Source of the DNA: an uncultured Treponema sp.
GTDB lineage: Bacteria > Spirochaetota > Spirochaetia > Treponematales > Treponemataceae
Assembly (NCBI GenBank): GCA_949299755.1
Contig: CASGBA010000006.1
Location: 124,001-188,000 of the forward strand
Length of the DNA stretch: 64,000 bases
Direction: 5' to 3'
The notes under the pieces were generated by a model. The model was not told the origin of the DNA. It saw nothing but the letters and a program-made list of their open reading frames with translations, and searched no databases. Of the stretch, positions 1 to 64,000 are shown one piece after another. Positions within the stretch are counted from its first letter, which is position 1, and every line of letters begins with the position of its first letter. Made by a program: the position numbers and the translations under genes.

Positions 1-810
1 ATCCTTGCTGGTAAGGGCATGGAATTTATTCGGCGCAGTGATGAAGGATTTCCCGGTCAGGGAAGAAACGGCATCGGCAACTTTCTCCGCAAACCCTGCG
101 GGAGCATTCAAGCCGGTTCCTACGGCGGTGCCACCCAGGGCAAGCTGCTTTAATTCGGGAAGAACCTTTTTCAGCATTTCCACGTCTTTTTCCAGGGAAG
201 AACGCCATCCGCTTATTTCCTGGGAAAAGGTTATCGGAGTGGCATCCTGCAAATGGGTGCGGCCGCTTTTGACAACCCCCTCATGCTCTTTTTCCAGCCT
301 TTTGAATGTGGAAACAAGCGTATCCACAGCAGGAAGCACCTTGTCTTCTATTATAATGGTTGCCGCTATGTGCATTGCCGTAGGGAATGTGTCGTTGGAA
401 GACTGACTCATGTTAACATCATCATTGGGATGGAGCAGTTTTTTTCCGGCGATTTCATTTCCACGGTTGGCGATAACCTCATTGGCATTCATGTTCGACT
501 GGGTACCGCTTCCGGTCTGCCATACAACAAGTGGAAAATGCTCATTGAGGGAACCTGAAATAACCTCGTCACAGGCGGTGGAAATGGCATTGAGTTTCTC
601 AGCTGTCATTTTTTCAGGTTTAAGTGAATTATTGGCAATGGCTGCGGCCTTTTTCAAAATCCCGAAAGCATGGGTTATTTCCCGGGGCATGGTTTCAATA
701 CCTACGCCTATCCTGAAATTCTCATGGCTCCTTTCAGTCTGGGCCGCCCAGTATTTATCGGCAGGAACCTTAACCTCGCCCATGGAATCATGTTCAATTC
801 TATAATCCAT
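1..810 (-). CDS. fumC: Fumarate hydratase class II, C-terminus cut by window edge
   Basis: The 270 residues visible are the N-terminal part of a class II fumarase, which interconverts fumarate and malate in the cytosol; the family is usually about 460 residues, so the C-terminus lies beyond base 1. The motif GSGTQSNMNANEV at about residues 100-112 and SSNDTFPTAMH at about 136-146 are signatures of the fumarase/aspartase superfamily, and the N-terminal run with VPADKYWAAQTERS matches FumC rather than aspartase. The ATG at 810 has a TTGGAG ribosome site. It lies 28 bases after the lactate/malate dehydrogenase gene on the same strand, so the two are probably cotranscribed. The frame is open with no break to the edge. 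Confidence 0.93.
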   Translation of the reverse strand, partial: MDYRIEHDSMGEVKVPADKYWAAQTERSHENFRIGVGIETMPREITHAFGILKKAAAIANNSLKPEKMTAEKLNAISTACDEVISGSLNEHFPLVVWQTGSGTQSNMNANEVIANRGNEIAGKKLLHPNDDVNMSQSSNDTFPTAMHIAATIIIEDKVLPAVDTLVSTFKRLEKEHEGVVKSGRTHLQDATPITFSQEISGWRSSLEKDVEMLKKVLPELKQLALGGTAVGTGLNAPAGFAEKVADAVSSLTGKSFITAPNKFHALTSKD

Positions 811-838
811 AAAAATCTCCAATTCCTAAAACAGAATA

Positions 839-1789
839 TTAAAATTTAAGGTTGGAAATAACATCCTTCAAGGCCGCGGCACTTTTCTGAAGCTTCACTA
901 TTTCATCTTCTTCAAGGGGAGCGGAAATTTTTCCGTGAATACCGTTGCGGCCCACAATTGAAAGGGTGCTCAAACACACATCGTCAATACCGTATTCACC
1001 ACGCATCATGGCGGAAACAGTCATTGTGGTGTCCATGCCGCTGAAAATACACTTGCAGATATGGCAGACAGAAACCGCCACCGCATAAAAAGTGGCGCCC
1101 TTTCTTTGAATGATTTTACCGCCGGATTTGCGGATATAGGTTTCAACTTCTTCGTGCACAAGAGGGGGAAGGATTTTCCTGTCTTTTTCAGACAGACAGG
1201 CTCTGTATTCATCAATAGGTATATTTGAAACATTGGCAAGGGACCAGGGCACAAAGGAGCTGTCACCGTGTTCGCCGAATACATAAGCATGGACATTCTG
1301 CTGGCTGATGGAAAAATATTCCGAAAGCCTGGCTCTGAGACGCGCTGTATCAAGGATGGTACCGGAACCGATGACATGGCCATCAGGAAGACCCGCTGTT
1401 TTATAAAACTGGTAAGTCAGGATATCCACAGGATTGGCCACAATAAGATATATAGCGTTCGGAGCGAATTTCGTTATTTGGGGGATAATCTGACCGGTGA
1501 TGTTGACATTTGCCTGGGCAAGGTCCAGACGGGATTGCCCGGGTTTTCTCGCCAATCCGGAAGTCAAAATGACAATATTGGAGTCTTTCGCATCCTCATA
1601 ACTTCCCGCATAAATTGAACAGGGCGGACAAAAAGGAGTTCCCTGACGGATATCCAAAGCCTCGCCCAAGGATTTTTCGACATTAATGTCAATCATCACG
1701 ATTTCTGAAGCGGTCCCCTGTACTGCCATGGTATAAGCAATTGTGGAGCCTACACTTCCCGAACCTATGATAGTAACTTTGTTTCCCAT
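839..1789 (-). CDS. ldh: L-lactate dehydrogenase (LDH/MDH family)
   Basis: 316 residues, the usual length of NAD-dependent L-lactate/malate dehydrogenases, which reduce pyruvate to lactate or oxaloacetate to malate. The nucleotide-binding motif GSGSVGS is at residues 9-15, the acidic residue that binds the NAD ribose is at the end of strand 2 (MIDIN), the catalytic pair is Asp147 and His174 (in GEHGDSS), and Arg87 and Arg150 bind substrate. The C-terminal half has KGATFYA, as in lactate dehydrogenases. The residue that sets substrate choice in the mobile loop (ARKPGQSR) is Arg81, where the Bacillus enzyme has Gln and malate dehydrogenases have Arg; from memory some clostridial lactate dehydrogenases also have Arg. 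Overall similarity favours lactate, but the fumC neighbour fits malate. ATG has an AAGGGG ribosome site. Confidence 0.85.
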   Translation of the reverse strand: MGNKVTIIGSGSVGSTIAYTMAVQGTASEIVMIDINVEKSLGEALDIRQGTPFCPPCSIYAGSYEDAKDSNIVILTSGLARKPGQSRLDLAQANVNITGQIIPQITKFAPNAIYLIVANPVDILTYQFYKTAGLPDGHVIGSGTILDTARLRARLSEYFSISQQNVHAYVFGEHGDSSFVPWSLANVSNIPIDEYRACLSEKDRKILPPLVHEEVETYIRKSGGKIIQRKGATFYAVAVSVCHICKCIFSGMDTTMTVSAMMRGEYGIDDVCLSTLSIVGRNGIHGKISAPLEEDEIVKLQKSAAALKDVISNLKF

Positions 1790-2125
1790 GTTCTTACCCC
1801 TTGTATAAAAATCTTTATATTAATGAACCATGCGTTATACTACACTTTTTTGCAGCCTTAGGGAAGTATTCTATACAAATTTATTGATAAAATTTTATTT
1901 ATTATTGTTTTTGAATCATGTTTATCAAAATTTTCATAGAATATCCCTAGTAAATTTTGTACTATCAAATCCGCATTAAATCAAGCTGAAAATACAATAA
2001 CCTGGCAATATTTCTCCGCCAATATAAAAGGAAATCCGCCGTTAAACAAACTTTTTATAATTTTACTTGCTTTTCCTGCCCCATATATTAAAATTCAAGG
2101 AGATTTTACTAGGGGGCAAGGGGAA
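1790..2125. other. AT-rich intergenic region between ldh and the lipocalin gene
   Basis: These 336 bases hold no credible gene. The ldh promoter must lie in the left part. An imperfect inverted repeat of about 35 bases per arm spans roughly 1858-1951: each arm has TAGGGA, then TATTCTAT and TGATAAA, in mirrored order around an AT-rich spacer. It could be a regulator site or a cruciform-forming element; I cannot assign it. The right part (about 2090-2125) carries the purine-rich leader of the lipocalin gene. Confidence 0.5.
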
Positions 2126-2659
2126 ATGGGGAAAACCTGTAAAAACGCACTGACAGTGGCAGCCCTGCTGTCGGCGGTATTGTTTTTCGCCGGATGTGCA
2201 GGGAAACCTGAAAATCTTATACCTGTGGAGAACTTTGACATAAATAAATATGCCGGAACCTGGTATGAAATCGCCCGGTTTGACTTCTTTTTTGAAAAAA
2301 ACGTGAATAAGGTGACGGCGGAATACACACTCAATGATGACGGTACAGTAAAGGTTATCAACAGGGGATATAATTATAAAAAGGGAAAATTCCAGCAAGC
2401 GGAGGGGAAAGCCCGTTTCAGGGATGAAAAAACAAGGGGCGCACTGGAAGTGTCCTTTTTCGGTCCCTTTTACGGTGATTACAACGTTATCGCCATAGAT
2501 TCGGAATATACCTATGCCCTGGTTGCAGGCAGCTCATACAAATACTTGTGGATACTGTCCCGGACTCCATCGGTTCCTGACAATATCAGGGCGGAATACA
2601 CGGCCCTGGCCGAATCCCTTGGTTTCAATGTGAAAAAACTCGTATGGACGGAACATTGA
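2126..2659 (+). CDS. blc: Blc-type lipocalin lipoprotein
   Basis: 177 residues with a short basic N-terminus, a hydrophobic segment and a lipobox ending at Cys24 (FFAGC), so it is probably lipidated and held in a membrane facing the periplasm or outside. The lipocalin signature GTWYEIARFDFFFEKN starts at about residue 45 and is close to the bacterial Blc/apolipoprotein D group; VTAEYTLNDDGTVKVIN and the C-terminal YLWILSRTP strand fit the same eight-stranded barrel. Members bind lipids or other small hydrophobic ligands and are linked to membrane stress; the ligand here cannot be read from sequence. The next gene on the strand is creD, also an envelope-stress gene, 132 bases on, with a hairpin between them. 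Confidence 0.88.
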   Translation: MGKTCKNALTVAALLSAVLFFAGCAGKPENLIPVENFDINKYAGTWYEIARFDFFFEKNVNKVTAEYTLNDDGTVKVINRGYNYKKGKFQQAEGKARFRDEKTRGALEVSFFGPFYGDYNVIAIDSEYTYALVAGSSYKYLWILSRTPSVPDNIRAEYTALAESLGFNVKKLVWTEH

Positions 2660-2729
2660 CGGCGGAATCCCGGGAAAGGGGATATGTTACTTTTCCCCCT
2701 TTCGTTTATTTTAGGTTTGGCAACTATCC

Positions 2730-2756
2730 GGCATACCTTAAAACAACAGGTATGCC
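2730..2756 (+). terminator. Hairpin between lipocalin gene and creD
   Basis: A perfect 9-base stem (GGCATACCT and AGGTATGCC) with a 9-base loop lies 71 bases after the lipocalin stop and 36 bases before the creD start. It is followed by TTTGCCATTTTT, which is T-rich but not a clean T-run. It could be a weak terminator for the lipocalin gene or a leader structure of creD. Confidence 0.5.
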
Positions 2757-2791
2757 TTTGCCATTTTTAACAGGTAACCAAGGTTATTACA

Positions 2792-4162
2792 ATGGAAAAA
2801 GGAAAATTGTCCCAGACTGTGGGAAAAATCGGTGTAAAGCCGTTTATCATCCTCGTTCTTGTGCTGCTGTTTTTAATCCCCCTTTCGATGATACAGTCAT
2901 TGATACGTGACCGGGAACATTACCAGGCGGAGGCTGTCCGCTCCATCCTTCAGCCGAAAGGAGGAGCACCTGAGCTGGAGGGTTTTCTGGTTGCGCTGCC
3001 CTATGAGCACGTTGCGGAGACAAAACTGGTTGACGGTTCCGTTTCCCGGACAACGGAAATACGGTACATTCTTGCGGTTCCGGAAACCTGGAACTTTTCC
3101 GCGGATGTCCGGCCGGAATACCTGACCCGGGGAATCTTTGAGGTTCCGGTGTTCTCCTGTGACACGGTTTCTTCGGGAAATTTCGGGCAGATGCAGGTTT
3201 CCCATTTTAAAATAGATGAATCCCGGATCCTGTGGGACGAAGCCCTGTTTCTGATGGGCATCTACAATAAGAAAACTTTTACCGCCCTGCCCGTTGTGGA
3301 AGTTAGCGGCGTAAAACTTGAGCAGTCCCTGATAGAACCGGATATATCACCCTTTTCCAACACCGAGTTTTACCGGCTCCCGGCGGATGCCGTCAAAGAG
3401 GGTTTCAGTTTTACGGTCAATGCATCCATTCAGGGTGGGCAGTCCCTTTCCCTGCAGCCCCTGGCCGGGGACAACTGTTTTTCCGTCACCTCTGACTGGC
3501 CGTCCCCCGGTTTTACCGGAGGCTGGCTGCCGGTAAACCGGGAAATTTCCGCCAACGGCTTTTCAGCGGAATGGAACATTGCCGGTCTTTCCACTTCTTA
3601 TCCCAAAACATGGATTGTGTCGCCGTATTCTGAGCCGGCAACCCGTTCCGCTACGGAATCAGTAACGGTGGAATTCATCACCCCGGTGGATAACTACCAG
3701 AAGACTATGCGCAGCGTAAAATACGCCGTGCTGTTTCTGCTTATTCCTTTCCTGGCGATTTTTATCTTTGAAATTTTTACCCGGACGAGGATTCATCCGG
3801 TACAATACTGCCTCATCGGGCTGGCTGACGTACTCTTTTACCTTCTGCTCCTGGCCATATCCGAGCACCTGCCTTTCACACTGACGTACTGGATAAGCGC
3901 GGCGGCGGTGTGTCTGACAACCCTAGGCTATGCGGCGGCAATCTTCCACCGTCTGAAGTGGGGCGCGCTGTTTGCGGCTGTCCAGGGGATTTCCTACATA
4001 TTCCTGTACGGTACCCTGCAGGCTGAAGATTATGCGCTGCTCATCGGAACGCTGGGGCTGTTTTTTGTGGTGGTGCTGCTGATGGTATTGACCCGGCGGG
4101 TTGACTGGTACTCGGTGGTTACCGGAAGCGGAAACAGGGGAAACGGTAATCCCCAAATATAA
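2792..4162 (+). CDS. creD: CreD-family inner membrane protein
   Basis: 456 residues, the usual CreD length. One membrane segment at about 17-38 (ending IPLSMIQSLIRDR, the family's N-terminal hallmark) is followed by a large extracytoplasmic beta-rich domain up to about 305, then about five further membrane segments. The C-terminal half carries HPVQYCLIGLADVLFYLLLL, and later EDYALLIGTLGLF and the terminal LTRRVDWYS, all typical of CreD. In E. coli CreD is controlled by CreBC and affects envelope integrity and colicin resistance; its biochemical role is unknown. No creBC is visible here. The ATG lies inside a purine-rich stretch with no strong ribosome site. Confidence 0.9.
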   Translation: MEKGKLSQTVGKIGVKPFIILVLVLLFLIPLSMIQSLIRDREHYQAEAVRSILQPKGGAPELEGFLVALPYEHVAETKLVDGSVSRTTEIRYILAVPETWNFSADVRPEYLTRGIFEVPVFSCDTVSSGNFGQMQVSHFKIDESRILWDEALFLMGIYNKKTFTALPVVEVSGVKLEQSLIEPDISPFSNTEFYRLPADAVKEGFSFTVNASIQGGQSLSLQPLAGDNCFSVTSDWPSPGFTGGWLPVNREISANGFSAEWNIAGLSTSYPKTWIVSPYSEPATRSATESVTVEFITPVDNYQKTMRSVKYAVLFLLIPFLAIFIFEIFTRTRIHPVQYCLIGLADVLFYLLLLAISEHLPFTLTYWISAAAVCLTTLGYAAAIFHRLKWGALFAAVQGISYIFLYGTLQAEDYALLIGTLGLFFVVVLLMVLTRRVDWYSVVTGSGNRGNGNPQI

Positions 4163-4215
4163 CCTGGATAAAACCGGGGACAACCTTCCAGAACTTCCGG
4201 ATTGACCCCGGCCGG

Positions 4216-6261
4216 CTATAACCCAAGGGCACAGGCAAGATTATAGACAGTATATGCGGCAACCCAAGCAGTAGCGGTCTGGAACATCATGGCGGCAACT
4301 GCATTCCGCCTGCCGATTTCCCTTCTGGTGACAGCCATGGCAGCCACACAGGGCATGTACAAAAGGACAAACACCAGAAGAGCCAGAGCCGCCGACGGTG
4401 AAAGGAAATACCCGAGGGCTGACTGTAAATCCAAGCCGGTACCGGTACCGAGAAGGACAGCCAGCGTACTGACAACAGCTTCCTTCGCCGTCAAACCTGT
4501 AATAAGGGCTGTTGAAATCCGCCAGTCACCAAATCCCAGCGGCTTAAATACAGGGGCAAGGAAGGAACCCACAGAAGCCAGCATACTCTTATCCGGACTG
4601 GAGACAACATTCAAACGCACATCAAGGGTTGTAAGGAACCATATCACAATTGACGCTGCGCATATGATTGTAAATGCCCTGGTTAAAAAATCTTTGGCTT
4701 TTTCACTGATATTCAAAGCCATGCTTGTAAGCGAAGGGAGCCGGTAAGCCGGCAACTCCAGCACGAAAGGAACAGGTTTTCCCCGGAAAATAGTGTTACG
4801 GAGCAACAAGGCCGCAAGAACCGCCACCACCATGCCTCCGATGTAAAGGGCTATCATAACAATGGTGGCGTGCTCCGGAAAAAATGTTGATGTGAACAAG
4901 GCGTACACAGGAAGCTTGGCGCTGCAAGACATGAATGGGAGTATGAAAACCGTAAGCTTTTTATCCCGGCGGCTTGATAAAGTCCTGGTGGCCATAATCG
5001 CAGGAACGGAACACCCGAATCCTATAAGCATGGGCACAAAGGATTTACCGGAAAGGCCTATACGGCGCAGCAAGGTATCCATGACGAAAGCGACCCGGGC
5101 CATGTATCCTGAATCCTCCAACAAGGCAAGGAAGAAAAATAAAACTAAAATCGTCGGCATAAAAGAAAGCACACTCCCCACTCCCGCAAAAATACCATTA
5201 ATAATAAGGGAGTGGAAAAGGGGATTTAATCCGTAAGAAGAAAGACCTTTGTCAACAACAGCGGTAATCCAGTCTATCGCCTGGGAAAGCCATCCGCTTA
5301 AAGCGGAACCGATAAGACCGAAGGTCAAATAAAACACCATGGCCATAATTCCCAGAAAAATCGGAATTGCGAAAAAGCGGTGGGTTAATATATTGTCTAT
5401 TTTAACAGAGCGTATCTGTTCCTTTGTTTCACCATGACGATGCACCGTATCTTTTGTCACCCGCGCGATATATGCGTAACGCATATCAGCGAGGGCGGCT
5501 TCCCGGTCAGTGTCCAACGCATTTTCCATTTCTGTAACAATGTGCCCGAGAATATCCTTTTCATTTTCATTCAACCGGAGAAGGCGCAAAATGGGCTCAT
5601 CGCCTTCGACCAATTTCGTCGCGGCGAAACGGAGTGGGAGATTCGCAGCAGCGGCATGGTCATCTATCAAGTGGGCGATGGAATGGATGGCCTGGTGTAC
5701 AGGGCCTTCACAAAAGTCAAGTTTTTCAGGTTTCTTTTTATTAATGGCGGCAAAGGCCACCCTCTGGGCGAGTTCAGAAACACCTTCCCCTTTACTGGCA
5801 GAAATAGGAACAACATCAATTTTAAGTTCCTGTTCCAAGGCCCGGACATCTATTGAATTCCCCGCATTGCGGACTTCATCCATCATGTTTAAAGCCACAA
5901 CCATGGGAATCTGCATTTCCATTAACTGCAAGGTTAAATATAAATTCCGTTCAATATTGGTGGCGTCAAGAATATTGATTACAGCATCGGGATGACCTGT
6001 TGTCAGAAAATCCCTTGTCACAATTTCTTCCGATGTGTACGGAGAAAGGGAGTAAATCCCTGGGAGATCCACAAGTTCCGCCGCAATGGATAAACCGGAA
6101 AAATCATCGCCCTTGAAAAAATCAGGTTTTATGAAGCCAGTCTTACCTTCAACAGTAACGCCCGGGAAATTCCCCACATGTTGGTTACTGCCGGTAAGTT
6201 GGTTGAACAATGTTGTTTTTCCGCAGTTTTGGTTACCTATTAGTCCTATACGTATATTCAT
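4216..6261 (-). CDS. feoB: Ferrous iron transporter FeoB
   Basis: 681 residues from the ATG at 6261; a start seven codons upstream is possible but would lie deep in feoA. FeoB imports Fe2+ across the inner membrane. The N-terminal GTPase domain has G1 GNQNCGKTT at residues 9-17, G3 DLPGIYSL and G4 NMMD, followed by a helical spacer and two Gate/core membrane regions. The second half has FGCSVPAIMATRTLSSRRD and FMSCSAKLPVYALF, the conserved Cys-containing permease motifs, and ends with VAAMAVTRREIG. The start codon overlaps the feoA stop as ATGA, so the pair is translationally coupled. Confidence 0.96.
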   Translation of the reverse strand: MNIRIGLIGNQNCGKTTLFNQLTGSNQHVGNFPGVTVEGKTGFIKPDFFKGDDFSGLSIAAELVDLPGIYSLSPYTSEEIVTRDFLTTGHPDAVINILDATNIERNLYLTLQLMEMQIPMVVALNMMDEVRNAGNSIDVRALEQELKIDVVPISASKGEGVSELAQRVAFAAINKKKPEKLDFCEGPVHQAIHSIAHLIDDHAAAANLPLRFAATKLVEGDEPILRLLRLNENEKDILGHIVTEMENALDTDREAALADMRYAYIARVTKDTVHRHGETKEQIRSVKIDNILTHRFFAIPIFLGIMAMVFYLTFGLIGSALSGWLSQAIDWITAVVDKGLSSYGLNPLFHSLIINGIFAGVGSVLSFMPTILVLFFFLALLEDSGYMARVAFVMDTLLRRIGLSGKSFVPMLIGFGCSVPAIMATRTLSSRRDKKLTVFILPFMSCSAKLPVYALFTSTFFPEHATIVMIALYIGGMVVAVLAALLLRNTIFRGKPVPFVLELPAYRLPSLTSMALNISEKAKDFLTRAFTIICAASIVIWFLTTLDVRLNVVSSPDKSMLASVGSFLAPVFKPLGFGDWRISTALITGLTAKEAVVSTLAVLLGTGTGLDLQSALGYFLSPSAALALLVFVLLYMPCVAAMAVTRREIGRRNAVAAMMFQTATAWVAAYTVYNLACALGL

Positions 6262-6551
6262 GAATTTATCCCGCCGGAACATTTATTGCAACAGGAGCAG
6301 GTTTTTTGTTCCGGTAACCCATCCGGACCGCATTCTTCAATTTCAATTTGCTCTGCATCTGACAAACGGATTGTCAGCTCGTAACCACGCAGGGACAATT
6401 CGATGGGATCCCCGAGAGGCGCTGTTTTACGGACATATACAACGGTTTTCGGAGTTAAACCCATATCAAGGAGATGACGCCGCAATGCTCCTTCCCCGCC
6501 TATTTTCGTAATGACTCCGGTTTTTCCCGGTTTAAGAAGAGATAAATTCAT
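6258..6551 (-). CDS. feoA: FeoA SH3-like protein with a cysteine-rich tail
   Basis: 97 residues. The first 75 are the SH3-like FeoA domain (GEGALRRHLLDMGLTP and PIELSLRGYELTIRLSDAE), which binds the cytoplasmic part of FeoB and is needed for iron uptake. Unusually for FeoA, it ends in a tail with five cysteines clustered as CGPDG and CSCCNKCSGG, a metal-binding type of pattern that resembles the short FeoC or Cys-rich tails seen on some Feo proteins. It is the first gene of feoAB, and a candidate iron-responsive operator lies 22-40 bases upstream of the start. Confidence 0.92.
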   Translation of the reverse strand: MNLSLLKPGKTGVITKIGGEGALRRHLLDMGLTPKTVVYVRKTAPLGDPIELSLRGYELTIRLSDAEQIEIEECGPDGLPEQKTCSCCNKCSGGINS

Positions 6552-6573
6552 ATATGTTCCCCAAGAGTTACTG

Positions 6574-6592
6574 GATATAATAACGTATTATC
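6574..6592 (-). promoter_or_regulatory. Candidate iron or metal regulator site upstream of feoAB
   Basis: A 19-base partly palindromic element beginning GATA and ending TATC, with ATAATA and TATTAT arms around ACG, sits just upstream of feoA. By eye it agrees with about 11 of 19 positions of the classical Fur box; a DtxR/TroR-type regulator is also possible. The match is only partial. Confidence 0.35.
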
Positions 6593-6699
6593 GGTGTTTT
6601 GTCTCTATGGTATCCCATATAAAATTCCAGACAAACCACAGGACTTTTCAGAAAAAAGAACAAATGTTATGATGAATACAAGGGAGTGACAACTTTTTT

Positions 6700-7881
6700 A
6701 TGGATAATTTTGTTTTTTATAGCCCGACACGTTTTATTTTCGGGAAAAAAGAAGAATTAAACACAGGAACATATGTAAAACAATTTGAAGGGAAACGGGT
6801 TCTTATCCATTTCGGCGGAGGTTCCGCGGAACGAAGTGGACTTCTTCAGCGTATACGCGACAGTTTAAGCGGACAGAAAATATCTTTCGTTGAATTAGGA
6901 GGAGTTCAGCCGAATCCAAGGAGTTCCCTTGTTTATTCTGGAATTGAATTGTGCAGGAAGGAGCAAATTGATTTTATACTTGCTGTTGGAGGAGGAAGTG
7001 TAATTGACTCTGCAAAGGCAATTGCCATGGGAACCGTCTACAACGGCGACTTCCGGGATTTCTTTGAGGGAAAGGCGAAACTAACCAAGGCCCTTCCGCT
7101 GGGTGTAATCCCCACAATTGCGGCCGCCGGCAGTGAAGGTTCAGACAGATGTGTCATAACACACGAAGAAGGTATGTTGAAACGGGGTGCCGGAGGAGAA
7201 GCCATACGACCTAAATTCGCCATCATGAATCCAGAGCTAACCATGAGCCTTCCTCCATACCAGACAGCATCTGGGGCTGTGGATATTATGGCTCATGTGA
7301 TGGAACGGTATTTTTCAAACACGGAAGAAACTGAAGTGACTGACAGACTATGCGAAGCCATTTTATTAACTGTTGTCACCCAGCTACCGAAAGTAATGCG
7401 GAATCCTTCGGACTACGGGGCCAGGGCAAACTTAATGTGGGCCGGCATGATTGCGCACAACAACAGCTGCGGAATAGGACGGGAACAGGATTGGGCAAGC
7501 CATCATTTGGAACACGAGTTGTCTGCCTTGTATGACTGCGCCCATGGGGCAGGACTGGCAGTTATATTTCCGGCATGGATGGAATATGTTTTAAAACATC
7601 ACGCTCCAGACAGATTGGTTCAATTTGCCGTAAGAATTTTTGATTGCAAGATGAATTATGAAAATCCGGAAGAGACCGCCCTTGCGGGAATAAAGGCCCT
7701 GCGAAATTTCTGGAAAAATGCGGGAATGCCTCTCTCTTTTAAGGATCTGGGGGCAAAGGAAGCGGACATACCTGTCCTTCTCGATAAACTTGGCGTTGAC
7801 AGCCACGAAGAAGGTAAATATGTGCGTTTGGACAGAAAAGCTTGCGAGGAAATTTACAGGTTAGCCTGTATAAATCATTGA
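6700..7881 (+). CDS. Iron-containing alcohol dehydrogenase (YqhD/butanol dehydrogenase type)
   Basis: 393 residues, the normal length for group III metal-dependent alcohol dehydrogenases of the YqhD/BdhA branch, which reduce aldehydes to alcohols with NAD(P)H. The N-terminal nucleotide-binding part has HFGGGS and GGGSVIDSAKAIA (about 97-109). The four metal ligands fit as Asp195 and His199 (SGAVDIMAHV), His268 (DWASHHLEHEL) and His282 (CAHGAGL). It likely disposes of reducing power in fermentation. It is transcribed divergently from feoAB over a 148-base gap; the GGGAG ribosome site is about 12 bases from the ATG, slightly far. Confidence 0.93.
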   Translation: MDNFVFYSPTRFIFGKKEELNTGTYVKQFEGKRVLIHFGGGSAERSGLLQRIRDSLSGQKISFVELGGVQPNPRSSLVYSGIELCRKEQIDFILAVGGGSVIDSAKAIAMGTVYNGDFRDFFEGKAKLTKALPLGVIPTIAAAGSEGSDRCVITHEEGMLKRGAGGEAIRPKFAIMNPELTMSLPPYQTASGAVDIMAHVMERYFSNTEETEVTDRLCEAILLTVVTQLPKVMRNPSDYGARANLMWAGMIAHNNSCGIGREQDWASHHLEHELSALYDCAHGAGLAVIFPAWMEYVLKHHAPDRLVQFAVRIFDCKMNYENPEETALAGIKALRNFWKNAGMPLSFKDLGAKEADIPVLLDKLGVDSHEEGKYVRLDRKACEEIYRLACINH

Positions 7882-7974
7882 AATCAGTGTTTCAACAGAA
7901 ATAACAATCTATCATACAAAATATATTAACGCATCAATAAACAAATGGATTTCCAATAATCTTATTTTAAATTT

Positions 7975-8022
7975 GTTATATAATGTTATATTTTGTTATA
8001 AAAAAAATTATTCTGTTACAAT
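7975..8022 (+). promoter_or_regulatory. In-phase GTTATA repeats and candidate promoter for the GT4 gene
   Basis: GTTATA occurs three times at exact 10-base steps (7975, 7985, 7995). The third overlaps a candidate -35 box TTGTTA (7993-7998), with TACAAT as the -10 box (8017-8022) after an 18-base spacer. The repeats would lie on one face of the helix and could be a regulator site or a bent upstream element. The region is very AT-rich, so chance remains possible. Confidence 0.4.
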
Positions 8023-8090
8023 TTAAATTTTATTTGGTTATTGAATTAACCTGCAATGATTGATACATCAAATGGAGTGTGTTTTAACAA

Positions 8091-9209
8091 ATGGTTATTG
8101 TTTTTGTGGCTGATCAATATGATGCATTAAATAACGGAACAACCATATCTGCCAGAAGGTTTGCGGAAAATCTTCGCGCACAGGGACATACCGTCAGAAT
8201 ATTAACAACAGGGAACCCCGGACCGGATAAATTTATCCTGCCGCTGCTTAAAATACCGGTTATATCTTGGATTGCAAAAAAACAAGGGATAATTTTTTCA
8301 AAACCTGACATCGGCATCATTAAAGAAGCCTTGACAGGAGCAGACATCGTGCATTTTTACCTGCCGTTCCCCATGGCACGGGTTGTGGAAAAAACAGCAA
8401 GGGAAATGGGCATACCGTGTATTGCAGGATTCCATGTACAGGCGGAAAACATATCATGCAACCTGGGGTTGGGTAAAAGCGAAAGGGTTTCCCGTTTCTT
8501 TTATAAATTCCTGTATAAATATTTTTTCAACAGATTCTCTGACATCCACTGTCCATCACCTTTTATAGCGAATGAATTGAAAACGAATGGATACACGGCA
8601 AAGCTCCATGTCATAAGCAACGGCGTGTCTCCGGTATTCAAACCGCTTCCGCCACTGCCCCATAAAACATTTAATATCCTCATGATAGGAAGGCTGTCAC
8701 CGGAAAAACGGCAGGATTTAATTATAAAGGCGGCAAAATTATCAAAACACAAAGATAAAATACAACTTTATTTTGCCGGCATAGGCCCGCTTCAACAAAA
8801 ATACATGAAAATGACGGAAGACCTTCCCAATCCGGCGGTTTTCAAGTTTTATTCGCCCGAAGATTTATTGCAGCAGACAAGGACAATTGATTTGTACGTC
8901 CACGCTTCGGATATAGAGATAGAAGCCATTGCCTGTATAGAAGCTTTCAGTTGCGGACTGGTGCCGGTGATTGCGAATTCACCTAAAAGCGCGACGGTTG
9001 ATTTTGCGCTTGATGAGAAATCATTGTTTGAAGCGGGTAATCCGCAAAGTCTTGCGGACAGGATTGATTACTGGATAGAGCATCCTGAAGAAAAAAGTGA
9101 GTTGAGCAGAAAATACATTGAAAAAAGCACACAATATAAAATTACAGAGTCAACTTCAAAAATGATTGAAGTATATAAATCCATTATCGAAGAGAATAAA
9201 AATAAATGA
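8091..9209 (+). CDS. GT4-family glycosyltransferase, possibly diacylglycerol glucosyltransferase
   Basis: 372 residues with two Rossmann-like halves. The N-terminal half begins IVFVADQYDALNNGTTISARR and keeps the conserved Gly-Thr acceptor loop and FHVQAEN, features shared with the 1,2-diacylglycerol 3-glucosyltransferases. The C-terminal donor half has MIGRLSPEKRQD, FAGIGPLQQKY and EAFSCGLVPVIAN with the EX7E-type pair (Glu in EIEAIACIEAFSCG). It probably moves a sugar from a nucleotide donor to a membrane lipid; lipid specificity is an inference. Its stop overlaps the start of the next gene (ATGA), so they are likely coupled. GGAGTG ribosome site. Confidence 0.85.
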   Translation: MVIVFVADQYDALNNGTTISARRFAENLRAQGHTVRILTTGNPGPDKFILPLLKIPVISWIAKKQGIIFSKPDIGIIKEALTGADIVHFYLPFPMARVVEKTAREMGIPCIAGFHVQAENISCNLGLGKSERVSRFFYKFLYKYFFNRFSDIHCPSPFIANELKTNGYTAKLHVISNGVSPVFKPLPPLPHKTFNILMIGRLSPEKRQDLIIKAAKLSKHKDKIQLYFAGIGPLQQKYMKMTEDLPNPAVFKFYSPEDLLQQTRTIDLYVHASDIEIEAIACIEAFSCGLVPVIANSPKSATVDFALDEKSLFEAGNPQSLADRIDYWIEHPEEKSELSRKYIEKSTQYKITESTSKMIEVYKSIIEENKNK

Positions 9210-10318
9210 GAAAAACAAAGTTATCAGAGAAAATCATTGCGGTTGTATTTTTAATTTTTGTGGTATCAACATTATACGCACAGGAAAACGGCGGTTCTGC
9301 CGATGAATTACTAAGTCCGCTGGAAATAACGGTGGAAGGACAAACAGAAAAGGCTGTAATTGATCCGGTTTCGGCAACAGTTTACTTGCCGCTTCCCTAT
9401 TACCGTGACAGCAGCGGTATACTTTTTCCAATTTCACATTCTGCAGTAACGTCCGTCAAGCTTCAGGAAGGATTAACGCATACACTGCCTTCGGAACTTG
9501 ATTTGAGGCGCAAAACCAGTTTTACTATTTCATCCGTTGCTACAGGAGAATCAAGAGCCTGGACAATTTACGGAGGATATCAAATACCGGGAAGCGATTT
9601 TTCCCAATGGCATTCTGAAAAAGTTCCTGGTTTTATTACACTTGGATCCGTTGAATGCGGAGAAATGCCGGGCGGTACGGAACAATCATTGTGGGACAAC
9701 GGCAATCCGGCTTACGCGACTTCTGGCAGCAAAAAATGGCCGACTTATCATGTCACTTTGCCTGACGGCTCCACTGCCGCCCGGCTGACAACACGCAGCA
9801 CATTCGGGGTAATTGCCAGCGGTAATTTGTTTACCGGAAGAATTGAGCGGAACATGACACTGCGCCAGCTCCTGGGTTTCACAAACAAAAACGGCAAAGC
9901 GCTTATAGACTGGGGCATTCCCTTTGAAGCCATACCGAAAGGGTTCAGAATAAAATTTATGTATGACAGCCAGGGTGACCTTTGCTCATTGTCAGCCACA
10001 CTGGAAAACAGGAGTGACGGCATCCGGTCGGTTATAGCCGCCGCCGGTTACATAGGCACAGGAGACACAAGCACTGCCACGCCGGATATATTGATTTCTG
10101 AACCGGATACAAACGGCATGAGAACTCTGTCAGCCTTTTTCAACTATGGCGAGAACCTCAAAGATTCACCTGTTTTATCCGGCGATGACATCATCGGAAC
10201 AAATGACATGCCTGTCACCCACATCAATATTGTGTTCGCATCCAGCGCACACGGCGATGAATTCAAAGGTGAAAAAAACGCATCACTTACCGTGAAAGAC
10301 TTTGAATTGATTTACTGA
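9206..10318 (+). CDS. Secreted protein with a putative carbohydrate metabolism (PCMD) domain
   Basis: 370 residues. A Sec signal (basic start, hydrophobic 9-22, LYAQ cleavage) is followed by a short linker and, from about residue 125, a beta-rich domain that matches my recollection of the PCMD family: a W.NGNP stretch, GSTAARLTTRS, ASGNLFTG, the IPF...KGFRIKFMYDSQGD strand, and the C-terminal HINIVFASSAHGDEFKG with a final VKDFELIY. PCMD proteins are mostly known from Bacteroidetes and their function is unproven. The ATGA overlap with the upstream glycosyltransferase suggests a linked envelope or glycan role, but substrate and location (periplasm or surface) are open. Confidence 0.78.
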   Translation: MRKTKLSEKIIAVVFLIFVVSTLYAQENGGSADELLSPLEITVEGQTEKAVIDPVSATVYLPLPYYRDSSGILFPISHSAVTSVKLQEGLTHTLPSELDLRRKTSFTISSVATGESRAWTIYGGYQIPGSDFSQWHSEKVPGFITLGSVECGEMPGGTEQSLWDNGNPAYATSGSKKWPTYHVTLPDGSTAARLTTRSTFGVIASGNLFTGRIERNMTLRQLLGFTNKNGKALIDWGIPFEAIPKGFRIKFMYDSQGDLCSLSATLENRSDGIRSVIAAAGYIGTGDTSTATPDILISEPDTNGMRTLSAFFNYGENLKDSPVLSGDDIIGTNDMPVTHINIVFASSAHGDEFKGEKNASLTVKDFELIY

Positions 10319-10439
10319 CTTGACACAGACAGGGTTTTGTTCCGGTGATTCAGATTTAGTTACGGTTCAATTTAAAACCGGGGATGTTTTACGCCGGAAT
10401 AATATTCTACAATCTTCATGGAAGTATTATAATGGTAAT

Positions 10440-10967
10440 ATGGCAACGATGGAGAAATATTATAAATACATTGCTTATTACCATTCGACTTTGTGCAGGA
10501 TACTTCTGTCTGCGGATCACATCTGGCTGACGGGACTTTGGTTTACGGGGCAAAAACATTTTCCGTTTCAAGAAGAGGACTTGCCCAAAGAAGAAAACCC
10601 TGGTGTCTTTGTTCCGGCGGAAAACTGGCTCGATGTTTATTTTTCCGGGAAAGAACCTCCTTTTACGCCGGCGCTCCACATGACAGGAAGTCCGTTCCAA
10701 ATTGAAGTGTGGAAAATTTTACAGCAAATACCTTACGGAACGACAAGCACTTACGGAACAATTTCCGAAATCCTTGTTGAAAAGAAAATTCTTGCAGGAA
10801 TGTCACCGAGGGCTGTCGGAGGCGCCGCAGGGAAAAATAAAATATCCCTGATCATCCCATGCCACCGGGTAATCGGCGCGAATGAAAAACCCACCGGTTA
10901 TGCCGGGGGAATCGAAAGAAAAATGCAATTACTCGGGATGGAACGCAACGGTAAAGCCCGCGTATAA
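10440..10967 (+). CDS. ogt: Methylated-DNA-protein cysteine methyltransferase
   Basis: From the ATG at 10440 it has 175 residues, the usual Ogt/AGT length; the open frame continues upstream to a TTG at 10320 but that part resembles no AGT sequence. The protein repairs O6-alkylguanine by moving the alkyl group to its own cysteine. The active site IIPCHRVIGAN is present, with the FQIEVWKILQQIPYGTTSTYG helix and arginine-finger region (SPRAVGGAAGKN) upstream and GYAGGIERKMQLL downstream. A second ATG three codons later could also be the start. It follows the PCMD gene closely on the same strand. Confidence 0.9.
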   Translation: MATMEKYYKYIAYYHSTLCRILLSADHIWLTGLWFTGQKHFPFQEEDLPKEENPGVFVPAENWLDVYFSGKEPPFTPALHMTGSPFQIEVWKILQQIPYGTTSTYGTISEILVEKKILAGMSPRAVGGAAGKNKISLIIPCHRVIGANEKPTGYAGGIERKMQLLGMERNGKARV

Positions 10968-10979
10968 AATAGAATTCCG

Positions 10980-12764
10980 TCAGTTCAAAACGGTAAGGGA
11001 ATATCCTGTCAGCTTCACATACCGCCCGCATATTTTGACTTGAAAGTTTTCACCGTAATTCCACCGCAACGTGCATGAAGTATTGCAGATACCATTTTCC
11101 GCTTTATACGAACAGGTCTCGCTCCAGTTTTCACCACTGGTACTTACAAAGACTTTCAGGAAAGCCCGGCTGCACATGGGCTGGAATTCAATACATTCCT
11201 TAAAATCGCCGTAATGAAGGTTCTTCCTGCGAAAAGACAATTCTGTGTCAAAGGCATCACTGCCCGCCAGCCCGGAATCATCCGCAAGGACGGGATACTC
11301 AAAATCATAAAACCGGTTGAGTTTGGAAAGATGATTTTTCCATAAGGAAACATGGGCAGTTAATGTAAAAGAATTTACAACAACAGGAAGCATTCTCGGT
11401 AAAAAAACCAAAGAACCAAACGGCAACGGACTGTAAAATGAGCATTCAAAACGATTGTCCACGGCAACTGACACCAATTCAAACATTTTCGTCACTGTGT
11501 ATAAATGCGGAACAAAAAAATTAAAATCGGCGGGTAATTTTATACTTGACAATACAGTCTGTATATTTTTTTCAAACAAATTCACGGTTATGGAATTCAA
11601 ACCGCTGACCAATTCAATTTCAATTTTACTGTTGCCTTTATTATCAATTAAAACTGAATAATGGACACCACGGTGTTCTTCCTTGTTGTAAGAAGGGCAA
11701 ACCCACAGTTCTGCAGTATAAAACCCTCTGTCATCATTATATAAAATATTTTCCGTGCGACATTGCAAATTCTTTGCATGAATCGCAGGCAATTCAGGAC
11801 CAGGCATGGAAGATGCGGTTGGGGCGGAAGTTACAAGCTGTCCTCCGTCAACAAACAACTGATCAATACGCATAACACGCTGTTCAACATCCGGCCGTAA
11901 TTCATCCAATGCATTTCTTCCATGATACACTAACCAATCATCAACCAAATTGGGAGCTTTGGTGACAGTATTGTGCCCTGTTCCTTCAACCAAATCACTT
12001 TTTTTAACCAAAGAATGGGATGTATAATTATCAGGATATTTTTTCCATTCCCAGGACAAAAAATCGCCGTTCTTTTCCGCAACAGCATAGGATAAATAAT
12101 AATCAGTATTCACATATGCATTGGCGGAAAAAATGAGATATGCCTTATTCCTGTATTCGAAGTAACAAGCACCTTCTATTGTATGCCAATGCTGTCCGGA
12201 ACAAAATCTATCCTTTGCATAAATTTCAGACGCAAGAGATGGAAGCACAACAGGCTTAGGATTTCCGGATAAAGTGTACATATCTTCCAGTTTGTCCACA
12301 AGGATACAGGTTCCGGCATTATGTTTATTTAATCCTGTAACATCATTTACAGAATAAAACAGGAACACATCCCCGTTAATTTCGACAGGATGGGCATCAA
12401 TTGAAAATTTATTAAAAAGCTGTTTTTTCACCTCAAAAGGGCCGAGAGGGTTTCCAGCGGTGGCAACAAACATAAATTCACTGTGAACATCCTCCGCATC
12501 TTTTTCAAGGCATGAAAAATACATATAGAAAACGCCATTACGATAAAGGACTGCCGGAGCCCAAAAACTTTTTTTTCCCGGTATTGAAAGGGCAAATCCA
12601 TGATAAGTCCAATTGACCAAATCCTCAGAGGAACTGACATTTACCCCGTCCTCTCCGGTGGAATAGCAATAATATAAACCGCACCACCGTAAAATATAAG
12701 GATCCGGATTCGTATATGTTTTGGAATCCGTGTAAGAAACAGGATTGCAGAATTCTCTTTTCAT
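10980..12764 (-). CDS. GH43-family glycoside hydrolase
   Basis: 594 residues. The N-terminal 300 form a five-bladed propeller of the GH43/62 type, acting on arabinose- or xylose-containing glycans. Catalytic residues fit as general base Asp21 (TNPDPYILR), pKa modulator Asp123 (SIDAHPVEINGDVFLFYS) and acid Glu197 (HTIEGACYF). The C-terminal 280 residues look like beta-sandwich accessory domains. There is no signal peptide, so it probably works in the cytosol on imported oligosaccharides. Its ATG overlaps the stop of the upstream permease gene (ATGA), making it the last gene of the LacI-controlled sugar operon. Confidence 0.88.
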   Translation of the reverse strand: MKREFCNPVSYTDSKTYTNPDPYILRWCGLYYCYSTGEDGVNVSSSEDLVNWTYHGFALSIPGKKSFWAPAVLYRNGVFYMYFSCLEKDAEDVHSEFMFVATAGNPLGPFEVKKQLFNKFSIDAHPVEINGDVFLFYSVNDVTGLNKHNAGTCILVDKLEDMYTLSGNPKPVVLPSLASEIYAKDRFCSGQHWHTIEGACYFEYRNKAYLIFSANAYVNTDYYLSYAVAEKNGDFLSWEWKKYPDNYTSHSLVKKSDLVEGTGHNTVTKAPNLVDDWLVYHGRNALDELRPDVEQRVMRIDQLFVDGGQLVTSAPTASSMPGPELPAIHAKNLQCRTENILYNDDRGFYTAELWVCPSYNKEEHRGVHYSVLIDNKGNSKIEIELVSGLNSITVNLFEKNIQTVLSSIKLPADFNFFVPHLYTVTKMFELVSVAVDNRFECSFYSPLPFGSLVFLPRMLPVVVNSFTLTAHVSLWKNHLSKLNRFYDFEYPVLADDSGLAGSDAFDTELSFRRKNLHYGDFKECIEFQPMCSRAFLKVFVSTSGENWSETCSYKAENGICNTSCTLRWNYGENFQVKICGRYVKLTGYSLTVLN

Positions 12765-13588
12765 CCCTTGACAGCTCCGGCAGTAATACCGGCCTGAAAG
12801 TATTTCTGGCTCAGCAGATAAATCACAATGGAAGGTAATGTAAGTAAAATCATCGCCGCATACAAATGAGCAACATCAAGGGGACTTTGATAAGTTGAAG
12901 CCATAAAAAATTGTGCGGCCAGTGTCACCGTATAGTTTATTTCAGAACGGATAACCAACAGAGGAAGCAAATAATCGTTCCAGGAATATACAAATGTTAA
13001 AACCATTGTACTTGCGAGGATTGGTTTTGCAAGAGGAAGCATTATCACACAATAAGTATTGAAACTTGACGATCCGTCTATTTTTGCTGATTCCAATAAT
13101 TCATTCGGAATACCATCAAAATAATTTTTCACAATCAAAAGCATTTGTGGCACATTAAAAGCTATAAGAGGGATAATTACACCCAATAAAGTGTCAATAC
13201 ATTTAAGTTTTACCAGTGTAAAAAAAATCGGCATTGTAACAGCTGCTACAGGCAGTGCAAGACAAACTAAAACAGAAATAAAAAGTATTTTTTGTCCACG
13301 GAAATGCATTTTTGAAAAAGCATATCCGGAAAGAGTCACAATAACAGCCACACCCAATGAAGTTAATATAGCTATGGTCATACTGTTAAAAACAACTTGA
13401 AAATAATTTATTTTTTTATATGTTAGAACATATTTATAATTATTAAAACCTTCAAGTGTAAAAGATTTAGTAAGAGCGATGATAATTGGGTACAACCAAA
13501 TCAAAGCCAAAACAGTAAGCACAAGATAAACTACAATCGCACGTTTAATATTAACTTTAGAACCATTGGAATTCATCTTTGCCCCCAT
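12761..13588 (-). CDS. Sugar ABC transporter permease, MalG type
   Basis: 275 residues, six predicted membrane helices, carbohydrate-uptake family 1. The cytoplasmic EAA loop (ELLESAKIDGSSSFNTY, then MLPLAKP) that contacts the ATPase is at about 186-210, and the C-terminus AGITAGAVKG is typical of MalG-like subunits. The start at 13588 overlaps the stop of the upstream permease by one base (TAATG). An ATG four codons in, at 13576, has a GGGGG ribosome site and is an equally good start. No ATPase gene is in the operon, so the importer probably uses a shared MsmK-like ATPase. Confidence 0.92.
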   Translation of the reverse strand: MGAKMNSNGSKVNIKRAIVVYLVLTVLALIWLYPIIIALTKSFTLEGFNNYKYVLTYKKINYFQVVFNSMTIAILTSLGVAVIVTLSGYAFSKMHFRGQKILFISVLVCLALPVAAVTMPIFFTLVKLKCIDTLLGVIIPLIAFNVPQMLLIVKNYFDGIPNELLESAKIDGSSSFNTYCVIMLPLAKPILASTMVLTFVYSWNDYLLPLLVIRSEINYTVTLAAQFFMASTYQSPLDVAHLYAAMILLTLPSIVIYLLSQKYFQAGITAGAVKG

Positions 13589-14463
13589 TAATCATCTTTA
13601 CCAAGCTTTAACTGGATGACAGACATACTTATTGCGAGAACCAGAATACAAACACCTATAGAAGCAGCAGAACCTGCGTCAAAATTCGTAAAAGCCTTTT
13701 CATACAAATACGTATTCAAGAAAAGGGTTGCTCTTCCCGGACCGCTGTTGGTTAATAATTTTACAATATCAAAGGTTTTTAAAGATCCTACAATACCTAG
13801 TATAATTAAAACGCTGGATGTTCCTTTCAGCATGGGAATAGTAATTGAAAACAAAGTCTTCCAAAATCCTGCCCCATCCAATTTCGCTGATTCATACACA
13901 TCATTCGGAATGCTCATCAATCCGGCATAATAAAAAATCATGGAAAAACCCATCCATTGGAAAATATTCACGCCAATAATTGACATAAGAGCGAATCGTT
14001 TGTCACCAAGCCAGGCTTGGGCTAAAAAATCCAGTCCTGCACTACGCAACATTGTATTCAATGCGCCCATGTTAGGATCAAGGATTATTCTGAATATGGC
14101 AGTAATAATCGCGGTTGCCATGGCTATAGGCAAAAAGAAAATCGCTTTATAAATATTATGAAGAGGCAATTTATATTTCAAAAGGGAGGCGATAAAAAGC
14201 CCCAAAGCAGCCTGAATAAATACAGTGAAAACAAAAAATATCAGATTATTTTTCAAAGAAATATAAAAATACGGATCTTGGAATAACTTTATATAGTTCT
14301 TCAAGCCGACAAAATTCATTTCTGATGTGATGCCATTCCAATCCGTAAAACTTGAATAAAATGTAAAGAATATGCAGTAATATAATAATAAAGTAGAAAA
14401 TATGATAAGAGGAAGGATATATAAATAAGCGGCATTATCCCACTTTGACCGGCGTAATCCCAT
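13588..14463 (-). CDS. Sugar ABC transporter permease, MalF type
   Basis: 291 residues with six membrane helices. The N-terminus (LYILPLIIFSTLLLYYCIFFTFYSSF) and the EAA loop VYESAKLDGAGFWKTLFSITIPMLKG at about 185-210 identify a MalF-like subunit. It pairs with the next gene to form the channel of a carbohydrate importer. A strong GGAGGAGA ribosome site precedes the ATG. It is separated from the binding protein gene by a stable hairpin that probably lowers permease expression relative to the binding protein. Confidence 0.92.
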   Translation of the reverse strand: MGLRRSKWDNAAYLYILPLIIFSTLLLYYCIFFTFYSSFTDWNGITSEMNFVGLKNYIKLFQDPYFYISLKNNLIFFVFTVFIQAALGLFIASLLKYKLPLHNIYKAIFFLPIAMATAIITAIFRIILDPNMGALNTMLRSAGLDFLAQAWLGDKRFALMSIIGVNIFQWMGFSMIFYYAGLMSIPNDVYESAKLDGAGFWKTLFSITIPMLKGTSSVLIILGIVGSLKTFDIVKLLTNSGPGRATLFLNTYLYEKAFTNFDAGSAASIGVCILVLAISMSVIQLKLGKDD

Positions 14464-14489
14464 AAAATCTCCTCCTGCCTATTAAAAAT

Positions 14490-14515
14490 CCGGCAGGACA
14501 TTTCAGTCCTGCCGG
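14490..14515 (-). terminator. Intercistronic hairpin after the sugar-binding protein gene
   Basis: A perfect 10-base stem (CCGGCAGGAC and GTCCTGCCGG) with a 6-base loop, followed on the minus strand by ATTTTTA. It lies 20 bases after the binding-protein stop and before the permease ribosome site. This looks like a leaky terminator or mRNA-stabilising stem of the kind known between binding-protein and permease genes. Confidence 0.7.
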
Positions 14516-14534
14516 TCATGTCAACGCTTACGAA

Positions 14535-15848
14535 TTAAGGGCGTTCAATGGATTCAGAAACAGCTTGTACCTGCTGGAGTTCTTTCATAATATCCGAGCC
14601 GGAAGCCACATTCTGCCCAGCCACAGACAAAGCTTTATCCAATTCAGCATAAAGAAGTTTACGCCTTGCATTTGAAGCAGCATTCATCTTGTAAATTGTA
14701 TCGTAACTTTCCTGCTGGAGTTTTCCGTCAATCTTCCCGGTGAAGCTCATTCCATTCACAACCGGAGTTCCCTGTCCGGTAGCGGTCCACAGTTCCTGAC
14801 CTTTTCCCCTTGTGATAAAGTCAACGAACTTCATGGCGGCTTCCTGATTCTTGCTGGTTTTATTTACACTCAAAATAAAGTCAACGCCTGTTGTTGCGGC
14901 AACAGGAAGAGGTCCAACCTGGGGCCAGGCTGCCATTCCAATAACATCACCGCGTTTTTGAATTTCAGTTCCCTGAATTTCAGCATTGCTCGGAGATGTG
15001 GGACCGACGTGCCAGGATCCGCAAGGGAAGAACACAGCTTTGCGGGAGAAGAAATACTGGTCGCGGGCATCAGGATAGGTTACAACACCAAGGGCACCGT
15101 CTTCAAAAATTTTGTCTGTGAAAAACGCCTTCCATGCTTCCATTGCTTTCACAAACACAGGATCTGTCCAAGACCTTGTTCCGGCTTCAGCCTCAAAAAC
15201 AGCGCCAGGCTCAAACTGCTCACAGAAAGCGACAAAGTTGTCAACAGACTGCCAGCTGTCAGCCGCTCCGATTGCCATCGGAACATAACCTGCTGCAATT
15301 ATTTTTTTCGATGCGGCTTTCATTTCCTCGTAAGTTTTAGGAACTTCTGTAACACCGCATTCTTTCATCAGAGTGTCGTTGTAAAGCATAAACGGCATCC
15401 CCGCCAATAACACAGGCATACCGGTAACATAGCCATCGGCATCAGAAGACTGTTCCACAGCCGTTGCATTGATTGTATCTGTCCAACCAGGCATATATTT
15501 ATCCGCAAGAGCCTTCATGTCGGCACAAAACATTCCATACTGCTGGACATATGCACCGGGCTGCAATCCGAACAAATCAGGACCTGTTCCGCTCGCCAAA
15601 GCAACCTGAAGTTTTTGGAAATAATCAGACTGTTCTGTACGGATATAATCAATGTTTATATCGGGGTTTTCAGCCTTAAACGCTTCGTAAATGGGATCCC
15701 AGTCAATAACTGTAGGCAGCCATGACCAGAAAACAACCGTTGTTTCACCATCGGCAGCGGCATTTTTTCCGGAATCACCGCCTCCCATAGCAAAAGCAGT
15801 AAAAGTCATTACCATTAAAGCACATAATACCGCAATTAATTTTTTCAT
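14535..15848 (-). CDS. Sugar ABC transporter substrate-binding protein
   Basis: 437 residues from the ATG at 15848, which has a GGAGG ribosome site; the longer frame to 15908 crosses the operator and is unlikely. A signal peptide (MKKLIAVLCALMVMTFTAFA) is followed by a typical family 1 solute-binding fold: VVFWSWLPT..., YIRTEQSDYFQKLQVALASGTGPDLFGLQPG and GKGQELWTATGQGTP. It would bind an oligosaccharide in the periplasm and pass it to the two permeases. The ligand is unknown, but the GH43 gene points to a pentose-rich oligosaccharide. First gene of the operon. Confidence 0.94.
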   Translation of the reverse strand: MKKLIAVLCALMVMTFTAFAMGGGDSGKNAAADGETTVVFWSWLPTVIDWDPIYEAFKAENPDINIDYIRTEQSDYFQKLQVALASGTGPDLFGLQPGAYVQQYGMFCADMKALADKYMPGWTDTINATAVEQSSDADGYVTGMPVLLAGMPFMLYNDTLMKECGVTEVPKTYEEMKAASKKIIAAGYVPMAIGAADSWQSVDNFVAFCEQFEPGAVFEAEAGTRSWTDPVFVKAMEAWKAFFTDKIFEDGALGVVTYPDARDQYFFSRKAVFFPCGSWHVGPTSPSNAEIQGTEIQKRGDVIGMAAWPQVGPLPVAATTGVDFILSVNKTSKNQEAAMKFVDFITRGKGQELWTATGQGTPVVNGMSFTGKIDGKLQQESYDTIYKMNAASNARRKLLYAELDKALSVAGQNVASGSDIMKELQQVQAVSESIERP

Positions 15849-15887
15849 CTTTACTTTTCCTCCATCTAAAACCAGGATTCTTAGAAA

Positions 15888-15913
15888 AAAAAATGAAAGC
15901 GCTTTCATTTTTT
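15888..15913. promoter_or_regulatory. LacI-family operator of the sugar operon
   Basis: A perfect 26-base palindrome whose core is TGAAAGCGCTTTCA (15894-15907), the form bound by LacI/GalR regulators and also a match to the cre consensus. It lies directly downstream of the likely transcription start (about 15916) of the binding-protein gene, where a bound repressor would block transcription. The neighbouring LacI-family gene is the natural candidate to bind it. Confidence 0.85.
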
Positions 15914-15922
15914 CTTACAATG

Positions 15923-15951
15923 ATTACATCATGTTTTATTTTAGCTGTCAA
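15923..15951 (-). promoter_or_regulatory. Sigma-70 type promoter of the sugar operon
   Basis: On the minus strand TTGACA (15951-15946) and TGTAAT (15928-15923) are separated by exactly 17 bases. The -35 box lies inside the 3' end of the LacI-family gene. The expected start is at about 15916, just before the palindromic operator. Confidence 0.75.
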
Positions 15952-16996
15952 GGGTTTTGCATAGTTTTTTAACAGACCTGGTGGAATCCCTGCATATCAA
16001 GGAAGGTTCTATGAGTCGGAATTCCTGGCAGTCCCGGTTCTCTATTCTGGCGATAGCCATGGCTATAAGGGAAGAACAAACCAATTCATAGTCATAACTG
16101 ACTGTTGTAAGACCTTTCAGCAAAATTCTGGAAATATAGGTGTCATCAAAACTTAAAATGGAAACATCATCGGGAACAGAAAGACCATGTTTCACCAGAC
16201 TCTGTATAACCCCTGCGGCAACAAAGTCATTTATGGCGATTATTCCGCTGGGAATTTTATTGCGATGTATAAGTCTCTCCATGCATTCATAACCGTCTTC
16301 GTTGGTAAAGCCGTTGGATGTACATACCAGTTCCTCATCACTGTCAAGCTTGTACCGGGAAACAAGTCTTTTGAATTCCTGAAGTTTTTGAAATGTCGGG
16401 ACCTGGTTTTTTTTTCCTCCTATCAATGCTATTTTCCTGTGTCCCAACCCGACAAGATGTTCCACGGCAAGATTTATACCTGTAATGTCATTTATCTGTA
16501 TCCTGCAACAATTCACTCCGTCCAGTTTTCCGCTTATCACAAAAGGAATATCTTCCATTATTTTTTTTACCTTATTGGTGTAACGTTTGTCGGACACACA
16601 CTCATCCACATTACCTCCAAGCTGGATGATGGCCGCAACACGCTGGGCATACAAACGTTCAACAAGCTGATGCTCATATTCCAGATTTCCCATGGAATTA
16701 GCTAAAACAGCGGAATACCCGTATAAATCAGCAATCCGTTCACACCAGATAAACATATTCGCATAAAAAGGATTATCGATTTGGGAAACCATAATACCAA
16801 TGATTTTACTTTTTGTTTCAGCAAGTGTCTTTGCAGCTTCATTCGGCCGGAAATTATACTTATTGACAACGGACATTATCCGTTTATATGTTTCTGTTTT
16901 TACCTTACCGCTTTGAGACAAAGCCCTGGAGACAGTTGTTATTGATACTCCAGCCTCTTCAGCAATATCATAAATTGTAATCCGCTGAGATTTCAT
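15941..16996 (-). CDS. LacI-family transcriptional regulator
   Basis: 351 residues from the ATG at 16996, which has an AAAGGA ribosome site and puts the helix-turn-helix at the very N-terminus (ITIYDIAEEAGVSITTVSRAL, then KVKTETYKRI), as is normal; the open frame runs 44 codons further but that part is atypical. The hinge (YNFRPNEAAKTLAETKSKIIG) and a periplasmic-binding-protein-like effector domain follow, with GHRKIALIGG and the EDGYECMERLI region. It probably represses the adjacent sugar operon through the operator at 15888-15913 and is released by an imported sugar. The effector is unknown. Confidence 0.93.
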   Translation of the reverse strand: MKSQRITIYDIAEEAGVSITTVSRALSQSGKVKTETYKRIMSVVNKYNFRPNEAAKTLAETKSKIIGIMVSQIDNPFYANMFIWCERIADLYGYSAVLANSMGNLEYEHQLVERLYAQRVAAIIQLGGNVDECVSDKRYTNKVKKIMEDIPFVISGKLDGVNCCRIQINDITGINLAVEHLVGLGHRKIALIGGKKNQVPTFQKLQEFKRLVSRYKLDSDEELVCTSNGFTNEDGYECMERLIHRNKIPSGIIAINDFVAAGVIQSLVKHGLSVPDDVSILSFDDTYISRILLKGLTTVSYDYELVCSSLIAMAIARIENRDCQEFRLIEPSLICRDSTRSVKKLCKTLDS

Positions 16997-17197
16997 CTTT
17001 TCCTTTATTTTATAATCTTCAAAAACAGATATAAACAGGAAATATCTTACAACAGTTTTTTTACGTAAGCAATATTTATATAAAACATACTTAAGGAATT
17101 CCATCTCAACTTCCTTGCGGATAAACAAAATTTCGTATAAACTATGTATTATTATTTAAAATCCCTGCAGGATTCAAAAATACGAAGGCCATACGTT

Positions 17198-19432
17198 ATG
17201 GAAAGAAAAGATATAAGGAACAAACTGATGCGGATTACCGTCTTTATGGTTGCCGGTATACTCGTATTATTTGGAATCGCATCCTCAGTTTTATTGTATA
17301 TTAACAATACTATGCATGAAACCATCCATGAACAAATGGAACAGGAAGCAAGCGAATATAAGACAAGGCTTATAAAACAAATTGAAACTGATTTTGAAAT
17401 ACTTCATACTCTGGCCGCGTTTATTGAATACAACGGCATAAACGACCGGGAAACTCTGGCGGAAGGATTAAACCTAATAAATCAGAAGAACAGTTTTATA
17501 ACCATAGCGCTAATAGATAAAAACGGAAAAGGTGTTATCAGCACGGAAAAACCCGGTGCCACCAGAAATTTTTTTTTAAGCCAATTACAGGAACCTGGAA
17601 AAACCGCCATAGAACGGGCAATGGAAGGGGAAAGCCTGGTTTCTCCCATATTCATAAGTTCCAATTTAGAAAGCCAAATATACACATACAACGTGCCAGT
17701 ATACAATAAAAAGGAAATTATCGGAGTCCTGTCTGCAAGCGATAAACTTGAAAAATATGAGGACATTCTGAAGGGCAACACCGTAATGGGAGGCAACGGA
17801 TATATACATATAATAGATTCTGAGGGAAAATTTCTTGTCCGTTCTTCCAAAACAGTTGTACACGAACAAAACATGACATCTATTTTTGACGGCCCCTATA
17901 CAAATGAAAAAAACAGACAATTAGTAATAAAGGCCCTCCAGGAGCAAAAAACTGTTTTTTCCGAATTTAAATATAATAATGAAAACTACCATTTTTACAT
18001 ACAGCCTGTAGGAATAAACGGTTGGTATATTTTATGCGTAAATGATTTATGGGGATATGTTTTTTTCTTCCGGCAGATTCTCACAGTTGTAGGTGTTTCC
18101 GCTGCAATAATGCTTTTACTGATGGTATTTTTTATGTTCCATGGTTATATGCTGCTCAAAAAAAGTTATATTCAGCTTATGAATTTAGCTTATTTTGACA
18201 GAATCACCGGGGCCGGTAACATCTGGCAGTTCCAGCAGAAATTTGAAACCTTGCAGAAAAAAGATGAAAACCACAGTATTGTGGCGGTAAACATCAGGAA
18301 TTTCAAATTCATAAACGAGTTATACGGTGAAAACGAAGGGAACAAACTTCTTTGTTATATTAAAAAAGTAATTGAAGAACATTTGCATCCGGATGAATTT
18401 TTCTGCAGGGACACGGCGGATCTTTTTTACATTCTGTTTAAGGAAATATCAGAAACCAAAATACGGGAAAGATTGGGATCCATCATCAAACAGGTAAGCG
18501 AAATAACGCAAAATGATAAACATGGATATGAAACGAGAATGTATTGCGGGGTGGCTGTAAACGGGGATATGGTACATTCAATCCTTGCCATGCAAAGCAT
18601 CAAAAGGAATCTGGGTCGTGACATAGCCTTTTGCGATGAAAATTTATACAAAAAGAAAAAAAAGGAAAGCCAAATAGAAAGTCATATGCAGACAGCCCTT
18701 CAGAATGAACAATTTAAATTGTTTTTGCAGCCCAAAATATGCCTTGCAGACGGAAGCTTATCCGGGGCGGAAGCATTGGTCCGTTGGCAAACAGGGGAAA
18801 CAACATTTATCCCGCCATCTGATTTTATTCCCCTGTTTGAAGGTAACGGATTTTGTGCAAAGCTGGATATGTATATGGTCTCAAAAGTCTGTAACATGAT
18901 ACGAAACTGGATAGATGAAGGGATTAAACCCATACCTATTTCCATAAATCAGTCCAAAATCCTCTTCCATGAAAACAATTATATACGGAACCTGGACGCT
19001 CTGATAAACCGTTACGGGATTCCCCCTAGTTATATAACCCTGGAGATACTGGAAGGATTGGCTGACAGTAATATAGAAGAAATAAACATGAAAATCAGGC
19101 AACTCCATGAAAAAGGGTTTAAAGTGTCCATGGATGATTTTGGCACAGGATATTCATCCCTAAACACCCTGTACCAGTTGGAAATAGATGAACTTAAAAT
19201 AGACCAGAATTTTCTCAGGGAAGCATCAACAGACAAAAGCCACCGCCGCTGGATTATTTTGGAGCAAATAATAAAAATGTCCCAAAAACTTGGAATCCCC
19301 ACGGTGGCGGAAGGTATAGAAACAAAAGAAGACGTGGACAAACTTGCATCACTGGGATGTAATTATGGCCAGGGCTTTTTTTACAGCAAACCCATCAGTG
19401 TCAGGGATTTTAACAAAAAATATATGGGATAA
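17198..19432 (+). CDS. Membrane sensor with degenerate GGDEF and intact EAL domain
   Basis: 744 residues from the ATG at 17198 (an earlier ATG at 17144 is possible). A membrane helix at about 10-33, an extracytoplasmic CACHE-like sensor region (about 35-285) and a second helix (about 290-320) lead to a GGDEF domain and a C-terminal EAL domain. The GGDEF signature is replaced by RDTADLF, so cyclase activity is unlikely. The EAL domain keeps its key residues: EALVRW, NQSK, LEILE, DDFGTGYSS, LKIDQNF, AEGIE and GQGFFYSKP, so c-di-GMP breakdown is expected. It is divergent from the LacI gene and may sense an extracellular ligand. Link to the sugar operon is only by position. Confidence 0.9.
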   Translation: MERKDIRNKLMRITVFMVAGILVLFGIASSVLLYINNTMHETIHEQMEQEASEYKTRLIKQIETDFEILHTLAAFIEYNGINDRETLAEGLNLINQKNSFITIALIDKNGKGVISTEKPGATRNFFLSQLQEPGKTAIERAMEGESLVSPIFISSNLESQIYTYNVPVYNKKEIIGVLSASDKLEKYEDILKGNTVMGGNGYIHIIDSEGKFLVRSSKTVVHEQNMTSIFDGPYTNEKNRQLVIKALQEQKTVFSEFKYNNENYHFYIQPVGINGWYILCVNDLWGYVFFFRQILTVVGVSAAIMLLLMVFFMFHGYMLLKKSYIQLMNLAYFDRITGAGNIWQFQQKFETLQKKDENHSIVAVNIRNFKFINELYGENEGNKLLCYIKKVIEEHLHPDEFFCRDTADLFYILFKEISETKIRERLGSIIKQVSEITQNDKHGYETRMYCGVAVNGDMVHSILAMQSIKRNLGRDIAFCDENLYKKKKKESQIESHMQTALQNEQFKLFLQPKICLADGSLSGAEALVRWQTGETTFIPPSDFIPLFEGNGFCAKLDMYMVSKVCNMIRNWIDEGIKPIPISINQSKILFHENNYIRNLDALINRYGIPPSYITLEILEGLADSNIEEINMKIRQLHEKGFKVSMDDFGTGYSSLNTLYQLEIDELKIDQNFLREASTDKSHRRWIILEQIIKMSQKLGIPTVAEGIETKEDVDKLASLGCNYGQGFFYSKPISVRDFNKKYMG

Positions 19433-19481
19433 AGCTTATTCAGGATTGTTCAGCAATTTCAGCGGAAATTCCGCAAACAGG

Positions 19482-19528
19482 TTAACCGCGCGTCCCTGTA
19501 CAGTAATGGACAAGGACTTCGCGGTTAA
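19482..19528. terminator. Stem-loop between convergent genes
   Basis: A 9-base stem (TTAACCGCG and CGCGGTTAA) with a 29-base loop lies between the EAL gene and the convergent META lipoprotein gene. There is no T-run, so intrinsic termination is uncertain. A separate short palindrome (GCGGAAATTCCGC) is at 19462-19474. Confidence 0.4.
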
Positions 19529-19537
19529 TCATAAAAT

Positions 19538-20383
19538 TCACATCATATAAAATACCAGAAGATTTGTCCCCGTCTCGGAACACAAAGTAAGGGATGAACC
19601 TGAAATACGGTAAGAGACCGTTTTTCCGAGCAAATCCAAATAAGCCGCCTCAACCTCTCCCATCGCAGGAGTAGGAGGGGCTACCCGGGTTGTTCCAAGA
19701 GGACCAAAAGATACAGCCCTGGTTTTGGAATCTGAAGTAAAGGAGCTGATAATTCTGTTAACACCCGTTGAACCGGAAAGGTTTCCCGCATCTCCGAAAA
19801 CAAGTGTGGGTATATCAACATGGGTAGGCAGGGAAACCACAGCGTTTCCGGTGTTATAGGAAGAAAGGCACCAGGATGTATCAGCCAAATTAAAACGTTT
19901 GAAAACCATTACATTAGTTTTATTCAAATCCGACAAGGTAAGGGTTGTGTCATCGGAAGAAATGGAAACAGCTTCTACCTTGGAAAGCATTTGGAGGAAT
20001 ACCCGTTCAAACCTTTCCGCTTTTGGACTACCAGCCGCCAAAGTAACAGCGGGAGGATTCTCAAGGAGCGGGCCTCCATCAAAAGAAAGGGTTCCATTGT
20101 AGGAATTCACACCGGAAAAACCGTAAACCACGAAAACATCTTCCCCTGTTTTGTCAGCGGAAAAACTGATTCCGGTAGTCTTTCCGGAAGCATCCAATTC
20201 CGCTATAAAATCAGCTGCCCCTTCATAACCATCGTAAAGGGTTATATCATATTCAACTGAGGAAAGGATCCAGTCACCGGAAATATCAACAGCCGATGTT
20301 TCCAAAGCCTTGGTAGATGCACAGGAAGAGAAAAAAGCGCATACAACCGAAATTCCGGCACACAATGCCAAAACGTTTTTCAT
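19538..20383 (-). CDS. META-domain (HslJ-like) lipoprotein with two repeats
   Basis: 281 residues with a lipobox at FFSSC, so probably an envelope lipoprotein. The part from about 170 is a META domain: ADTSWCLSSYN, PTLVFGDAGNLSGSTGVNRI, the GPLGTTRVAPP turn and the LDLLGKTVSYRISGSSLTLC end. The first half (SGDWILSSVEYD, TGISFSAD, VYGFSGVNSYNGTLSF, LTLSDLNKTNVMVFKR) looks like a second, more diverged copy. META/HslJ proteins occur in heat-shock, motility and virulence contexts without a known activity. It is convergent with the EAL gene and divergent from the DUF1538 gene. Confidence 0.82.
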   Translation of the reverse strand: MKNVLALCAGISVVCAFFSSCASTKALETSAVDISGDWILSSVEYDITLYDGYEGAADFIAELDASGKTTGISFSADKTGEDVFVVYGFSGVNSYNGTLSFDGGPLLENPPAVTLAAGSPKAERFERVFLQMLSKVEAVSISSDDTTLTLSDLNKTNVMVFKRFNLADTSWCLSSYNTGNAVVSLPTHVDIPTLVFGDAGNLSGSTGVNRIISSFTSDSKTRAVSFGPLGTTRVAPPTPAMGEVEAAYLDLLGKTVSYRISGSSLTLCSETGTNLLVFYMM

Positions 20384-20478
20384 TCATTAACCTCCAAAAA
20401 TATGCCCTAATAAATATATATTAAAAGTATATATAGATATGGAACAAAAAACAATACATGAGTCATTCACAGGACATC

Positions 20479-20507
20479 TTGTGTAAAACATCCGCCGGGA
20501 ATATAAT
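20479..20507 (+). promoter_or_regulatory. Candidate promoter of the DUF1538 gene
   Basis: TATAAT (20502-20507) is preceded at 17 bases by TTGTGT (20479-20484). The -10 box is perfect and the -35 box weak, which would suit an activated promoter. The start codon is 43 bases downstream with a GAAGGAA ribosome site. Confidence 0.55.
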
Positions 20508-20549
20508 CCTCTCACGGGTTATTTTTAGAGCCGATAGAAGGAATTCAAA

Positions 20550-22034
20550 ATGAATTTGACCGTAAAGCTCAAAGAGACAACAGCCTCAATTGTCCCCATA
20601 ATGATAATCGTCATCATTCTTGGCTGTACGGCGGCTCCCCTTGGCGGTGAACTTCTGTTACAATTCATAACAGGGGGAATCCAGGCAATCATCGGGCTAA
20701 CGTTATTCCTTGTGGGTGTTGACATGGGAATTCTTCCCATCGGAACGGCTGTAGGAGCCGCCCTCGTAAAAAAAAGGAATCTGGTTCTGCTTCTTTCAGC
20801 CGCTTTTATCACAGGTTTCTTTGTCACAGCGGCAGAACCTGATGTGCAGGTTCTTGCCGACCAGATCATGTCCGTAAGCCCGGATATAAACAAATTGCAA
20901 CTGGTTTTAATGATTTCCGCCGGAATAGGATTATTCACCACAATAGGTCTTTTAAGGACTGTTTTATCCATTCCTCTCCATTGGGTACTGATACTCTCTT
21001 ACGGGTTCACATTCATGTTGGCAGCCTTTACTCCGGCAAAATTCCTGGCTGTCGCCTTCGATTCCGGAGGGGCTACAACCGGTCCCATGACCGTTCCATT
21101 CATAATGGCCTTGGGCGTCGGTGTGGCAGCCGTAAGAGGCAGAGACAATGACAGCTTCGGATTAACCGGAATAGCGTCAATAGGTCCCATAGGGGCCGTT
21201 TTACTCTTCGGGATCATGAGCGGCAATTCAAGCGGAACAGTGGAAAAAGCGGCTGAAGAAACTGCAGCCGGAATGGCAGTTTTTTATTCAATACTTCCAG
21301 GTGTCTTTTCGGAAGTATTGAAGGCCCTTTTACCCCTGACAGTTCTTTTTATAGTGTTCCAAATAACCCTGGTAAAAATGCCTCCCCTCCAAGTAAGAAA
21401 AATGATAAAAGGTATTATTTACAGTCTTTTCGGTCTTATACTTTTTCTTACAGGCGTGAAGGGAGGATTCATGCCTGCAGGAACAAAACTAGGGGAAATT
21501 CTGGGAACTTTTTCCATGCAATCGGAGTCTGTGGACGGCTACACCATCCTTTTGGTCGCTGTTGGTCTTATCCTGGGAGCTGCGGTAGTTTGCGCAGAAC
21601 CGGCTGTATGGGTTTTAACTAACCAAGTGGAAGAAGTTTCCGGAGGCACGGTCAAAAGAAGACTGCTTCTTATCGCCCTGTCGGCTGGGGTTGCCCTTTC
21701 CATTGGTCTTTCTATGATAAGAGTAATCCTCGGATTCAGCATATGGTGGTACCTTATTCCCGGTTATGCGGCCGCATTGACTTTAACTTTCTTCTGCCCA
21801 AGAATGTTTACGGCTGTGGCTTTTGACTCAGGAGGTGTGGCTTCAGGCCCCATGACATCCACATTCATTCTATCATTTACCTTGGGAGCAGCCATAGCCT
21901 ATGGAGGAAATCCAGTAACAGACGCATTCGGTGTAATAGCCCTGGTTGCGATGACACCTCTGATAACAATTCAAATTGTGGGATTGGTTTTCCGTAACAA
22001 AATGCAGAAAAATGAAAAAGGGGTAACGGCATGA
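20550..22034 (+). CDS. DUF1538-family membrane protein (putative transporter)
   Basis: 494 residues, about twelve membrane helices arranged as two similar halves. The first half has LIGLTLFLVGVDMGILPIG in shortened form (GLTLFLVGVDMGILPIGTAVG), AAEPDVQVLADQI and FDSGGATTGPMTVPF; the second repeats LFLTGVKGGFMPAG, CAEPAVWVLTNQVEE and FDSGGVASGPMTSTF. This internal duplication with paired AEP and SGG.GPMT motifs is what I recall of DUF1538, a family of predicted transporters with unknown substrate. The stop overlaps the start of a tandem PII-like gene (ATGA), so transport is probably gated by that protein. Confidence 0.85.
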   Translation: MNLTVKLKETTASIVPIMIIVIILGCTAAPLGGELLLQFITGGIQAIIGLTLFLVGVDMGILPIGTAVGAALVKKRNLVLLLSAAFITGFFVTAAEPDVQVLADQIMSVSPDINKLQLVLMISAGIGLFTTIGLLRTVLSIPLHWVLILSYGFTFMLAAFTPAKFLAVAFDSGGATTGPMTVPFIMALGVGVAAVRGRDNDSFGLTGIASIGPIGAVLLFGIMSGNSSGTVEKAAEETAAGMAVFYSILPGVFSEVLKALLPLTVLFIVFQITLVKMPPLQVRKMIKGIIYSLFGLILFLTGVKGGFMPAGTKLGEILGTFSMQSESVDGYTILLVAVGLILGAAVVCAEPAVWVLTNQVEEVSGGTVKRRLLLIALSAGVALSIGLSMIRVILGFSIWWYLIPGYAAALTLTFFCPRMFTAVAFDSGGVASGPMTSTFILSFTLGAAIAYGGNPVTDAFGVIALVAMTPLITIQIVGLVFRNKMQKNEKGVTA

Positions 22035-22696
22035 ACTATCAATTGATGATTATGATTATTCCACACAACGAAGGGGAAAGGATAACATCCGTCTTGAAAA
22101 AAGCCGGGGCTACAGGGGGTACAGTAGCCATGGGCCGTTCCTATTCTGAAAACAAGGTTTTACGGCTTTTCGGTTTTGGAGAGACATCCAATGACATTGT
22201 GTTCTGTGCCGCTGAAGACGGACGGAAAGAAAAACTGATTAAGGCTCTGGAAGAAGAAACTGAAAATGAAAAAGAGGATTATGGAATACTTTTATCCCTT
22301 GATATAACAAAACTGTATAAAAGCGGGGAAAAAGACATAAAATCTTCAGGAAAAAGGGAGGAACCTGCAATGGATGCAAAGGAACATAAAAAACATGAAC
22401 TTATTACGGTGATTTTAAATAAGGGATTTGCGGATGATGCGATGGCCGCCGCCCGTTCCGCCGGAGCAGGAGGAGGAACTGTGATTCACGGACGGGGAAC
22501 CGCCCGTCCGGAAGACGCTTCCTTTTTCGGCATAACCCTTGTACCGGAAAAGGAAATCCTTCTCATCCTGACTGAAAAGGAAACCGCATCCGCTGTACTG
22601 GAAGCCCTGCATAAACTTCCGTGTCTTTCCCAACCGGGAAGCGGAATAGCTTTCTGCATAGAGACAATGGATTTTATAAACCTGGGCAAAAAATAA
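22031..22696 (+). CDS. Tandem PII-like signalling protein
   Basis: 221 residues made of two similar ferredoxin-like halves (about 1-95 and 118-215) joined by a charged linker. Each half opens with a beta strand and has the GGTV signature (AGATGGTVAMGRS; AGAGGGTVIHGRG), then a central acidic strand and an ALEEET/ALHKLP helix. This resembles PII/GlnB-like proteins, but the uridylylated T-loop tyrosine of GlnB is not evident. Coupled by ATGA to the DUF1538 gene, it probably regulates that membrane protein in response to a small ligand, as PII-like proteins do for other transporters. Confidence 0.82.
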   Translation: MNYQLMIMIIPHNEGERITSVLKKAGATGGTVAMGRSYSENKVLRLFGFGETSNDIVFCAAEDGRKEKLIKALEEETENEKEDYGILLSLDITKLYKSGEKDIKSSGKREEPAMDAKEHKKHELITVILNKGFADDAMAAARSAGAGGGTVIHGRGTARPEDASFFGITLVPEKEILLILTEKETASAVLEALHKLPCLSQPGSGIAFCIETMDFINLGKK

Positions 22697-22731
22697 CCCG
22701 CAGACGATATGGATTTTTAAACCTGGAAAAT

Positions 22732-23145
22732 TTAAAAAGAATTTGAAGTATGGAAACCGTTGACCGTCATAAAGGCAACCTTGTTCCCCAAATCATCCGA
22801 TATTTCCACTGTATACAGACAGGTACTCCTGCCGGATTTTACGCACTTTGCCTCACCCCTGAGAACGGATCCCTTCGCCTTTCCCACAAAGGATATTTGG
22901 CTTGAAAGGGAAACGGAGCTGCCGGAGACATCGCTGTTATTTGAGGCCACGGCAAAACAAAAATCCGCAAGGGTGAATATCGCCCCGCCCATAACAGATC
23001 CGGCCGCATTCAAATGTACGGGAAGGATTTTCATGGTGCATTCAGAATAACAGGGGCCGGCTTTTTCTATAACAATACCCGCGGCCTCGGTGGCGAATTT
23101 GTCAGCAGCGAAACGCTTTTTTATGTCTTCTAATGATGATTCCAT
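22732..23145 (-). CDS. PaaI-type hotdog thioesterase
   Basis: 137 residues from the ATG at 23145; the frame is open for 22 more codons upstream, but a start there would make an atypical N-terminus. The hotdog signature HLNAAGSVMGGAIFTLADFCFAVASN is intact in position, with Asn and Gly of the loop and the acidic residue on the long helix (short quote: LNAAGSVMGGAIFTLADF). SSQISFVGKAKGSVLRGEA and the final strand fit PaaI/YdiI acyl-CoA thioesterases. The substrate, probably an aryl- or acyl-CoA, cannot be read. No strong ribosome site. Confidence 0.82.
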   Translation of the reverse strand: MESSLEDIKKRFAADKFATEAAGIVIEKAGPCYSECTMKILPVHLNAAGSVMGGAIFTLADFCFAVASNNSDVSGSSVSLSSQISFVGKAKGSVLRGEAKCVKSGRSTCLYTVEISDDLGNKVAFMTVNGFHTSNSF

Positions 23146-23233
23146 AAACGAAATATATCCCCAAGCAGGGCGGATGTCCATACATATACACATATAACAT
23201 CGATCCGCCAAATAGTTTTACGGTATTAGAATT

Positions 23234-23887
23234 TTATGATATCAGAACACAAAAATCCTTCAAGGAAGGGCATAATTTCCATAAAAGCTTCAGGGTTTCC
23301 TCATCCGGTTTTATCCTGTCAGGAATCATGACAGGCTTTAATCCGGCAGAGTATGCGCTTCTGACGCCGTTGGGGCTGTCCTCAACAGCCAGACACTCCT
23401 CCGGATGGAGCCCTAGAAGACTGCAAGCGAGCCTGTATATTTCAGGATCCGGCTTTCCCTTTTTCACCATATCTCCGGTCACAACAACTTCAAAAAATTT
23501 CAATAACCCCGCATCGGAAAGCTGCTTCCGCACAAGTTCCCCTCTGGTGGAAGAGGCAAGGGCAAGACGGAATTTCCCCTGCAAATCGGACAGGGTTTCC
23601 CCGGCATGTGCCATGGAAGGTATCCCCCCTTCCGCTGTTATTGCATAAAACTCCTTTTCCCATGCTTCCAAAAAGGCGGCGGCTGTTTCCTTCCCCACAC
23701 GGTTTTCAAGGGAAACCCTTATCATGGGTTCAGTCATTCCCACACATGGGGCATACATTTCCCCCGCTTCTTTTGACCCTGTTGATTTCGCGGCGGCGGC
23801 CCAGGCTTGCTCGCTAACTCTTTCTGTGTCAAGAAGGACACCATCCATATCAAAAACAACCGCTTTTATTCCGTCTGCTGATCCCAT
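23234..23887 (-). CDS. HAD-superfamily phosphatase/phosphomutase
   Basis: 217 residues with the four HAD motifs: I DMDGVLLDTE near the N-terminus, II ASSTRGE, III KKGKPDPEIY and IV VEDSPNGVRSAYSAG. The helical cap between I and II puts it with the beta-phosphoglucomutase/YcjU and sugar-phosphate phosphatase subfamily. It probably acts on a sugar phosphate. The gene overlaps the end of miaA by 22 bases, so it is cotranscribed with it. Confidence 0.88.
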   Translation of the reverse strand: MGSADGIKAVVFDMDGVLLDTERVSEQAWAAAAKSTGSKEAGEMYAPCVGMTEPMIRVSLENRVGKETAAAFLEAWEKEFYAITAEGGIPSMAHAGETLSDLQGKFRLALASSTRGELVRKQLSDAGLLKFFEVVVTGDMVKKGKPDPEIYRLACSLLGLHPEECLAVEDSPNGVRSAYSAGLKPVMIPDRIKPDEETLKLLWKLCPSLKDFCVLIS

Positions 23888-24873
23888 ACCTTCCCGTCCT
23901 GTTTTCCGGCAACAAAACCGTCAAATATATCCCGGAGTTTTTTTCCGGTTTCTTTTTCGTCCATCCCGTCCGTTTGAAGATGGAATATCCCGGGCAGGGG
24001 TTTTATGAAAGTTTCCTGCCTTTTCGCATACCGCTTGCTGTCCCTTACGATGGAGCGGAAAACCGCCTCCACCTGTCCCGCCGACAATTTATTTCCTGCC
24101 GCCAAGGTTTCAGCGCATCCGGGCTCCTGGAAAAACTCCCGGTAACCTATGGCCCTCATACCCGGGGAACCGGCCCCTAACCCCTGCCGGATAAGGGCGG
24201 CGGTCTCTTCCTCCAATCCGGCGGAAAACATCTGCCTGCACCGCTCCTCAATGCGGTTATAAAGTTCCTGTCTGGGACGGTCAAGGGAAACAACAGCGAA
24301 CCTGAACCCTTCCCGGGTTTTCTCCGGAAGGGAGAATTCACTTTGGGCTGTCCCGGAATCATAGAAAATCTCCAGGGCACGGAGAATTCTGTATTCATCG
24401 TGGACATTGAGTTTTTCCGCCCTGGCAGGATCAATTTCAGCCAATTCTCCCAGAAGGACGGCAGCCCCTTCCCTTTTCATCCTGTCCGCAAGCATTTTTC
24501 TTGTTTCCGGATTGGACTGGGGCGTGGACGGAAGGCCGTACAAAAAATTCCGTATATAAAAGCCTGTCCCGCCGCATATAACGGGAATTTTTCCCCGGGA
24601 ATAAACGGAAGCGCAACATAAATCGGCTTCACGCACAAAATCCCCGGCACAAAAATGTTCCGAAGGATCCCGTATATCAATTAAGTGATGGGGTAGCTTT
24701 TCCAGCAAGGAAGGTTCAGGCTTAGCGGTGCCTATATCCATTCCGCGGTAAACCTGCATTGAATCCGCACTTATCACCTCAACCTCCCCGGAACCGGCCC
24801 AGAGGGTCTCAGCAAGCCTTGTTTTACCGGAGGCGGTGGCTCCGAAGAGAACAAAAACCGGAATTTCAGCCAT
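23866..24873 (-). CDS. miaA: tRNA dimethylallyltransferase MiaA
   Basis: 335 residues. MiaA adds a dimethylallyl group to A37 of tRNAs that read UNN codons. The P-loop GATASGKT is at about 9-16, ISADSMQVYRGMDIGTAKP and HHLIDIRDPSEHFCAGDF are the substrate-binding signatures, GGTGFYIRNFLYGL holds the prenyl donor site, and IGYREF with the RDSKRYAKRQETF stretch near the end is the tRNA-binding part. It lies 7 bases after the omega-like gene. Confidence 0.95.
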   Translation of the reverse strand: MAEIPVFVLFGATASGKTRLAETLWAGSGEVEVISADSMQVYRGMDIGTAKPEPSLLEKLPHHLIDIRDPSEHFCAGDFVREADLCCASVYSRGKIPVICGGTGFYIRNFLYGLPSTPQSNPETRKMLADRMKREGAAVLLGELAEIDPARAEKLNVHDEYRILRALEIFYDSGTAQSEFSLPEKTREGFRFAVVSLDRPRQELYNRIEERCRQMFSAGLEEETAALIRQGLGAGSPGMRAIGYREFFQEPGCAETLAAGNKLSAGQVEAVFRSIVRDSKRYAKRQETFIKPLPGIFHLQTDGMDEKETGKKLRDIFDGFVAGKQDGKVWDQQTE

Positions 24874-24880
24874 TCACGGA

Positions 24881-25075
24881 TTACTGGTCTTCTATCTGAT
24901 ATTCAACCTGTTTTGTGAATACTTGCCGGGCTGCAAGGGATACAACCTTACCGTCATTATTTTCTATTTCCGGATCCTTGACCATGGAAAGCTGGTATGC
25001 CCGCCGCACAGCCGCACAAGTAATCTCATAAACATTACCGGTAAATTCTATGAGTTGCTCTAATGGAAAAATCAT
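24881..25075 (-). CDS. rpoZ: RNA polymerase omega-like subunit
   Basis: 64 residues. The N-terminal two-thirds (PLEQLIEFTGNVYEITCAAV followed by RRAYQL) fit the RpoZ helix that clasps the beta-prime C-terminus, where other bacteria have GNRFELVLVAARRARQL. The rest (NDGKVVSLAARQVFTKQVEY) is as expected for a short omega. It precedes miaA, a short-gene setting in which omega could easily be missed. Alternatives are few, but the protein is short, so the call rests on one region. Confidence 0.75.
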   Translation of the reverse strand: MIFPLEQLIEFTGNVYEITCAAVRRAYQLSMVKDPEIENNDGKVVSLAARQVFTKQVEYQIEDQ

Positions 25076-25116
25076 GAAGTTATGATATACATTTTTACTG
25101 TTTTATGCAATACTTG

Positions 25117-25131
25117 TATGGTCTGACCATA
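25117..25131. promoter_or_regulatory. 15-base palindrome between rpoZ and hflK
   Basis: TATGGTC, one central base, then GACCATA: a perfect odd-centred palindrome in the 75-base gap between divergent genes, 20 bases upstream of the hflK ATG. It could be an operator shared by the two promoters. The binding factor is unknown. Confidence 0.4.
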
Positions 25132-25150
25132 TTTTAAAGACGGAGATCGC

Positions 25151-26107
25151 ATGAAGCTTAAATATCAGCCAGGAAAACTCAAAAAAACCATCATCCGGGT
25201 GGCAGTGGTTCTTATAATCCTGTCATGTATCGCCACATCTGTATTCATAGTCGATCAAACTGAAGACAGTGTAATAACAAGATTCGGGAAATATCAGAAA
25301 ACGGTGGGACCGGGGTTGCATTTCAAACTTCCCTTTGGAATTGACCGCCATTACAATGTGCCCACAAAAATAGTACAGACAGAGCAATTCGGATTCAGAA
25401 CCGTGGGGGCATCCCAAACTTATTCCCAGGGAAATTTCGCCAGGGAATCCACCATGCTCACCGGGGATTTGAATATCGTTGACGTGGAATGGATAATCCA
25501 ATACAGGATAAACGATCCCAGGGCCTGGCTTTTCAATGTGCTGAAAGATGTGCGTGTAAGCACAATCAGGGATGTATCACAAGCTGTAATAAATGCCCTT
25601 GTGGGGGACAGGGCTATTCTGGATGTTATCGGTCCAGAAAGGACTGCGATAGAAACAAACGCCGTGACAATGATGAATGCTCAGCTCCAGGAATTCGGTC
25701 TTGGGGTCTCAGTAATAAGTGTCCAGCTTCAGAATATTGTACCCCCGCCGGGTGTCCAGGCAGCCTTTGAAGACGTGAACAAGGCAATACAGGATATGAA
25801 TAGGCTGATAAATGAGGGTAAAGAAGCCTACAACTCAGAAATCCCCAAGGCTGCCGGTGAGGCGGAACAGATGATACAGGTTGCGAAAGGTTACGCCACA
25901 GAACGCATAAACAGGGCTTCCGGGGAAACAGCCCGGTTCAACGCTGTTTACAACGAATACAGGAAAGCGCCGGAGGTAACTAAAAACAGGCTATACCTTG
26001 AAACCTGGGAATCCCTCTTCTCTGAAAAAGAAGGAACATCCCTTGTAGACAAGGATTTGGAAAACTTCCTCCCTATCAAAAACTTAGAACAAGGAGCTGT
26101 CCAATGA
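25151..26107 (+). CDS. hflK: HflK, FtsH protease modulator
   Basis: 318 residues. A single N-terminal membrane helix (about 13-31) is followed by an SPFH/band 7 domain: VDQTEDSVITRFGKYQKTVG, GLHFKLPFGIDRHYNVPTK and the RDVSQAVINALVGDRAILDV helix. A later coiled region (INEGKEAYNSEIPKAAGEAEQ) ends with FLPIKNLEQGAVQ. In E. coli HflK and HflC form a large cage around FtsH and modulate degradation of membrane proteins. The stop overlaps the hflC start (ATGA). It lacks the Gly-rich N-terminus of the E. coli protein. Confidence 0.93.
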   Translation: MKLKYQPGKLKKTIIRVAVVLIILSCIATSVFIVDQTEDSVITRFGKYQKTVGPGLHFKLPFGIDRHYNVPTKIVQTEQFGFRTVGASQTYSQGNFARESTMLTGDLNIVDVEWIIQYRINDPRAWLFNVLKDVRVSTIRDVSQAVINALVGDRAILDVIGPERTAIETNAVTMMNAQLQEFGLGVSVISVQLQNIVPPPGVQAAFEDVNKAIQDMNRLINEGKEAYNSEIPKAAGEAEQMIQVAKGYATERINRASGETARFNAVYNEYRKAPEVTKNRLYLETWESLFSEKEGTSLVDKDLENFLPIKNLEQGAVQ

Positions 26108-27084
26108 AAAAAAAGACTGCCGGAATTATCTGTATATTGGTTGTCCTGGCAATCATTATAAGCGGAACCTTTTATGTGATAGACGAGGGAACCCAGTGTG
26201 TTGTAATCAGGTTCGGTGAAATCGTCCGTTCCACAACCAAAGCAGGGCTGAACATAAAAGTTCCGTTCATAGAAAACATAGTAGTTTATCCGAAAAAGGT
26301 TATGTCTTTGGAAGGAGACTCCCAGAGGATACCTACGAAAGAAAACCAGTTTATAATTGTCGAAACCACAAGCCGGTGGAGAATTATCGATCCGGTTAAA
26401 TTCTATGAATCTTCAACCACCATTGAAACAGCTTATTCCCGGCTGAGCGACATAGTTGATTCAGCGGTGCGTACAGTAATCACTTCATCAGGATTGAATG
26501 AAGTAGTCCGCAGTTCCAATTTGATAAATGAACTCCAGCATGAAGAAAATTTCGCCCTGGGGAATGACGCGGAGGAAGTCGAGCTTGAGGATTTATCCAC
26601 CGGGGAAAAAATCGTCTATGAAACAATAACCCGCGGAAGACGGGCTTTAAGTTCTGAAATGGCGGATATCGCCAGGGAAAAGGTTCCGGAATTCGGAATA
26701 GAGCTTTTGGACATTGTTCCACGTCAGATAAAATATTCCGATGAGCTTACCGAAAGTGTTTATAACCGGATGACAAAAGAACGGAATCAAATTGCCCAAA
26801 GGTTCCGTTCCACAGGCGAAGGCAGGAAAGCCGCCTGGATGGGTATGCTGGAAAACGAACGGAAACGGCTTCTTTCAAGCGCTTACAGTACATCGGAAAA
26901 AATCCGGGGAGAGGCGGATGCGGAAGCTTCAAGGATTTATGCGGAAGCTTACAGCAAAGACCCGGAATTTTTCCGGTTTTGGCGCAGTATGGAAGCCTAT
27001 AAAACCACCGTCCCCAATTTTGACAAGATTTTAACAACAGAAATGGATTTTTTCCGGTATTTGCATTCGCCATCGGGCCGCTGA
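26104..27084 (+). CDS. hflC: HflC, FtsH protease modulator
   Basis: 326 residues. A membrane helix at about 6-24, then YVIDEGTQCVVIRFGEIVRS and GLNIKVPFIENIVVYPKKVM, the SPFH/band 7 signature of HflC, followed by the TSSGLNEVVRSSN region, the EFGIELLDIVPRQIKY strand and a long Ala/Glu-rich coil (RGEADAEASRIYAEAYSKDPEFFRFWRSMEAYK). Partner of HflK in the FtsH-associated complex. It is followed after 36 bases by an unrecognised gene that may be in the same transcript. Confidence 0.94.
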   Translation: MKKKTAGIICILVVLAIIISGTFYVIDEGTQCVVIRFGEIVRSTTKAGLNIKVPFIENIVVYPKKVMSLEGDSQRIPTKENQFIIVETTSRWRIIDPVKFYESSTTIETAYSRLSDIVDSAVRTVITSSGLNEVVRSSNLINELQHEENFALGNDAEEVELEDLSTGEKIVYETITRGRRALSSEMADIAREKVPEFGIELLDIVPRQIKYSDELTESVYNRMTKERNQIAQRFRSTGEGRKAAWMGMLENERKRLLSSAYSTSEKIRGEADAEASRIYAEAYSKDPEFFRFWRSMEAYKTTVPNFDKILTTEMDFFRYLHSPSGR

Positions 27085-27120
27085 CAGACGGCTTTCATTA
27101 AACCCGTAAAAGTTGTTGAC

Positions 27121-28764
27121 ATGATTTCAGCTTTTTTGCGTACAGAAATAGAAAATAAAAGAGTACTGGCAATAGACAGCTTTCTTTCCCCGGAAACCTT
27201 CGCAAAAAGCGGAAGGGCTTCCCTTATAAAAGAAAAGGGAATAATTCTATCCGCAGCCGGCACTGAATCAGAATGGGAAATAAAGGGGACATCCCTGTTT
27301 CCGGACAGCGGTACGGTAATATTTTACGGCGATGACTTTGAAGGGATGAATGTCTATGAAATCCTCAACGAAGAGGGAGAAGACAAACAGACAGCTTGGA
27401 AAATGCTTGTGGAATCAGCGGCCGCAATCTCAAAATCAAAAACCGCGGCGGCAGCGGCTGCAATGACAGGGCCTTCAGGAATTTTTTGCGGAAAAGAAGG
27501 CGACATACTGGTTTTTCCTCCGGATTTATTTTCACGCTGCATCTCTTCCCTTCCGGAAAAAAAAGCCTTTGAAATCCAGGGGCGATGGATTCATCCTGCG
27601 GCGGAAAGTTCCAGCCCCATGACAGCATTCTCTTTTACAACTGCCTGCGCAGCGTATAAAATCCTCTCAGGTATTTTCCCCTTTTACGCCGCCGGCATGA
27701 TGGAAAAAGACGGGAACGGAACCATCAAAGAAAATTTCGCGAAGCTTGTTTCAAAAAAGCTTTTTATAAAAATGCGGGATGCGGTCCTGGGAATCAAAGA
27801 AGAGACGGCGGATAAAATTGACAGTCTCCTGAAAGGCGAAACACCGGAAGGGAAAAAGCTTACGGAAAAATCAGTCCCGGAGATTTTAAATGGTTTGAAT
27901 CCGGATTTAAGTTCCTGCTTTGAAAACGAAAAAGAGCCGCAGCCATCACAGGAAGGCTTTAACGCAAAATTTAAATCAGAAGAAAGGAAAATCAGCCGCA
28001 AAATAGAGCTTGATAAAAAGATGCGGAAATACCGGATGCCTGCGCTACTGGCGGCCGCCGTGATAATCATCGCGGCAGGTATATTCTCTTTTTATTACAA
28101 CAAGGCAAAAAATTATCCCGATACAACAGGCCTTACCCCGGAAGAGGTTGTGGTTTCATTTTACAAAGCGTTTGAGGATTTGAATCAGGAAATACCAAAA
28201 GCTTACAGCATTAAAAATGCGGACAATAAATACATAGAGCTCACAACCAACATTTTCTTGCAAATAAAAATACGCCAGGCCATGAACATACAAAACGCCT
28301 GGATAAGCCCCGCATTTTTTTATGCCGCTTTCCAAGCGGATACAGCCCCCGCTCTTTCCGGCAGACAGATATACGGATTGACAAAATTACAGATTGAAAG
28401 AATACCCCCCCAAGAAAATGGAGAACCGGAAAATCCATCACCATCATCAATAGAAGAATTCAACGTATCATTTTACCTGTGGCTTCCGTTTTTTGACAGC
28501 GCCTCAGGACAGCCCCAGGGGGAGGAGACGAAGGATCCGCCGGTCACTGTTTACCGGTGCAAGGATTCGGTTTCGCTGGTGTTTTCAAATGAAAAATGGC
28601 TCATATCAGGAATTCAAACCCTGGAAAACACAGCCTTGAAAACAAGCAGGCAGGAAATAATGGAAAACGCAGAAGCCTTCGCCGGACACAGGTCACTCCC
28701 CCTCCCCTTCGCACCGGAAGAAGAAGACATAAAGGCGGAAACAATCAAACTGCATTCAAATTGA
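27121..28764 (+). CDS. Unrecognised single-span membrane protein with a kinase-like N-terminus
   Basis: 547 residues with no family I can name with confidence. The first 300 are cytoplasmic-looking, then a basic patch (KSEERKISRKIELDKKMRKYRM), one membrane helix (about 306-326) and an extracytoplasmic domain of about 220 residues. The N-terminal region has FEGMNVYEIL, a long helix, GIFCGKEGDILVFPP and AAYKILSGIFPF, which read like the hinge, catalytic-loop/DFG and YELLTGRxPF helix of a protein kinase with the catalytic residues lost (a pseudokinase). That is an inference from pattern only. The position after hflKC suggests a membrane quality-control or signalling role. Confidence 0.6.
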   Translation: MISAFLRTEIENKRVLAIDSFLSPETFAKSGRASLIKEKGIILSAAGTESEWEIKGTSLFPDSGTVIFYGDDFEGMNVYEILNEEGEDKQTAWKMLVESAAAISKSKTAAAAAAMTGPSGIFCGKEGDILVFPPDLFSRCISSLPEKKAFEIQGRWIHPAAESSSPMTAFSFTTACAAYKILSGIFPFYAAGMMEKDGNGTIKENFAKLVSKKLFIKMRDAVLGIKEETADKIDSLLKGETPEGKKLTEKSVPEILNGLNPDLSSCFENEKEPQPSQEGFNAKFKSEERKISRKIELDKKMRKYRMPALLAAAVIIIAAGIFSFYYNKAKNYPDTTGLTPEEVVVSFYKAFEDLNQEIPKAYSIKNADNKYIELTTNIFLQIKIRQAMNIQNAWISPAFFYAAFQADTAPALSGRQIYGLTKLQIERIPPQENGEPENPSPSSIEEFNVSFYLWLPFFDSASGQPQGEETKDPPVTVYRCKDSVSLVFSNEKWLISGIQTLENTALKTSRQEIMENAEAFAGHRSLPLPFAPEEEDIKAETIKLHSN

Positions 28765-28798
28765 TTTTCCCCGTAACCGGCGGAATAAAAAAGCGGTA

Positions 28799-29005
28799 TC
28801 AGGCGCTCATTATTTCGGAGATCACACGCATTATTTCATCATGGCATCCGCCACAACCGGTGGAACATTTTGTTACCCGTTGAACTTCCTCGAAAGCCTT
28901 TTCCACCTGGGAAAAATCGGAGCTTTCATGCAAGACATTTTCAATATCGAAAAGAGAAACTTTTTTACAGTGGCAGATCTCCCTGTTTTCACCAATTTCA
29001 GCCAT
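28799..29005 (-). CDS. Small BFD-like [2Fe-2S] protein
   Basis: 68 residues from the ATG at 29005, which has a strong AGGAGGG ribosome site; the frame to 29038 adds 11 residues. Four cysteines occur in the BFD/NifU-middle arrangement, CHCKK near residue 10 and CSTGCGGC near 47-54, followed by a helix. Such domains bind a [2Fe-2S] cluster and are used in bacterioferritin-associated ferredoxin and as modules of larger enzymes. It lies just after fliJ, at the end of the flagellar block. A role in iron mobilisation is possible but cannot be told from sequence. Confidence 0.75.
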   Translation of the reverse strand: MAEIGENREICHCKKVSLFDIENVLHESSDFSQVEKAFEEVQRVTKCSTGCGGCHDEIMRVISEIMSA

Positions 29006-29090
29006 AATAACCCTCCTATAAGTAAACCTGTCCGGCATTGAAATTCAATCATTTCCTGAATGATAATAACCGGGAGGAAAACTGTCAATG

Positions 29091-29579
29091 TCAACGGGAA
29101 TTTATTATATCATCGATTTCCTCAGCCTGGGAATCAAGATATTCCTTATGCCATATTTCCTGTTTTTTTTCTTTCAGATTCTGCATTGTTTTTAAGTTTT
29201 TTGCGGCTTCCACATAAATTTCCCGTTTTTTTTCCACCACAAGTTCCGCAGCTGTCAAGTCTTCCAGCAGCTTGTCCCTTTCACTGTCCAGGCGGGAAAT
29301 ATATTTTTCAATGTAAAAAAGACCGTCCATATCAACAAGCCTGGCAGGGATAAAACCGGAAGATTTTTCCGGCTCCTCTGTTTTCCAGCTTTTGCCCGGA
29401 TTATCTTGGGAACGCATAATCCCGGCCTCACAACGTTTCCCGGCAATTGTCTTTAATTCGGTGTTTATCCTTTCAACTTCCGATACTGCCCGCCCCAATT
29501 CTATTCGTGCCCGTTCTTCCTCAAACTCCCTTAATTTCAAAACCTTTTCCAGCGGGAAAGAAAATTTCTTAGCGGACAT
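29091..29579 (-). CDS. fliJ: Flagellar protein FliJ
   Basis: 162 residues from the ATG at 29579, seven codons inside the longer open frame and preceded by GGAGCAGGAAT; it overlaps the fliI stop by 11 bases. The sequence is nearly all charged heptads (KFSFPLEKVLKLREFEEER, later LDSERDKLLEDLTAAELVVEKKREIY), a long antiparallel coiled coil typical of FliJ. FliJ is the general export chaperone of the flagellar type III system and links FliI to the gate. The family is poorly conserved, so position directly after fliI is the main support. Confidence 0.85.
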   Translation of the reverse strand: MSAKKFSFPLEKVLKLREFEEERARIELGRAVSEVERINTELKTIAGKRCEAGIMRSQDNPGKSWKTEEPEKSSGFIPARLVDMDGLFYIEKYISRLDSERDKLLEDLTAAELVVEKKREIYVEAAKNLKTMQNLKEKKQEIWHKEYLDSQAEEIDDIINSR

Positions 29580-30987
29580 ATTCCTGCTCCGGAATTTCAA
29601 TGCCGGAAACTTCCGAAAGCTTCTTCAAAGTTTCTTCGATGGTTATCTCGGAAGAAACTTCCTGGGTAAGAAAATCCTCTATGGCCTGATGACTGTCAAT
29701 CGCAGTATCTATTTCCGGATTTGAACCTTTTTGGTAAGCGCCCACATTTATCATGTCTTCCTGTTCAGTGTAAACAGCAATAAGTCTCCGGATACGTGCC
29801 ACTGCCTGCTGGGTTTTTTCTCCGGTAACTCTTTTTGAAAGCCTGGAAATACTACCCAAAATATCAATGGCAGGATAATGGTAACGTTGGGCAAGCCGGC
29901 GGCTTAAAATGATGTGTCCGTCCAGAATACCCCGGACTGTATCGGAAATCGGCTCATCCATGTCATCGCCGTCCACAAGAACCGTATAAAAAGCGGTGAT
30001 GGATCCCCGCTCCGAGGTACCCGCCCGTTCCAAAAGCCCGGGTAAGGTTTCAAACACTGAGGGAGGATATCCCCTTTGGGCAGGAACTTCATCCCTGGCC
30101 AATGAAATTTCCCGCTGGGCTTTCGCGAAACGTGTCACGGAATCAAACATCAGCATAACATCCTTTCCCTGATCACGGAAATATTCCGCCACCGCTGTTG
30201 CCACATAGGCTCCTCTCAAACGCATGAGGGGACTCTGGTCGGAAGTCGCCGATATTATCACTGAACGGGCCAAACCCTTTTCTCCGAGATCCCGGCGGAT
30301 AAAATCAAGGACTTCCCTTCCCCGCTCCCCAATCAACGCAATGACATTCACATCGGCGGAAGTGTTCCGGGCAATCATTCCCAGAAGAGTGGATTTCCCC
30401 ACACCGGAACCGGAAAAAATCCCCAGCCTTTGTCCTTTACCTACAGCCAACAGGGAATCCACAGCCCGTATCCCGGTAACCATCCGGTGTTCTATGGGAG
30501 AACGGGTCAGAGGGTTAGGCGGAGATGCCAGTGCCGGATATCTTTCCGTGGAAAAAACATCTCCCTTTCCGTCCACAGGACGCCCCAATCCGTCCAAAAC
30601 CCGGCCGAGAAGCATATTCCCAACAGGAACCGTAAGTTCTTCACCTATGGAAATTACCCGGCAACCAACTTCTATTCCTTCCGTCCGTCGGAAAGGCATC
30701 ATTTGCACAGTTCCGCCATTCAAACCAATAACCTCGGCAAGGACGCAGTTGTTTTCAGTAAAAGGCTCCTGCGTGAATTCAAAATCTCCGGGGAACACTC
30801 CTGATTCCACTTCTTTTCCAGGCTCTGTCCGGGGGGAAGAAAAAAGGATCCTGCATATACCACCGATTCCAACCTGAGGACCGGAACTTTCAACAAGCAT
30901 GCCGGAAACACGTGTTACAGTTCCCGTGTATTTAATTGGATCCGTATTTTTTACAGCCTCGGTATATTTATGTAAAATTGAACTCAT
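29569..30987 (-). CDS. fliI: Flagellar export ATPase FliI
   Basis: 472 residues. FliI is the ATPase of the flagellar type III export apparatus on the cytoplasmic face of the basal body. Walker A is GSGVGKST at 193-200, Walker B is VMLMFDS, and [20 protein letters not shown] is the type-specific F1-beta-like segment. The N-terminal domain ([25 protein letters not shown]) and C-terminal helical domain are complete. It starts 4 bases inside the end of fliH. Confidence 0.97.
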
Positions 30988-31928
30988 AGTTTTTCCTGCA
31001 CGGAGGCAGAAGCTGTTTTCGAGCGGGAACGGACAGGAGATATTTCAAGAACCTTTTGTTCAAGCTCATTAAGCTGATTCATTATTCTGGCGTCAATTGA
31101 ACCGAAGTCAGTTTCCACAATACAGCCGCCCTTATCAACGGAAGAATCCTCCACAACAGAGATTCCTTTGACATTCTCAACCGCAGCGAGAAAATCTTTT
31201 ATATGCCCTGAAGCCAATTCCACGTCCCTCATGTTTACCCTGATAGTGACATTTCCACGGCCCTTCACTTTTTTCAATGCCTGTACAATATTTGCCACGA
31301 CCACACTTTTTTGGTTTTCTGAAATAACTTTGACAACTTTTCTGGTCATTAAAAGAACAAGGTCCACAATCTGCTGCTCGGTTTCCGTAAGGATTTCCTG
31401 CCTTCTGTCCATAACCCGCTCGATTATGGTATGAAGTCTGTCAATAAGACGTTCCACCTCAAGGGAGCCCTCTTTAAAGCCATCCTCCTTTCCTTTGGCA
31501 AAACCGTCATCATACCCCGCCTTTTTTTCCGACTCCATGGCAATCCTGGCGTCTTCTTCTATTTTTTCGGCGGCGGCTTTGGCATCAGCCTCGATTTTCG
31601 CAGCCTCATCCTTTGCCTGTTGAACCGTTACCTGAGCTTCATTTGTCTTACGTCTCACTTCCTCAAAGGCAGCTTTTTCCGCGTCTTTTATAATGCGGTC
31701 AGCTTCTTCGTTGGCAGCAGAAATCTTTTCCTGCTTTTCACGTTCAAAATCAGCCCGCCACTGGTCGGCTTCCCTTTGGAGATCCTCTATTGTCGGTCCC
31801 TCATAAACCGGCTCGGCAACCACTTCTTCCGGCTCTTCCTCCGGCGGATCAAATTTCCTGGCCAAATCAAGAAAAACCTTTTTATTTGAAGGTTTTATTT
31901 CGTTAGGATGAAAAACCGTTTTTGCCAT
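30984..31928 (-). CDS. fliH: Flagellar assembly protein FliH
   Basis: 314 residues. FliH binds FliI and holds it at the export gate. The first 75 residues contain an acidic, proline-containing stretch ([20 protein letters not shown]); residues about 75-160 are a long coiled coil ([20 protein letters not shown] and the heptads after it). The C-terminal half has [13 protein letters not shown], and [16 protein letters not shown] with the later [22 protein letters not shown], the FliH/YscL signature. It is longer than the E. coli protein, mainly through the coil. Confidence 0.93.
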
Positions 31929-31943
31929 AATTCCTTCCCCGGA

Positions 31944-33032
31944 TTAAACCACCAATTCATCTTCACCGGATCGGGCAATAACAATTTCCCCGGTATCCTC
32001 AAGATGCCTGATAATTGATACGATTTTTTGCTGGGCTTCCTCAACATCTTTCAAGCGCACCGGCCCCATATATTCCATGTCCTCTTTAAGCATTCCGGCC
32101 GCACGTTTGGACATATTCTTGAATATTTTATCCTGAACCTCCGTGTCAACAGCTTTAAGGGCTTTCGCAAGTTCCTGGGTATCAACTTCCCGGAGAACTT
32201 TCTGGATGGCGCGGTCATCAAGCATGACAATATCCTCGAAGACGAACATTCGCTTCTTGATTTCTTCCGCCAAATCAGGATCTTCATCCTCAAGGGCTTC
32301 GATAATGGACTTCTCGGAAGAACGGTCAACCAAGTTGAGGATTTCAACAATGCTTTCAACACCACCGGCTGTGGCATAATCTTCGCTGGACAGGGTGGAC
32401 AGTTTCTTTTCCAAAACCCTCTCAACTTCCCGGAGAACATCCGGTGAAGTGCGGTCCATTGTAGCGATACGCTTTGCGACCTCGCTTTGGATTTCATCAG
32501 GCAGATTCTGGAGAATGACAGAGGCTTTCGCCGGTTCCAAATAAGCCAGGATAAGGGCTATTGTCTGTGGATGCTCCTGCTGTATAAAGTTCAAAAGATG
32601 GGAAGGATCCGTCCGCCTGATAAAATCAAAGGGGCGTACCTGCAGGGAGCTTGTGAGCCTGTTGATAATGTCAATGGCCTTCTGGCTTCCCAGGGATTTT
32701 TCCAAAAGCTCCCTGGCATAATCTATACCGCCGGTGGTGATGAAATTCTGGGCCGCCATCAAATCCTGGAATTCCTGAAGGACGGCGTCCTTGAATTCCG
32801 GTTCCACCGTTTCAAGGCGGGCAATCTCAAAGGTAAGGGTTTCAATTTCATCTTCCCGCAGGTGTTTGAAAATCTCGGCGGAAATTTCCGAACCAAGGGA
32901 AACAAGAAAAATAGCGGCTTTTTGTTTCCCGGTCAGGGAACGGAAATCCTTCGCTTTTTTGGAAGAGGAGGAACCGGTTGTATGCTGCTGATCACGCTGG
33001 GATCCGCCGGACGTTGAAGTTTTTGCGGTCAT
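31944..33032 (-). CDS. fliG: Flagellar motor switch protein FliG
   Basis: 362 residues. FliG forms the rotor ring that meets MotA and sets rotation sense. The N-terminal domain has FRSLTGKQKAAIFLVSLGSE, the middle domain has HPQTIALILAYLEPAKASVI with the EHPQ motif, and the C-terminal domain carries the charged torque helix (EDIVMLDDRAIQKVLREVDTQEL). The final segment (GPVRLKDVEEAQQKIV) is complete. A Ser/Thr-rich leader of about 20 residues precedes the conserved part. Spirochaetes often carry two fliG genes; which one this is cannot be told. Confidence 0.96.
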   Translation of the reverse strand: MTAKTSTSGGSQRDQQHTTGSSSSKKAKDFRSLTGKQKAAIFLVSLGSEISAEIFKHLREDEIETLTFEIARLETVEPEFKDAVLQEFQDLMAAQNFITTGGIDYARELLEKSLGSQKAIDIINRLTSSLQVRPFDFIRRTDPSHLLNFIQQEHPQTIALILAYLEPAKASVILQNLPDEIQSEVAKRIATMDRTSPDVLREVERVLEKKLSTLSSEDYATAGGVESIVEILNLVDRSSEKSIIEALEDEDPDLAEEIKKRMFVFEDIVMLDDRAIQKVLREVDTQELAKALKAVDTEVQDKIFKNMSKRAAGMLKEDMEYMGPVRLKDVEEAQQKIVSIIRHLEDTGEIVIARSGEDELVV

Positions 33033-33035
33033 AAA

Positions 33036-34745
33036 CTATTCCTCCATCAACCAAGTACGGATTAAAAGGGCGACATTCTCCGGATGCTCTTTTGCCATAT
33101 TCACAGCATTTTCCTGGAGTTCCATACGTCTGCGTTCTTCCACAGACATTGAAACCTCCATGCCGGCATTTTCAGCATCGATTATACTCCTGTCCCGTTC
33201 CATTTGATACTGGCGCATACGGGCTTCTTCCGCAAGCCTGCGCCGTCTCTCCACTTCGCGGACTATCATGCGGTAAATTACAAAAACAAACAAAAGACCT
33301 GCCACAGCCAGAAGCGTTATAAGTATAGTGACCTCTGTCTGGCGGCGGCGGAGATATTCCGCATCTTCCCGTTCAAATTCTGCGCTGCGGTCAAACCGTA
33401 TATTCAATACACTTACAGAGTCTCCCCTGGCCCTGTTATAACCGATGGCATCCTGTACAATTTTTGTGGCGGACTGAAGCTCCTCCGTGGTTAACGGGGT
33501 ATATTCCCTTTCTATAACCCCGTTGGTGACAATTAAATCACCGTTGGCATCCCTGGATTTTACCCAGCTGCCGTCAATGTTCACGGAAACAGTGCGTCTG
33601 CCCATGGAAGGACTTACAACTTCGGAAGTGTCCCGTTGACCTACCAGCTCATTTTTTTTGACAATAGACTGTTCCGTAAGACCGTACAGGTTGGACATAT
33701 CTTTATAAGCCGGAGCTGTCTGTCCTTCCACACCTTCAGGCCCTTCCGGGTTAAATCCCGAACCCTGCCATCTCGTGGTGGATGTCTCGGATGAAAGGGT
33801 AACAGACTCAACAATCACTGAGTCATCATAGGGGGTTGAAGGATTATCAGCCCGTATAACAGTAGGCAGGTAATCCCTGGTTTGGATGGATTTATCCGAC
33901 ATATCCATTTCTATTTTTACGTTGAGTTCCCGTACCCGGTCTTCCCCGTAAATTTGCTGAAGGGCATTCAGAACCTTAGCCCTGTATTCCGCCTCAAGGC
34001 GGGCTATAAGCTTCTGCTCTTTTTCTATTCTGGAAAGGCGGTCCCAGTCCTTCATATCGTCAAAATCGCTGATAAGGACACCTGTGTTATCCGAAATACG
34101 GATGCTGTCTTCGCTTAATCCTCCGACGGCGAACTGAACTATCTTTTTTATACCTTCAATTTTTTTCCTGTTGGTGGTTATATCGCTTCCCGGCTTTGGA
34201 GTAATGGTAACCGCCACAGTGGTGGACTGGACATCCTCCTTGAACAGGGCTTCCTGATTATTGGAAACATTGACAGCGACCACAGCGCTGTCAATGTCAT
34301 CCAAAGACTCAAGCATTTTCCTGACTTCTTCTGTAATTGCCCGTCTTTTATTTATATTCCGTTCAAAATCCGTGGTGGTCCAGCGTTCCACATCAAAAAT
34401 AGACCAGGGATCCACATTGGAAGGAAGCAAATCCTCCCTGATAAGTATGGCACGCATACGACGGGCCGTAAGATCATCACTCACATAGATAATTCCATCG
34501 GCGGAGACAGAGGCATGAACGTTTTCTTCATTCAATCTGAGGATAATTTTATCACGCTGGATTTGATCCGTAACAGGAGTGTCAATGAGGGCAACCTGCC
34601 CCGGCGACGATGAAATAGACAAAAGAGCCACAATCCCGCCAACAACGACAACAAGGACACCCGCCAGAATCAGTTTTTGAACTAGAGTCCACTTACCCCA
34701 CAAACCCTTTATACGGTCCGTGAATTTTTTCAACCATTCGTTCAT
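33036..34745 (-). CDS. fliF: Flagellar MS-ring protein FliF
   Basis: 569 residues. FliF builds the MS ring in the inner membrane, the first part of the basal body. Membrane helices at about 24-45 and 460-480 frame a large periplasmic region with the ring-building motifs (LDDIDSAVVAVNVSNNQEAL is near the first; YGEDRVRELNVKIEMDMSDK near the second). The cytoplasmic tail (MSVEERRRMELQENAVNMAK and the terminal ENVALLIRTWLMEE) is the FliG-binding segment. GGGGAGGGG ribosome site. It follows fliE after 110 bases that contain a small hairpin. Confidence 0.96.
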   Translation of the reverse strand: MNEWLKKFTDRIKGLWGKWTLVQKLILAGVLVVVVGGIVALLSISSSPGQVALIDTPVTDQIQRDKIILRLNEENVHASVSADGIIYVSDDLTARRMRAILIREDLLPSNVDPWSIFDVERWTTTDFERNINKRRAITEEVRKMLESLDDIDSAVVAVNVSNNQEALFKEDVQSTTVAVTITPKPGSDITTNRKKIEGIKKIVQFAVGGLSEDSIRISDNTGVLISDFDDMKDWDRLSRIEKEQKLIARLEAEYRAKVLNALQQIYGEDRVRELNVKIEMDMSDKSIQTRDYLPTVIRADNPSTPYDDSVIVESVTLSSETSTTRWQGSGFNPEGPEGVEGQTAPAYKDMSNLYGLTEQSIVKKNELVGQRDTSEVVSPSMGRRTVSVNIDGSWVKSRDANGDLIVTNGVIEREYTPLTTEELQSATKIVQDAIGYNRARGDSVSVLNIRFDRSAEFEREDAEYLRRRQTEVTILITLLAVAGLLFVFVIYRMIVREVERRRRLAEEARMRQYQMERDRSIIDAENAGMEVSMSVEERRRMELQENAVNMAKEHPENVALLIRTWLMEE

Positions 34746-34855
34746 GTTCCCCTCCCCGTTACAGAACGAATCTATTAACGCATATTTGTAATAAGAAGTA
34801 TATCACATAAAGCTTCATATTAAAAGTACTTTTTACGTACTTTAAGAACTTCATG

Positions 34856-35209
34856 TTACCTTCCCGTTGTGATATCACTCCAACCGCGGATAACCCGGTC
34901 AATTACAGTCTGCGCAAGCTTTAATGAAAGATTCGCCTGGGCCATTGCTATTGTAATATCGTGCGGATCAACTGAATCAGGTTCAATTATCATTTGTTCC
35001 GCCAATTCACTCGTATAGATTTGCTTTGAATTCATTTCGTCAAAAGCCCTGAGCAGGGTTTGTTCAAAGCTGGCTGTTTCAGGGCGGACAGCGTTATCAA
35101 TCATTTCGGAGGATGAGACCATCCTGGAACGGAAATTATCCACCTTGGGAGGTTCCACTGAAACGGTATTCACATTAGTCATCAAATTATATACAGAAGA
35201 AACAGCCAT
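34856..35209 (-). CDS. fliE: Flagellar hook-basal body protein FliE
   Basis: 117 residues. FliE is a small periplasmic adaptor that joins the MS ring to the rod. The C-terminal half (VDPHDITIAMAQANLSLKLAQTVIDRVI) has the family signature, while the N-terminus (VYNLMTNVNTVSVEPPKVDN) is variable. It sits between flgC and fliF, as in other spirochaetes. Confidence 0.93.
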   Translation of the reverse strand: MAVSSVYNLMTNVNTVSVEPPKVDNFRSRMVSSSEMIDNAVRPETASFEQTLLRAFDEMNSKQIYTSELAEQMIIEPDSVDPHDITIAMAQANLSLKLAQTVIDRVIRGWSDITTGR

Positions 35210-35212
35210 TCA

Positions 35213-35668
35213 TTACCTTCCTATTTCCATTGCACGCTGGAACATTTCCTTGGATCCCTGGATTACGGAGGAGTTAGCCTCATAAGCCCTGGAAGCTGAA
35301 ATCAAGTCCACCATTTCAGTCACAATATTGACATTGGGGTATTCCACATAACCGGCCTTGGGCCCGGATTTTATGGCGTCAGGATGGGTGGGATCATAAA
35401 CGAGCCTCATGTCGGCATTGTCTTTTTCAATACCCACAACCTTGACTCCGTTACCCACTCCACGGTCAAGCCCCGGAGGCGTAAAAGGAGTGCGCCAGTC
35501 AAAACCATCAGTACGTTGGGCAAGAACCACACGGCTGCGCCTGAAAGCGCCGCCTTCCTGGGTGCGGGTGGTTGAAGTATTGGCAATGTTATCCGCTATA
35601 ACATCACTGCGCAACCTCTGGACTGTCATACCCGTTGCCGCTATATTGATACTGGAAAAAAGACCCAT
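35213..35668 (-). CDS. flgC: Flagellar proximal rod protein FlgC
   Basis: 151 residues. The N-terminal LFSSINIAATGMTVQRLRSD and the following ADNIANTSTTRTQEGG are the rod/hook signature, and the C-terminal YPNVNIVTEMVDLISASRAYEAN is typical of FlgC. It forms the proximal rod with FlgB and FlgF. It lies 33 bases after flgB and 3 bases before fliE. Confidence 0.95.
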   Translation of the reverse strand: MGLFSSINIAATGMTVQRLRSDVIADNIANTSTTRTQEGGAFRRSRVVLAQRTDGFDWRTPFTPPGLDRGVGNGVKVVGIEKDNADMRLVYDPTHPDAIKSGPKAGYVEYPNVNIVTEMVDLISASRAYEANSSVIQGSKEMFQRAMEIGR

Positions 35669-35701
35669 ATACTACCCCCGGTACTGTAATTAAGTCCCAG
35701 A

Positions 35702-36115
35702 TTACCTGAGAACTGAATTTACCTGTGAAAACTGAAAATTCTCCATCTGCGTAAGAAGAAGATAATTCAACTGGATACGCAGAAGTTCCATGGCTTCCTG
35801 TTCAGGATCCACGTTATTCCCGTTTGCCTTGGCTGTAGACACATAATCAAGAACCCGGCGGGGCTCAACAGTTTTATAATCAATAAATTCCCCGGAACTG
35901 ATGTGTCTGGGATGGGAAGTTTCAAGCTGGAAGGCGTTTTTTGCCTCAAACTCGGAATCAAGCGCCCGTTTTAATTCGCTTTCAAAATTGACCATAGTCC
36001 GCTTGAAATTGGGAACCCCGGAATTCGCCAGGTTATTGGCGGAAACGGAATATCTCAGGGTACTCACATCCAGGGCCCTGTGGATTAAATCTGTCGTCCT
36101 TTCAAAATTGTTCAT
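35702..36115 (-). CDS. flgB: Flagellar proximal rod protein FlgB
   Basis: 137 residues from the ATG at 36115, which has a GAGG ribosome site; the open frame runs nine codons further. The segments LIHRALDVSTLRYSVSANNLANSG, in shorter form STLRYSVSANNLANSGVPNF, and the C-terminal NNVDPEQEAMELLRIQLNY are the FlgB signature. It starts 74 bases after hslU and opens the flagellar gene run, which continues to fliJ without a gap above about 110 bases. Confidence 0.94.
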   Translation of the reverse strand: MNNFERTTDLIHRALDVSTLRYSVSANNLANSGVPNFKRTMVNFESELKRALDSEFEAKNAFQLETSHPRHISSGEFIDYKTVEPRRVLDYVSTAKANGNNVDPEQEAMELLRIQLNYLLLTQMENFQFSQVNSVLR

Positions 36116-36188
36116 AACAATCCTCAGAATATTTTTCGGCAAAAAGAACGGCAGATGTTAGTATTTTCAGCAAAAACTGTATCCTGAT

Positions 36189-37607
36189 TCACAAAATATA
36201 CCGGGACAAATCCTGATCCTGAACAATGTCTTTAAGCCTTTCATCAACATATTCCCTGGTAATTTCTATATGTTTTCCTGAAAGCTCCGGAGCGTCAAAG
36301 GAAATCTCCTCAAGAAGCATTTCCATTATTGTATGGAGTCTCCGGGCTCCGATATTTTCCACCCGGGAATTCACATCCGCGGCCAGAAAGCTCATGCGGT
36401 CAAGGGCTTCCTCGGAAAAGGAAAGACTGACTCCCTCAGTAGCCAGTAAATCCGAGTACTGGCGGATTAAAGCATTCCTGGGTTCAAGGAGAATACGCCT
36501 GAAATCCTGGGCATTGAGGGAATCCAGTTCCACCCGTAAAGGAAACCGGCCCTGGAGCTCCGGTATAAGGTCACTGGGCTTTGAAATATTAAATGCCCCG
36601 GCGGCGATAAAAAGGATATGGGTTGTATCCACAACCCCGAATTTAGTGTTTACATTGGATCCTTCAACTATGGGTAGAATATCACGCTGGACACCTTCCC
36701 TGGAAACATCCTGTCCTCCGGAACGTTCCCCCCTGCTGGCAACCTTGTCTATTTCGTCCAAAAAAATAATTCCGCTTTGTTCAACCCGGTTTTTAGCCTC
36801 TTCCGCTATCTTGTCCGGATCCACCAATTTATCGAGTTGGTCGGCTATAATTATTTCCCTGGCTTCTTTCACCGTCACAGATTTACGTTTTTGTTTTCCG
36901 CCTGAAATAAGGTTTGTTATGTTAGCCAAGCTCATTTCCAAATCCTCCATATTGGAGGAACCGGCAAAAATTTCAAAAGAAGGCATATTTCCCCTGTTCA
37001 CGGAAATTTCCACGATTCTGTCTTCTAGTTTACCTTCCCTAAGCATGGTACGGAATTTCTCTCGGGTACCGTCCCCTGGTTGAGGTTCGGGACTTTTTTC
37101 CCTGTTGGATTCACCGTCTCCATTATTTTCCCCATCCGTCACGGCGGGATGAAAATAAGGAGGGGTTGGGGATGTTTTTTTCTTTGTGGGCAAAAGGAGA
37201 TCAAGGATAACTTCTTCCGTCCGTTTTTCCGCTTCACCGCGCAGGGTTGCCTGCATTTCGTTTTTTACCATGTTGTAACCCACCGCCATTAAATCGCGTA
37301 TCATGGATTCAACATCCCTGCCCACGTATCCCACTTCGGTATATTTTGTCGCTTCCACTTTGAGGAATGGAGCCCCGCACAACTTTGCCAGCCGGCGGGC
37401 TATTTCTGTTTTCCCGACACCTGTGGGGCCTATCATAAGGATATTCTTGGGCGCAATTTCATCCCGCACTTCATCCGCAAGCTTTAAACGTCTCGTCCTG
37501 TTTCTGAGGGCAATCGCCACAGCCCGTTTGGCTTTATTCTGCCCGATTATATATTTATCAAGTTCAGCAACAATTGCCTTAGGCGTCATAGATTCCAAAC
37601 CGTCCAT
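36189..37607 (-). CDS. hslU: ATP-dependent protease ATPase subunit HslU
   Basis: 472 residues. HslU unfolds substrates and feeds them to the HslV peptidase. Walker A GPTGVGKTEIARRLAKL is near residue 55-70, KYTEVGYVGRDVESMIRDLM follows, the insertion (I) domain occupies about 110-240 and includes a low-complexity stretch rich in Pro, Asn and Glu, Walker B is IIFLDEIDK, and the C-terminus ends with LSRYIL, the tail that activates HslV. It follows hslV by 16 bases, and the flagellar genes follow on the same strand. Confidence 0.96.
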   Translation of the reverse strand: MDGLESMTPKAIVAELDKYIIGQNKAKRAVAIALRNRTRRLKLADEVRDEIAPKNILMIGPTGVGKTEIARRLAKLCGAPFLKVEATKYTEVGYVGRDVESMIRDLMAVGYNMVKNEMQATLRGEAEKRTEEVILDLLLPTKKKTSPTPPYFHPAVTDGENNGDGESNREKSPEPQPGDGTREKFRTMLREGKLEDRIVEISVNRGNMPSFEIFAGSSNMEDLEMSLANITNLISGGKQKRKSVTVKEAREIIIADQLDKLVDPDKIAEEAKNRVEQSGIIFLDEIDKVASRGERSGGQDVSREGVQRDILPIVEGSNVNTKFGVVDTTHILFIAAGAFNISKPSDLIPELQGRFPLRVELDSLNAQDFRRILLEPRNALIRQYSDLLATEGVSLSFSEEALDRMSFLAADVNSRVENIGARRLHTIMEMLLEEISFDAPELSGKHIEITREYVDERLKDIVQDQDLSRYIL

Positions 37608-37623
37608 TCAAATTCCCCTTATA

Positions 37624-38163
37624 TTATAATTCTTCCACAACAACGCTGTCATTTGTGTAAATACATATCTTGCCTGCTATCCGGAGACTTTTGACCGCGA
37701 TATCCGCCGCAGAAAGTTCCGGGTTTTCCAAATAGGCCAGGGCTGCCGCATAAGCATAATTTCCGCCGGAACCAATTGCAAGAACATCATTTTCCGGTTC
37801 AATGACATCACCTGTTCCTGAAATCAAAAGAATTTTTTCCGTATTGGCGACAAGAAGAAGGGCTTCCAGCTGACGGAGAGCCTTGTCCGTCCTCCACATT
37901 TTAGCCATTTCCACAGCAGCCCTGGTTAAGTCACCGGAAAATTCCTTCAATTTTGTCTCAAATTTATCAAACAAATTGAAAGCGTCGGCTGTGGCTCCGG
38001 CGAATCCCGTAAGTACCTTACCGTCATACAAACGCCGGACTTTGCGGGCATTCCCCTTCATAACAGTATTCCCCATGGTTACCTGCCCGTCCCCGGCCAT
38101 GGCGGTTTTTCCGTCCCTGCGGACGGCTATAACTGTTGTACTGCGTATTTTCTCATACTTCAT
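37624..38163 (-). CDS. hslV: ATP-dependent protease peptidase subunit HslV
   Basis: 179 residues. HslV is the proteasome-like chamber of the HslUV protease. The catalytic Thr is expected to be exposed after removal of a short propeptide ([11 protein letters not shown] at about 8-18); [20 protein letters not shown] and the [14 protein letters not shown] segment near the end are HslV hallmarks. It lies upstream of hslU and downstream of the second Xer gene, the codV-clpQ-clpY order also known in Bacillus. Confidence 0.96.
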
Positions 38164-38234
38164 CTTTTATTCCCTACTCCATTATTTTTTCCACGTATTG
38201 AATTTCTCAAAAATCGGTATAAAAAACAACCACC

Positions 38235-39209
38235 CTATCCGTGGGGATGGGCCTGGTGGTACAGGGCTTTCAGGCGTTCTGTGGTCACATGGGTATACCG
38301 TTGGGTTGTTGAAATACTGGAATGCCCCAAAAGTTCCTGTACAATACGGATGTCTGCACCCCGTGACACGAGGGTTGTGGCAAAACTATGCCTTAATGCG
38401 TGGGGAGAAATATGCCTGATTCCGGAATTTTCCCCGGTATAAAAACTGAAAATATACTGGATTCCCCTCACTGACAGGGGTTTTCCCCTTTTCGAAATAA
38501 AAACCATCCCCCTGGACACATCCCGTTCCTGCATACGTTTCAAAAGGGCATCCCTTTCTTTCAGATAAGCCTTTAAGGCAGTGGCGGCCGCCTTGGAGAA
38601 AAAAACCTGTCTGTCCTTATTTCCCTTTCCGGTAACCACAGCGGAAGAAATATCCCCGCTTATATCTGACAGTCTGATTGAGGCGATTTCCGACACACGG
38701 CAACCGGTGGAATACATAGTCGCAAAAAGAGCCGTATCCCTTGCGGGCCATAACGAAACCGTATTTCCGCCGGAGGTAATTCCGCCGGACCGGGTTTCCC
38801 CGACTTTTTCCTGAACAGAAGACTCTCCGGAATTCGAAACGGATTTGCATAAACCGGATACTTCCCTGTCAAAAAGAAAATCAGGAAGTTTTTTCGGAGT
38901 TTTCAAATTCTTAACTGAAGTGAGAGGATTTTCTGTCTGCATCCCCATCCTTTCCCCATATCTGTAAAAACCCCTCAAAGCGGCCAGAATACGGTTCACG
39001 CTTGACGGATTGTATTTTTTTTGGCCCAGGAAAGCAATGAAAAGCCTTATATCCGTATCCGTTACAGCAAACGGCTCCTTATCCCCCGCCTCGGCTTCAA
39101 GATACGAGGAGAAAATCAAAAAATCCTGTTCATAACTTCTTAGTGTTCTGGGAGAAATGGCACGGACTCCCTGAAGATAATGAAGATACTCAGTAAAAAC
39201 AGCCTTCAT
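38235..39209 (-). CDS. xerC: Tyrosine recombinase, XerC/CodV type
   Basis: 324 residues, slightly long. The N-terminal SAM-like domain (YLHYLQGVRAISPRTLRSYEQD) and catalytic domain are intact: Arg in TGCRVSEIA, Lys in GKGNKDRQV, His-X2-Arg in HALRHSF, His in LLGHSS and the nucleophile Tyr in TTQRYTHV. It probably resolves chromosome dimers with the other Xer protein in this operon. An insertion of about 25 Ser/Gly-rich residues lies in the linker just before the catalytic domain (about residues 110-135). It overlaps the topA stop (ATGA) and is followed by hslVU. Confidence 0.92.
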   Translation of the reverse strand: MKAVFTEYLHYLQGVRAISPRTLRSYEQDFLIFSSYLEAEAGDKEPFAVTDTDIRLFIAFLGQKKYNPSSVNRILAALRGFYRYGERMGMQTENPLTSVKNLKTPKKLPDFLFDREVSGLCKSVSNSGESSVQEKVGETRSGGITSGGNTVSLWPARDTALFATMYSTGCRVSEIASIRLSDISGDISSAVVTGKGNKDRQVFFSKAAATALKAYLKERDALLKRMQERDVSRGMVFISKRGKPLSVRGIQYIFSFYTGENSGIRHISPHALRHSFATTLVSRGADIRIVQELLGHSSISTTQRYTHVTTERLKALYHQAHPHG

Positions 39210-41362
39210 TCTTCCTTCCGGTCAGCGGCGGAAATCACCTCTTCATCCTGTGTATGCAGATAGTCACAATCAGGATTTATACAGGACTTGAAGGAACCGT
39301 TTTTCTTATCGTATTTTTCAACAAGAAACTGTCCGCATTTAGGGCAATAAGCATTTATCGGCTTAAAGTGACTGATAAAATCACATTCCGGATAGTTGGT
39401 GCATCCGTAGAACTCCTTAGACCTGCCCTTTATCCTACGGGCCACGATTTCACCGTTACAGCCTGGCCGCGGGCATTTGGCCAAAGGAATCGACCGGGTA
39501 TTCCTGCATTCCGGGAAACCGGAACAGGCAAGAAAAAACCCGAAACGGCCAAGTTTTTTTAACATTGGTTTTCCGCATAATTCACAAACGTAATCCGTTG
39601 GTTCGTCAAGAGCACCTTTTTTACTTCCAAGCTGTTCCATCACAACATCAACCTGTTTTTTAAAAGGAAAGAAAAATCCGCCGATCATCTCTGGCCATGA
39701 AACCTTGTTCTCTTCCACCTGATCCAATTCATTCTCAACGGAAGCTGTGAAATTAACATCGATTATATCAGGGAAATATTCCACAAAAATTTCGTTTATC
39801 ATCCTTCCCAACTGGGTTGGCACAAGCTGCCGGTTGGAGCGGGAAACATAATACCTGTCAATTAACACAGAAATAATAGGCGCATAAGTTGAAGGACGCC
39901 CTATACCTTTTTCCTCCAGCATTTTTACAATAGAAGCATCTGTATACCTTGCAGGTCCCTGGGTAAAATGCTGTTCCGAATGGAAGTCCACCACGGAAAC
40001 TTCCTCTCCGACATTCATTTCAGGAAGGGCTTTTTCTTTTTCTTCTCGGGAAACCAAAAGCTTCATAGCCCGGTAAAAACCTTTTTCAAAAATACGCGTG
40101 GAATTAACCCGGAATACAGCGCTGCCGGAAGATATTTCGAATGTGGAAGTCCTGCTTTTTGCGTTTTTCATCTGGCTTGAAACAAACCGTTCCCAAATTA
40201 TCGTATAAAGCTTCAATTGTTCCTTTGTAAGGTATTCTTTAATTGAATCGGGTGTATAGGATACATAGGTGGGCCGTATAGCCTCATGAGCATCCTGGGC
40301 TTTTTTCTCCACAGAATAAGTTATGGGTGCATCAGGCAATTCTTCAGGATAATTTTTTGAAATAAAGTCCCTGGCATCTTCCAAGGCGACCGGAGAAATA
40401 CGTACGGAATCAGTACGCATATATGTTATCAAACCTATGCGGTCACTTCCTATATTGACACCTTCATAAAGTTGCTGGGCTATTTGCATTGTTTTTCTTG
40501 AAGTAAAATTAAGCCTGTTTGCCGCCGCCTGCTGGAGTTTTGAAGTAGTAAAAGGAGGTTTCGGCTTTATTGTTTTTTCCATGGTTTTCAAATCGGAAAC
40601 AACAAATTTTCCGTCCCGTATTTTTTCAATGATGGAACGGACCGTTTCCTCGTTCTTCATTTCCGGTTTTTTCCCCTCAAAAAGAACAAGCTGCGCCGTA
40701 AATTGGGATCTTCCCTTTTTGAAATCAGCATCCAAACTCCAGTATTCTTCAGGGATAAAATTCTCTACTTCAGCTTCCCTTTCACATATCAGTCGCAGGG
40801 CTACAGATTGAACACGACCTGCGGAAAGTCCGTTTTTCACTTTTTTCCAAAGAAGCGGAGAAAGATTGTAACCCACAAGCCGGTCAAGAACCCTTCTGGC
40901 CTTTTGGGCATTCACCTTGGATTCATCAATTTCCATGGGATGCTTTACGGCTTCCCGGATTGCATTGGGAGTGATTTCGTTAAAAACAATTCTTTGAATC
41001 GGAACATCGTATTTTGAAAGAATAGCGCGGCGTAAATGCCAGGCGATAGCCTCCCCTTCCCGGTCATTATCACTTGCCAGTAATACTTGTCCTGATTTTT
41101 TTGCGTCGGTTTGCAGCTCTTTCAGAAGTTTCGCCCGTCCACGCACTGTAATATATTCCGGCTGGAAATTATTATCCACATCTATCGCCATCCTTGATTT
41201 GGGCAAATCAATTAAATGCCCCATGGATGCCTTAACCATATATCCGGGACCAAGATATTTTTCAATTGTTTTCGCTTTCGCCGGAGACTCCACAATCACC
41301 AATGTCTGGGGAGTTTTTTGTTTTTTACGTTCAGTTTTCTTCGCAGCTTTTTCAGCCATCAC
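39206..41362 (-). CDS. topA: DNA topoisomerase I
   Basis: 718 residues. TopA relaxes negative supercoils. The Toprim domain has VIVESPAKAKTIEKYLG and SDNDREGEAIAWHL, and the catalytic Tyr is in LITYMRTDSVRIS. The C-terminus carries three Cys4 zinc ribbons of topoisomerase type (about 590-700): CELCGKPML, CPRPGCNGEI and CPKCGQFLV openings. It stands between dprA and xerC as in several bacteria. Confidence 0.96.
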   Translation of the reverse strand: MMAEKAAKKTERKKQKTPQTLVIVESPAKAKTIEKYLGPGYMVKASMGHLIDLPKSRMAIDVDNNFQPEYITVRGRAKLLKELQTDAKKSGQVLLASDNDREGEAIAWHLRRAILSKYDVPIQRIVFNEITPNAIREAVKHPMEIDESKVNAQKARRVLDRLVGYNLSPLLWKKVKNGLSAGRVQSVALRLICEREAEVENFIPEEYWSLDADFKKGRSQFTAQLVLFEGKKPEMKNEETVRSIIEKIRDGKFVVSDLKTMEKTIKPKPPFTTSKLQQAAANRLNFTSRKTMQIAQQLYEGVNIGSDRIGLITYMRTDSVRISPVALEDARDFISKNYPEELPDAPITYSVEKKAQDAHEAIRPTYVSYTPDSIKEYLTKEQLKLYTIIWERFVSSQMKNAKSRTSTFEISSGSAVFRVNSTRIFEKGFYRAMKLLVSREEKEKALPEMNVGEEVSVVDFHSEQHFTQGPARYTDASIVKMLEEKGIGRPSTYAPIISVLIDRYYVSRSNRQLVPTQLGRMINEIFVEYFPDIIDVNFTASVENELDQVEENKVSWPEMIGGFFFPFKKQVDVVMEQLGSKKGALDEPTDYVCELCGKPMLKKLGRFGFFLACSGFPECRNTRSIPLAKCPRPGCNGEIVARRIKGRSKEFYGCTNYPECDFISHFKPINAYCPKCGQFLVEKYDKKNGSFKSCINPDCDYLHTQDEEVISAADRKEE

Positions 41363-41407
41363 AATCTCCTATAATCCCGTGTATACAGCCAATATTCTCA
41401 ATCAAAG

Positions 41408-42286
41408 TCAGCAGGCGCAATCCCAGGCAGAAAAAATATCAAAAGCGGATGAAACCGCCGGAGCTCCCTGGGCATGAAGGTTTCTGCCTCCAAAATTTCT
41501 TCTTGAATCCAAAGTTCCGGCGTACACAAACATATCCCTTCCCTGATCCAATGCGAAATCCGCCGTTATAAGAGCACCGGATTTTTCCGGTGCTTCCACC
41601 ACAATTACGGAGCGGGCTATTCCTGAAATAATCCTGTTCCGGCGGGGGAACCTGTATTTTAACGGGGGAACCCCCGGCGGGTACTCGCTTAAAATACAAC
41701 CACCGCTTTCCAGAATTTTTCCCGCCAGACAGGAATTTCCCCGTGGGTACAGGATATCAACCCCGCATGCTAAAACCGCCACAGAAAAACCTCCACCTGA
41801 AATATTCCCCCGGTGGGCAAAGGCATCTATCCCGAAGGCCAGTCCGGAAACCACGGAAACGCCGTGTCTGCCTAAATCTTCCGAAAGCGAAAAAGCCGCC
41901 GAAACCCCATCTCCTGAAGGGGAACGGGTTCCAACAACAGAAACAAGAGGTTTCCCCGTTTCCGGAAGCCGTCCCCGGTAAAAAAGACCGGAAGGAGGAT
42001 CGTATATTTCCCGCAAAAGAGGAGGATAATCATCCGAATAAAAGTGAACAAAACGTATTCCGGAACGCTCCATTCCCTTAATCCGGGCCTCTATCAATGC
42101 TTCCAAAACATGGCGTTCCGGCGGCTGTTTTTTCGGTATCCGGCCTGTCAAAGATACAAGCCCCTCTATAGAAGAAAGTACCGCAAGGTCTTCAATATTG
42201 TCAAGTTTTTCAGACAAAAATAACTTTTCAGCCTCAGTCAAGCCAGGAAAATCCGTCAGTACAACCAGGATTTCAAATGGCGCCAT
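41408..42286 (-). CDS. dprA: DNA processing protein DprA/Smf
   Basis: 292 residues from the ATG at 42286, which has an AGAGG ribosome site; the longer frame to 42331 lies within the upstream gene. The Rossmann-like core carries VGTRSPSGDGVSAAFSL, VSGLAFGIDAFAHRG, ACGVDILYPRGN and the RNRIISGIARSVIVVEAPEKSGALIT stretch. DprA loads RecA on incoming single-stranded DNA in competent bacteria; many non-competent species keep it too. The C-terminal winged-helix domain found in longer members is absent. It overlaps the TPR lipoprotein gene by 14 bases. Confidence 0.93.
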   Translation of the reverse strand: MAPFEILVVLTDFPGLTEAEKLFLSEKLDNIEDLAVLSSIEGLVSLTGRIPKKQPPERHVLEALIEARIKGMERSGIRFVHFYSDDYPPLLREIYDPPSGLFYRGRLPETGKPLVSVVGTRSPSGDGVSAAFSLSEDLGRHGVSVVSGLAFGIDAFAHRGNISGGGFSVAVLACGVDILYPRGNSCLAGKILESGGCILSEYPPGVPPLKYRFPRRNRIISGIARSVIVVEAPEKSGALITADFALDQGRDMFVYAGTLDSRRNFGGRNLHAQGAPAVSSAFDIFSAWDCAC

Positions 42287-43028
42287 TGTACGCCTCTTGG
42301 AGGACTTGGGACTTATTGGCTTTCGCCGCACCCACTACTTCCTCATCCTTTGCTTCGTTGATAATTTTGTCGTATATTTCCACAGCCCTATCACTTTCCC
42401 CCGTTGAATAAAAAGCCCTGGCTAAAACCATCAAAGCGCTGAAGTTACGTTTTTCTATTTCAGTGACCAGTTCAAGATGAGGAATAGCTTTTTCAGGTTC
42501 ATCTTTTTCAAAAACATAAATGATGGACAAACCATAAAGAGCCCTCACATAGCGGGGCTCAAGCTCTATAGCGCGTAAATATGCTGACTCCGCAAGATTC
42601 AAATAATTTTCCCGGAGAGGATTATTCCCGGAAGCGGAATAATCGAGGGCGGCCTTTGCCATATATCCGGCACACATTCCCACATAACAGAATAAATTCT
42701 GGTTGGCAGGATAATACTCTATGGCGGTTTGAAAAGTTTCCAGGGCTTTACCATACATCTTGTTGTCAAAATACCTTGTGCCCAGTATCTTGTACCAGGA
42801 ACCGATTCTCGTTTCCGCGCTGACAATATCCTCCACCCGGGTCTGGTATTTGGCAATGGCTTCTTCCAGTTCCTCAATTGTCGTGGGATTCGATACGCCT
42901 TCTTCGAGCTGTTGTAACCTCCGGATTTGGGACGGACTGGGACCGCAGGAAATCATGACAAAAGAAACAGCCATAACCAACACTGACATAAAAATTGCCG
43001 GCATTTTCCGACCGGAATATCCAATCAT
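42273..43028 (-). CDS. TPR-repeat lipoprotein
   Basis: 251 residues. A signal sequence with lipobox VMISC near residue 28 shows lipidation. Then follow about three TPR-like helical pairs: YKILGTRYFDNKMYGKALET, LAESAYLRAIELEPRYVRAL and SALMVLARAFYSTGESDRAV. A similar TPR protein occupies this place between ftsZ and dprA in other spirochaetes as far as I recall. It may act in envelope or division assembly, but nothing more specific can be said. GGAGG ribosome site. Confidence 0.85.
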   Translation of the reverse strand: MIGYSGRKMPAIFMSVLVMAVSFVMISCGPSPSQIRRLQQLEEGVSNPTTIEELEEAIAKYQTRVEDIVSAETRIGSWYKILGTRYFDNKMYGKALETFQTAIEYYPANQNLFCYVGMCAGYMAKAALDYSASGNNPLRENYLNLAESAYLRAIELEPRYVRALYGLSIIYVFEKDEPEKAIPHLELVTEIEKRNFSALMVLARAFYSTGESDRAVEIYDKIINEAKDEEVVGAAKANKSQVLQEAYNGAI

Positions 43029-43049
43029 TTACAACCTCCTGCCTGTATA

Positions 43050-43967
43050 TTATCCGTCAAAATCATCTTTCCACCCGCCATTATCATCAAAAAATTCGGA
43101 ATGGTACATTTGAAGGGCGGAATTTTCAATATGTGTATAAATTTGGGTAGTAGAAATATCGGCATGGCCGAGTAATTCCTGAACGGAACGTAAATCCGCG
43201 CCACCGGCCAAAAGATGGGTGGCAAAGGAATGTCTCAGAGTGTGGATTTTTGCGGGAATCCCGGATTGAATGGTCAAGGCATGAAAACGATCCCAGGCTG
43301 TTTTGCGGGTCAATGGTTTTCCCTTTTTTCCCAAAAATAAAAAATTACCGGAAAGCCTTGACGAAAGTTTCGGACGGGCTTCTTTTATATAATGCTTGAG
43401 CCAGTAATCAGAATAAGGACCGAAAGGAACCATACGCTCCTTTCCTCCTTTACCACACACAATTACAATTTTTTCGTTAAAGCGCACATCATTCACAGAA
43501 AGGGAAACCGCCTCACTTATGCGCAACCCGCAGGAATAAATAATTTCAAACAGCGCTCTGTCTCTTACCCCCTCCGGAGTATCTGTCTTTATTGTTTTAA
43601 GTATTTCCTCTACCTGTTCTTTTGAAAGAACCCGCGGAAGACGCATGCCTCTGGCGGGACTTTCCAAAAGGGAAACAGGATTGTTCCTGCGGATTCCGGT
43701 CACAGACAGAAAACGGAAAAAAGTCCTGAGGGCGGCCACATCTTTTGCGGCTGTTCTGCCGGTAATACCAGAACGGATACGCTCCGCCAAAAAATCCACA
43801 CAACCGGCGGAAGAAATCCCCTCTGCAGTCAGGGATTTCTTTTCCATCCAGTCTAGAAAAATACCTGCACTGAATGCATAAGTTGAAGCAGTCTCCTTTG
43901 ACCTGGCTTCACCGGATAAAAGCCAGGCATAAAACTGTTTAATGATTGGCCGGCTGTCCTGCTTCAG
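43050..43967 (-). CDS. xerD: Tyrosine recombinase, XerD type, with non-ATG start
   Basis: The first ATG (43847) gives 265 residues, too short: it lacks the first helices of the core-binding domain. In the same frame, with no stop, the code continues upstream with a good Xer-like N-terminus ([20 protein letters not shown] and then [14 protein letters not shown]). A CTG at 43967, spaced after AGAAGG, gives 305 residues, the usual Xer length, and overlaps the ftsZ stop by 4 bases; an ATT a few codons on is another option. Catalytic residues are Arg in [10 protein letters not shown], Lys in [22 protein letters not shown] and the Tyr in TQIYTHI. It pairs with the other Xer protein. Confidence 0.85.
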
Positions 43968-45181
43968 TTTGAAACCTTCTGCTGATTCCTGTAAATAGTC
44001 GGCGTATCCAAATCATCTTCCCGGACAGGAGTGGACGATGGAGAAGACGAAGAGAAAGAAGCCGGAACAGGTCCGTTCCTTGGTCCCAGACCGGGGGCTG
44101 TTTTTCCGGATTTTTCAAAAGCCTGACGCCATTCCGCTCCAGACATGAAGCTGCCGCTGTCAATCTGCTTTTTTTCCTGGACTGTTCCAGGCAATTCCTG
44201 CCTGGACGCGGCTTCCTCCCCGTTGGGGAATCCTGTGGCCACAACAGTTACGCTGATTTTATCCCCCGCTTCCGGATCAATGGATGTTCCGAAGCATACA
44301 AAGGCACCTGGATCTGCGCTTCCTGTAACAATGGTCGCAACCTCTTCAACTTCAGAAAGTTTCAAATCATCACCGCCGGTTATATTAATAAGAACATGTG
44401 TAGCCCCTTCAATGTGGGAATCTTCAAGCAGAGGATTGTTGATGGCGCCGGTGGCAGCATCCACCGCGCGGTTATCACCTTCGCCTACACCCACACCCAT
44501 TACAGCGGTTCCTTTTCCGGACATGGCTGTTTTCACATCAGCGAAATCGATATTGACTTCTCCAGGGCGGGTTATCAAATCGGAAATTCCCTGCACTGCC
44601 TGACGCAAAACTTCATCAGCCTTGGCAAAGGATTCCCGTAATGTGGTGCGTTTGTCGGTAAGTTTCGCGAGACGCTGGTTCGGAATAACAATCAGGGAAT
44701 CAACCTCTTTCGCCAGTTTTTCTATTCCGGCCTGGGCTTGCAGCATTTTCTGACGGCCCTCAAATCCGAAAGGAGTTGTGACAACGGCGACAGTAAGAGC
44801 CCCCTGCTCTTTAGCTATTTTGGCAATTATGGGTATTGAACCTGTTCCGGTACCTCCTCCCATTCCTGCGGTAAGGAAAACCATATTGGCGCCACGCAAG
44901 GCATTTGAAATGGATTCAGTATCCTCTACGGCCGCTTTTTCCCCGATATCAGGAACCCCGCCGGCACCACGGCCTCCTGTAAGTTTTGAACCTATAGCCA
45001 GTTTCACCGGCGCCCGGGAATAATTCAAAGCCTGGACATCAGTGTTAATGGCTATGAACTCCACGCTTTCAACCCCGCAGGCTATCATTCTGTTGACAGC
45101 GTTGGAACCGCCTCCTCCGGCACCCACAACCTTGATAACAGTAGGGGTTATTTCCCTCTGTCCGATGATTTCAAAATTCAT
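43964..45181 (-). CDS. ftsZ: Cell division GTPase FtsZ
   Basis: 405 residues. FtsZ forms the Z ring. The GTP-binding motif GGGTGTGS is near 108, with [14 protein letters not shown] and [10 protein letters not shown] before it and GAGARPEIG-type T3 loop replaced here by [11 protein letters not shown]. The T7 loop [11 protein letters not shown] carries the catalytic Asp. After a Pro/Ser-rich linker (about 320-385) the C-terminal peptide [12 protein letters not shown] binds FtsA. GGGAGGAAAA ribosome site. Confidence 0.97.
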
Positions 45182-45223
45182 AATTTTCCTCCCACCCTGG
45201 AAAACATAGTATCCCGTATATTT

Positions 45224-46462
45224 TTAAAAAAATTCCTTAAACCAGTTTTTCACCCATGTAAGCACAGAACCCGAAGGAGTGTCCTTGGTAAACGTTTCCG
45301 GCTGCATCCGGGAAAACCTTTCATAAGCATTAAGAACAAGGCCTATAACAGAGGAGTATTCAGGGCTCCTGTACTCGCCGACAACACCGCCGAAAGTTCC
45401 GGGAATCCCTATACGGACATTCTGGGTGCCAAAAACGTCACAGGCAAGCTCCACGACCCCGGCCAGATTCGCTCCTCCTCCGGTAAGAACAAAGTTTCCG
45501 CTCAAAGAACAGGAATCCGTCACCGGCGCTATTTTCTCCTTTACCATGGAGAATATTTCCTCCATCCTGGGTTGTATTACAGAGCAAATCGTTGTACGCG
45601 GAATTTTCACCGGTGGCCGTCCTCCTATTCCGGGAAGAATAATGTCAGAATCTTCCTCAATCAAAGGTTCCCAGCAGTAACCGGCTTCGCATTTTATTTT
45701 TTCGGACATTTCAACTGACAATCCCTCCACAATTGAAATATCATTCGTAACGTGCTCCCCTCCCACGGGAAGCACTGCGGTTAATACGGGAGCGCCTCCA
45801 CTCATCACAATGATATCGGTTGTCCCGGCTCCGATGTCTATAAGGACAGACCCCAGCTCCCTCTCATCCTCAGTCATTATGGCTTTTATTTCCGCAAGAC
45901 TGTTCAACATATATTCATCAACAAAAAGCCCCGCCCTATTCACACATTTCAATACGGTCTGGACTGAAGTCACGGAACCTGTCACTATATGTACTTCAGC
46001 TTCCAGGCGGACACCTATGCGGTTCCTGGGATCCTTTATACCCTCTTCACCGTCAACAATGTAAGAACGGGGAATGACATGGATTACCTGCCTGTCCAAA
46101 GGGAAACGGCAAGCCCGGGCCACGTCAATCACCTTGGCAATATCTTCCTGCTGGATTTCATAATTCTCTTTTTTCTGGGGAAGGGCCACACTTCCACGGG
46201 AATTAAGGGCTTCAATGTGTGCCCCTCCTATTCCGATTGTACAATGCTGGATTTCAACTCCGGACATCATTTCAGCGGCCTCAACCGCCTGGGATACCGC
46301 CCGGACAGTGGCTTCAATGTTAACCACATTACCTTTGCGCAAACCCGTGGAAGGACTTGTACCGACACCGGTAATCTGGAAAACGCCTTCATCCGTCACT
46401 TCCCCTATCACCGCACGGATTTTGCTTGTTCCTATATCAATACCAGCTACAAAATTACTCAA
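45224..46462 (-). CDS. ftsA: Cell division protein FtsA
   Basis: 412 residues. FtsA tethers FtsZ filaments to the membrane. Actin-fold phosphate loop VAGIDIGTSKIRAVIGEV is at the N-terminus, SHS2 region and LIDIGAGTTDIIVMSGG in the middle, and VLTGGGANLAGVVELA later; the C-terminal VLTWVKNWFKEFF is an amphipathic membrane helix. The start codon is TTG (46462), supported by AAGGAAG six bases upstream. It lies between ftsQ and ftsZ. Confidence 0.95.
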   Translation of the reverse strand: MSNFVAGIDIGTSKIRAVIGEVTDEGVFQITGVGTSPSTGLRKGNVVNIEATVRAVSQAVEAAEMMSGVEIQHCTIGIGGAHIEALNSRGSVALPQKKENYEIQQEDIAKVIDVARACRFPLDRQVIHVIPRSYIVDGEEGIKDPRNRIGVRLEAEVHIVTGSVTSVQTVLKCVNRAGLFVDEYMLNSLAEIKAIMTEDERELGSVLIDIGAGTTDIIVMSGGAPVLTAVLPVGGEHVTNDISIVEGLSVEMSEKIKCEAGYCWEPLIEEDSDIILPGIGGRPPVKIPRTTICSVIQPRMEEIFSMVKEKIAPVTDSCSLSGNFVLTGGGANLAGVVELACDVFGTQNVRIGIPGTFGGVVGEYRSPEYSSVIGLVLNAYERFSRMQPETFTKDTPSGSVLTWVKNWFKEFF

Positions 46463-46489
46463 AGTTCTTCCTTCCTTAAAAACTTCATG

Positions 46490-47287
46490 TCAAACAGCAC
46501 TATCATTCAGTGTATATGCCACAGTCCCAGCCCGGATATCCAATTCTTTTACATCAATATCAAGATCTTGAACAACATCCAATACCAACATCATATACTG
46601 TAACGCATCTTCATTCAATGCCTTGTCAGTACGGACAGGCACGGGAGTGTGGACAGGGTATAAAACCAAATCATAACTTCCGTAACTTTTCGGTTCTATT
46701 TTTATTTCCGATATAGATGAAAGCAGCCGGGAATTCTCCTTTTCCAGGATTTCAAGTTGCCGCAAAAGGGGCCTGAGCTGGGAATTAAGAGAGCTTCCCG
46801 CTTCCGGATTGGTCATATTCAATCCGGTTATGAGTGGCAGATTTCCCGTGTTTTTTGTGGCTCCTATCCTGAATACAAGGCCCGTCCTGTCTATTTCAAC
46901 AGGAACGGAACGGCCGTTATAATTTCCTATGGCAACGGCGACCGGAACCCTTTCTTTCACAGAAATAACAACCCGGTCAGGAAATTTTTTTGATACGCTA
47001 ACCTTTTCAAAAAGAGGATGGGCGGCGAGTTTTTCTTCCGCCTGGGAAGGATCAAATTCATTCCATTTTTCACCGGGCTTTATCCCGGCAATTGAAGAAA
47101 GTTCCTCGATCCCTATCTGCACATTGCCTTCAACTTCAACTGAAACATAGGAGGCGGACGGGGCTACAAGAAGATAGCAGGCGGCCACAAAAAAAAGCGC
47201 AAGCAAAAGAGTGACGCACAGAACTTTTACCAATACATTGAAAACCTGATGTTTTCTGTTGTTCTCCAATACAATAGTTTCAGACAT
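46490..47287 (-). CDS. ftsQ: Cell division protein FtsQ/DivIB
   Basis: 265 residues with a short cytoplasmic tail, one membrane helix (about 20-43) and a POTRA domain (VSVEVEGNVQIGIEELSSIA, then KWNEFDPSQAEEKLAAHPLF and SKKFPDRVVISVKERVPVA), followed by the beta domain. FtsQ links early and late divisome parts through FtsL and FtsB. It overlaps the end of ftsW by 8 bases. Confidence 0.9.
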   Translation of the reverse strand: MSETIVLENNRKHQVFNVLVKVLCVTLLLALFFVAACYLLVAPSASYVSVEVEGNVQIGIEELSSIAGIKPGEKWNEFDPSQAEEKLAAHPLFEKVSVSKKFPDRVVISVKERVPVAVAIGNYNGRSVPVEIDRTGLVFRIGATKNTGNLPLITGLNMTNPEAGSSLNSQLRPLLRQLEILEKENSRLLSSISEIKIEPKSYGSYDLVLYPVHTPVPVRTDKALNEDALQYMMLVLDVVQDLDIDVKELDIRAGTVAYTLNDSAV

Positions 47288-48425
47288 ATTCGTATTCCTC
47301 TTTTATTTTTTTGCGGGAAACATTCAGGATAAAACCACATACAGACAGGGTTATAAGCAGGGATGAACCTCCCGATGAAAAGAACGGAAGGGGAACCCCT
47401 GTTGACGGGAAAAACCGGACAATTACCCCGCAATTCATCAACGACTGGAAAAAAATGATGAAGGTACACCCCAACCCCAGGAAACATTTGAAGCGGGTGT
47501 CTGCAGATAAACTTATGGAGGCGGATTTCAAGGTGAAAAGGATTAAAAGCAGAAAATACACCACAACCCCCAGGAAACCCATTTCTTCGCCCCATACCGC
47601 AAAGATAAAATCCGACTGAACCTCTGGAATACTTGCTATTTTCCGGACTCCATTCCCCAAACCACGTCCCCAAAAACCTCCTTCGGAAAGGGCTGTTATG
47701 GCGGCATTCACCTGATAGCTGGCCCCCAGAGGATCTTTTTCAGGATATAAAAATGACAGAATCCTCTGCACCCGGTATTCTTCCGTCAGAACCATCAATG
47801 TAAAAAGCGGGAGCACTATCAGGAAAAACTTGACAAACCAGGAAATACCCACATTGGCGATAAAGAACATGGAAGCCGCCAAAGCAAAAATAAAGGCGGC
47901 TGTGGAAAGGTTTTTCTGGAGGTAAACCAGGAAAATAAAAACAGAGCACATAAAAGCCGCCGGATAAATGGAAACACCCGGTTCATCCAGCCTGGAACTC
48001 TTTTTCTCGAATAAATTCGCCAAAAAAATAACCACCACCAGTTTTACCAGCTCCGAAGGCTGGAAAGTCATGGAAGCCACGGAAATCCATCTGGTTGCGC
48101 CGTTTTTAGTTATTCCTATGCCGGGGATAAACGGCAGAAGGTTTAAAATTATAGTGAATACAACAATTTTAGGAAGCAGTTTACGTATTATGGACAAATT
48201 GATGGAGGCGAAAAACACCATAGCCACAATTCCCGCAGCGAAATTCAAAGCCTGGCGTTTTACAAAATAAAAAGGGTCATGGAAAATTCTGGAAGCATAC
48301 CCGTAAGAACCGGAAAAAAGGGTTATAAAGCCCAATCCACAGAACACGAGGACAAACAGCACAAAGGCCACATCAATTTTTTCCGGATTTTCGTTTCTTT
48401 CCTGATTTATGACAGCGCTAAACAC
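47280..48425 (-). CDS. ftsW: Lipid II polymerase FtsW (SEDS family)
   Basis: 381 residues from a GTG at 48425, which has a GGAGG ribosome site six bases away; the ATG at 48446 lies further inside murF. About ten membrane helices. SEDS landmarks are YPEKDPLGASYQVNAAITAL, GLGNGVRKIASIPEVQSDFIFAVWGEE and the C-terminal PLPFFSSGGSSLLITL. FtsW polymerises septal peptidoglycan with a class B PBP; no such PBP gene is in this cluster. It starts inside the murF stop and is coupled to ftsQ. Confidence 0.93.
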   Translation of the reverse strand: MFSAVINQERNENPEKIDVAFVLFVLVFCGLGFITLFSGSYGYASRIFHDPFYFVKRQALNFAAGIVAMVFFASINLSIIRKLLPKIVVFTIILNLLPFIPGIGITKNGATRWISVASMTFQPSELVKLVVVIFLANLFEKKSSRLDEPGVSIYPAAFMCSVFIFLVYLQKNLSTAAFIFALAASMFFIANVGISWFVKFFLIVLPLFTLMVLTEEYRVQRILSFLYPEKDPLGASYQVNAAITALSEGGFWGRGLGNGVRKIASIPEVQSDFIFAVWGEEMGFLGVVVYFLLLILFTLKSASISLSADTRFKCFLGLGCTFIIFFQSLMNCGVIVRFFPSTGVPLPFFSSGGSSLLITLSVCGFILNVSRKKIKEEYEYV

Positions 48426-49893
48426 CGGACACCTCCGGAACCCCACCCTGTAAAGCCGGAATAACCCTCTCCAAAGCCATTCCCCTGGAACCTTTTAACA
48501 GCACAGTATCGCCATCGGTTAAAAATTCCTCCAGTTCCCGTGAAAGTTTCTCGATGGTTTCGGGCAGGAATACAACGGGATTGGACGCATGGTGTTTCGA
48601 TTCCATTATGAATTTTTTCCAAGCGGAAACTATTTCCTCCCCGAAAAGAAACACAGCGTCAGCACCGGACGAAAAAGCCTTTTCCAATGCCTGCATATGG
48701 GCGGAAGCGGACTCTTTCCCCAATTCAAGCATTGACCCCAGGACAAATACAAGCCTGCCTGAACGGGGAAGGTTGGCACAAAAATCAACTGCATGTATCA
48801 TTGAATCAGGATTCGCATTGTAGCAGTCTTTTATAACGGTCAGGTTGCGAACACCATTGGATACGTTGAGGATTTCCGTCCGCCCCGGAAGGGAACATAC
48901 GGATTCCAAACCGGCTTTTATTTCTTCCGGTGAAAATCCTGCATAGGAGGCCAGGGCAATAACACCCACAGCGTTTTTCAAATTATATTTTCCTGGCAGA
49001 TGGAGAAAAATATCCACACCCATATATTTTATCCTGAATCCTAAAAGACCCAAATCCTCTGTTTCAGTTATCCCTGATTTTTCAGGACATACTGAATAAG
49101 AGTCATATTCACCTGCCGGATATCCGTAAAATAAAATTTTCCCTGCAGGAACATCGGCAAGAAATGAGGCGAAATCATCATTGGCGGGAACAAAGCCCGT
49201 ACAGGTGTCATCAAAAAAAGAAAAAATATTCTTTTTCTCCTCAGCTATGGCATGTCTGCTGCCGAGAATTCCGATGTGGGCGGAACCAATGTTTGTAATC
49301 AAAGCAAGTTTTGGACGGAGAACCCGGGTTATTTCCGTAATTTCATTCCGCCGATTCATTCCCAACTCAAAAACACCGGCTTGATGGCAAGACCGGATAT
49401 TGAAAACAGAAAGAGGAAGTCCCGTTTCAGAATTCAGGTTCCCCTCGTTTTTAACGGTATTGAATTTCCTGGAAAAAACCGCCGCCAGCATTTCTTTGAC
49501 AGTGGTTTTTCCGCTGGAACCAGTCACTGCAACCTTTATCAAATCCGGGAAAAGGGAAACATAAAAGGCCGCCGCATCCTGAAGGGCACCAAGTGTTTCA
49601 TCCACCGCAAAAACAAGGGTACCGTAAGTGCCGGAAATTTCCTTTAGCACACCGCTGTTTTTTTCAGCGTGTTTTTTGTCCACAAAAACAACGGAAGCCC
49701 CTGAAGCGGCGGCCTCGGCCACATACTTGTGTCCGTCCTGAAATTCACCGATTAATGGCACAAATAGGGTACCGGATGAAACTTTCCTGCTGTCCGTTGC
49801 CACGGAAGAAAAGCCTTTTTCCGCAACATCATAAACATTACGGAAAAGGAGTTCCGATCCTTTAACGGCCTCGAGAATTTGTTTTGTATTCAT
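48418..49893 (-). CDS. murF: UDP-MurNAc-tripeptide:D-Ala-D-Ala ligase MurF
   Basis: 491 residues from the ATG at 49893; the frame is open to a GTG at 49944 within the end of ftsL. MurF adds D-Ala-D-Ala to complete the peptidoglycan precursor. Motifs are VAVTGSSGKTTVKEML, KNEGNLNSETGLPLS, FELGMNRRNEI, LITNIGSAHIGILGSR and later VIKDCYNANPDSM. The ribosome site is poor, and a perfect 8-base-stem hairpin ends two bases before the ATG. Confidence 0.93.
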   Translation of the reverse strand: MNTKQILEAVKGSELLFRNVYDVAEKGFSSVATDSRKVSSGTLFVPLIGEFQDGHKYVAEAAASGASVVFVDKKHAEKNSGVLKEISGTYGTLVFAVDETLGALQDAAAFYVSLFPDLIKVAVTGSSGKTTVKEMLAAVFSRKFNTVKNEGNLNSETGLPLSVFNIRSCHQAGVFELGMNRRNEITEITRVLRPKLALITNIGSAHIGILGSRHAIAEEKKNIFSFFDDTCTGFVPANDDFASFLADVPAGKILFYGYPAGEYDSYSVCPEKSGITETEDLGLLGFRIKYMGVDIFLHLPGKYNLKNAVGVIALASYAGFSPEEIKAGLESVCSLPGRTEILNVSNGVRNLTVIKDCYNANPDSMIHAVDFCANLPRSGRLVFVLGSMLELGKESASAHMQALEKAFSSGADAVFLFGEEIVSAWKKFIMESKHHASNPVVFLPETIEKLSRELEEFLTDGDTVLLKGSRGMALERVIPALQGGVPEVSGV

Positions 49894-49894
49894 C

Positions 49895-49914
49895 AACACC
49901 GCACCGGCGGTGTT
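49895..49914 (-). other. Hairpin directly before the murF start
   Basis: AACACCGC, a 4-base loop and GCGGTGTT form a perfect stem whose end is one base from the murF ATG, between the end of ftsL and murF. It could occlude ribosome entry and make murF translation depend on ribosomes arriving from ftsL, or it may be a chance feature. Confidence 0.45.
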
Positions 49915-49927
49915 TTCATGTCCGGCA

Positions 49928-50215
49928 TCACACACCCTTGTCACTCTCTTTCAGCTCAATGCGCATAATATCCCCGGCCTCCGCCTTTTTCATCCCCATT
50001 TCCTCAACTGCGATTTTCTCTATGCGCTCAGGGGTTGAAAGCACTGTTATACCGGAAATAAACCTGCGGTTTACGCTGATAACTTCATATTGTTCTTTAT
50101 CAAGCCTGGAAACCTCGTTTTCCAAAGCTGAATATTCCAAGCTCTGCCATATTGTGGAAAACAGGAAAAACGGAATGGATAAAACCAAAAAAACAGAGAT
50201 AATATTTTTAAGCAT
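49928..50215 (-). CDS. ftsL: FtsL-like division protein
   Basis: 95 residues: a short N-terminus, one membrane helix (about 4-23), then a leucine-zipper-like coil (LEYSALENEVSRLDKEQYEV) and a C-terminal end (RIEKIAVEEMGMKKAEAGDI) that has the FtsL/DivIC pattern of an ALGM-like segment. FtsL is a bitopic protein that forms a complex with FtsB and FtsQ. Sequence conservation in the family is low, so its place between rsmH and murF supports the call. Confidence 0.8.
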   Translation of the reverse strand: MLKNIISVFLVLSIPFFLFSTIWQSLEYSALENEVSRLDKEQYEVISVNRRFISGITVLSTPERIEKIAVEEMGMKKAEAGDIMRIELKESDKGV

Positions 50216-51176
50216 TTGAATTTTCCCCGCAAAAAAGTTTTTTAATCACACGCAACCGTGCGCTCCTTGACGGGGGATTAACCGCCTTTTCTTCTTCCGT
50301 AGGTTTTACGGCTTTTTTCGTAATCAATTCAGCCTTAGGCCTTCCCCCGCATTTACATATCGGCATTTCGGGAGGGCACGTACAGTTTCTTCCAAGATTT
50401 CGGAAATAATTTTTTACAATCCTGTCCTCCAGGGAATGAAAGGTAATGACTCCGAAAAGGCCTCCCTCCGACAAAACAGAAAAGCCTTTTTCCAGGATGC
50501 GGGGCAGCCTGTCCAGTTCCCTGTTGACGGCTATCCTTAAAGCCTGGAATGTCCTGGTGGCAGGATGAATCTTCCCATGCCTGTAAGCGGGGGGAACCGC
50601 CGAATACACACACTCCGCCAAATCCGAGGCAACCTTGAAAGGAGCTCCCTTCCTCCTTAAAACAATTTTAGCGGCTATGCGCCTGGAATAACGTTCCTCC
50701 CCGTATTGGAAAATAATGTCCGCAAGCTCGTTTTCACTGCGTTTATTCACAATATCCGCCGCTGATTCCGGGAAAGAAGAATCCAAACGCATATCCAGGG
50801 GTTCCCCGGCGCGGAAGGAAAAACCCCTTCCGGATCTCTCATAATGGAAAAGGGAAATTCCCAGGTCACACAGAATAAGTTCAGGAGAAGGAAGATTGTC
50901 CGGATATTCTGAGAAAAAAGTGTCAGACCAGGTATTGAAAAACATAACCCGGGAAGAAAAGCCGGACAACCTGGTTTTCGCCCTTTCCAGCATCACCGGG
51001 TCCGCATCCACTCCGGCCACGGTCAAATTCCTGTAACGGGTTAAAAAAGCTTCGGTGTGCCCTCCTTCACCCAGGGTGCCGTCAACCATGACAGCCTTTC
51101 CCTGGGGAGGGTTTTCCCTGGGACAAAGTAAATTTAAGCACTCCTGCAACAAAACAGGCGTATGAACAACTTCCAT
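50208..51176 (-). CDS. rsmH: 16S rRNA (cytosine1402-N4)-methyltransferase RsmH
   Basis: 322 residues. RsmH methylates N4 of C1402 in 16S rRNA near the P site. HTPVLLQECLNLL, the SAM site VDGTLGEGGHTEAFL, the LCDLGISLFHYERSGRGFSF region with its Asp, ATRTFQALRIAVNRELD and GVITFHSLEDRIVKNYF are all conserved, and the C-terminal CKCGGRPKAELITKKAVKPT is usual. It follows mraZ by 5 bases. Confidence 0.96.
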   Translation of the reverse strand: MEVVHTPVLLQECLNLLCPRENPPQGKAVMVDGTLGEGGHTEAFLTRYRNLTVAGVDADPVMLERAKTRLSGFSSRVMFFNTWSDTFFSEYPDNLPSPELILCDLGISLFHYERSGRGFSFRAGEPLDMRLDSSFPESAADIVNKRSENELADIIFQYGEERYSRRIAAKIVLRRKGAPFKVASDLAECVYSAVPPAYRHGKIHPATRTFQALRIAVNRELDRLPRILEKGFSVLSEGGLFGVITFHSLEDRIVKNYFRNLGRNCTCPPEMPICKCGGRPKAELITKKAVKPTEEEKAVNPPSRSARLRVIKKLFCGENSNA

Positions 51177-51181
51177 CGCAA

Positions 51182-51631
51182 TTAAAGACAGATTCCGCCA
51201 AGGTTTTCCGTCGCGCTTTTAAAATCCGCCTCGCTCTCCCCTAAATATTTATCATATTCTTCTGAATCCCAAAGTTCAAAATATTTATCTATACCAAGAA
51301 ACAAGCAGTCTTTTTCAAGACCGGCATAAACCCGCAAACTTTGCGGGATTGATATACGTCCGTTTTTGTCCAGCTCCACTTCCTGGGCAGGGGCGACAAG
51401 ACGGCGCAAAACAGAACGGGGTTGAGACTGGAAAGGTGACGCGGCTGTCATAAGCTTGGCGCACAAAATCCTCCATTGCTCAGGAGGAAAAAGCCAGAGA
51501 CACTTGTCCGGACCCCGGGTCAGGACAAGCGAGGAACAGTTCAACTCAGAGCGTAACCGCACGGGGAACAAAATACGTCCTTTCTCGTCTAGCGTGTTAC
51601 GGTATTCTCCTGTTAGCAATCCAGATTCCAC
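51182..51631 (-). CDS. mraZ: Transcriptional regulator MraZ
   Basis: 149 residues made of two AbrB-like swapped-hairpin domains: GEYRNTLDEKGRILFPVRLR near the start and EVELDKNGRISIPQSLRVYA later. MraZ is a DNA-binding repressor/activator of the division cluster. The frame opens with GTG (51631), with AGGAG upstream; family members usually begin two or three residues before GEY, so a TTG at 51619 is the alternative start. It opens the dcw cluster and is preceded by its own operator repeats and a good promoter. Confidence 0.93.
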   Translation of the reverse strand: MESGLLTGEYRNTLDEKGRILFPVRLRSELNCSSLVLTRGPDKCLWLFPPEQWRILCAKLMTAASPFQSQPRSVLRRLVAPAQEVELDKNGRISIPQSLRVYAGLEKDCLFLGIDKYFELWDSEEYDKYLGESEADFKSATENLGGICL

Positions 51632-51660
51632 TTTCTCCTACTTTCTCCCACTTTTTCCCA
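51626..51660 (-). promoter_or_regulatory. MraZ operator repeats in the mraZ leader
   Basis: On the minus strand the box TGGGA occurs at 51660 and 51650, then diverged copies TAGGA (51640) and TGGAA (51630), each exactly 10 bases apart and separated by AAAAG or GAAAG. This is the TGGGN-N5 pattern described for E. coli MraZ and close to the AAAGTGG repeats of Mycoplasma. The last copies overlap the ribosome site and start codon. Confidence 0.85.
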
Positions 51661-51670
51661 CCCAAATTAC

Positions 51671-51698
51671 ATTTTATCAACAAACGGAAGAATGTCAA
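51671..51698 (-). promoter_or_regulatory. Sigma-70 type promoter of mraZ and the division cluster
   Basis: TTGACA (51698-51693) and TAAAAT (51676-51671) on the minus strand with a 16-base spacer. Transcription would begin near 51664, just upstream of the MraZ boxes, so that MraZ would sit over the first transcribed bases. Confidence 0.75.
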
Positions 51699-51804
51699 CC
51701 AACTTTTTTCAGTTTTTATTTATTCCTTGTTTTTATTTGATTATTCATTAAGATAAAGAAAAATAAGCTTGAAAATAGGATTGGCAAAAGATATAGTCCT
51801 TAAT

Positions 51805-52047
51805 ATGCAGTTGTATGAATATTATTTGATTTTCCCGGACGGGGACCGGATTGAAATAGACGGACCGCCGGACACAAGGGCCCTTTTGGATGTAAACGGT
51901 TTCCCCCACCAGCTTCCGCTGGAAACAGAAAAAACCCTGGCTTACCACGTATGCGGTAAAAGAACCCAGGAAGAAAGGGGGTTGACGGTGGAATTTTATT
52001 TTCTGGAACAAATGTCCGCGGCGGAACTAGCGCCCTACGTGGGATAA
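51805..52047 (+). CDS. Small hypothetical protein
   Basis: 80 residues from the ATG at 51805; an earlier TTG at 51769 gives 92. It begins MQLYEYYLIFPDGDRIEID and continues with DTRALLDVNGFPHQLPLETE, then a VEFYFLEQ strand and a short end SAAELAPYVG. The mixed hydrophobic/acidic pattern and uninterrupted frame suggest a real small cytosolic protein, but I recognise no family. There is no clear ribosome site. It is divergent from mraZ and ends before a strong two-way terminator. Confidence 0.55.
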   Translation: MQLYEYYLIFPDGDRIEIDGPPDTRALLDVNGFPHQLPLETEKTLAYHVCGKRTQEERGLTVEFYFLEQMSAAELAPYVG

Positions 52048-52119
52048 ATTCCGGAGGCAGGAAAATCGCCTAAAGCCGTATCCAAGCTGTTTCAAACGGC
52101 ACGGGCTATGCACAGCAAA

Positions 52120-52147
52120 AAAAAGACCGCCTGCAGGCGGTCTTTTT
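52120..52147. terminator. Bidirectional rho-independent terminator
   Basis: A perfect 14-base stem centred between 52133 and 52134, with a G/C core (GACCGCCTG) and flanking A- and T-runs on both sides. It serves both the small plus-strand gene and the convergent flaA operon. Confidence 0.92.
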
Positions 52148-52164
52148 CAATTTAACAACCGGGT

Positions 52165-52905
52165 TTACCAGTTATCAAACATATCATCTTTGTCTCTGGC
52201 CTGAAGGTCATACAAATCCGCCACAGCCCTCAAATCATCAAAATAGATGAAGTAGCTTCCATAGGCGTCTTCCGGATCGCAGTCAACACGGAATCCGACA
52301 ATCTTCAACCCCAGCCTGTTTCCATAATGGTAATCTTTTTGAATAATACCGTTTTTCCCGTCAGGATTCTGCGGAGGAATTGCAACGGTCATCAATTTCC
52401 AGCCTGAATGGTTCAATTTTCCCATGTAAAGCTCGAAATTGCGTCCCCAATAATCCTTCAACAGCAACTTAAGGGTGTGGTTAAAGTTACGGCCGACAAC
52501 CCATACACTTACAGTTTTTGCTATACCTTCAATAGGAAGAGGGCGTACAGCAGTTATGGAGAAAGAGTTGTGCCCCCGGCGGTAAAAATCAACACGGGTT
52601 CCAAGAACCATTTCATCCGGAATGTCCAAACCCTCTTCCTCAGGAATAGGTTGCTTTCCTGCAGGGGAACCATTAAAAAGACGGCTCTTTATTACCCCTT
52701 CGTCAGGAGAAATGCTGGATTTCCAGGTTCCTTCCGATTCGAATTTATCAACTGAAACTTCTTTCAAAGCTAACTCGGCGGAAGTAACACCCACTTCGGA
52801 GGCTTCCGGAGAATCAACATTGTACGATTCTGCGGTCTGCTGGGCGAAAAGAAAAACACCCATTAAAATTAAAACCGCCGGTATAAGAAAAAACAGCTTT
52901 TTCAT
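52165..52905 (-). CDS. flaA: Flagellar filament outer layer protein FlaA, downstream paralogue
   Basis: 246 residues with a signal peptide (MKKLFFLIPAVLILMGVFLF then AQQ). FlaA sheaths the spirochaete periplasmic flagellum. Family marks are the Trp/aromatic-rich beta strands: PLPIEGIAKTVSVWVVGRNF, LLLKDYWGRNFELYMGKL, HSGWKLMTVAIP, and the final SYFIYFDDLRAVADLYDLQ. It is in tandem with a second flaA and overlaps its end by 4 bases (ATGA). I recall a similar pair next to fba in T. pallidum. Confidence 0.9.
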   Translation of the reverse strand: MKKLFFLIPAVLILMGVFLFAQQTAESYNVDSPEASEVGVTSAELALKEVSVDKFESEGTWKSSISPDEGVIKSRLFNGSPAGKQPIPEEEGLDIPDEMVLGTRVDFYRRGHNSFSITAVRPLPIEGIAKTVSVWVVGRNFNHTLKLLLKDYWGRNFELYMGKLNHSGWKLMTVAIPPQNPDGKNGIIQKDYHYGNRLGLKIVGFRVDCDPEDAYGSYFIYFDDLRAVADLYDLQARDKDDMFDNW

Positions 52906-53681
52906 CTTCCGGTATCCTCCTGTACCGCGGATTCATTGGTCTGGGAAGACTCTTCTTCGGTAAAATCCGCATTTATAAGCTCAAAACCATCATAAGAAGG
53001 TCTGTAAGTATCTGTCAAAACTTTCAGCTGGTCAAAGAAAACATAGAAGTTATCAACCCGTTCAGTGGGTTTTGTCCTGAGACGGAGGGCAACCAGCGTC
53101 ATATTCTGGTTATCCCCGATATACCGTGAAGTCTGGGGGATACCGGTAGAAACATTGACTGAAAGATTTTTCCAACCCTCATGATTCAACCAACCCATCG
53201 GAAGCGCATGGACACGTCCGAAACAATCCCGGACCAGAATTTCAAGCTGGTAAAGGTATCCTGCACCCCAAACCCACATATCAATGCGGGAAACAATACC
53301 ACGGAAGGGGATTTCATAGGGAACGGTTTCCTCTTCCCCGTCCTCATTTTCCTGTGTGGTCATCGGGATAATATCAACCCAGTTATCGCCCTGCCTGTTG
53401 AACTTGAATTCAACACCCATAATCTTGTATTCACTGTCAGGCCCTGTTTGCATTACCCTCATGGCATTAGGCATCCCGTCAAAATATTTCAAAACAGGAT
53501 AGCCTTCCGTAATAAATTTACTTCCTACAGCTGTCCAAGTCCAGTCAACCTCATCAGGATTATCAAAATTATCCACGATATAGGTCTCGTAATTAACTGA
53601 CCGGCTCTGGGCAAAAGCCGGAAACGCGACTATTCCCATCAATAACGCGAATCCTGCGATGACAAACGCTCCTTGTCTCAT
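52902..53681 (-). CDS. flaA: Flagellar filament outer layer protein FlaA, upstream paralogue
   Basis: 259 residues with a signal peptide ending at AFAQ. The same FlaA fold: YIVDNFDNPDEVDWTWTAV, YEIPFRGIVSRIDMWVWGAG, LEILVRDCFGRVHALPMGWL, NHEGWKNLSVNV and the closing DNFYVFFDQLKVLTDTYRPS. The acidic tail (EEESSQTNESAVQEDTGR) is specific to this copy. It is the first gene of the flaA operon, behind a full consensus promoter and an AAGGAG ribosome site. Which paralogue is FlaA1 or FlaA2 cannot be settled by eye. Confidence 0.92.
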   Translation of the reverse strand: MRQGAFVIAGFALLMGIVAFPAFAQSRSVNYETYIVDNFDNPDEVDWTWTAVGSKFITEGYPVLKYFDGMPNAMRVMQTGPDSEYKIMGVEFKFNRQGDNWVDIIPMTTQENEDGEEETVPYEIPFRGIVSRIDMWVWGAGYLYQLEILVRDCFGRVHALPMGWLNHEGWKNLSVNVSTGIPQTSRYIGDNQNMTLVALRLRTKPTERVDNFYVFFDQLKVLTDTYRPSYDGFELINADFTEEESSQTNESAVQEDTGR

Positions 53682-53757
53682 CCCAAACTCCTTTTTACAC
53701 CTATTAGTACACTGAACAGTACACTACTTCATCATCGTCAAAAATATGCTGAAACTT

Positions 53758-53786
53758 ATTATATTGTTATAAAAAATCTTTGTCAA
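53758..53786 (-). promoter_or_regulatory. Consensus sigma-70 promoter of the flaA operon
   Basis: On the minus strand TTGACA (53786-53781) and TATAAT (53763-53758) match the consensus at all 12 positions with a 17-base spacer. The start would be near 53751, giving a leader of about 70 bases. The leader holds a direct repeat, AGTACACT at 53706 and 53718 (12-base step, plus-strand reading). Confidence 0.9.
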
Positions 53787-53886
53787 ATTGTTTATTTATT
53801 TAAGTTAAGATAAGTATATAAATCCATTGACAAAAGCCGCGTATAATTCCAAACTATCTATAATAATAATTTATAAGGAGCCGTTT

Positions 53887-54894
53887 ATGGTAAGTTATAA
53901 GGAACTAGGACTTGTGAACACCAAGGAAATGTTCGCTAAAGCGGTTAAAGGCGGTTATGCCATTCCTGCTTACAATTTCAACAACATGGAGCAGCTTCAG
54001 GCTATAATCCAAGCCTGTGTTGAAACAAAATCACCGGTAATCCTCCAGGTTTCTTCCGGAGCCCGCAAATATGCAAACCAAACCCTGCTCCGCTATATGG
54101 CACAGGGAGCTGTTGAATACGCAAAAGAATTGGGTTGTGCAAAACCGCAGATTGTCCTCCACCTGGATCACGGGGATTCTTTTGAACTTTGCAAATCCTG
54201 CATTGAAATGGGATTTTCTTCCGTTATGATAGACGGATCTTCCCTTCCCTACGATGAAAACGTCGCCCTCACCAAAAAAGTATGCGATTTTGCCCACAGC
54301 CAGAAAGATTATGTGACTGTTGAAGGTGAATTGGGGGTACTTGCCGGCGTTGAAGACGATGTTGTTGCCGAAGAAAGCCATTACACAAAACCGGAAGAAG
54401 TCCAGGACTTTGTATCCAAGACAGGAGTTGATTCCCTCGCCATTTCCATCGGAACAAGCCATGGCCGTCAGAAATTCAAACCCGAACAGTGCACCCGCAG
54501 CCCTGACGGTGTTCTCATTCCGCCTCCGCTGGCCTTCGATGTGCTTGCCGAAATCGAAAAGAAACTCCCCGGGTTCCCCATTGTTCTCCACGGATCTTCC
54601 TCCGTACCGATTGAATATGTCCATCAAATCGAAAAATACGGCGGGAAACTGGCTGATTCAGTGGGTATCCCCGAAGAACAGCTCAGGAAGGCCGCAAAAT
54701 CCGCCGTATGCAAAATCAACATTGATTCCGACGGACGTCTTGCAATGACAGCCGCCGTCCGCAAGGTTTTCGCGGAAAAACCCGAGGAATTCGACCCCCG
54801 CAAATATCTGGGTCCCGCCAGGGATGAGCTGAAAAAGCTTTACATGCATAAAAACAACGATGTTCTCGGTTCTGCCGGCCATCTTGATGACTAA
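53887..54894 (+). CDS. fba: Class II fructose-bisphosphate aldolase
   Basis: 335 residues from the ATG at 53887 (AAGGAG ribosome site); the frame extends upstream to 53827 but those codons overlap promoter-like sequence. Class II aldolase splits fructose 1,6-bisphosphate using a divalent metal. GGYAIPAYNFNNMEQLQAI, the metal site LHLDHGDSFELCKSCI (in place of the common HLDHG), VEGELGVLAG, SIGTSHGRQKF and LHGSSSVP, then KINIDSDGRLAMTAAVR, are all present. Its neighbour is the divergent flaA pair. Strong terminator follows. Confidence 0.95.
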   Translation: MVSYKELGLVNTKEMFAKAVKGGYAIPAYNFNNMEQLQAIIQACVETKSPVILQVSSGARKYANQTLLRYMAQGAVEYAKELGCAKPQIVLHLDHGDSFELCKSCIEMGFSSVMIDGSSLPYDENVALTKKVCDFAHSQKDYVTVEGELGVLAGVEDDVVAEESHYTKPEEVQDFVSKTGVDSLAISIGTSHGRQKFKPEQCTRSPDGVLIPPPLAFDVLAEIEKKLPGFPIVLHGSSSVPIEYVHQIEKYGGKLADSVGIPEEQLRKAAKSAVCKINIDSDGRLAMTAAVRKVFAEKPEEFDPRKYLGPARDELKKLYMHKNNDVLGSAGHLDD

Positions 54895-54943
54895 AAAAAC
54901 TTTTTCCGTTAAAACGTGGTTTTGACGGAAACAAGAGGGAAAG

Positions 54944-54972
54944 CCCCGGGTTATCTGCCCGGGGTTTTTTTT
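54944..54972 (+). terminator. Rho-independent terminator after fba
   Basis: A 7-base G/C stem (CCCCGGG and CCCGGGG) with a 7-base loop is followed by eight T. It ends the fba transcript, 50 bases after the stop. Confidence 0.92.
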
Positions 54973-55073
54973 ACGGTTGAGTCCCGGGAACCGCGGGGGA
55001 TGGAACCGGAAACATTGAAAAAAAGAGCCGGATAGGTTAATCTTGCACGAAAACATGATTTTAAGAGGGGAAT

Positions 55074-56282
55074 ATGGCTAAAATCCAGATGCTGAATGCC
55101 GTCGCCGAACTTGACGGGGATGAAATGACAAGGGTTCTGTGGGCTGTGATAAAAGAAAAGCTTCTTCTGCCCTTTGTGGACTTGAAAACCGAATACTATG
55201 ACTTGGGATTGAAAAAAAGGGACGAGACAGACGACAAAATCACCTATGAGGCCGCTGCGGCCATAAAAAGGCTTAAAGTAGGGGTAAAATGCGCCACAAT
55301 AACCTCAAACGCCGCCAGAATGGAAGAATATAAGTTGAAAAGACTGTCCCCCAGTCCCAACGGAATAATCAGGGCAGAACTGGACGGAACCGTTTTCCGT
55401 AAACCGATTATAGTTTCAAACATCCACCCCACGGTTTCCTGTTGGAAAAAGCCCATAGTCCTGGGCAGGCATGCTTACGGAGATGTTTACAAAAGCTGCG
55501 AAATGGCCGTGGACGGTCCGGGAAAAGCGGAACTGGTATTTACGGGAAAGGACGGAAAGGAAATACGGAAAACCATAATGGAAATGCCAGGTCCGGGAAT
55601 TCTCCAGGCGGTGCACAACCTGGATCAATCAATAGAAAGCTTCGCAAAAGCCTGCTTTGTTTACGGGCTTTCGGAGAAAACCGATGTGTGGTTCGCCACA
55701 AAGGACACCATTTCAAAAACCTATGACGGGAAATTCAAGGAAATTTTCCAGAGGGTTTTCGACTCCGGCTACAAAGACAAATTCAAGGAAGCCGGCTTGG
55801 AATATTTTTATACGCTGATAGATGATGCGGTGGCAAGGATAATGAAATGCGACGGCGGAATTTTATGGGCTTGCAAAAACTATGACGGAGACGTGATGAG
55901 CGACATGGTGGCCTCAGCATCAGGAAGCCTGGCAATGATGACCAGCGTACTGGTTTCCCCGGACGGGTATTTTGAATATGAAGCGGCCCATGGCACTGTC
56001 CAGAGACATTACTACAAATACCTTAAAGGAGAGAAAACCTCCACAAACCCGGTTGCCCTGATTTTCGCCTGGACAGGAGCCCTTTCAAAACGGGCGGAGC
56101 TTGACGGGACACCGGAATTGGCGGAATTCGCCATGAAACTGGAAAAAGCCGTAGTCTCCGTAATTGAAAGGGGGACCATGACCGGAGATTTGGCAAGATT
56201 GGCGGATCCCGGGGCAAAGGAAATCCTTGACTCCTGGGCATTTATAGACAAAATCGCGGAAGAAACCGCCGCCATCCTGTAA
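55074..56282 (+). CDS. icd: NADP-dependent isocitrate dehydrogenase, eukaryotic-type
   Basis: 402 residues, the length of the homodimeric eukaryotic-like type II enzymes, which oxidise isocitrate to 2-oxoglutarate. Motifs: [19 protein letters not shown] at the start, [21 protein letters not shown] with the substrate Ser/Arg, [27 protein letters not shown], the metal-binding [24 protein letters not shown] region, and [15 protein letters not shown] with NADP-recognising residues. GAGGGGAAT ribosome site. No other TCA genes are near. Confidence 0.95.
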
Positions 56283-56309
56283 GAGCCCGGGGCACCGGAC
56301 CCTTGAAAA

Positions 56310-56339
56310 CCTTAAAGCAGGTGAATGCCTGCTTTAAGG
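56310..56339. terminator. Hairpin between icd and asnA, inside the asnA 3' end
   Basis: A perfect 12-base stem (CCTTAAAGCAGG and CCTGCTTTAAGG) with a 6-base loop starts 27 bases after the icd stop. It spans the last codons and the stop of the convergent asnA. It may act as a two-way end signal, although there is no long T-run. Confidence 0.55.
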
Positions 56340-57364
56340 CAAGCTTCACGCATATCAGCGGGCCAGACAGAAGCCTGGGTTTCTCCTATGTGGGCTTTGC
56401 GCAGCAGAAACAGGCATAAGCGGGATTGACCGATCCCGCCACCGGCCGTTTGTTTTAATCCGCCGGATAGAAGCCGTTTGTGGAAATAAAGCTCAGCTCT
56501 TTCCGGACAGGAACGGTATTCCAGCTGCCGCCTGAGGGAATCCGGGTTTACACGGATTCCCATGGAGGAAAGTTCCAGAGCCCGTCCCAGAACCTTGTCC
56601 CAAACCAAAAGATCACCATTGAGGCCGTGGAAAAAACCGCCCCGGCCGGTGTTTTCTGTTTCCGTAATCCAGTCATCGTAATCTGGAGCCCGTCCGTCAT
56701 GGGGATCCCCGTCCGCCAATTCATAACCTATACCGATTATAAAAACAGCGCCGTACTTTTCCGTTATCTTGTTTTCCCTCTCCTTTGAAGAGAGTCCGGG
56801 ATACATTTCATAAAGCTCTTCCGCATGGATAAAAGTGATTTCTTCCGGCAAAAACGGTTCAAAAGCCGGATAATTGTCGTAAACAAAAAATTCGCTCCTC
56901 TTAACGCAGGAATAAACCCGTCCGGCAAGTTTTTTCAGAAAATCCACATTACGGTCCGATTCATCCATAACCCTTTCCCAGTCCCATTGGTCAACGTAAA
57001 GGGAATGGATGTTATCCAACTCTTCATCCGCCCGGACAGCATTCATATCAGTATAAATTCCAAAACCGCTTTTCAAACCTAAATCGGATACACACACACG
57101 CTTCCATTTTGCCAGGGACTGGACGATTTCCATTTCAGCCTCATTCATATCCTTAACAGGAAAGGACACCGGCCGCTCAACGCCATTCAAATCATCGTTC
57201 AAACCGGTTCCCTTGGGCACAAAAAGGGGGGCTGTAACCCTGGATAAATTCAACTCAGTGGAGAGTGCCGTCTGGAAAAATTCTTTTATGCGTATTATTG
57301 CCTGCTCTGTTTCTTTCACTGAAAGGCAGGAAGAATAATTTTCCGGAATAAAAAGAGAGGACAT
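56312..57364 (-). CDS. asnA: Aspartate-ammonia ligase AsnA
   Basis: 350 residues. AsnA makes asparagine from aspartate, ammonia and ATP and is related to class II aminoacyl-tRNA synthetases. LSTELNLSRVTAPLFVPKGTGLNDDLNG, PVKDMNEAEMEIVQSLAKWKR, SLYVDQWDWERVM, DPHDGRAPDYDDW and the class II motif 3-like GGGIGQSRLCLFLLRKAHIGE-type stretch, ending EVQASVWP-like (here ETQASVWPADMREAC), are diagnostic. It has its own gene spot, convergent with icd. Confidence 0.95.
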   Translation of the reverse strand: MSSLFIPENYSSCLSVKETEQAIIRIKEFFQTALSTELNLSRVTAPLFVPKGTGLNDDLNGVERPVSFPVKDMNEAEMEIVQSLAKWKRVCVSDLGLKSGFGIYTDMNAVRADEELDNIHSLYVDQWDWERVMDESDRNVDFLKKLAGRVYSCVKRSEFFVYDNYPAFEPFLPEEITFIHAEELYEMYPGLSSKERENKITEKYGAVFIIGIGYELADGDPHDGRAPDYDDWITETENTGRGGFFHGLNGDLLVWDKVLGRALELSSMGIRVNPDSLRRQLEYRSCPERAELYFHKRLLSGGLKQTAGGGIGQSRLCLFLLRKAHIGETQASVWPADMREACLKAGIHLL

Positions 57365-57488
57365 AAAATTCTCCTAGTAATCATTAAGTATATATACTTA
57401 TAAACATTATTTGTGTTGAATTCAACAGATAAAAATCAGTATCTTTGAATTGAAAAAAGCCCGTATACAAGCGGGCGGGAGGTACAAA

Positions 57489-58508
57489 ATGCAGACAAAG
57501 ACAGAAGCGGCCATAAACATAGCTTTTTACGATGCAAAATCCTATGACCGTGATTCATTTACGGAGACAAACCGTTCTTTTTTGTACAACATTGATTTCT
57601 TTGACTTTCATTTAAATCCAAAAACCGCCTTTTCGGCAAAAGGATATAAAGTTGTATGCGCCTTTGTAAATGATGTGATAAACGAGACTGTAATAAAGAT
57701 ATTGAAAGAATGCGGTGTCGAGCTTATCGCAATGAGATGCGCGGGATACAACAACGTGGATTTAAAGGCTGCAAAGGAAGCCGGAATCAGGATTGTGCGC
57801 GTACCGGCTTATTCTCCCCATTCCGTTGCGGAACATGCGGTGGGTTTACTTCTGGCGGTTACACGGCGGCTTCCACAAGCTTACCTGCGTACAAAAACCG
57901 GTAATTTTACCCTTGACGGACTTACCGGCCGCGATCTTTTCGGGCTGACGGCAGGAATTCTCGGCACAGGGAAAATAGGACGCACTATGGCGGAACTCCT
58001 TGCAGGATTCGGTATGAATATTGTTTTATATGATCCCCTGCCCAACAAAGAATGGGCGGAATCAAAAAATTTTAAATATGTTCCGCTGGAGGATTTTTTC
58101 AGGAATTGTGATGTGATAAGTCTTCACTGTCCTCTAACGGAAGAGACCAAGCACATTGTCAACAAACAGTCTCTTGCCCTGATGAAAAAAGATGCCATTA
58201 TAATAAACACAGGAAGAGGTGCCTTGATAGACGCCCACGCCCTGGTCCAAGCTTTGAAAAAGCAGGAAATAGGCGGAGCGGCTCTGGATGTTTATGAAGA
58301 AGAAAGCAGGTATTTTTTCACTGACTGGTCAGCCAACGTAATCAGGGATGATGTGCTGGCAAGACTTTTAACCTTCCCTAATGTGTTTGTCACAAGTCAT
58401 CAGGCTTTCTTGACAACAAACGCCCTTTCCAACATCGCCGAGGTCACTCTCGGGAACATACGGGATTTTTACAACGGCGGAAAGCTGGAAAACGAAGTGA
58501 AGGCATAA
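57489..58508 (+). CDS. ldhA: D-lactate dehydrogenase (D-2-hydroxyacid dehydrogenase)
   Basis: 339 residues from the ATG at 57489, which has GGGAGGT five bases away; the frame goes on upstream to 57450. Reduces pyruvate to D-lactate. The catalytic set is Arg in NTGRGALIDAHAL, Glu in VYEEE and His in TSHQAF; the NAD motif is GILGTGKIGRTMAELL. RCAGYNNVDLKAAKEAG and VPAYSPHSVAEHAVGL are the D-LDH signatures. It stands divergent from asnA. Confidence 0.94.
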   Translation: MQTKTEAAINIAFYDAKSYDRDSFTETNRSFLYNIDFFDFHLNPKTAFSAKGYKVVCAFVNDVINETVIKILKECGVELIAMRCAGYNNVDLKAAKEAGIRIVRVPAYSPHSVAEHAVGLLLAVTRRLPQAYLRTKTGNFTLDGLTGRDLFGLTAGILGTGKIGRTMAELLAGFGMNIVLYDPLPNKEWAESKNFKYVPLEDFFRNCDVISLHCPLTEETKHIVNKQSLALMKKDAIIINTGRGALIDAHALVQALKKQEIGGAALDVYEEESRYFFTDWSANVIRDDVLARLLTFPNVFVTSHQAFLTTNALSNIAEVTLGNIRDFYNGGKLENEVKA

Positions 58509-58528
58509 AAGATTAAGACAAAGACACA

Positions 58529-58582
58529 AACCTGAAGCATGGAAGCCTTTCCACACCGGTGACAAGGACCGCGCTTCAGGTT
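58529..58582. terminator. Long stem-loop between convergent ldhA and the MFS gene
   Basis: A perfect 10-base stem (AACCTGAAGC and GCTTCAGGTT) encloses 34 bases, inside which CACCGGTG is itself palindromic. The right arm is followed by AAAAA on the plus strand and the left side is A-rich. It is placed as a two-way terminator, but the internal structure is more than a simple terminator needs. Confidence 0.6.
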
Positions 58583-58614
58583 AAAAACGCAACCCAGGGT
58601 CTCGGCTGGTCACG

Positions 58615-59919
58615 TCAAACTGGTTTGTCGTTTTTTTCCCCGCCTCTGACAAAGCCCATGACAAAACAGGCGGAGGCAAAAAAGAAAGCGGCGAATAAAA
58701 ACATGGAACGCATACCGGCTAAATCTATTACGGCACCGGCGGCGGCTGGAGCAATTACAGCGGCCAGCTGGGAAAAAGTGTAATAAAGTCCGGTATATGC
58801 GCCTATCATGGAAAAATCAGCCATCTGCCAAAGCATGGGAAAAGAGTTTGCGGCTACAGCAATCCAAAACACACCGAATATAAACAGAAGCCCCCAGAAA
58901 AACCATTTCAAAACAGATGGTGGAATACCTGCCTGTGCCCCGGCCGGTTCCAAAAAGCAGCACAAAGCCATAACCGCTGAAATCACCACCAGAGAAATTC
59001 TTATTACGTGCCTCCGCCCCAGTTTCATGGCAATCCATCCGCCGGGGACAGCGGCCAGAGCTCCGGAAATTCCAACCATTCCCATGGACAGCGGTCCCTG
59101 CCCGCTTGTAACTCCGAATGCCCTTATAGTGTATTCAGTCAAATAAGGGGCAACCCCCTGATAAGCGGTGAACCATAAAAAAAGGCTTATCAGAATTAGG
59201 ACAGCACTTTTATTTTCGGATGAAAATACCGTCTTCAAGCTTTGAAAAAAAGAAAGTTTTTTTTCTGATTCTCCCTTGGCCAACGACGGCTCCCGTACAA
59301 AGATGGCAAGACATATCGTGGCAAAAAGAACAACCAATCCGGCAACGGGGAAAGCCAGTTTATTTTTTGTTTCACCTATAAAGGGAAGAACTGTATCCAC
59401 ATCCATCAGTCGCGCCAGGAAAATTGTTCCGGCTATGGCGGCTATGTTACCCATAGTGTTAATGACACCGTTTGCCGGCGAACGGAATTCAGCAGGAATC
59501 ACATCCGGCATTAAAGCCACTATCGGGCCCCTCGCTGACTGTTTGAAAATATTGAGCACCACAAGGACACACATGAGACAGGCCAGTGAACTGCCGGCCG
59601 CATAGGGAAGAAGCGCAAAAAACAAGGCGGAGAGAGGAAGCAGGACGACAATCCATGGCATCCGTCGGCCGAAAGGGGTTCTGGTATGGTCAGACCACAC
59701 TGAAACCACAGGGATAAGAAGCAGTGCAAAAATATTATCCAAAGCCATAATCATGCCGACTATTGTCTTTTTTGAAATATACCCGGAAAGGAATATCTGG
59801 ACATAACTGTCGTAGAGAGGATCCATTAAACCGACCGTAAAAAAACCGAATCCTATTAAAAAGGTTACCGGGATATATTTTCCGAATCCTTCGTTTTTTT
59901 TACCAGAAATTCCGTCCAT
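58615..59919 (-). CDS. MFS transporter, SLC45/GPH-like
   Basis: 434 residues from the ATG at 59919, with GGAGG upstream (a TTG one codon earlier also reads). About twelve membrane helices. The first half has VGLMDPLYDSYVQIFLSGY and VSVWSDHTRTPFGRRMPWIV, the MFS A-motif in the form seen in sugar/cation symporters of the SLC45/GPH group. FRSPANGVINTMGNIAAIAG follows. It probably moves a sugar or glycoside, but the substrate is unknown. Convergent with ldhA. Confidence 0.87.
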   Translation of the reverse strand: MDGISGKKNEGFGKYIPVTFLIGFGFFTVGLMDPLYDSYVQIFLSGYISKKTIVGMIMALDNIFALLLIPVVSVWSDHTRTPFGRRMPWIVVLLPLSALFFALLPYAAGSSLACLMCVLVVLNIFKQSARGPIVALMPDVIPAEFRSPANGVINTMGNIAAIAGTIFLARLMDVDTVLPFIGETKNKLAFPVAGLVVLFATICLAIFVREPSLAKGESEKKLSFFQSLKTVFSSENKSAVLILISLFLWFTAYQGVAPYLTEYTIRAFGVTSGQGPLSMGMVGISGALAAVPGGWIAMKLGRRHVIRISLVVISAVMALCCFLEPAGAQAGIPPSVLKWFFWGLLFIFGVFWIAVAANSFPMLWQMADFSMIGAYTGLYYTFSQLAAVIAPAAAGAVIDLAGMRSMFLFAAFFFASACFVMGFVRGGEKNDKPV

Positions 59920-60072
59920 CAAAGTCCTCCATAAAACCTGGTAAAATTACAGACAAAAACACAGGTTAAGATAAAACACTGAAAAAATATTCCCGTTGTA
60001 GCCATAATACCAGCCCGGAGGAAAAACACAGAACCGCATGGAATAAACATACAAGGTCTTTTCCGTTTTGTT

Positions 60073-60558
60073 TTATTCAGGATAATTCAACCTGCTGTCG
60101 TCAAGGTTTGCAATAACTTCCGAAAGATATTTCCTTGAATAAAATTTTGCCATGGGAAGACTCATATCCAGATAATTCCCGCAATCTTTGGGGGCTGCTC
60201 CAGGGATAGGTCCCTCATAATCAGCCACAAAAGAAAACATTTCCCCCACAAGGGAAATAATTTCTGCGGAAGTATAGTCACCCGACATCAAAAGGTAAAA
60301 ACCTGTTCTGCATCCCATGGGACCGAAGTAGACTATCTTATCCTTATAAAGAGGATGGCTGCGGAGAAAGGTAGCTCCCAAATGCTCGAAAGCATGGATT
60401 TCCGCAGTATTCATAACAGGCTCATCGTTGGGACTTGTAACTCTGATATCGAAGGTGGTGACAACTGAATTCCCCACCACATCCTTGCGGGATACATACA
60501 AACCGGGTTTAAGTTTAATGTGATCGATACTAAAACTCGCAATTTTCTCAAGCTGCAC
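60073..60558 (-). CDS. luxS: S-ribosylhomocysteine lyase LuxS
   Basis: 161 residues, starting at a GTG (60558) with GGAG seven bases upstream. LuxS splits S-ribosylhomocysteine into homocysteine and DPD, the AI-2 precursor. Metal ligands are the two His of HAFEHLGATFLR and Cys126-equivalent in DCGNYLDM; the other catalytic Cys is in GPMGCRTGFYL. The N-terminal SFSIDHIKLKPGLYVSR is typical. It follows the radical SAM gene by 54 bases on the same strand. No pfs/mtn gene is in view. Confidence 0.96.
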   Translation of the reverse strand: MQLEKIASFSIDHIKLKPGLYVSRKDVVGNSVVTTFDIRVTSPNDEPVMNTAEIHAFEHLGATFLRSHPLYKDKIVYFGPMGCRTGFYLLMSGDYTSAEIISLVGEMFSFVADYEGPIPGAAPKDCGNYLDMSLPMAKFYSRKYLSEVIANLDDSRLNYPE

Positions 60559-60612
60559 TTCAATCTCCTTGATTTAAAAGTATAATGCCCGTTTGCGAAA
60601 AGAGCAACAGTC

Positions 60613-61605
60613 CTACCGATGCAACCCGGAAAACCCGTTTTCAATTGTGCAAAGATAATCGCAGAAAGCACAGATATCGCCGGTTTTTCCCGGAAACCTG
60701 AACCCCTGGGACTCAAGTTCAGCCCGCCAGGTTCCCAGTCCTTTACCGAAACAAACTGAAACCGCCGGGGATTTCGCGGCTGTTTCAATCAAAGCCTTAT
60801 AACCATCATTGATGGAACCTATTTTAAGAGCATCCCTGTAATTGGCAAACCCACAACAGGGAGCCACACTGCCGTCAGGATGAATATAAATACACTGTCC
60901 GGGACCCTCGCAAAAATCATCGGAGAACCAATTTTCCCCGTTCCATTTTAAATTCCAGGATCCGAAACTCCGCCGGTTTTTATAAACAGGGATAAAGAAA
61001 TCCGGGCCCCGCAAAACTACCCTGCCCGGCTTGAAAAAATCCTGGCTTCCCCGGGGACAAGGGGTTATCTCCGCCTCCAAAATTTCCGCTGTTTTCAGGA
61101 ATTCAGGATAAAATTCCAAACTGTCTCCGGGTGAAGGCATAACGGACCAAATTTCCGCGGATGAGGAATCGCAAAAAACATCGAGAACTGTCCGGAGAAA
61201 AAAAGCGGCTTCTTCCGCTTTTTGACCGTGGAAACCGTCAAAACTCATCGCGATTTTTCCGTCAAAGCCTGAATCCCTGAGCCGTAAAAGAGCGGATTTT
61301 ATCTCTTCTTTTGAATTTGAAAAAACCCCGTTTGTGATAACCCTGGAAAAAACAAATCCGGATTCAAAGGCGAATTCAGAAACCCGGCACAGGAAATCCA
61401 ATGATAAAAACGGCTCGCCACCGGAAAACCCTACTGATAAATCATCCCGGCCAGACTCCAAACAGGATTTTAAAAAAGAACAAGCTTCCCCGGCATCCAA
61501 AATACTTCCAGCACCGGGAGTTCCATCACCGGATAAAAAACAATGGGGGCATTTTAAATTACACCGTAAGGAAGGGGCAAAAATGATTTCTTCAGGATTA
61601 AACAT
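60613..61605 (-). CDS. Radical SAM protein with a C-terminal Cys cluster
   Basis: 330 residues. The radical SAM site CNLKCPHCF near 15-23 binds a [4Fe-4S] cluster, and GFSGGEPFLSLDFLCRV and ITNGVFSN are the following elements of the barrel. The C-terminal third holds further cysteines (GQCIYIHPDGSVAPCCGFAN, then CAFCDYLC at the end), the SPASM/Twitch-type arrangement for extra Fe-S clusters. Such enzymes often modify peptides or proteins, but no small precursor gene is near, so its substrate is unknown. It lies upstream of luxS. Confidence 0.85.
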   Translation of the reverse strand: MFNPEEIIFAPSLRCNLKCPHCFLSGDGTPGAGSILDAGEACSFLKSCLESGRDDLSVGFSGGEPFLSLDFLCRVSEFAFESGFVFSRVITNGVFSNSKEEIKSALLRLRDSGFDGKIAMSFDGFHGQKAEEAAFFLRTVLDVFCDSSSAEIWSVMPSPGDSLEFYPEFLKTAEILEAEITPCPRGSQDFFKPGRVVLRGPDFFIPVYKNRRSFGSWNLKWNGENWFSDDFCEGPGQCIYIHPDGSVAPCCGFANYRDALKIGSINDGYKALIETAAKSPAVSVCFGKGLGTWRAELESQGFRFPGKTGDICAFCDYLCTIENGFSGLHR

Positions 61606-61797
61606 TTTTTTAATCTATCATTTTTTATCGAAAAAAGCCAATCCTATAGCCGGCATACGCATACCCCGTAAGTATTGTAAAGACTAAGTAACGGAGGTGT
61701 AATTCTTTTGTAAAAGGCCTGTTTTTCCGGTTATTTTGTGTTTATTTCTTTGTTCAATGCATATAAACTTTCAATAATGCCATTAGGAGGTGCTGAA

Positions 61798-62724
61798 ATG
61801 AAAAAAACACTATTAACATTGATGATGGCCGCTGCGTTTATTTTTACCGCAGTTTCAGAAGGAAACCAGGAGCCTGTTCCTCCTGCCGGACCAGGGCCGG
61901 AAGCAGCCCCTGTGGGAGAACCACCCATTCCTGAGCCGGGAGTTTTGCCGGATCCTGCTGTAGCACAGGTACCCAGAGAAAAGCTCGATTTTCTTGTATA
62001 CGATGTACTGAGAATGCCGTCCATGGAAAATGAGGAAAAACCGTGGCATTTCTCCATTATCCCCAATACAGAAAAAGTTTCCGAGCTTGTACCCGAAGTA
62101 CCCGAAAACGCATCTGCGATTATCATATCTGCACAGGAAAACAGTCCTGACGGAAACAATCCTGATTTTACCGCAGGCATCGCGGCTGCGGAAATGAAAA
62201 AATCCGCCGTAAGGCTGGGGGTTACAATCTCCGTCAAAACAGCTCCGGCAGGAAACATGAACGCATCCCAAAGGGAAGCCTTCGGAATACCGGCCGGTTA
62301 CAAAGCTTCAGCAATTGTCCTTGTTACAGACAACCCGGGATTCCCCGGCAGGCATCCCCGTGGTCCGGAACCTGACCCGAGGGGTCCGGGAGCGGCTCCT
62401 GCCCCTGATCCCAGAAGGCCCGCACCGGATGCACACCACAGGCCTGCTCCGGCTCCCGATCCCAGAAGCCCTGCCCCGGATGCACGCAGGCCAGGTCCGG
62501 CTCCAAGAGGTCCTGAAGCCCCTGCCCCGGCTCCCGATCCCAGAAAACCTGCTCCGGATGCACGCAGGCCGGCTCCCGACCCAAGAGGTCCTGAAGCCCC
62601 TGCCCCAATACCGGGAGAGCCCGCTCCGGCACCGCGCGGACAAAGACCCGCCCCTGAGAGGATGGAGGCTTTCCGCGAAAGGATAAATGAGGAAATCGGC
62701 GGATATATTACCGTAGTTGAATAA
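61798..62724 (+). CDS. Secreted proline-rich tandem-repeat protein
   Basis: 308 residues from the ATG at 61798 (strong TAGGAGGT ribosome site); the frame extends upstream but has no support. A signal peptide (MKKTLLTLMMAAAFIFTAVS) is followed by a Pro/Glu segment, a 120-residue globular part (EKLDFLVYDVLRMPSMENEE, ASAIIISAQENSPDGNNPDF, then RLGVTISVKTAP), and a tail of about 100 residues of Pro, Ala, Arg and Asp with PDPRxPAPDARRP units. A 26-residue unit (78 bases) is repeated head to tail. The last 30 residues are charged. I know no family for it. It is likely periplasmic or on the surface. Confidence 0.8.
   Translation: MKKTLLTLMMAAAFIFTAVSEGNQEPVPPAGPGPEAAPVGEPPIPEPGVLPDPAVAQVPREKLDFLVYDVLRMPSMENEEKPWHFSIIPNTEKVSELVPEVPENASAIIISAQENSPDGNNPDFTAGIAAAEMKKSAVRLGVTISVKTAPAGNMNASQREAFGIPAGYKASAIVLVTDNPGFPGRHPRGPEPDPRGPGAAPAPDPRRPAPDAHHRPAPAPDPRSPAPDARRPGPAPRGPEAPAPAPDPRKPAPDARRPAPDPRGPEAPAPIPGEPAPAPRGQRPAPERMEAFRERINEEIGGYITVVE
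62413..62640 (+). repeat. 78-base tandem repeat region in the Pro-rich gene
   Basis: Segments recur at exact 78-base steps: GGCTCCCGATCCCAGAA at 62451 and 62529, GATGCACGCAGGCC at 62479 and 62557, and CCAAGAGG at 62503 and 62581. Shorter PDPR-type units at the start suggest an older, decayed repeat. The step is 26 codons, so expansion or loss stays in frame. Confidence 0.8.
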
Positions 62725-62753
62725 CTTCAAACTGTAATATAAAATGCCCGCCC

Positions 62754-62791
62754 AAAGCTTCCCCGGCCAGCTTGCCAGGGAAGCTTTTTTT
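62754..62791 (+). terminator. Rho-independent terminator after the Pro-rich gene
   Basis: A 10-base stem (AAAGCTTCCC and GGGAAGCTTT) with a 14-base loop followed by a T-run (seven T in total), 30 bases after the stop codon. Confidence 0.88.
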
Positions 62792-62840
62792 ACCGGCGGC
62801 AAAACCTCCGGCCCTTCCTTTACAGTGTGGTTCTTTGCAA

Positions 62841-62869
62841 TTGAATGAAGCGTATTTTTTTGTTATTAT
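62841..62869 (+). promoter_or_regulatory. Promoter of tpiA
   Basis: TTGAAT (62841-62846) and TATTAT (62864-62869) with a 17-base spacer, 57 bases before the tpiA start codon. Confidence 0.6.
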
Positions 62870-62925
62870 GGTTTTGCGTGCTGTAAAAACATCCGCCGCA
62901 ATTCTATTATGACAGGAGAAAAAAA

Positions 62926-63675
62926 ATGAGACAGTATTTTATCGCAGGAAACTGGAAAATGCACAAAACTGTTCCGGAGGCGCAGGCTCTTGCCCAGGAA
63001 CTGGTTAAGAATCTCAAAGACGGCCCGAACAAATACATGATTGCCCCGTCCTTCACCTCCCTGGACGCAGTTTCAAAAATCGTGAAAGGAACCAATATAT
63101 TGCTGGGTGCCCAGAACATGAGCACGGACGAACAGGGAGCCCACACAGGTGAAGTTTCCGTCCTCCAGCTCAAAGATCTTGGGGTACAGGTTGTTATCCT
63201 CGGACATTCCGAACGCCGCCATATCTATAAAGAAGACGACGCTATGATAAACAAAAAAGTGAAACTTGCCCTGGCTCACGGTCTTGAGGTTATCCTTTGC
63301 ATCGGGGAACTCCTTGAAGAAAGGGAAGCCGGCAAGGCTGAAGCTGTGTGTGAAGAACAAACCCGCAAAGGTCTTGAAGGCGTTTCCGCCGAGCAACTTA
63401 AAAAGGTGACAATCGCCTATGAACCTGTATGGGCCATCGGGACAGGAAAGGTCGCCACACCGGAAGATGCGGAAGCCATCCACGCCTATGTCCGCAAAAT
63501 CATTGCCGATATGTACGGAAAAGATGCCGCGGACAAAATCATCATCCAATACGGCGGTTCCATGAAAGCAGAAAACTGCGAAGGCCTTCTTGCCAAACCG
63601 GACATTGACGGGGGCTTAATCGGCGGCGCAGCCCTTAAAGCTGAAACATTCACACCCATCGCCCTCTGCAAATAA
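62926..63675 (+). CDS. tpiA: Triosephosphate isomerase
   Basis: 249 residues. TpiA interconverts dihydroxyacetone phosphate and glyceraldehyde 3-phosphate. Catalytic Lys in GNWKMHKT (about 8-15), His in GHSERRHIYKEDD, Glu in AYEPVWAIGTGKVATPEDAE and the phosphate loop IQYGGSMKAENCEGLL with GGLIGGAALKAETF are all present. AGGAG ribosome site. It has its own promoter and is followed by a hairpin. Confidence 0.97.
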   Translation: MRQYFIAGNWKMHKTVPEAQALAQELVKNLKDGPNKYMIAPSFTSLDAVSKIVKGTNILLGAQNMSTDEQGAHTGEVSVLQLKDLGVQVVILGHSERRHIYKEDDAMINKKVKLALAHGLEVILCIGELLEEREAGKAEAVCEEQTRKGLEGVSAEQLKKVTIAYEPVWAIGTGKVATPEDAEAIHAYVRKIIADMYGKDAADKIIIQYGGSMKAENCEGLLAKPDIDGGLIGGAALKAETFTPIALCK

Positions 63676-63689
63676 CCTTTAATAACTGT

Positions 63690-63720
63690 GCGGGGATTAT
63701 TCCGGAAGGAGAATCCCCGC
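63690..63720. terminator. Hairpin between tpiA and the convergent TtcA-like gene
   Basis: A 9-base stem (GCGGGGATT and AATCCCCGC) with a 13-base loop. It lacks a T-run on either side, so its strength as a terminator is uncertain. Confidence 0.55.
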
Positions 63721-63757
63721 CGTCCCTTTCCACCGCTCTTACCTGTTTCCCCGGAAT

Positions 63758-64000
63758 TCAGGGCAAGTATTCTTTTTTTACATTTCTAAGGGATTCAAAG
63801 AGCATCAGCTTTTTCCGATAACTCCCTTCGGTCAACGCTTCAAGTTTTTTCCGCGCTTCTTTCCGGTAGGAATTATCCTGATAAGCACAGGTACATACAG
63901 AAGAACTATACCCCCTGGCCTTTGTATGCCGGACAATCATTTCCGTATCAGAAAAACACAGCGGACGGATAATACGGACAGGATACTTGTCATAACGCAA
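63758..64000 (-). CDS. TtcA-like PP-loop tRNA thiolation protein, C-terminal part, cut by window edge
   Basis: The last 81 codons of a longer gene whose N-terminus is past base 64000; the frame is open to the edge. KYPVRIIRPLCFSDTEMIVRH and then YSSSVCTCAYQDNSYRKEARKKLEALTEG match the C-terminal part of TtcA/TtuA-type PP-loop ATPases, which activate a tRNA base for sulfur transfer and bind an Fe-S cluster through Cys pairs. The CxC in place of the CxxC of E. coli TtcA leaves the exact type open. Convergent with tpiA. Confidence 0.75.
   Translation of the reverse strand: MRYDKYPVRIIRPLCFSDTEMIVRHTKARGYSSSVCTCAYQDNSYRKEARKKLEALTEGSYRKKLMLFESLRNVKKEYLP

Follow-up and report, generated by a model that had tools for sequence, protein, structure and literature searches.

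Two genes lie in tandem in the window (the whole analysed stretch of 64,000 nucleotides, from an uncultured Treponema sp.): positions 20550..22034 of the plus strand encode a DUF1538 membrane protein of 494 amino acids, and positions 22031..22696 of the same strand encode a tandem PII-like protein of 221 amino acids. The ATG of the second gene occupies positions 22031–22033 and the TGA stop of the first one positions 22032–22034, the shared bases being ATGA (22031..22034, plus strand); the overlap described in the earlier note is thus real, both open reading frames having these coordinates, and the two genes may be translationally coupled through it. The flanking genes, at 19538–20383 upstream and 22732–23211 downstream, are both on the minus strand, and hence no further gene appears to be part of the two-gene unit. 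A scan for promoters and terminators gave no signal above that of shuffled sequences. Rfam searches in 39 sources yielded, near the pair, only tRNAs, T-boxes, and parts of group II introns; control by a riboswitch was rejected, as no ion- or nucleotide-sensing family matched near the pair in these sources. Further downstream in the window, two genes next to each other at 25151–27084 look by their sequence like an ordinary HflK/HflC-type (SPFH) pair.

The source genome (2.35 Mb, 99% complete) has one DUF1538/PII pair. No canonical PII was found in it above the threshold, in a search that did not pick up the tandem protein either, and from which weak relatives could thus have escaped. The closest named relatives of the transporter come from Treponema and other spirochaetes, with identity up to 61%.

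The 494-residue protein matches the Pfam family PF07556 in two stretches (E = 1.4e-127, 423.6 bits with the cut-off of 22.6), and profile–profile comparison of its halves by hhalign gives a probability of 100% and E = 6e-47, in agreement with the two matching halves noticed earlier. The first half (residues 6–223, positions 20565..21218, plus strand) is UmpA-like, scoring 106 bits with NF041627 versus 74 with NF041628, and the second half (residues 251–475, positions 21300..21974, plus strand) is UmpB-like, scoring 97 bits with NF041628 versus 74 with NF041627. Residues of note are E96, D98, R136, and D171 in the first half and E350, R391, and D426 in the second one. Each half has the AEP and FD motifs (E96/E350, P97/P351, D171/D426), and the equivalent acidic residues E96/E350 and D171/D426 are kept in 99% of 113 DUF1538 halves of all types, including the UmpAB-like ones. 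Judging from this conservation, E96/D171 and E350/D426 are candidate ion or proton sites in the membrane.

Structure prediction, proposed in the earlier note for each protein, produced AF2 models with mean pLDDT of 93.8 and pTM of 0.92 for the transporter, and mean pLDDT of 89.2 and pTM of 0.84 for the PII-like protein. Sequence searches found no solved relatives of the transporter; comparison of its model with solved structures by Foldseek gave no convincing match (best E of 3e-3, TM 0.13), and the best Z in VIA-align, 5.4, is at the background level. This lack of a structural match does not show that the fold is new.

In the 221-residue protein, the Pfam family P-II (PF00543) is matched in two stretches (E = 8e-7, 29.8 bits with the cut-off of 25), the two halves are similar to each other in the hhalign profile–profile comparison (probability 99.7%, E = 4e-27), and the AF2 model consists of two units of the beta-alpha-beta-beta-alpha-beta type, with a linker of low prediction confidence between them at approximately residues 101–120. 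The earlier description of two PII-like halves in one chain is therefore correct. The N-terminal domain (residues 1–96, positions 22031..22318, plus strand) is a divergent paralogue homologous to the C-terminal one (residues 121–220, positions 22391..22690, plus strand). The C-terminal half superimposes on the PII structure 1hwu with Z of 11.1 and rmsd of 1.7 Å over 84 residues. An unrelated fold of the second protein, which would have spoken against the earlier proposal, is contradicted by both the P-II profile match and the PII fold of this half. No PII-type Pfam family other than P-II matches at E up to 1, and the remaining sub-threshold match is to an unrelated family. The automatic NCBI annotation of the partner is “P-II family nitrogen regulator,” and the top PDB sequence match of the PII-like family profile is 9p1x chain H, which looks NifI-like.

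DUF1538 loci were collected by whole-genome searches in four bacterial groups and from named contigs and plasmids, and scanned with both family profiles. Collapsing loci with the same 40-residue core left 193 distinct DUF1538 loci, a set weighted to strong DUF1538 matches, with Pseudomonadota present by plasmids only. PII-like domains are encoded in the same cluster at 190 of these 193 loci, in Spirochaetia, Desulfobacterota, Clostridia, and Planctomycetota. Of the three exceptions, two are at a contig edge, the contig stopping 0 and 27 bases past the DUF1538 gene, which leaves the pairing at 190 of 191 readable loci; the only true exception is G147, where a PII-like gene is located elsewhere, far from DUF1538. 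Conversely, in G129 the PII-like gene is kept and DUF1538 is absent. The spacing between the paired genes never exceeds 150 bases, and the reading frames overlap at 120 of the 183 measured loci (an upper figure, as each frame was started from the first possible codon), by exactly 4 bases in 44. Thus, the pair is conserved and not scattered among genomes, an outcome that would have spoken against the earlier proposal, which had called for this search; the pairing is close to obligate and not due to chance. In two Alphaproteobacterial plasmids, the transporter genes are split and one single PII gene comes after them. No DUF1538/PII locus was found in E. coli genomes, and neither the IMG/VR scan with an UmpB-like query nor PHROGs gave a match.

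In the open-licence literature, we found no publication linking DUF1538 and PII. PII–transporter pairs as a kind are already known, and the partner has been annotated in part automatically.

The organization of the genes varies. A single DUF1538 half is observed at eight clear loci (L215–L221, L242), all of which have exactly one single PII domain. Separate A and B genes are accompanied by one PII (L144, L235–L237, and apparently also L143, with A truncated), by two PII genes (L229), or by a tandem PII (L238, L241). The fused AB transporter occurs with two separate PII genes at 11 loci and with a tandem PII at 140 loci, including the window, and five loci encode AB and a PII domain in one reading frame, this domain being of the C-type in L212, L222, L223, and L224, and of the N-type in L225. 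Finally, L213, L214, L247, and L248 have a long form of DUF1538 (about 700 amino acids, its second half enlarged by a long insert), and the partner of this form, about 380 amino acids long, has two detected PII domains and a third, N-terminal one seen by eye; it could be a single-chain PII trimer. The earlier note had suggested that the fused PII pair matches the two-fold symmetry of the duplicated transporter. As a rule, this does not hold, since a two-half transporter may be accompanied by one, two, or three PII domains, encoded by one gene or several; what stands is the one-to-one correspondence at the single-half loci (eight out of eight).

Several individual loci deviate from these types. 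At L084:3702-7488, two transporter genes flank one tandem PII gene (DUF1538 – tandem PII – DUF1538). At L226:1653-3183 and L243:4919-6284, the DUF1538 frame is in two pieces with overlapping frames, which may reflect a frameshift, an error in the assembly, or a gene that is truly split. In many Treponema relatives, mtnN (SAH/MTA nucleosidase) is located upstream of the pair (a cluster present at 18 loci), with luxS in 15 loci and birA after the pair in 12; this setting is found at L062:4706-10322, L063–L067, L070, L074, L075, L078, L081, L085, L089, L100, and L209, the last one (G129) having the order mtnN–luxS–PII–birA with DUF1538 missing. The pair in the window does not have the mtnN–luxS setting.

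In the PII tree, the N-type domains from both separate and tandem genes form one group (SH-aLRT 93), and the C-type domains group with stand-alone single PII-like proteins. In the DUF1538 tree, the split members L144, L238, and L229 precede the fused clade in both A and B halves (support 98 and 99), and the UmpAB-like proteins A and B, which are separate from the rest, group together with support 99, hinting at a separate duplication. The PII doubling in L238 also seems to be independent. These are quick trees of short sequences, and the order of events that they outline is suggestive only: one PII would have been followed by an N/C pair of PIIs, then by the transporter fusion, and then by repeated fusions of the PII genes, so that the PII duplication may be older than the transporter fusion.

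With regard to function, UmpA and UmpB of Halomonas zhaodongensis, both DUF1538 proteins, were shown to carry out Na+(Li+,K+)/H+ antiport as a heterodimer, at pH 6.5 to 9.5 and only upon co-expression of both proteins (PMC5484666). This antiporter is functional in E. coli when the subclone includes no genes other than the two of DUF1538 (PMC5484666). The halves of the window protein follow the umpAB operon order, UmpA-like and then UmpB-like, according to the NCBIfam scores. The earlier statement that the substrate is unknown was thus incomplete and too pessimistic, and the 494-residue protein most likely is a single-chain version of the UmpA+UmpB heterodimer, that is, a predicted alkali-cation/proton antiporter. 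The window transporter scores far below the NCBI equivalog cut-offs (167.6 bits of 490 for NF041627 and 157.3 of 500 for NF041628), which, together with the separate position of the UmpAB-like group in the tree, means that the Na+/H+ assignment crosses subfamilies. Loci of Desulfobacterota that are far closer to UmpAB (355 and 316 bits) likewise have a PII gene directly downstream.

A regulated transporter of another cargo, such as a metal, an anion, or a metabolite, is the alternative that survives best, being possible if not probable: the sole characterized DUF1538 pair belongs to a different subfamily, the transporter model has no confident match to solved folds, and the presence of mtnN and luxS upstream in many Treponema relatives provides a metabolic setting. 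However, this setting is absent from the window, the acidic residues E96/E350 and D171/D426 are common to nearly all halves, the UmpAB-like ones included, and cation transporters adjoin the pair in other genomes (Na/Ca exchangers in L235 and L215, a Na/H exchanger in L244).

To characterize the potential ligand, the PII-like domains were mapped onto eight canonical PII sequences taken from five of the same genomes. In GlnK, nucleotide binding relies on T29, Q39, G87, D88, K90, R101, and R103, while K58 contributes to the binding of 2-oxoglutarate (PMC8395244). The PII-like domains keep K58 (36 of 39 C-type and 30 of 38 N-type domains; K174 in the window protein), as well as G27, T29, G35, and G89, with T29 and G27 weaker in the N-type, and have lost Q39, D88, K90, R101, R103, and the Y51 region. 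In the C-type, the K90 position is occupied by I, V, L, M, or A in 39 out of 39 domains, Q39 is present in four out of 39, R101 and R103 are not conserved, and the Y51 position is F, L, M, W, or I. The T-loop is approximately 5–6 residues shorter than the canonical one and has a hydrophobic FFG-like tip. As most of the residues binding ATP and 2-oxoglutarate are gone, a GlnB-like readout of ATP/ADP/2-oxoglutarate by the tandem protein is unlikely, whereas the strong retention of K58, T29, and G27/G35/G89 in the C-type suggests a retained pocket.

A possible ligand is c-di-AMP, which would be at hand, as each of the 11 genomes checked, including the source genome, has a diadenylate cyclase gene. 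At L235:4138-5580, the opposite strand encodes a diadenylate cyclase that carries the sensor domains DACND and DACNH, about 1.1 kb upstream of umpA, beside the gene of a Na/Ca exchanger and upstream of umpA–umpB–PII. This single adjacency, the sole such case among the 11 genomes, lends weak support to c-di-AMP as the ligand.

We favor, as somewhat better than an even bet, an interpretation in which the tandem protein acts as a PII-type gate dedicated to an alkali-cation/proton antiporter, the latter being the single-chain form of UmpA+UmpB. The tandem PII would dock on the cytosolic face of the UmpAB-like antiporter in a ratio of about one tandem PII per transporter, and would switch it between active and inhibited states in response to a ligand other than the classic ATP/ADP/2-oxoglutarate; judging from the natural fusions, each transporter chain would have about one N and one C domain. 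A regulatory role would be the natural reading of the tandem PII; direct binding, gating, substrate, and ligand are what we infer for this pair. There are precedents for such control: GlnK acts as a plug of AmtB, and SbtB, once AMP is bound to it, keeps SbtA locked (PMC10710835).

The second alternative, that the tandem PII is a constitutive subunit or an assembly factor of the transporter with no ligand-controlled switch, is rather improbable. The near-obligate pairing, the direct fusions, and the loss of most canonical ligand residues could all fit it, but the pocket apparently retained in the C-type domains argues for a ligand, and the Halomonas UmpAB works in E. coli from two DUF1538 genes alone. 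This activity in the absence of a co-cloned PII fits PII as a regulator, not a catalytic subunit. E. coli has PII proteins of its own, and hence the activity is no proof of independence from PII. The reverse relationship, with the transporter sequestering at the membrane a PII-like protein that has other cytosolic targets, is very improbable, since, despite the known membrane sequestration of a PII protein in GlnK–AmtB (PMC10710835) and the PII-like gene without DUF1538 in G129, PII domains are at times covalently fused to the transporter and no other partner gene is found repeatedly outside a single lineage.

Within the preferred reading, that is, a PII-type gate on the antiporter, there is a more specific version, which we regard as a long shot, in which the N and C paralogues would cap a two-fold pseudo-symmetric, non-trimeric antiporter in response to a ligand that is neither ATP nor 2-oxoglutarate. 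According to a 2023 review, the transporters on which PII proteins act are all capable of working as trimers; a PII-capped non-trimeric antiporter, if true, would break this pattern. The series of arrangements (single, split, fused, and three-domain) offers natural constructs for fixing the stoichiometry.

Few bacterial signalling proteins are as widespread as the PII proteins, and so far a handful of systems have been described in which these act directly on a transporter (PMC10710835). A near-obligate PII partner of DUF1538 would extend PII control to the pH and salt balance, and would give DUF1538 annotations a testable mechanism.

Among known systems, UmpAB belongs to the same Pfam family as the window transporter and has two homologous halves in the order A, B, with the AEP and FD motifs present in the UmpAB-like relatives, but it is a heterodimer encoded by two separate genes, whereas the window protein is one chain well under the equivalog cut-offs, and no PII partner is named for UmpAB (PMC5484666). 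The c-di-AMP receptors DarA/PstA, and also CutA1, share the PII superfamily fold with altered loops, but, among the PII-type Pfam families, the window protein matches P-II alone, with no match to the c-di-AMP receptor family at E up to 1. Canonical GlnB/GlnK proteins consist of one domain, with Q39, K90, R101, R103, and a long, Y51-containing T-loop, none of which is present here. NifI1/NifI2 of methanogens are similarly an adjacent pair of paralogous PII genes acting on one target; these genes are unfused, and the target is nitrogenase rather than a transporter. No Amt or SbtA partner was encountered, the partner in the window matching only DUF1538 in Pfam. In GlnK–AmtB, as here, a PII-fold protein is encoded beside a transporter, which it would be expected to block from the cytosol; AmtB, however, is trimeric and unrelated to DUF1538. 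SbtA also is a trimer of another family and SbtB is single-domain, but SbtB–SbtA resembles our pair in that a non-canonical PII-like protein is dedicated to one Na+-linked transporter.
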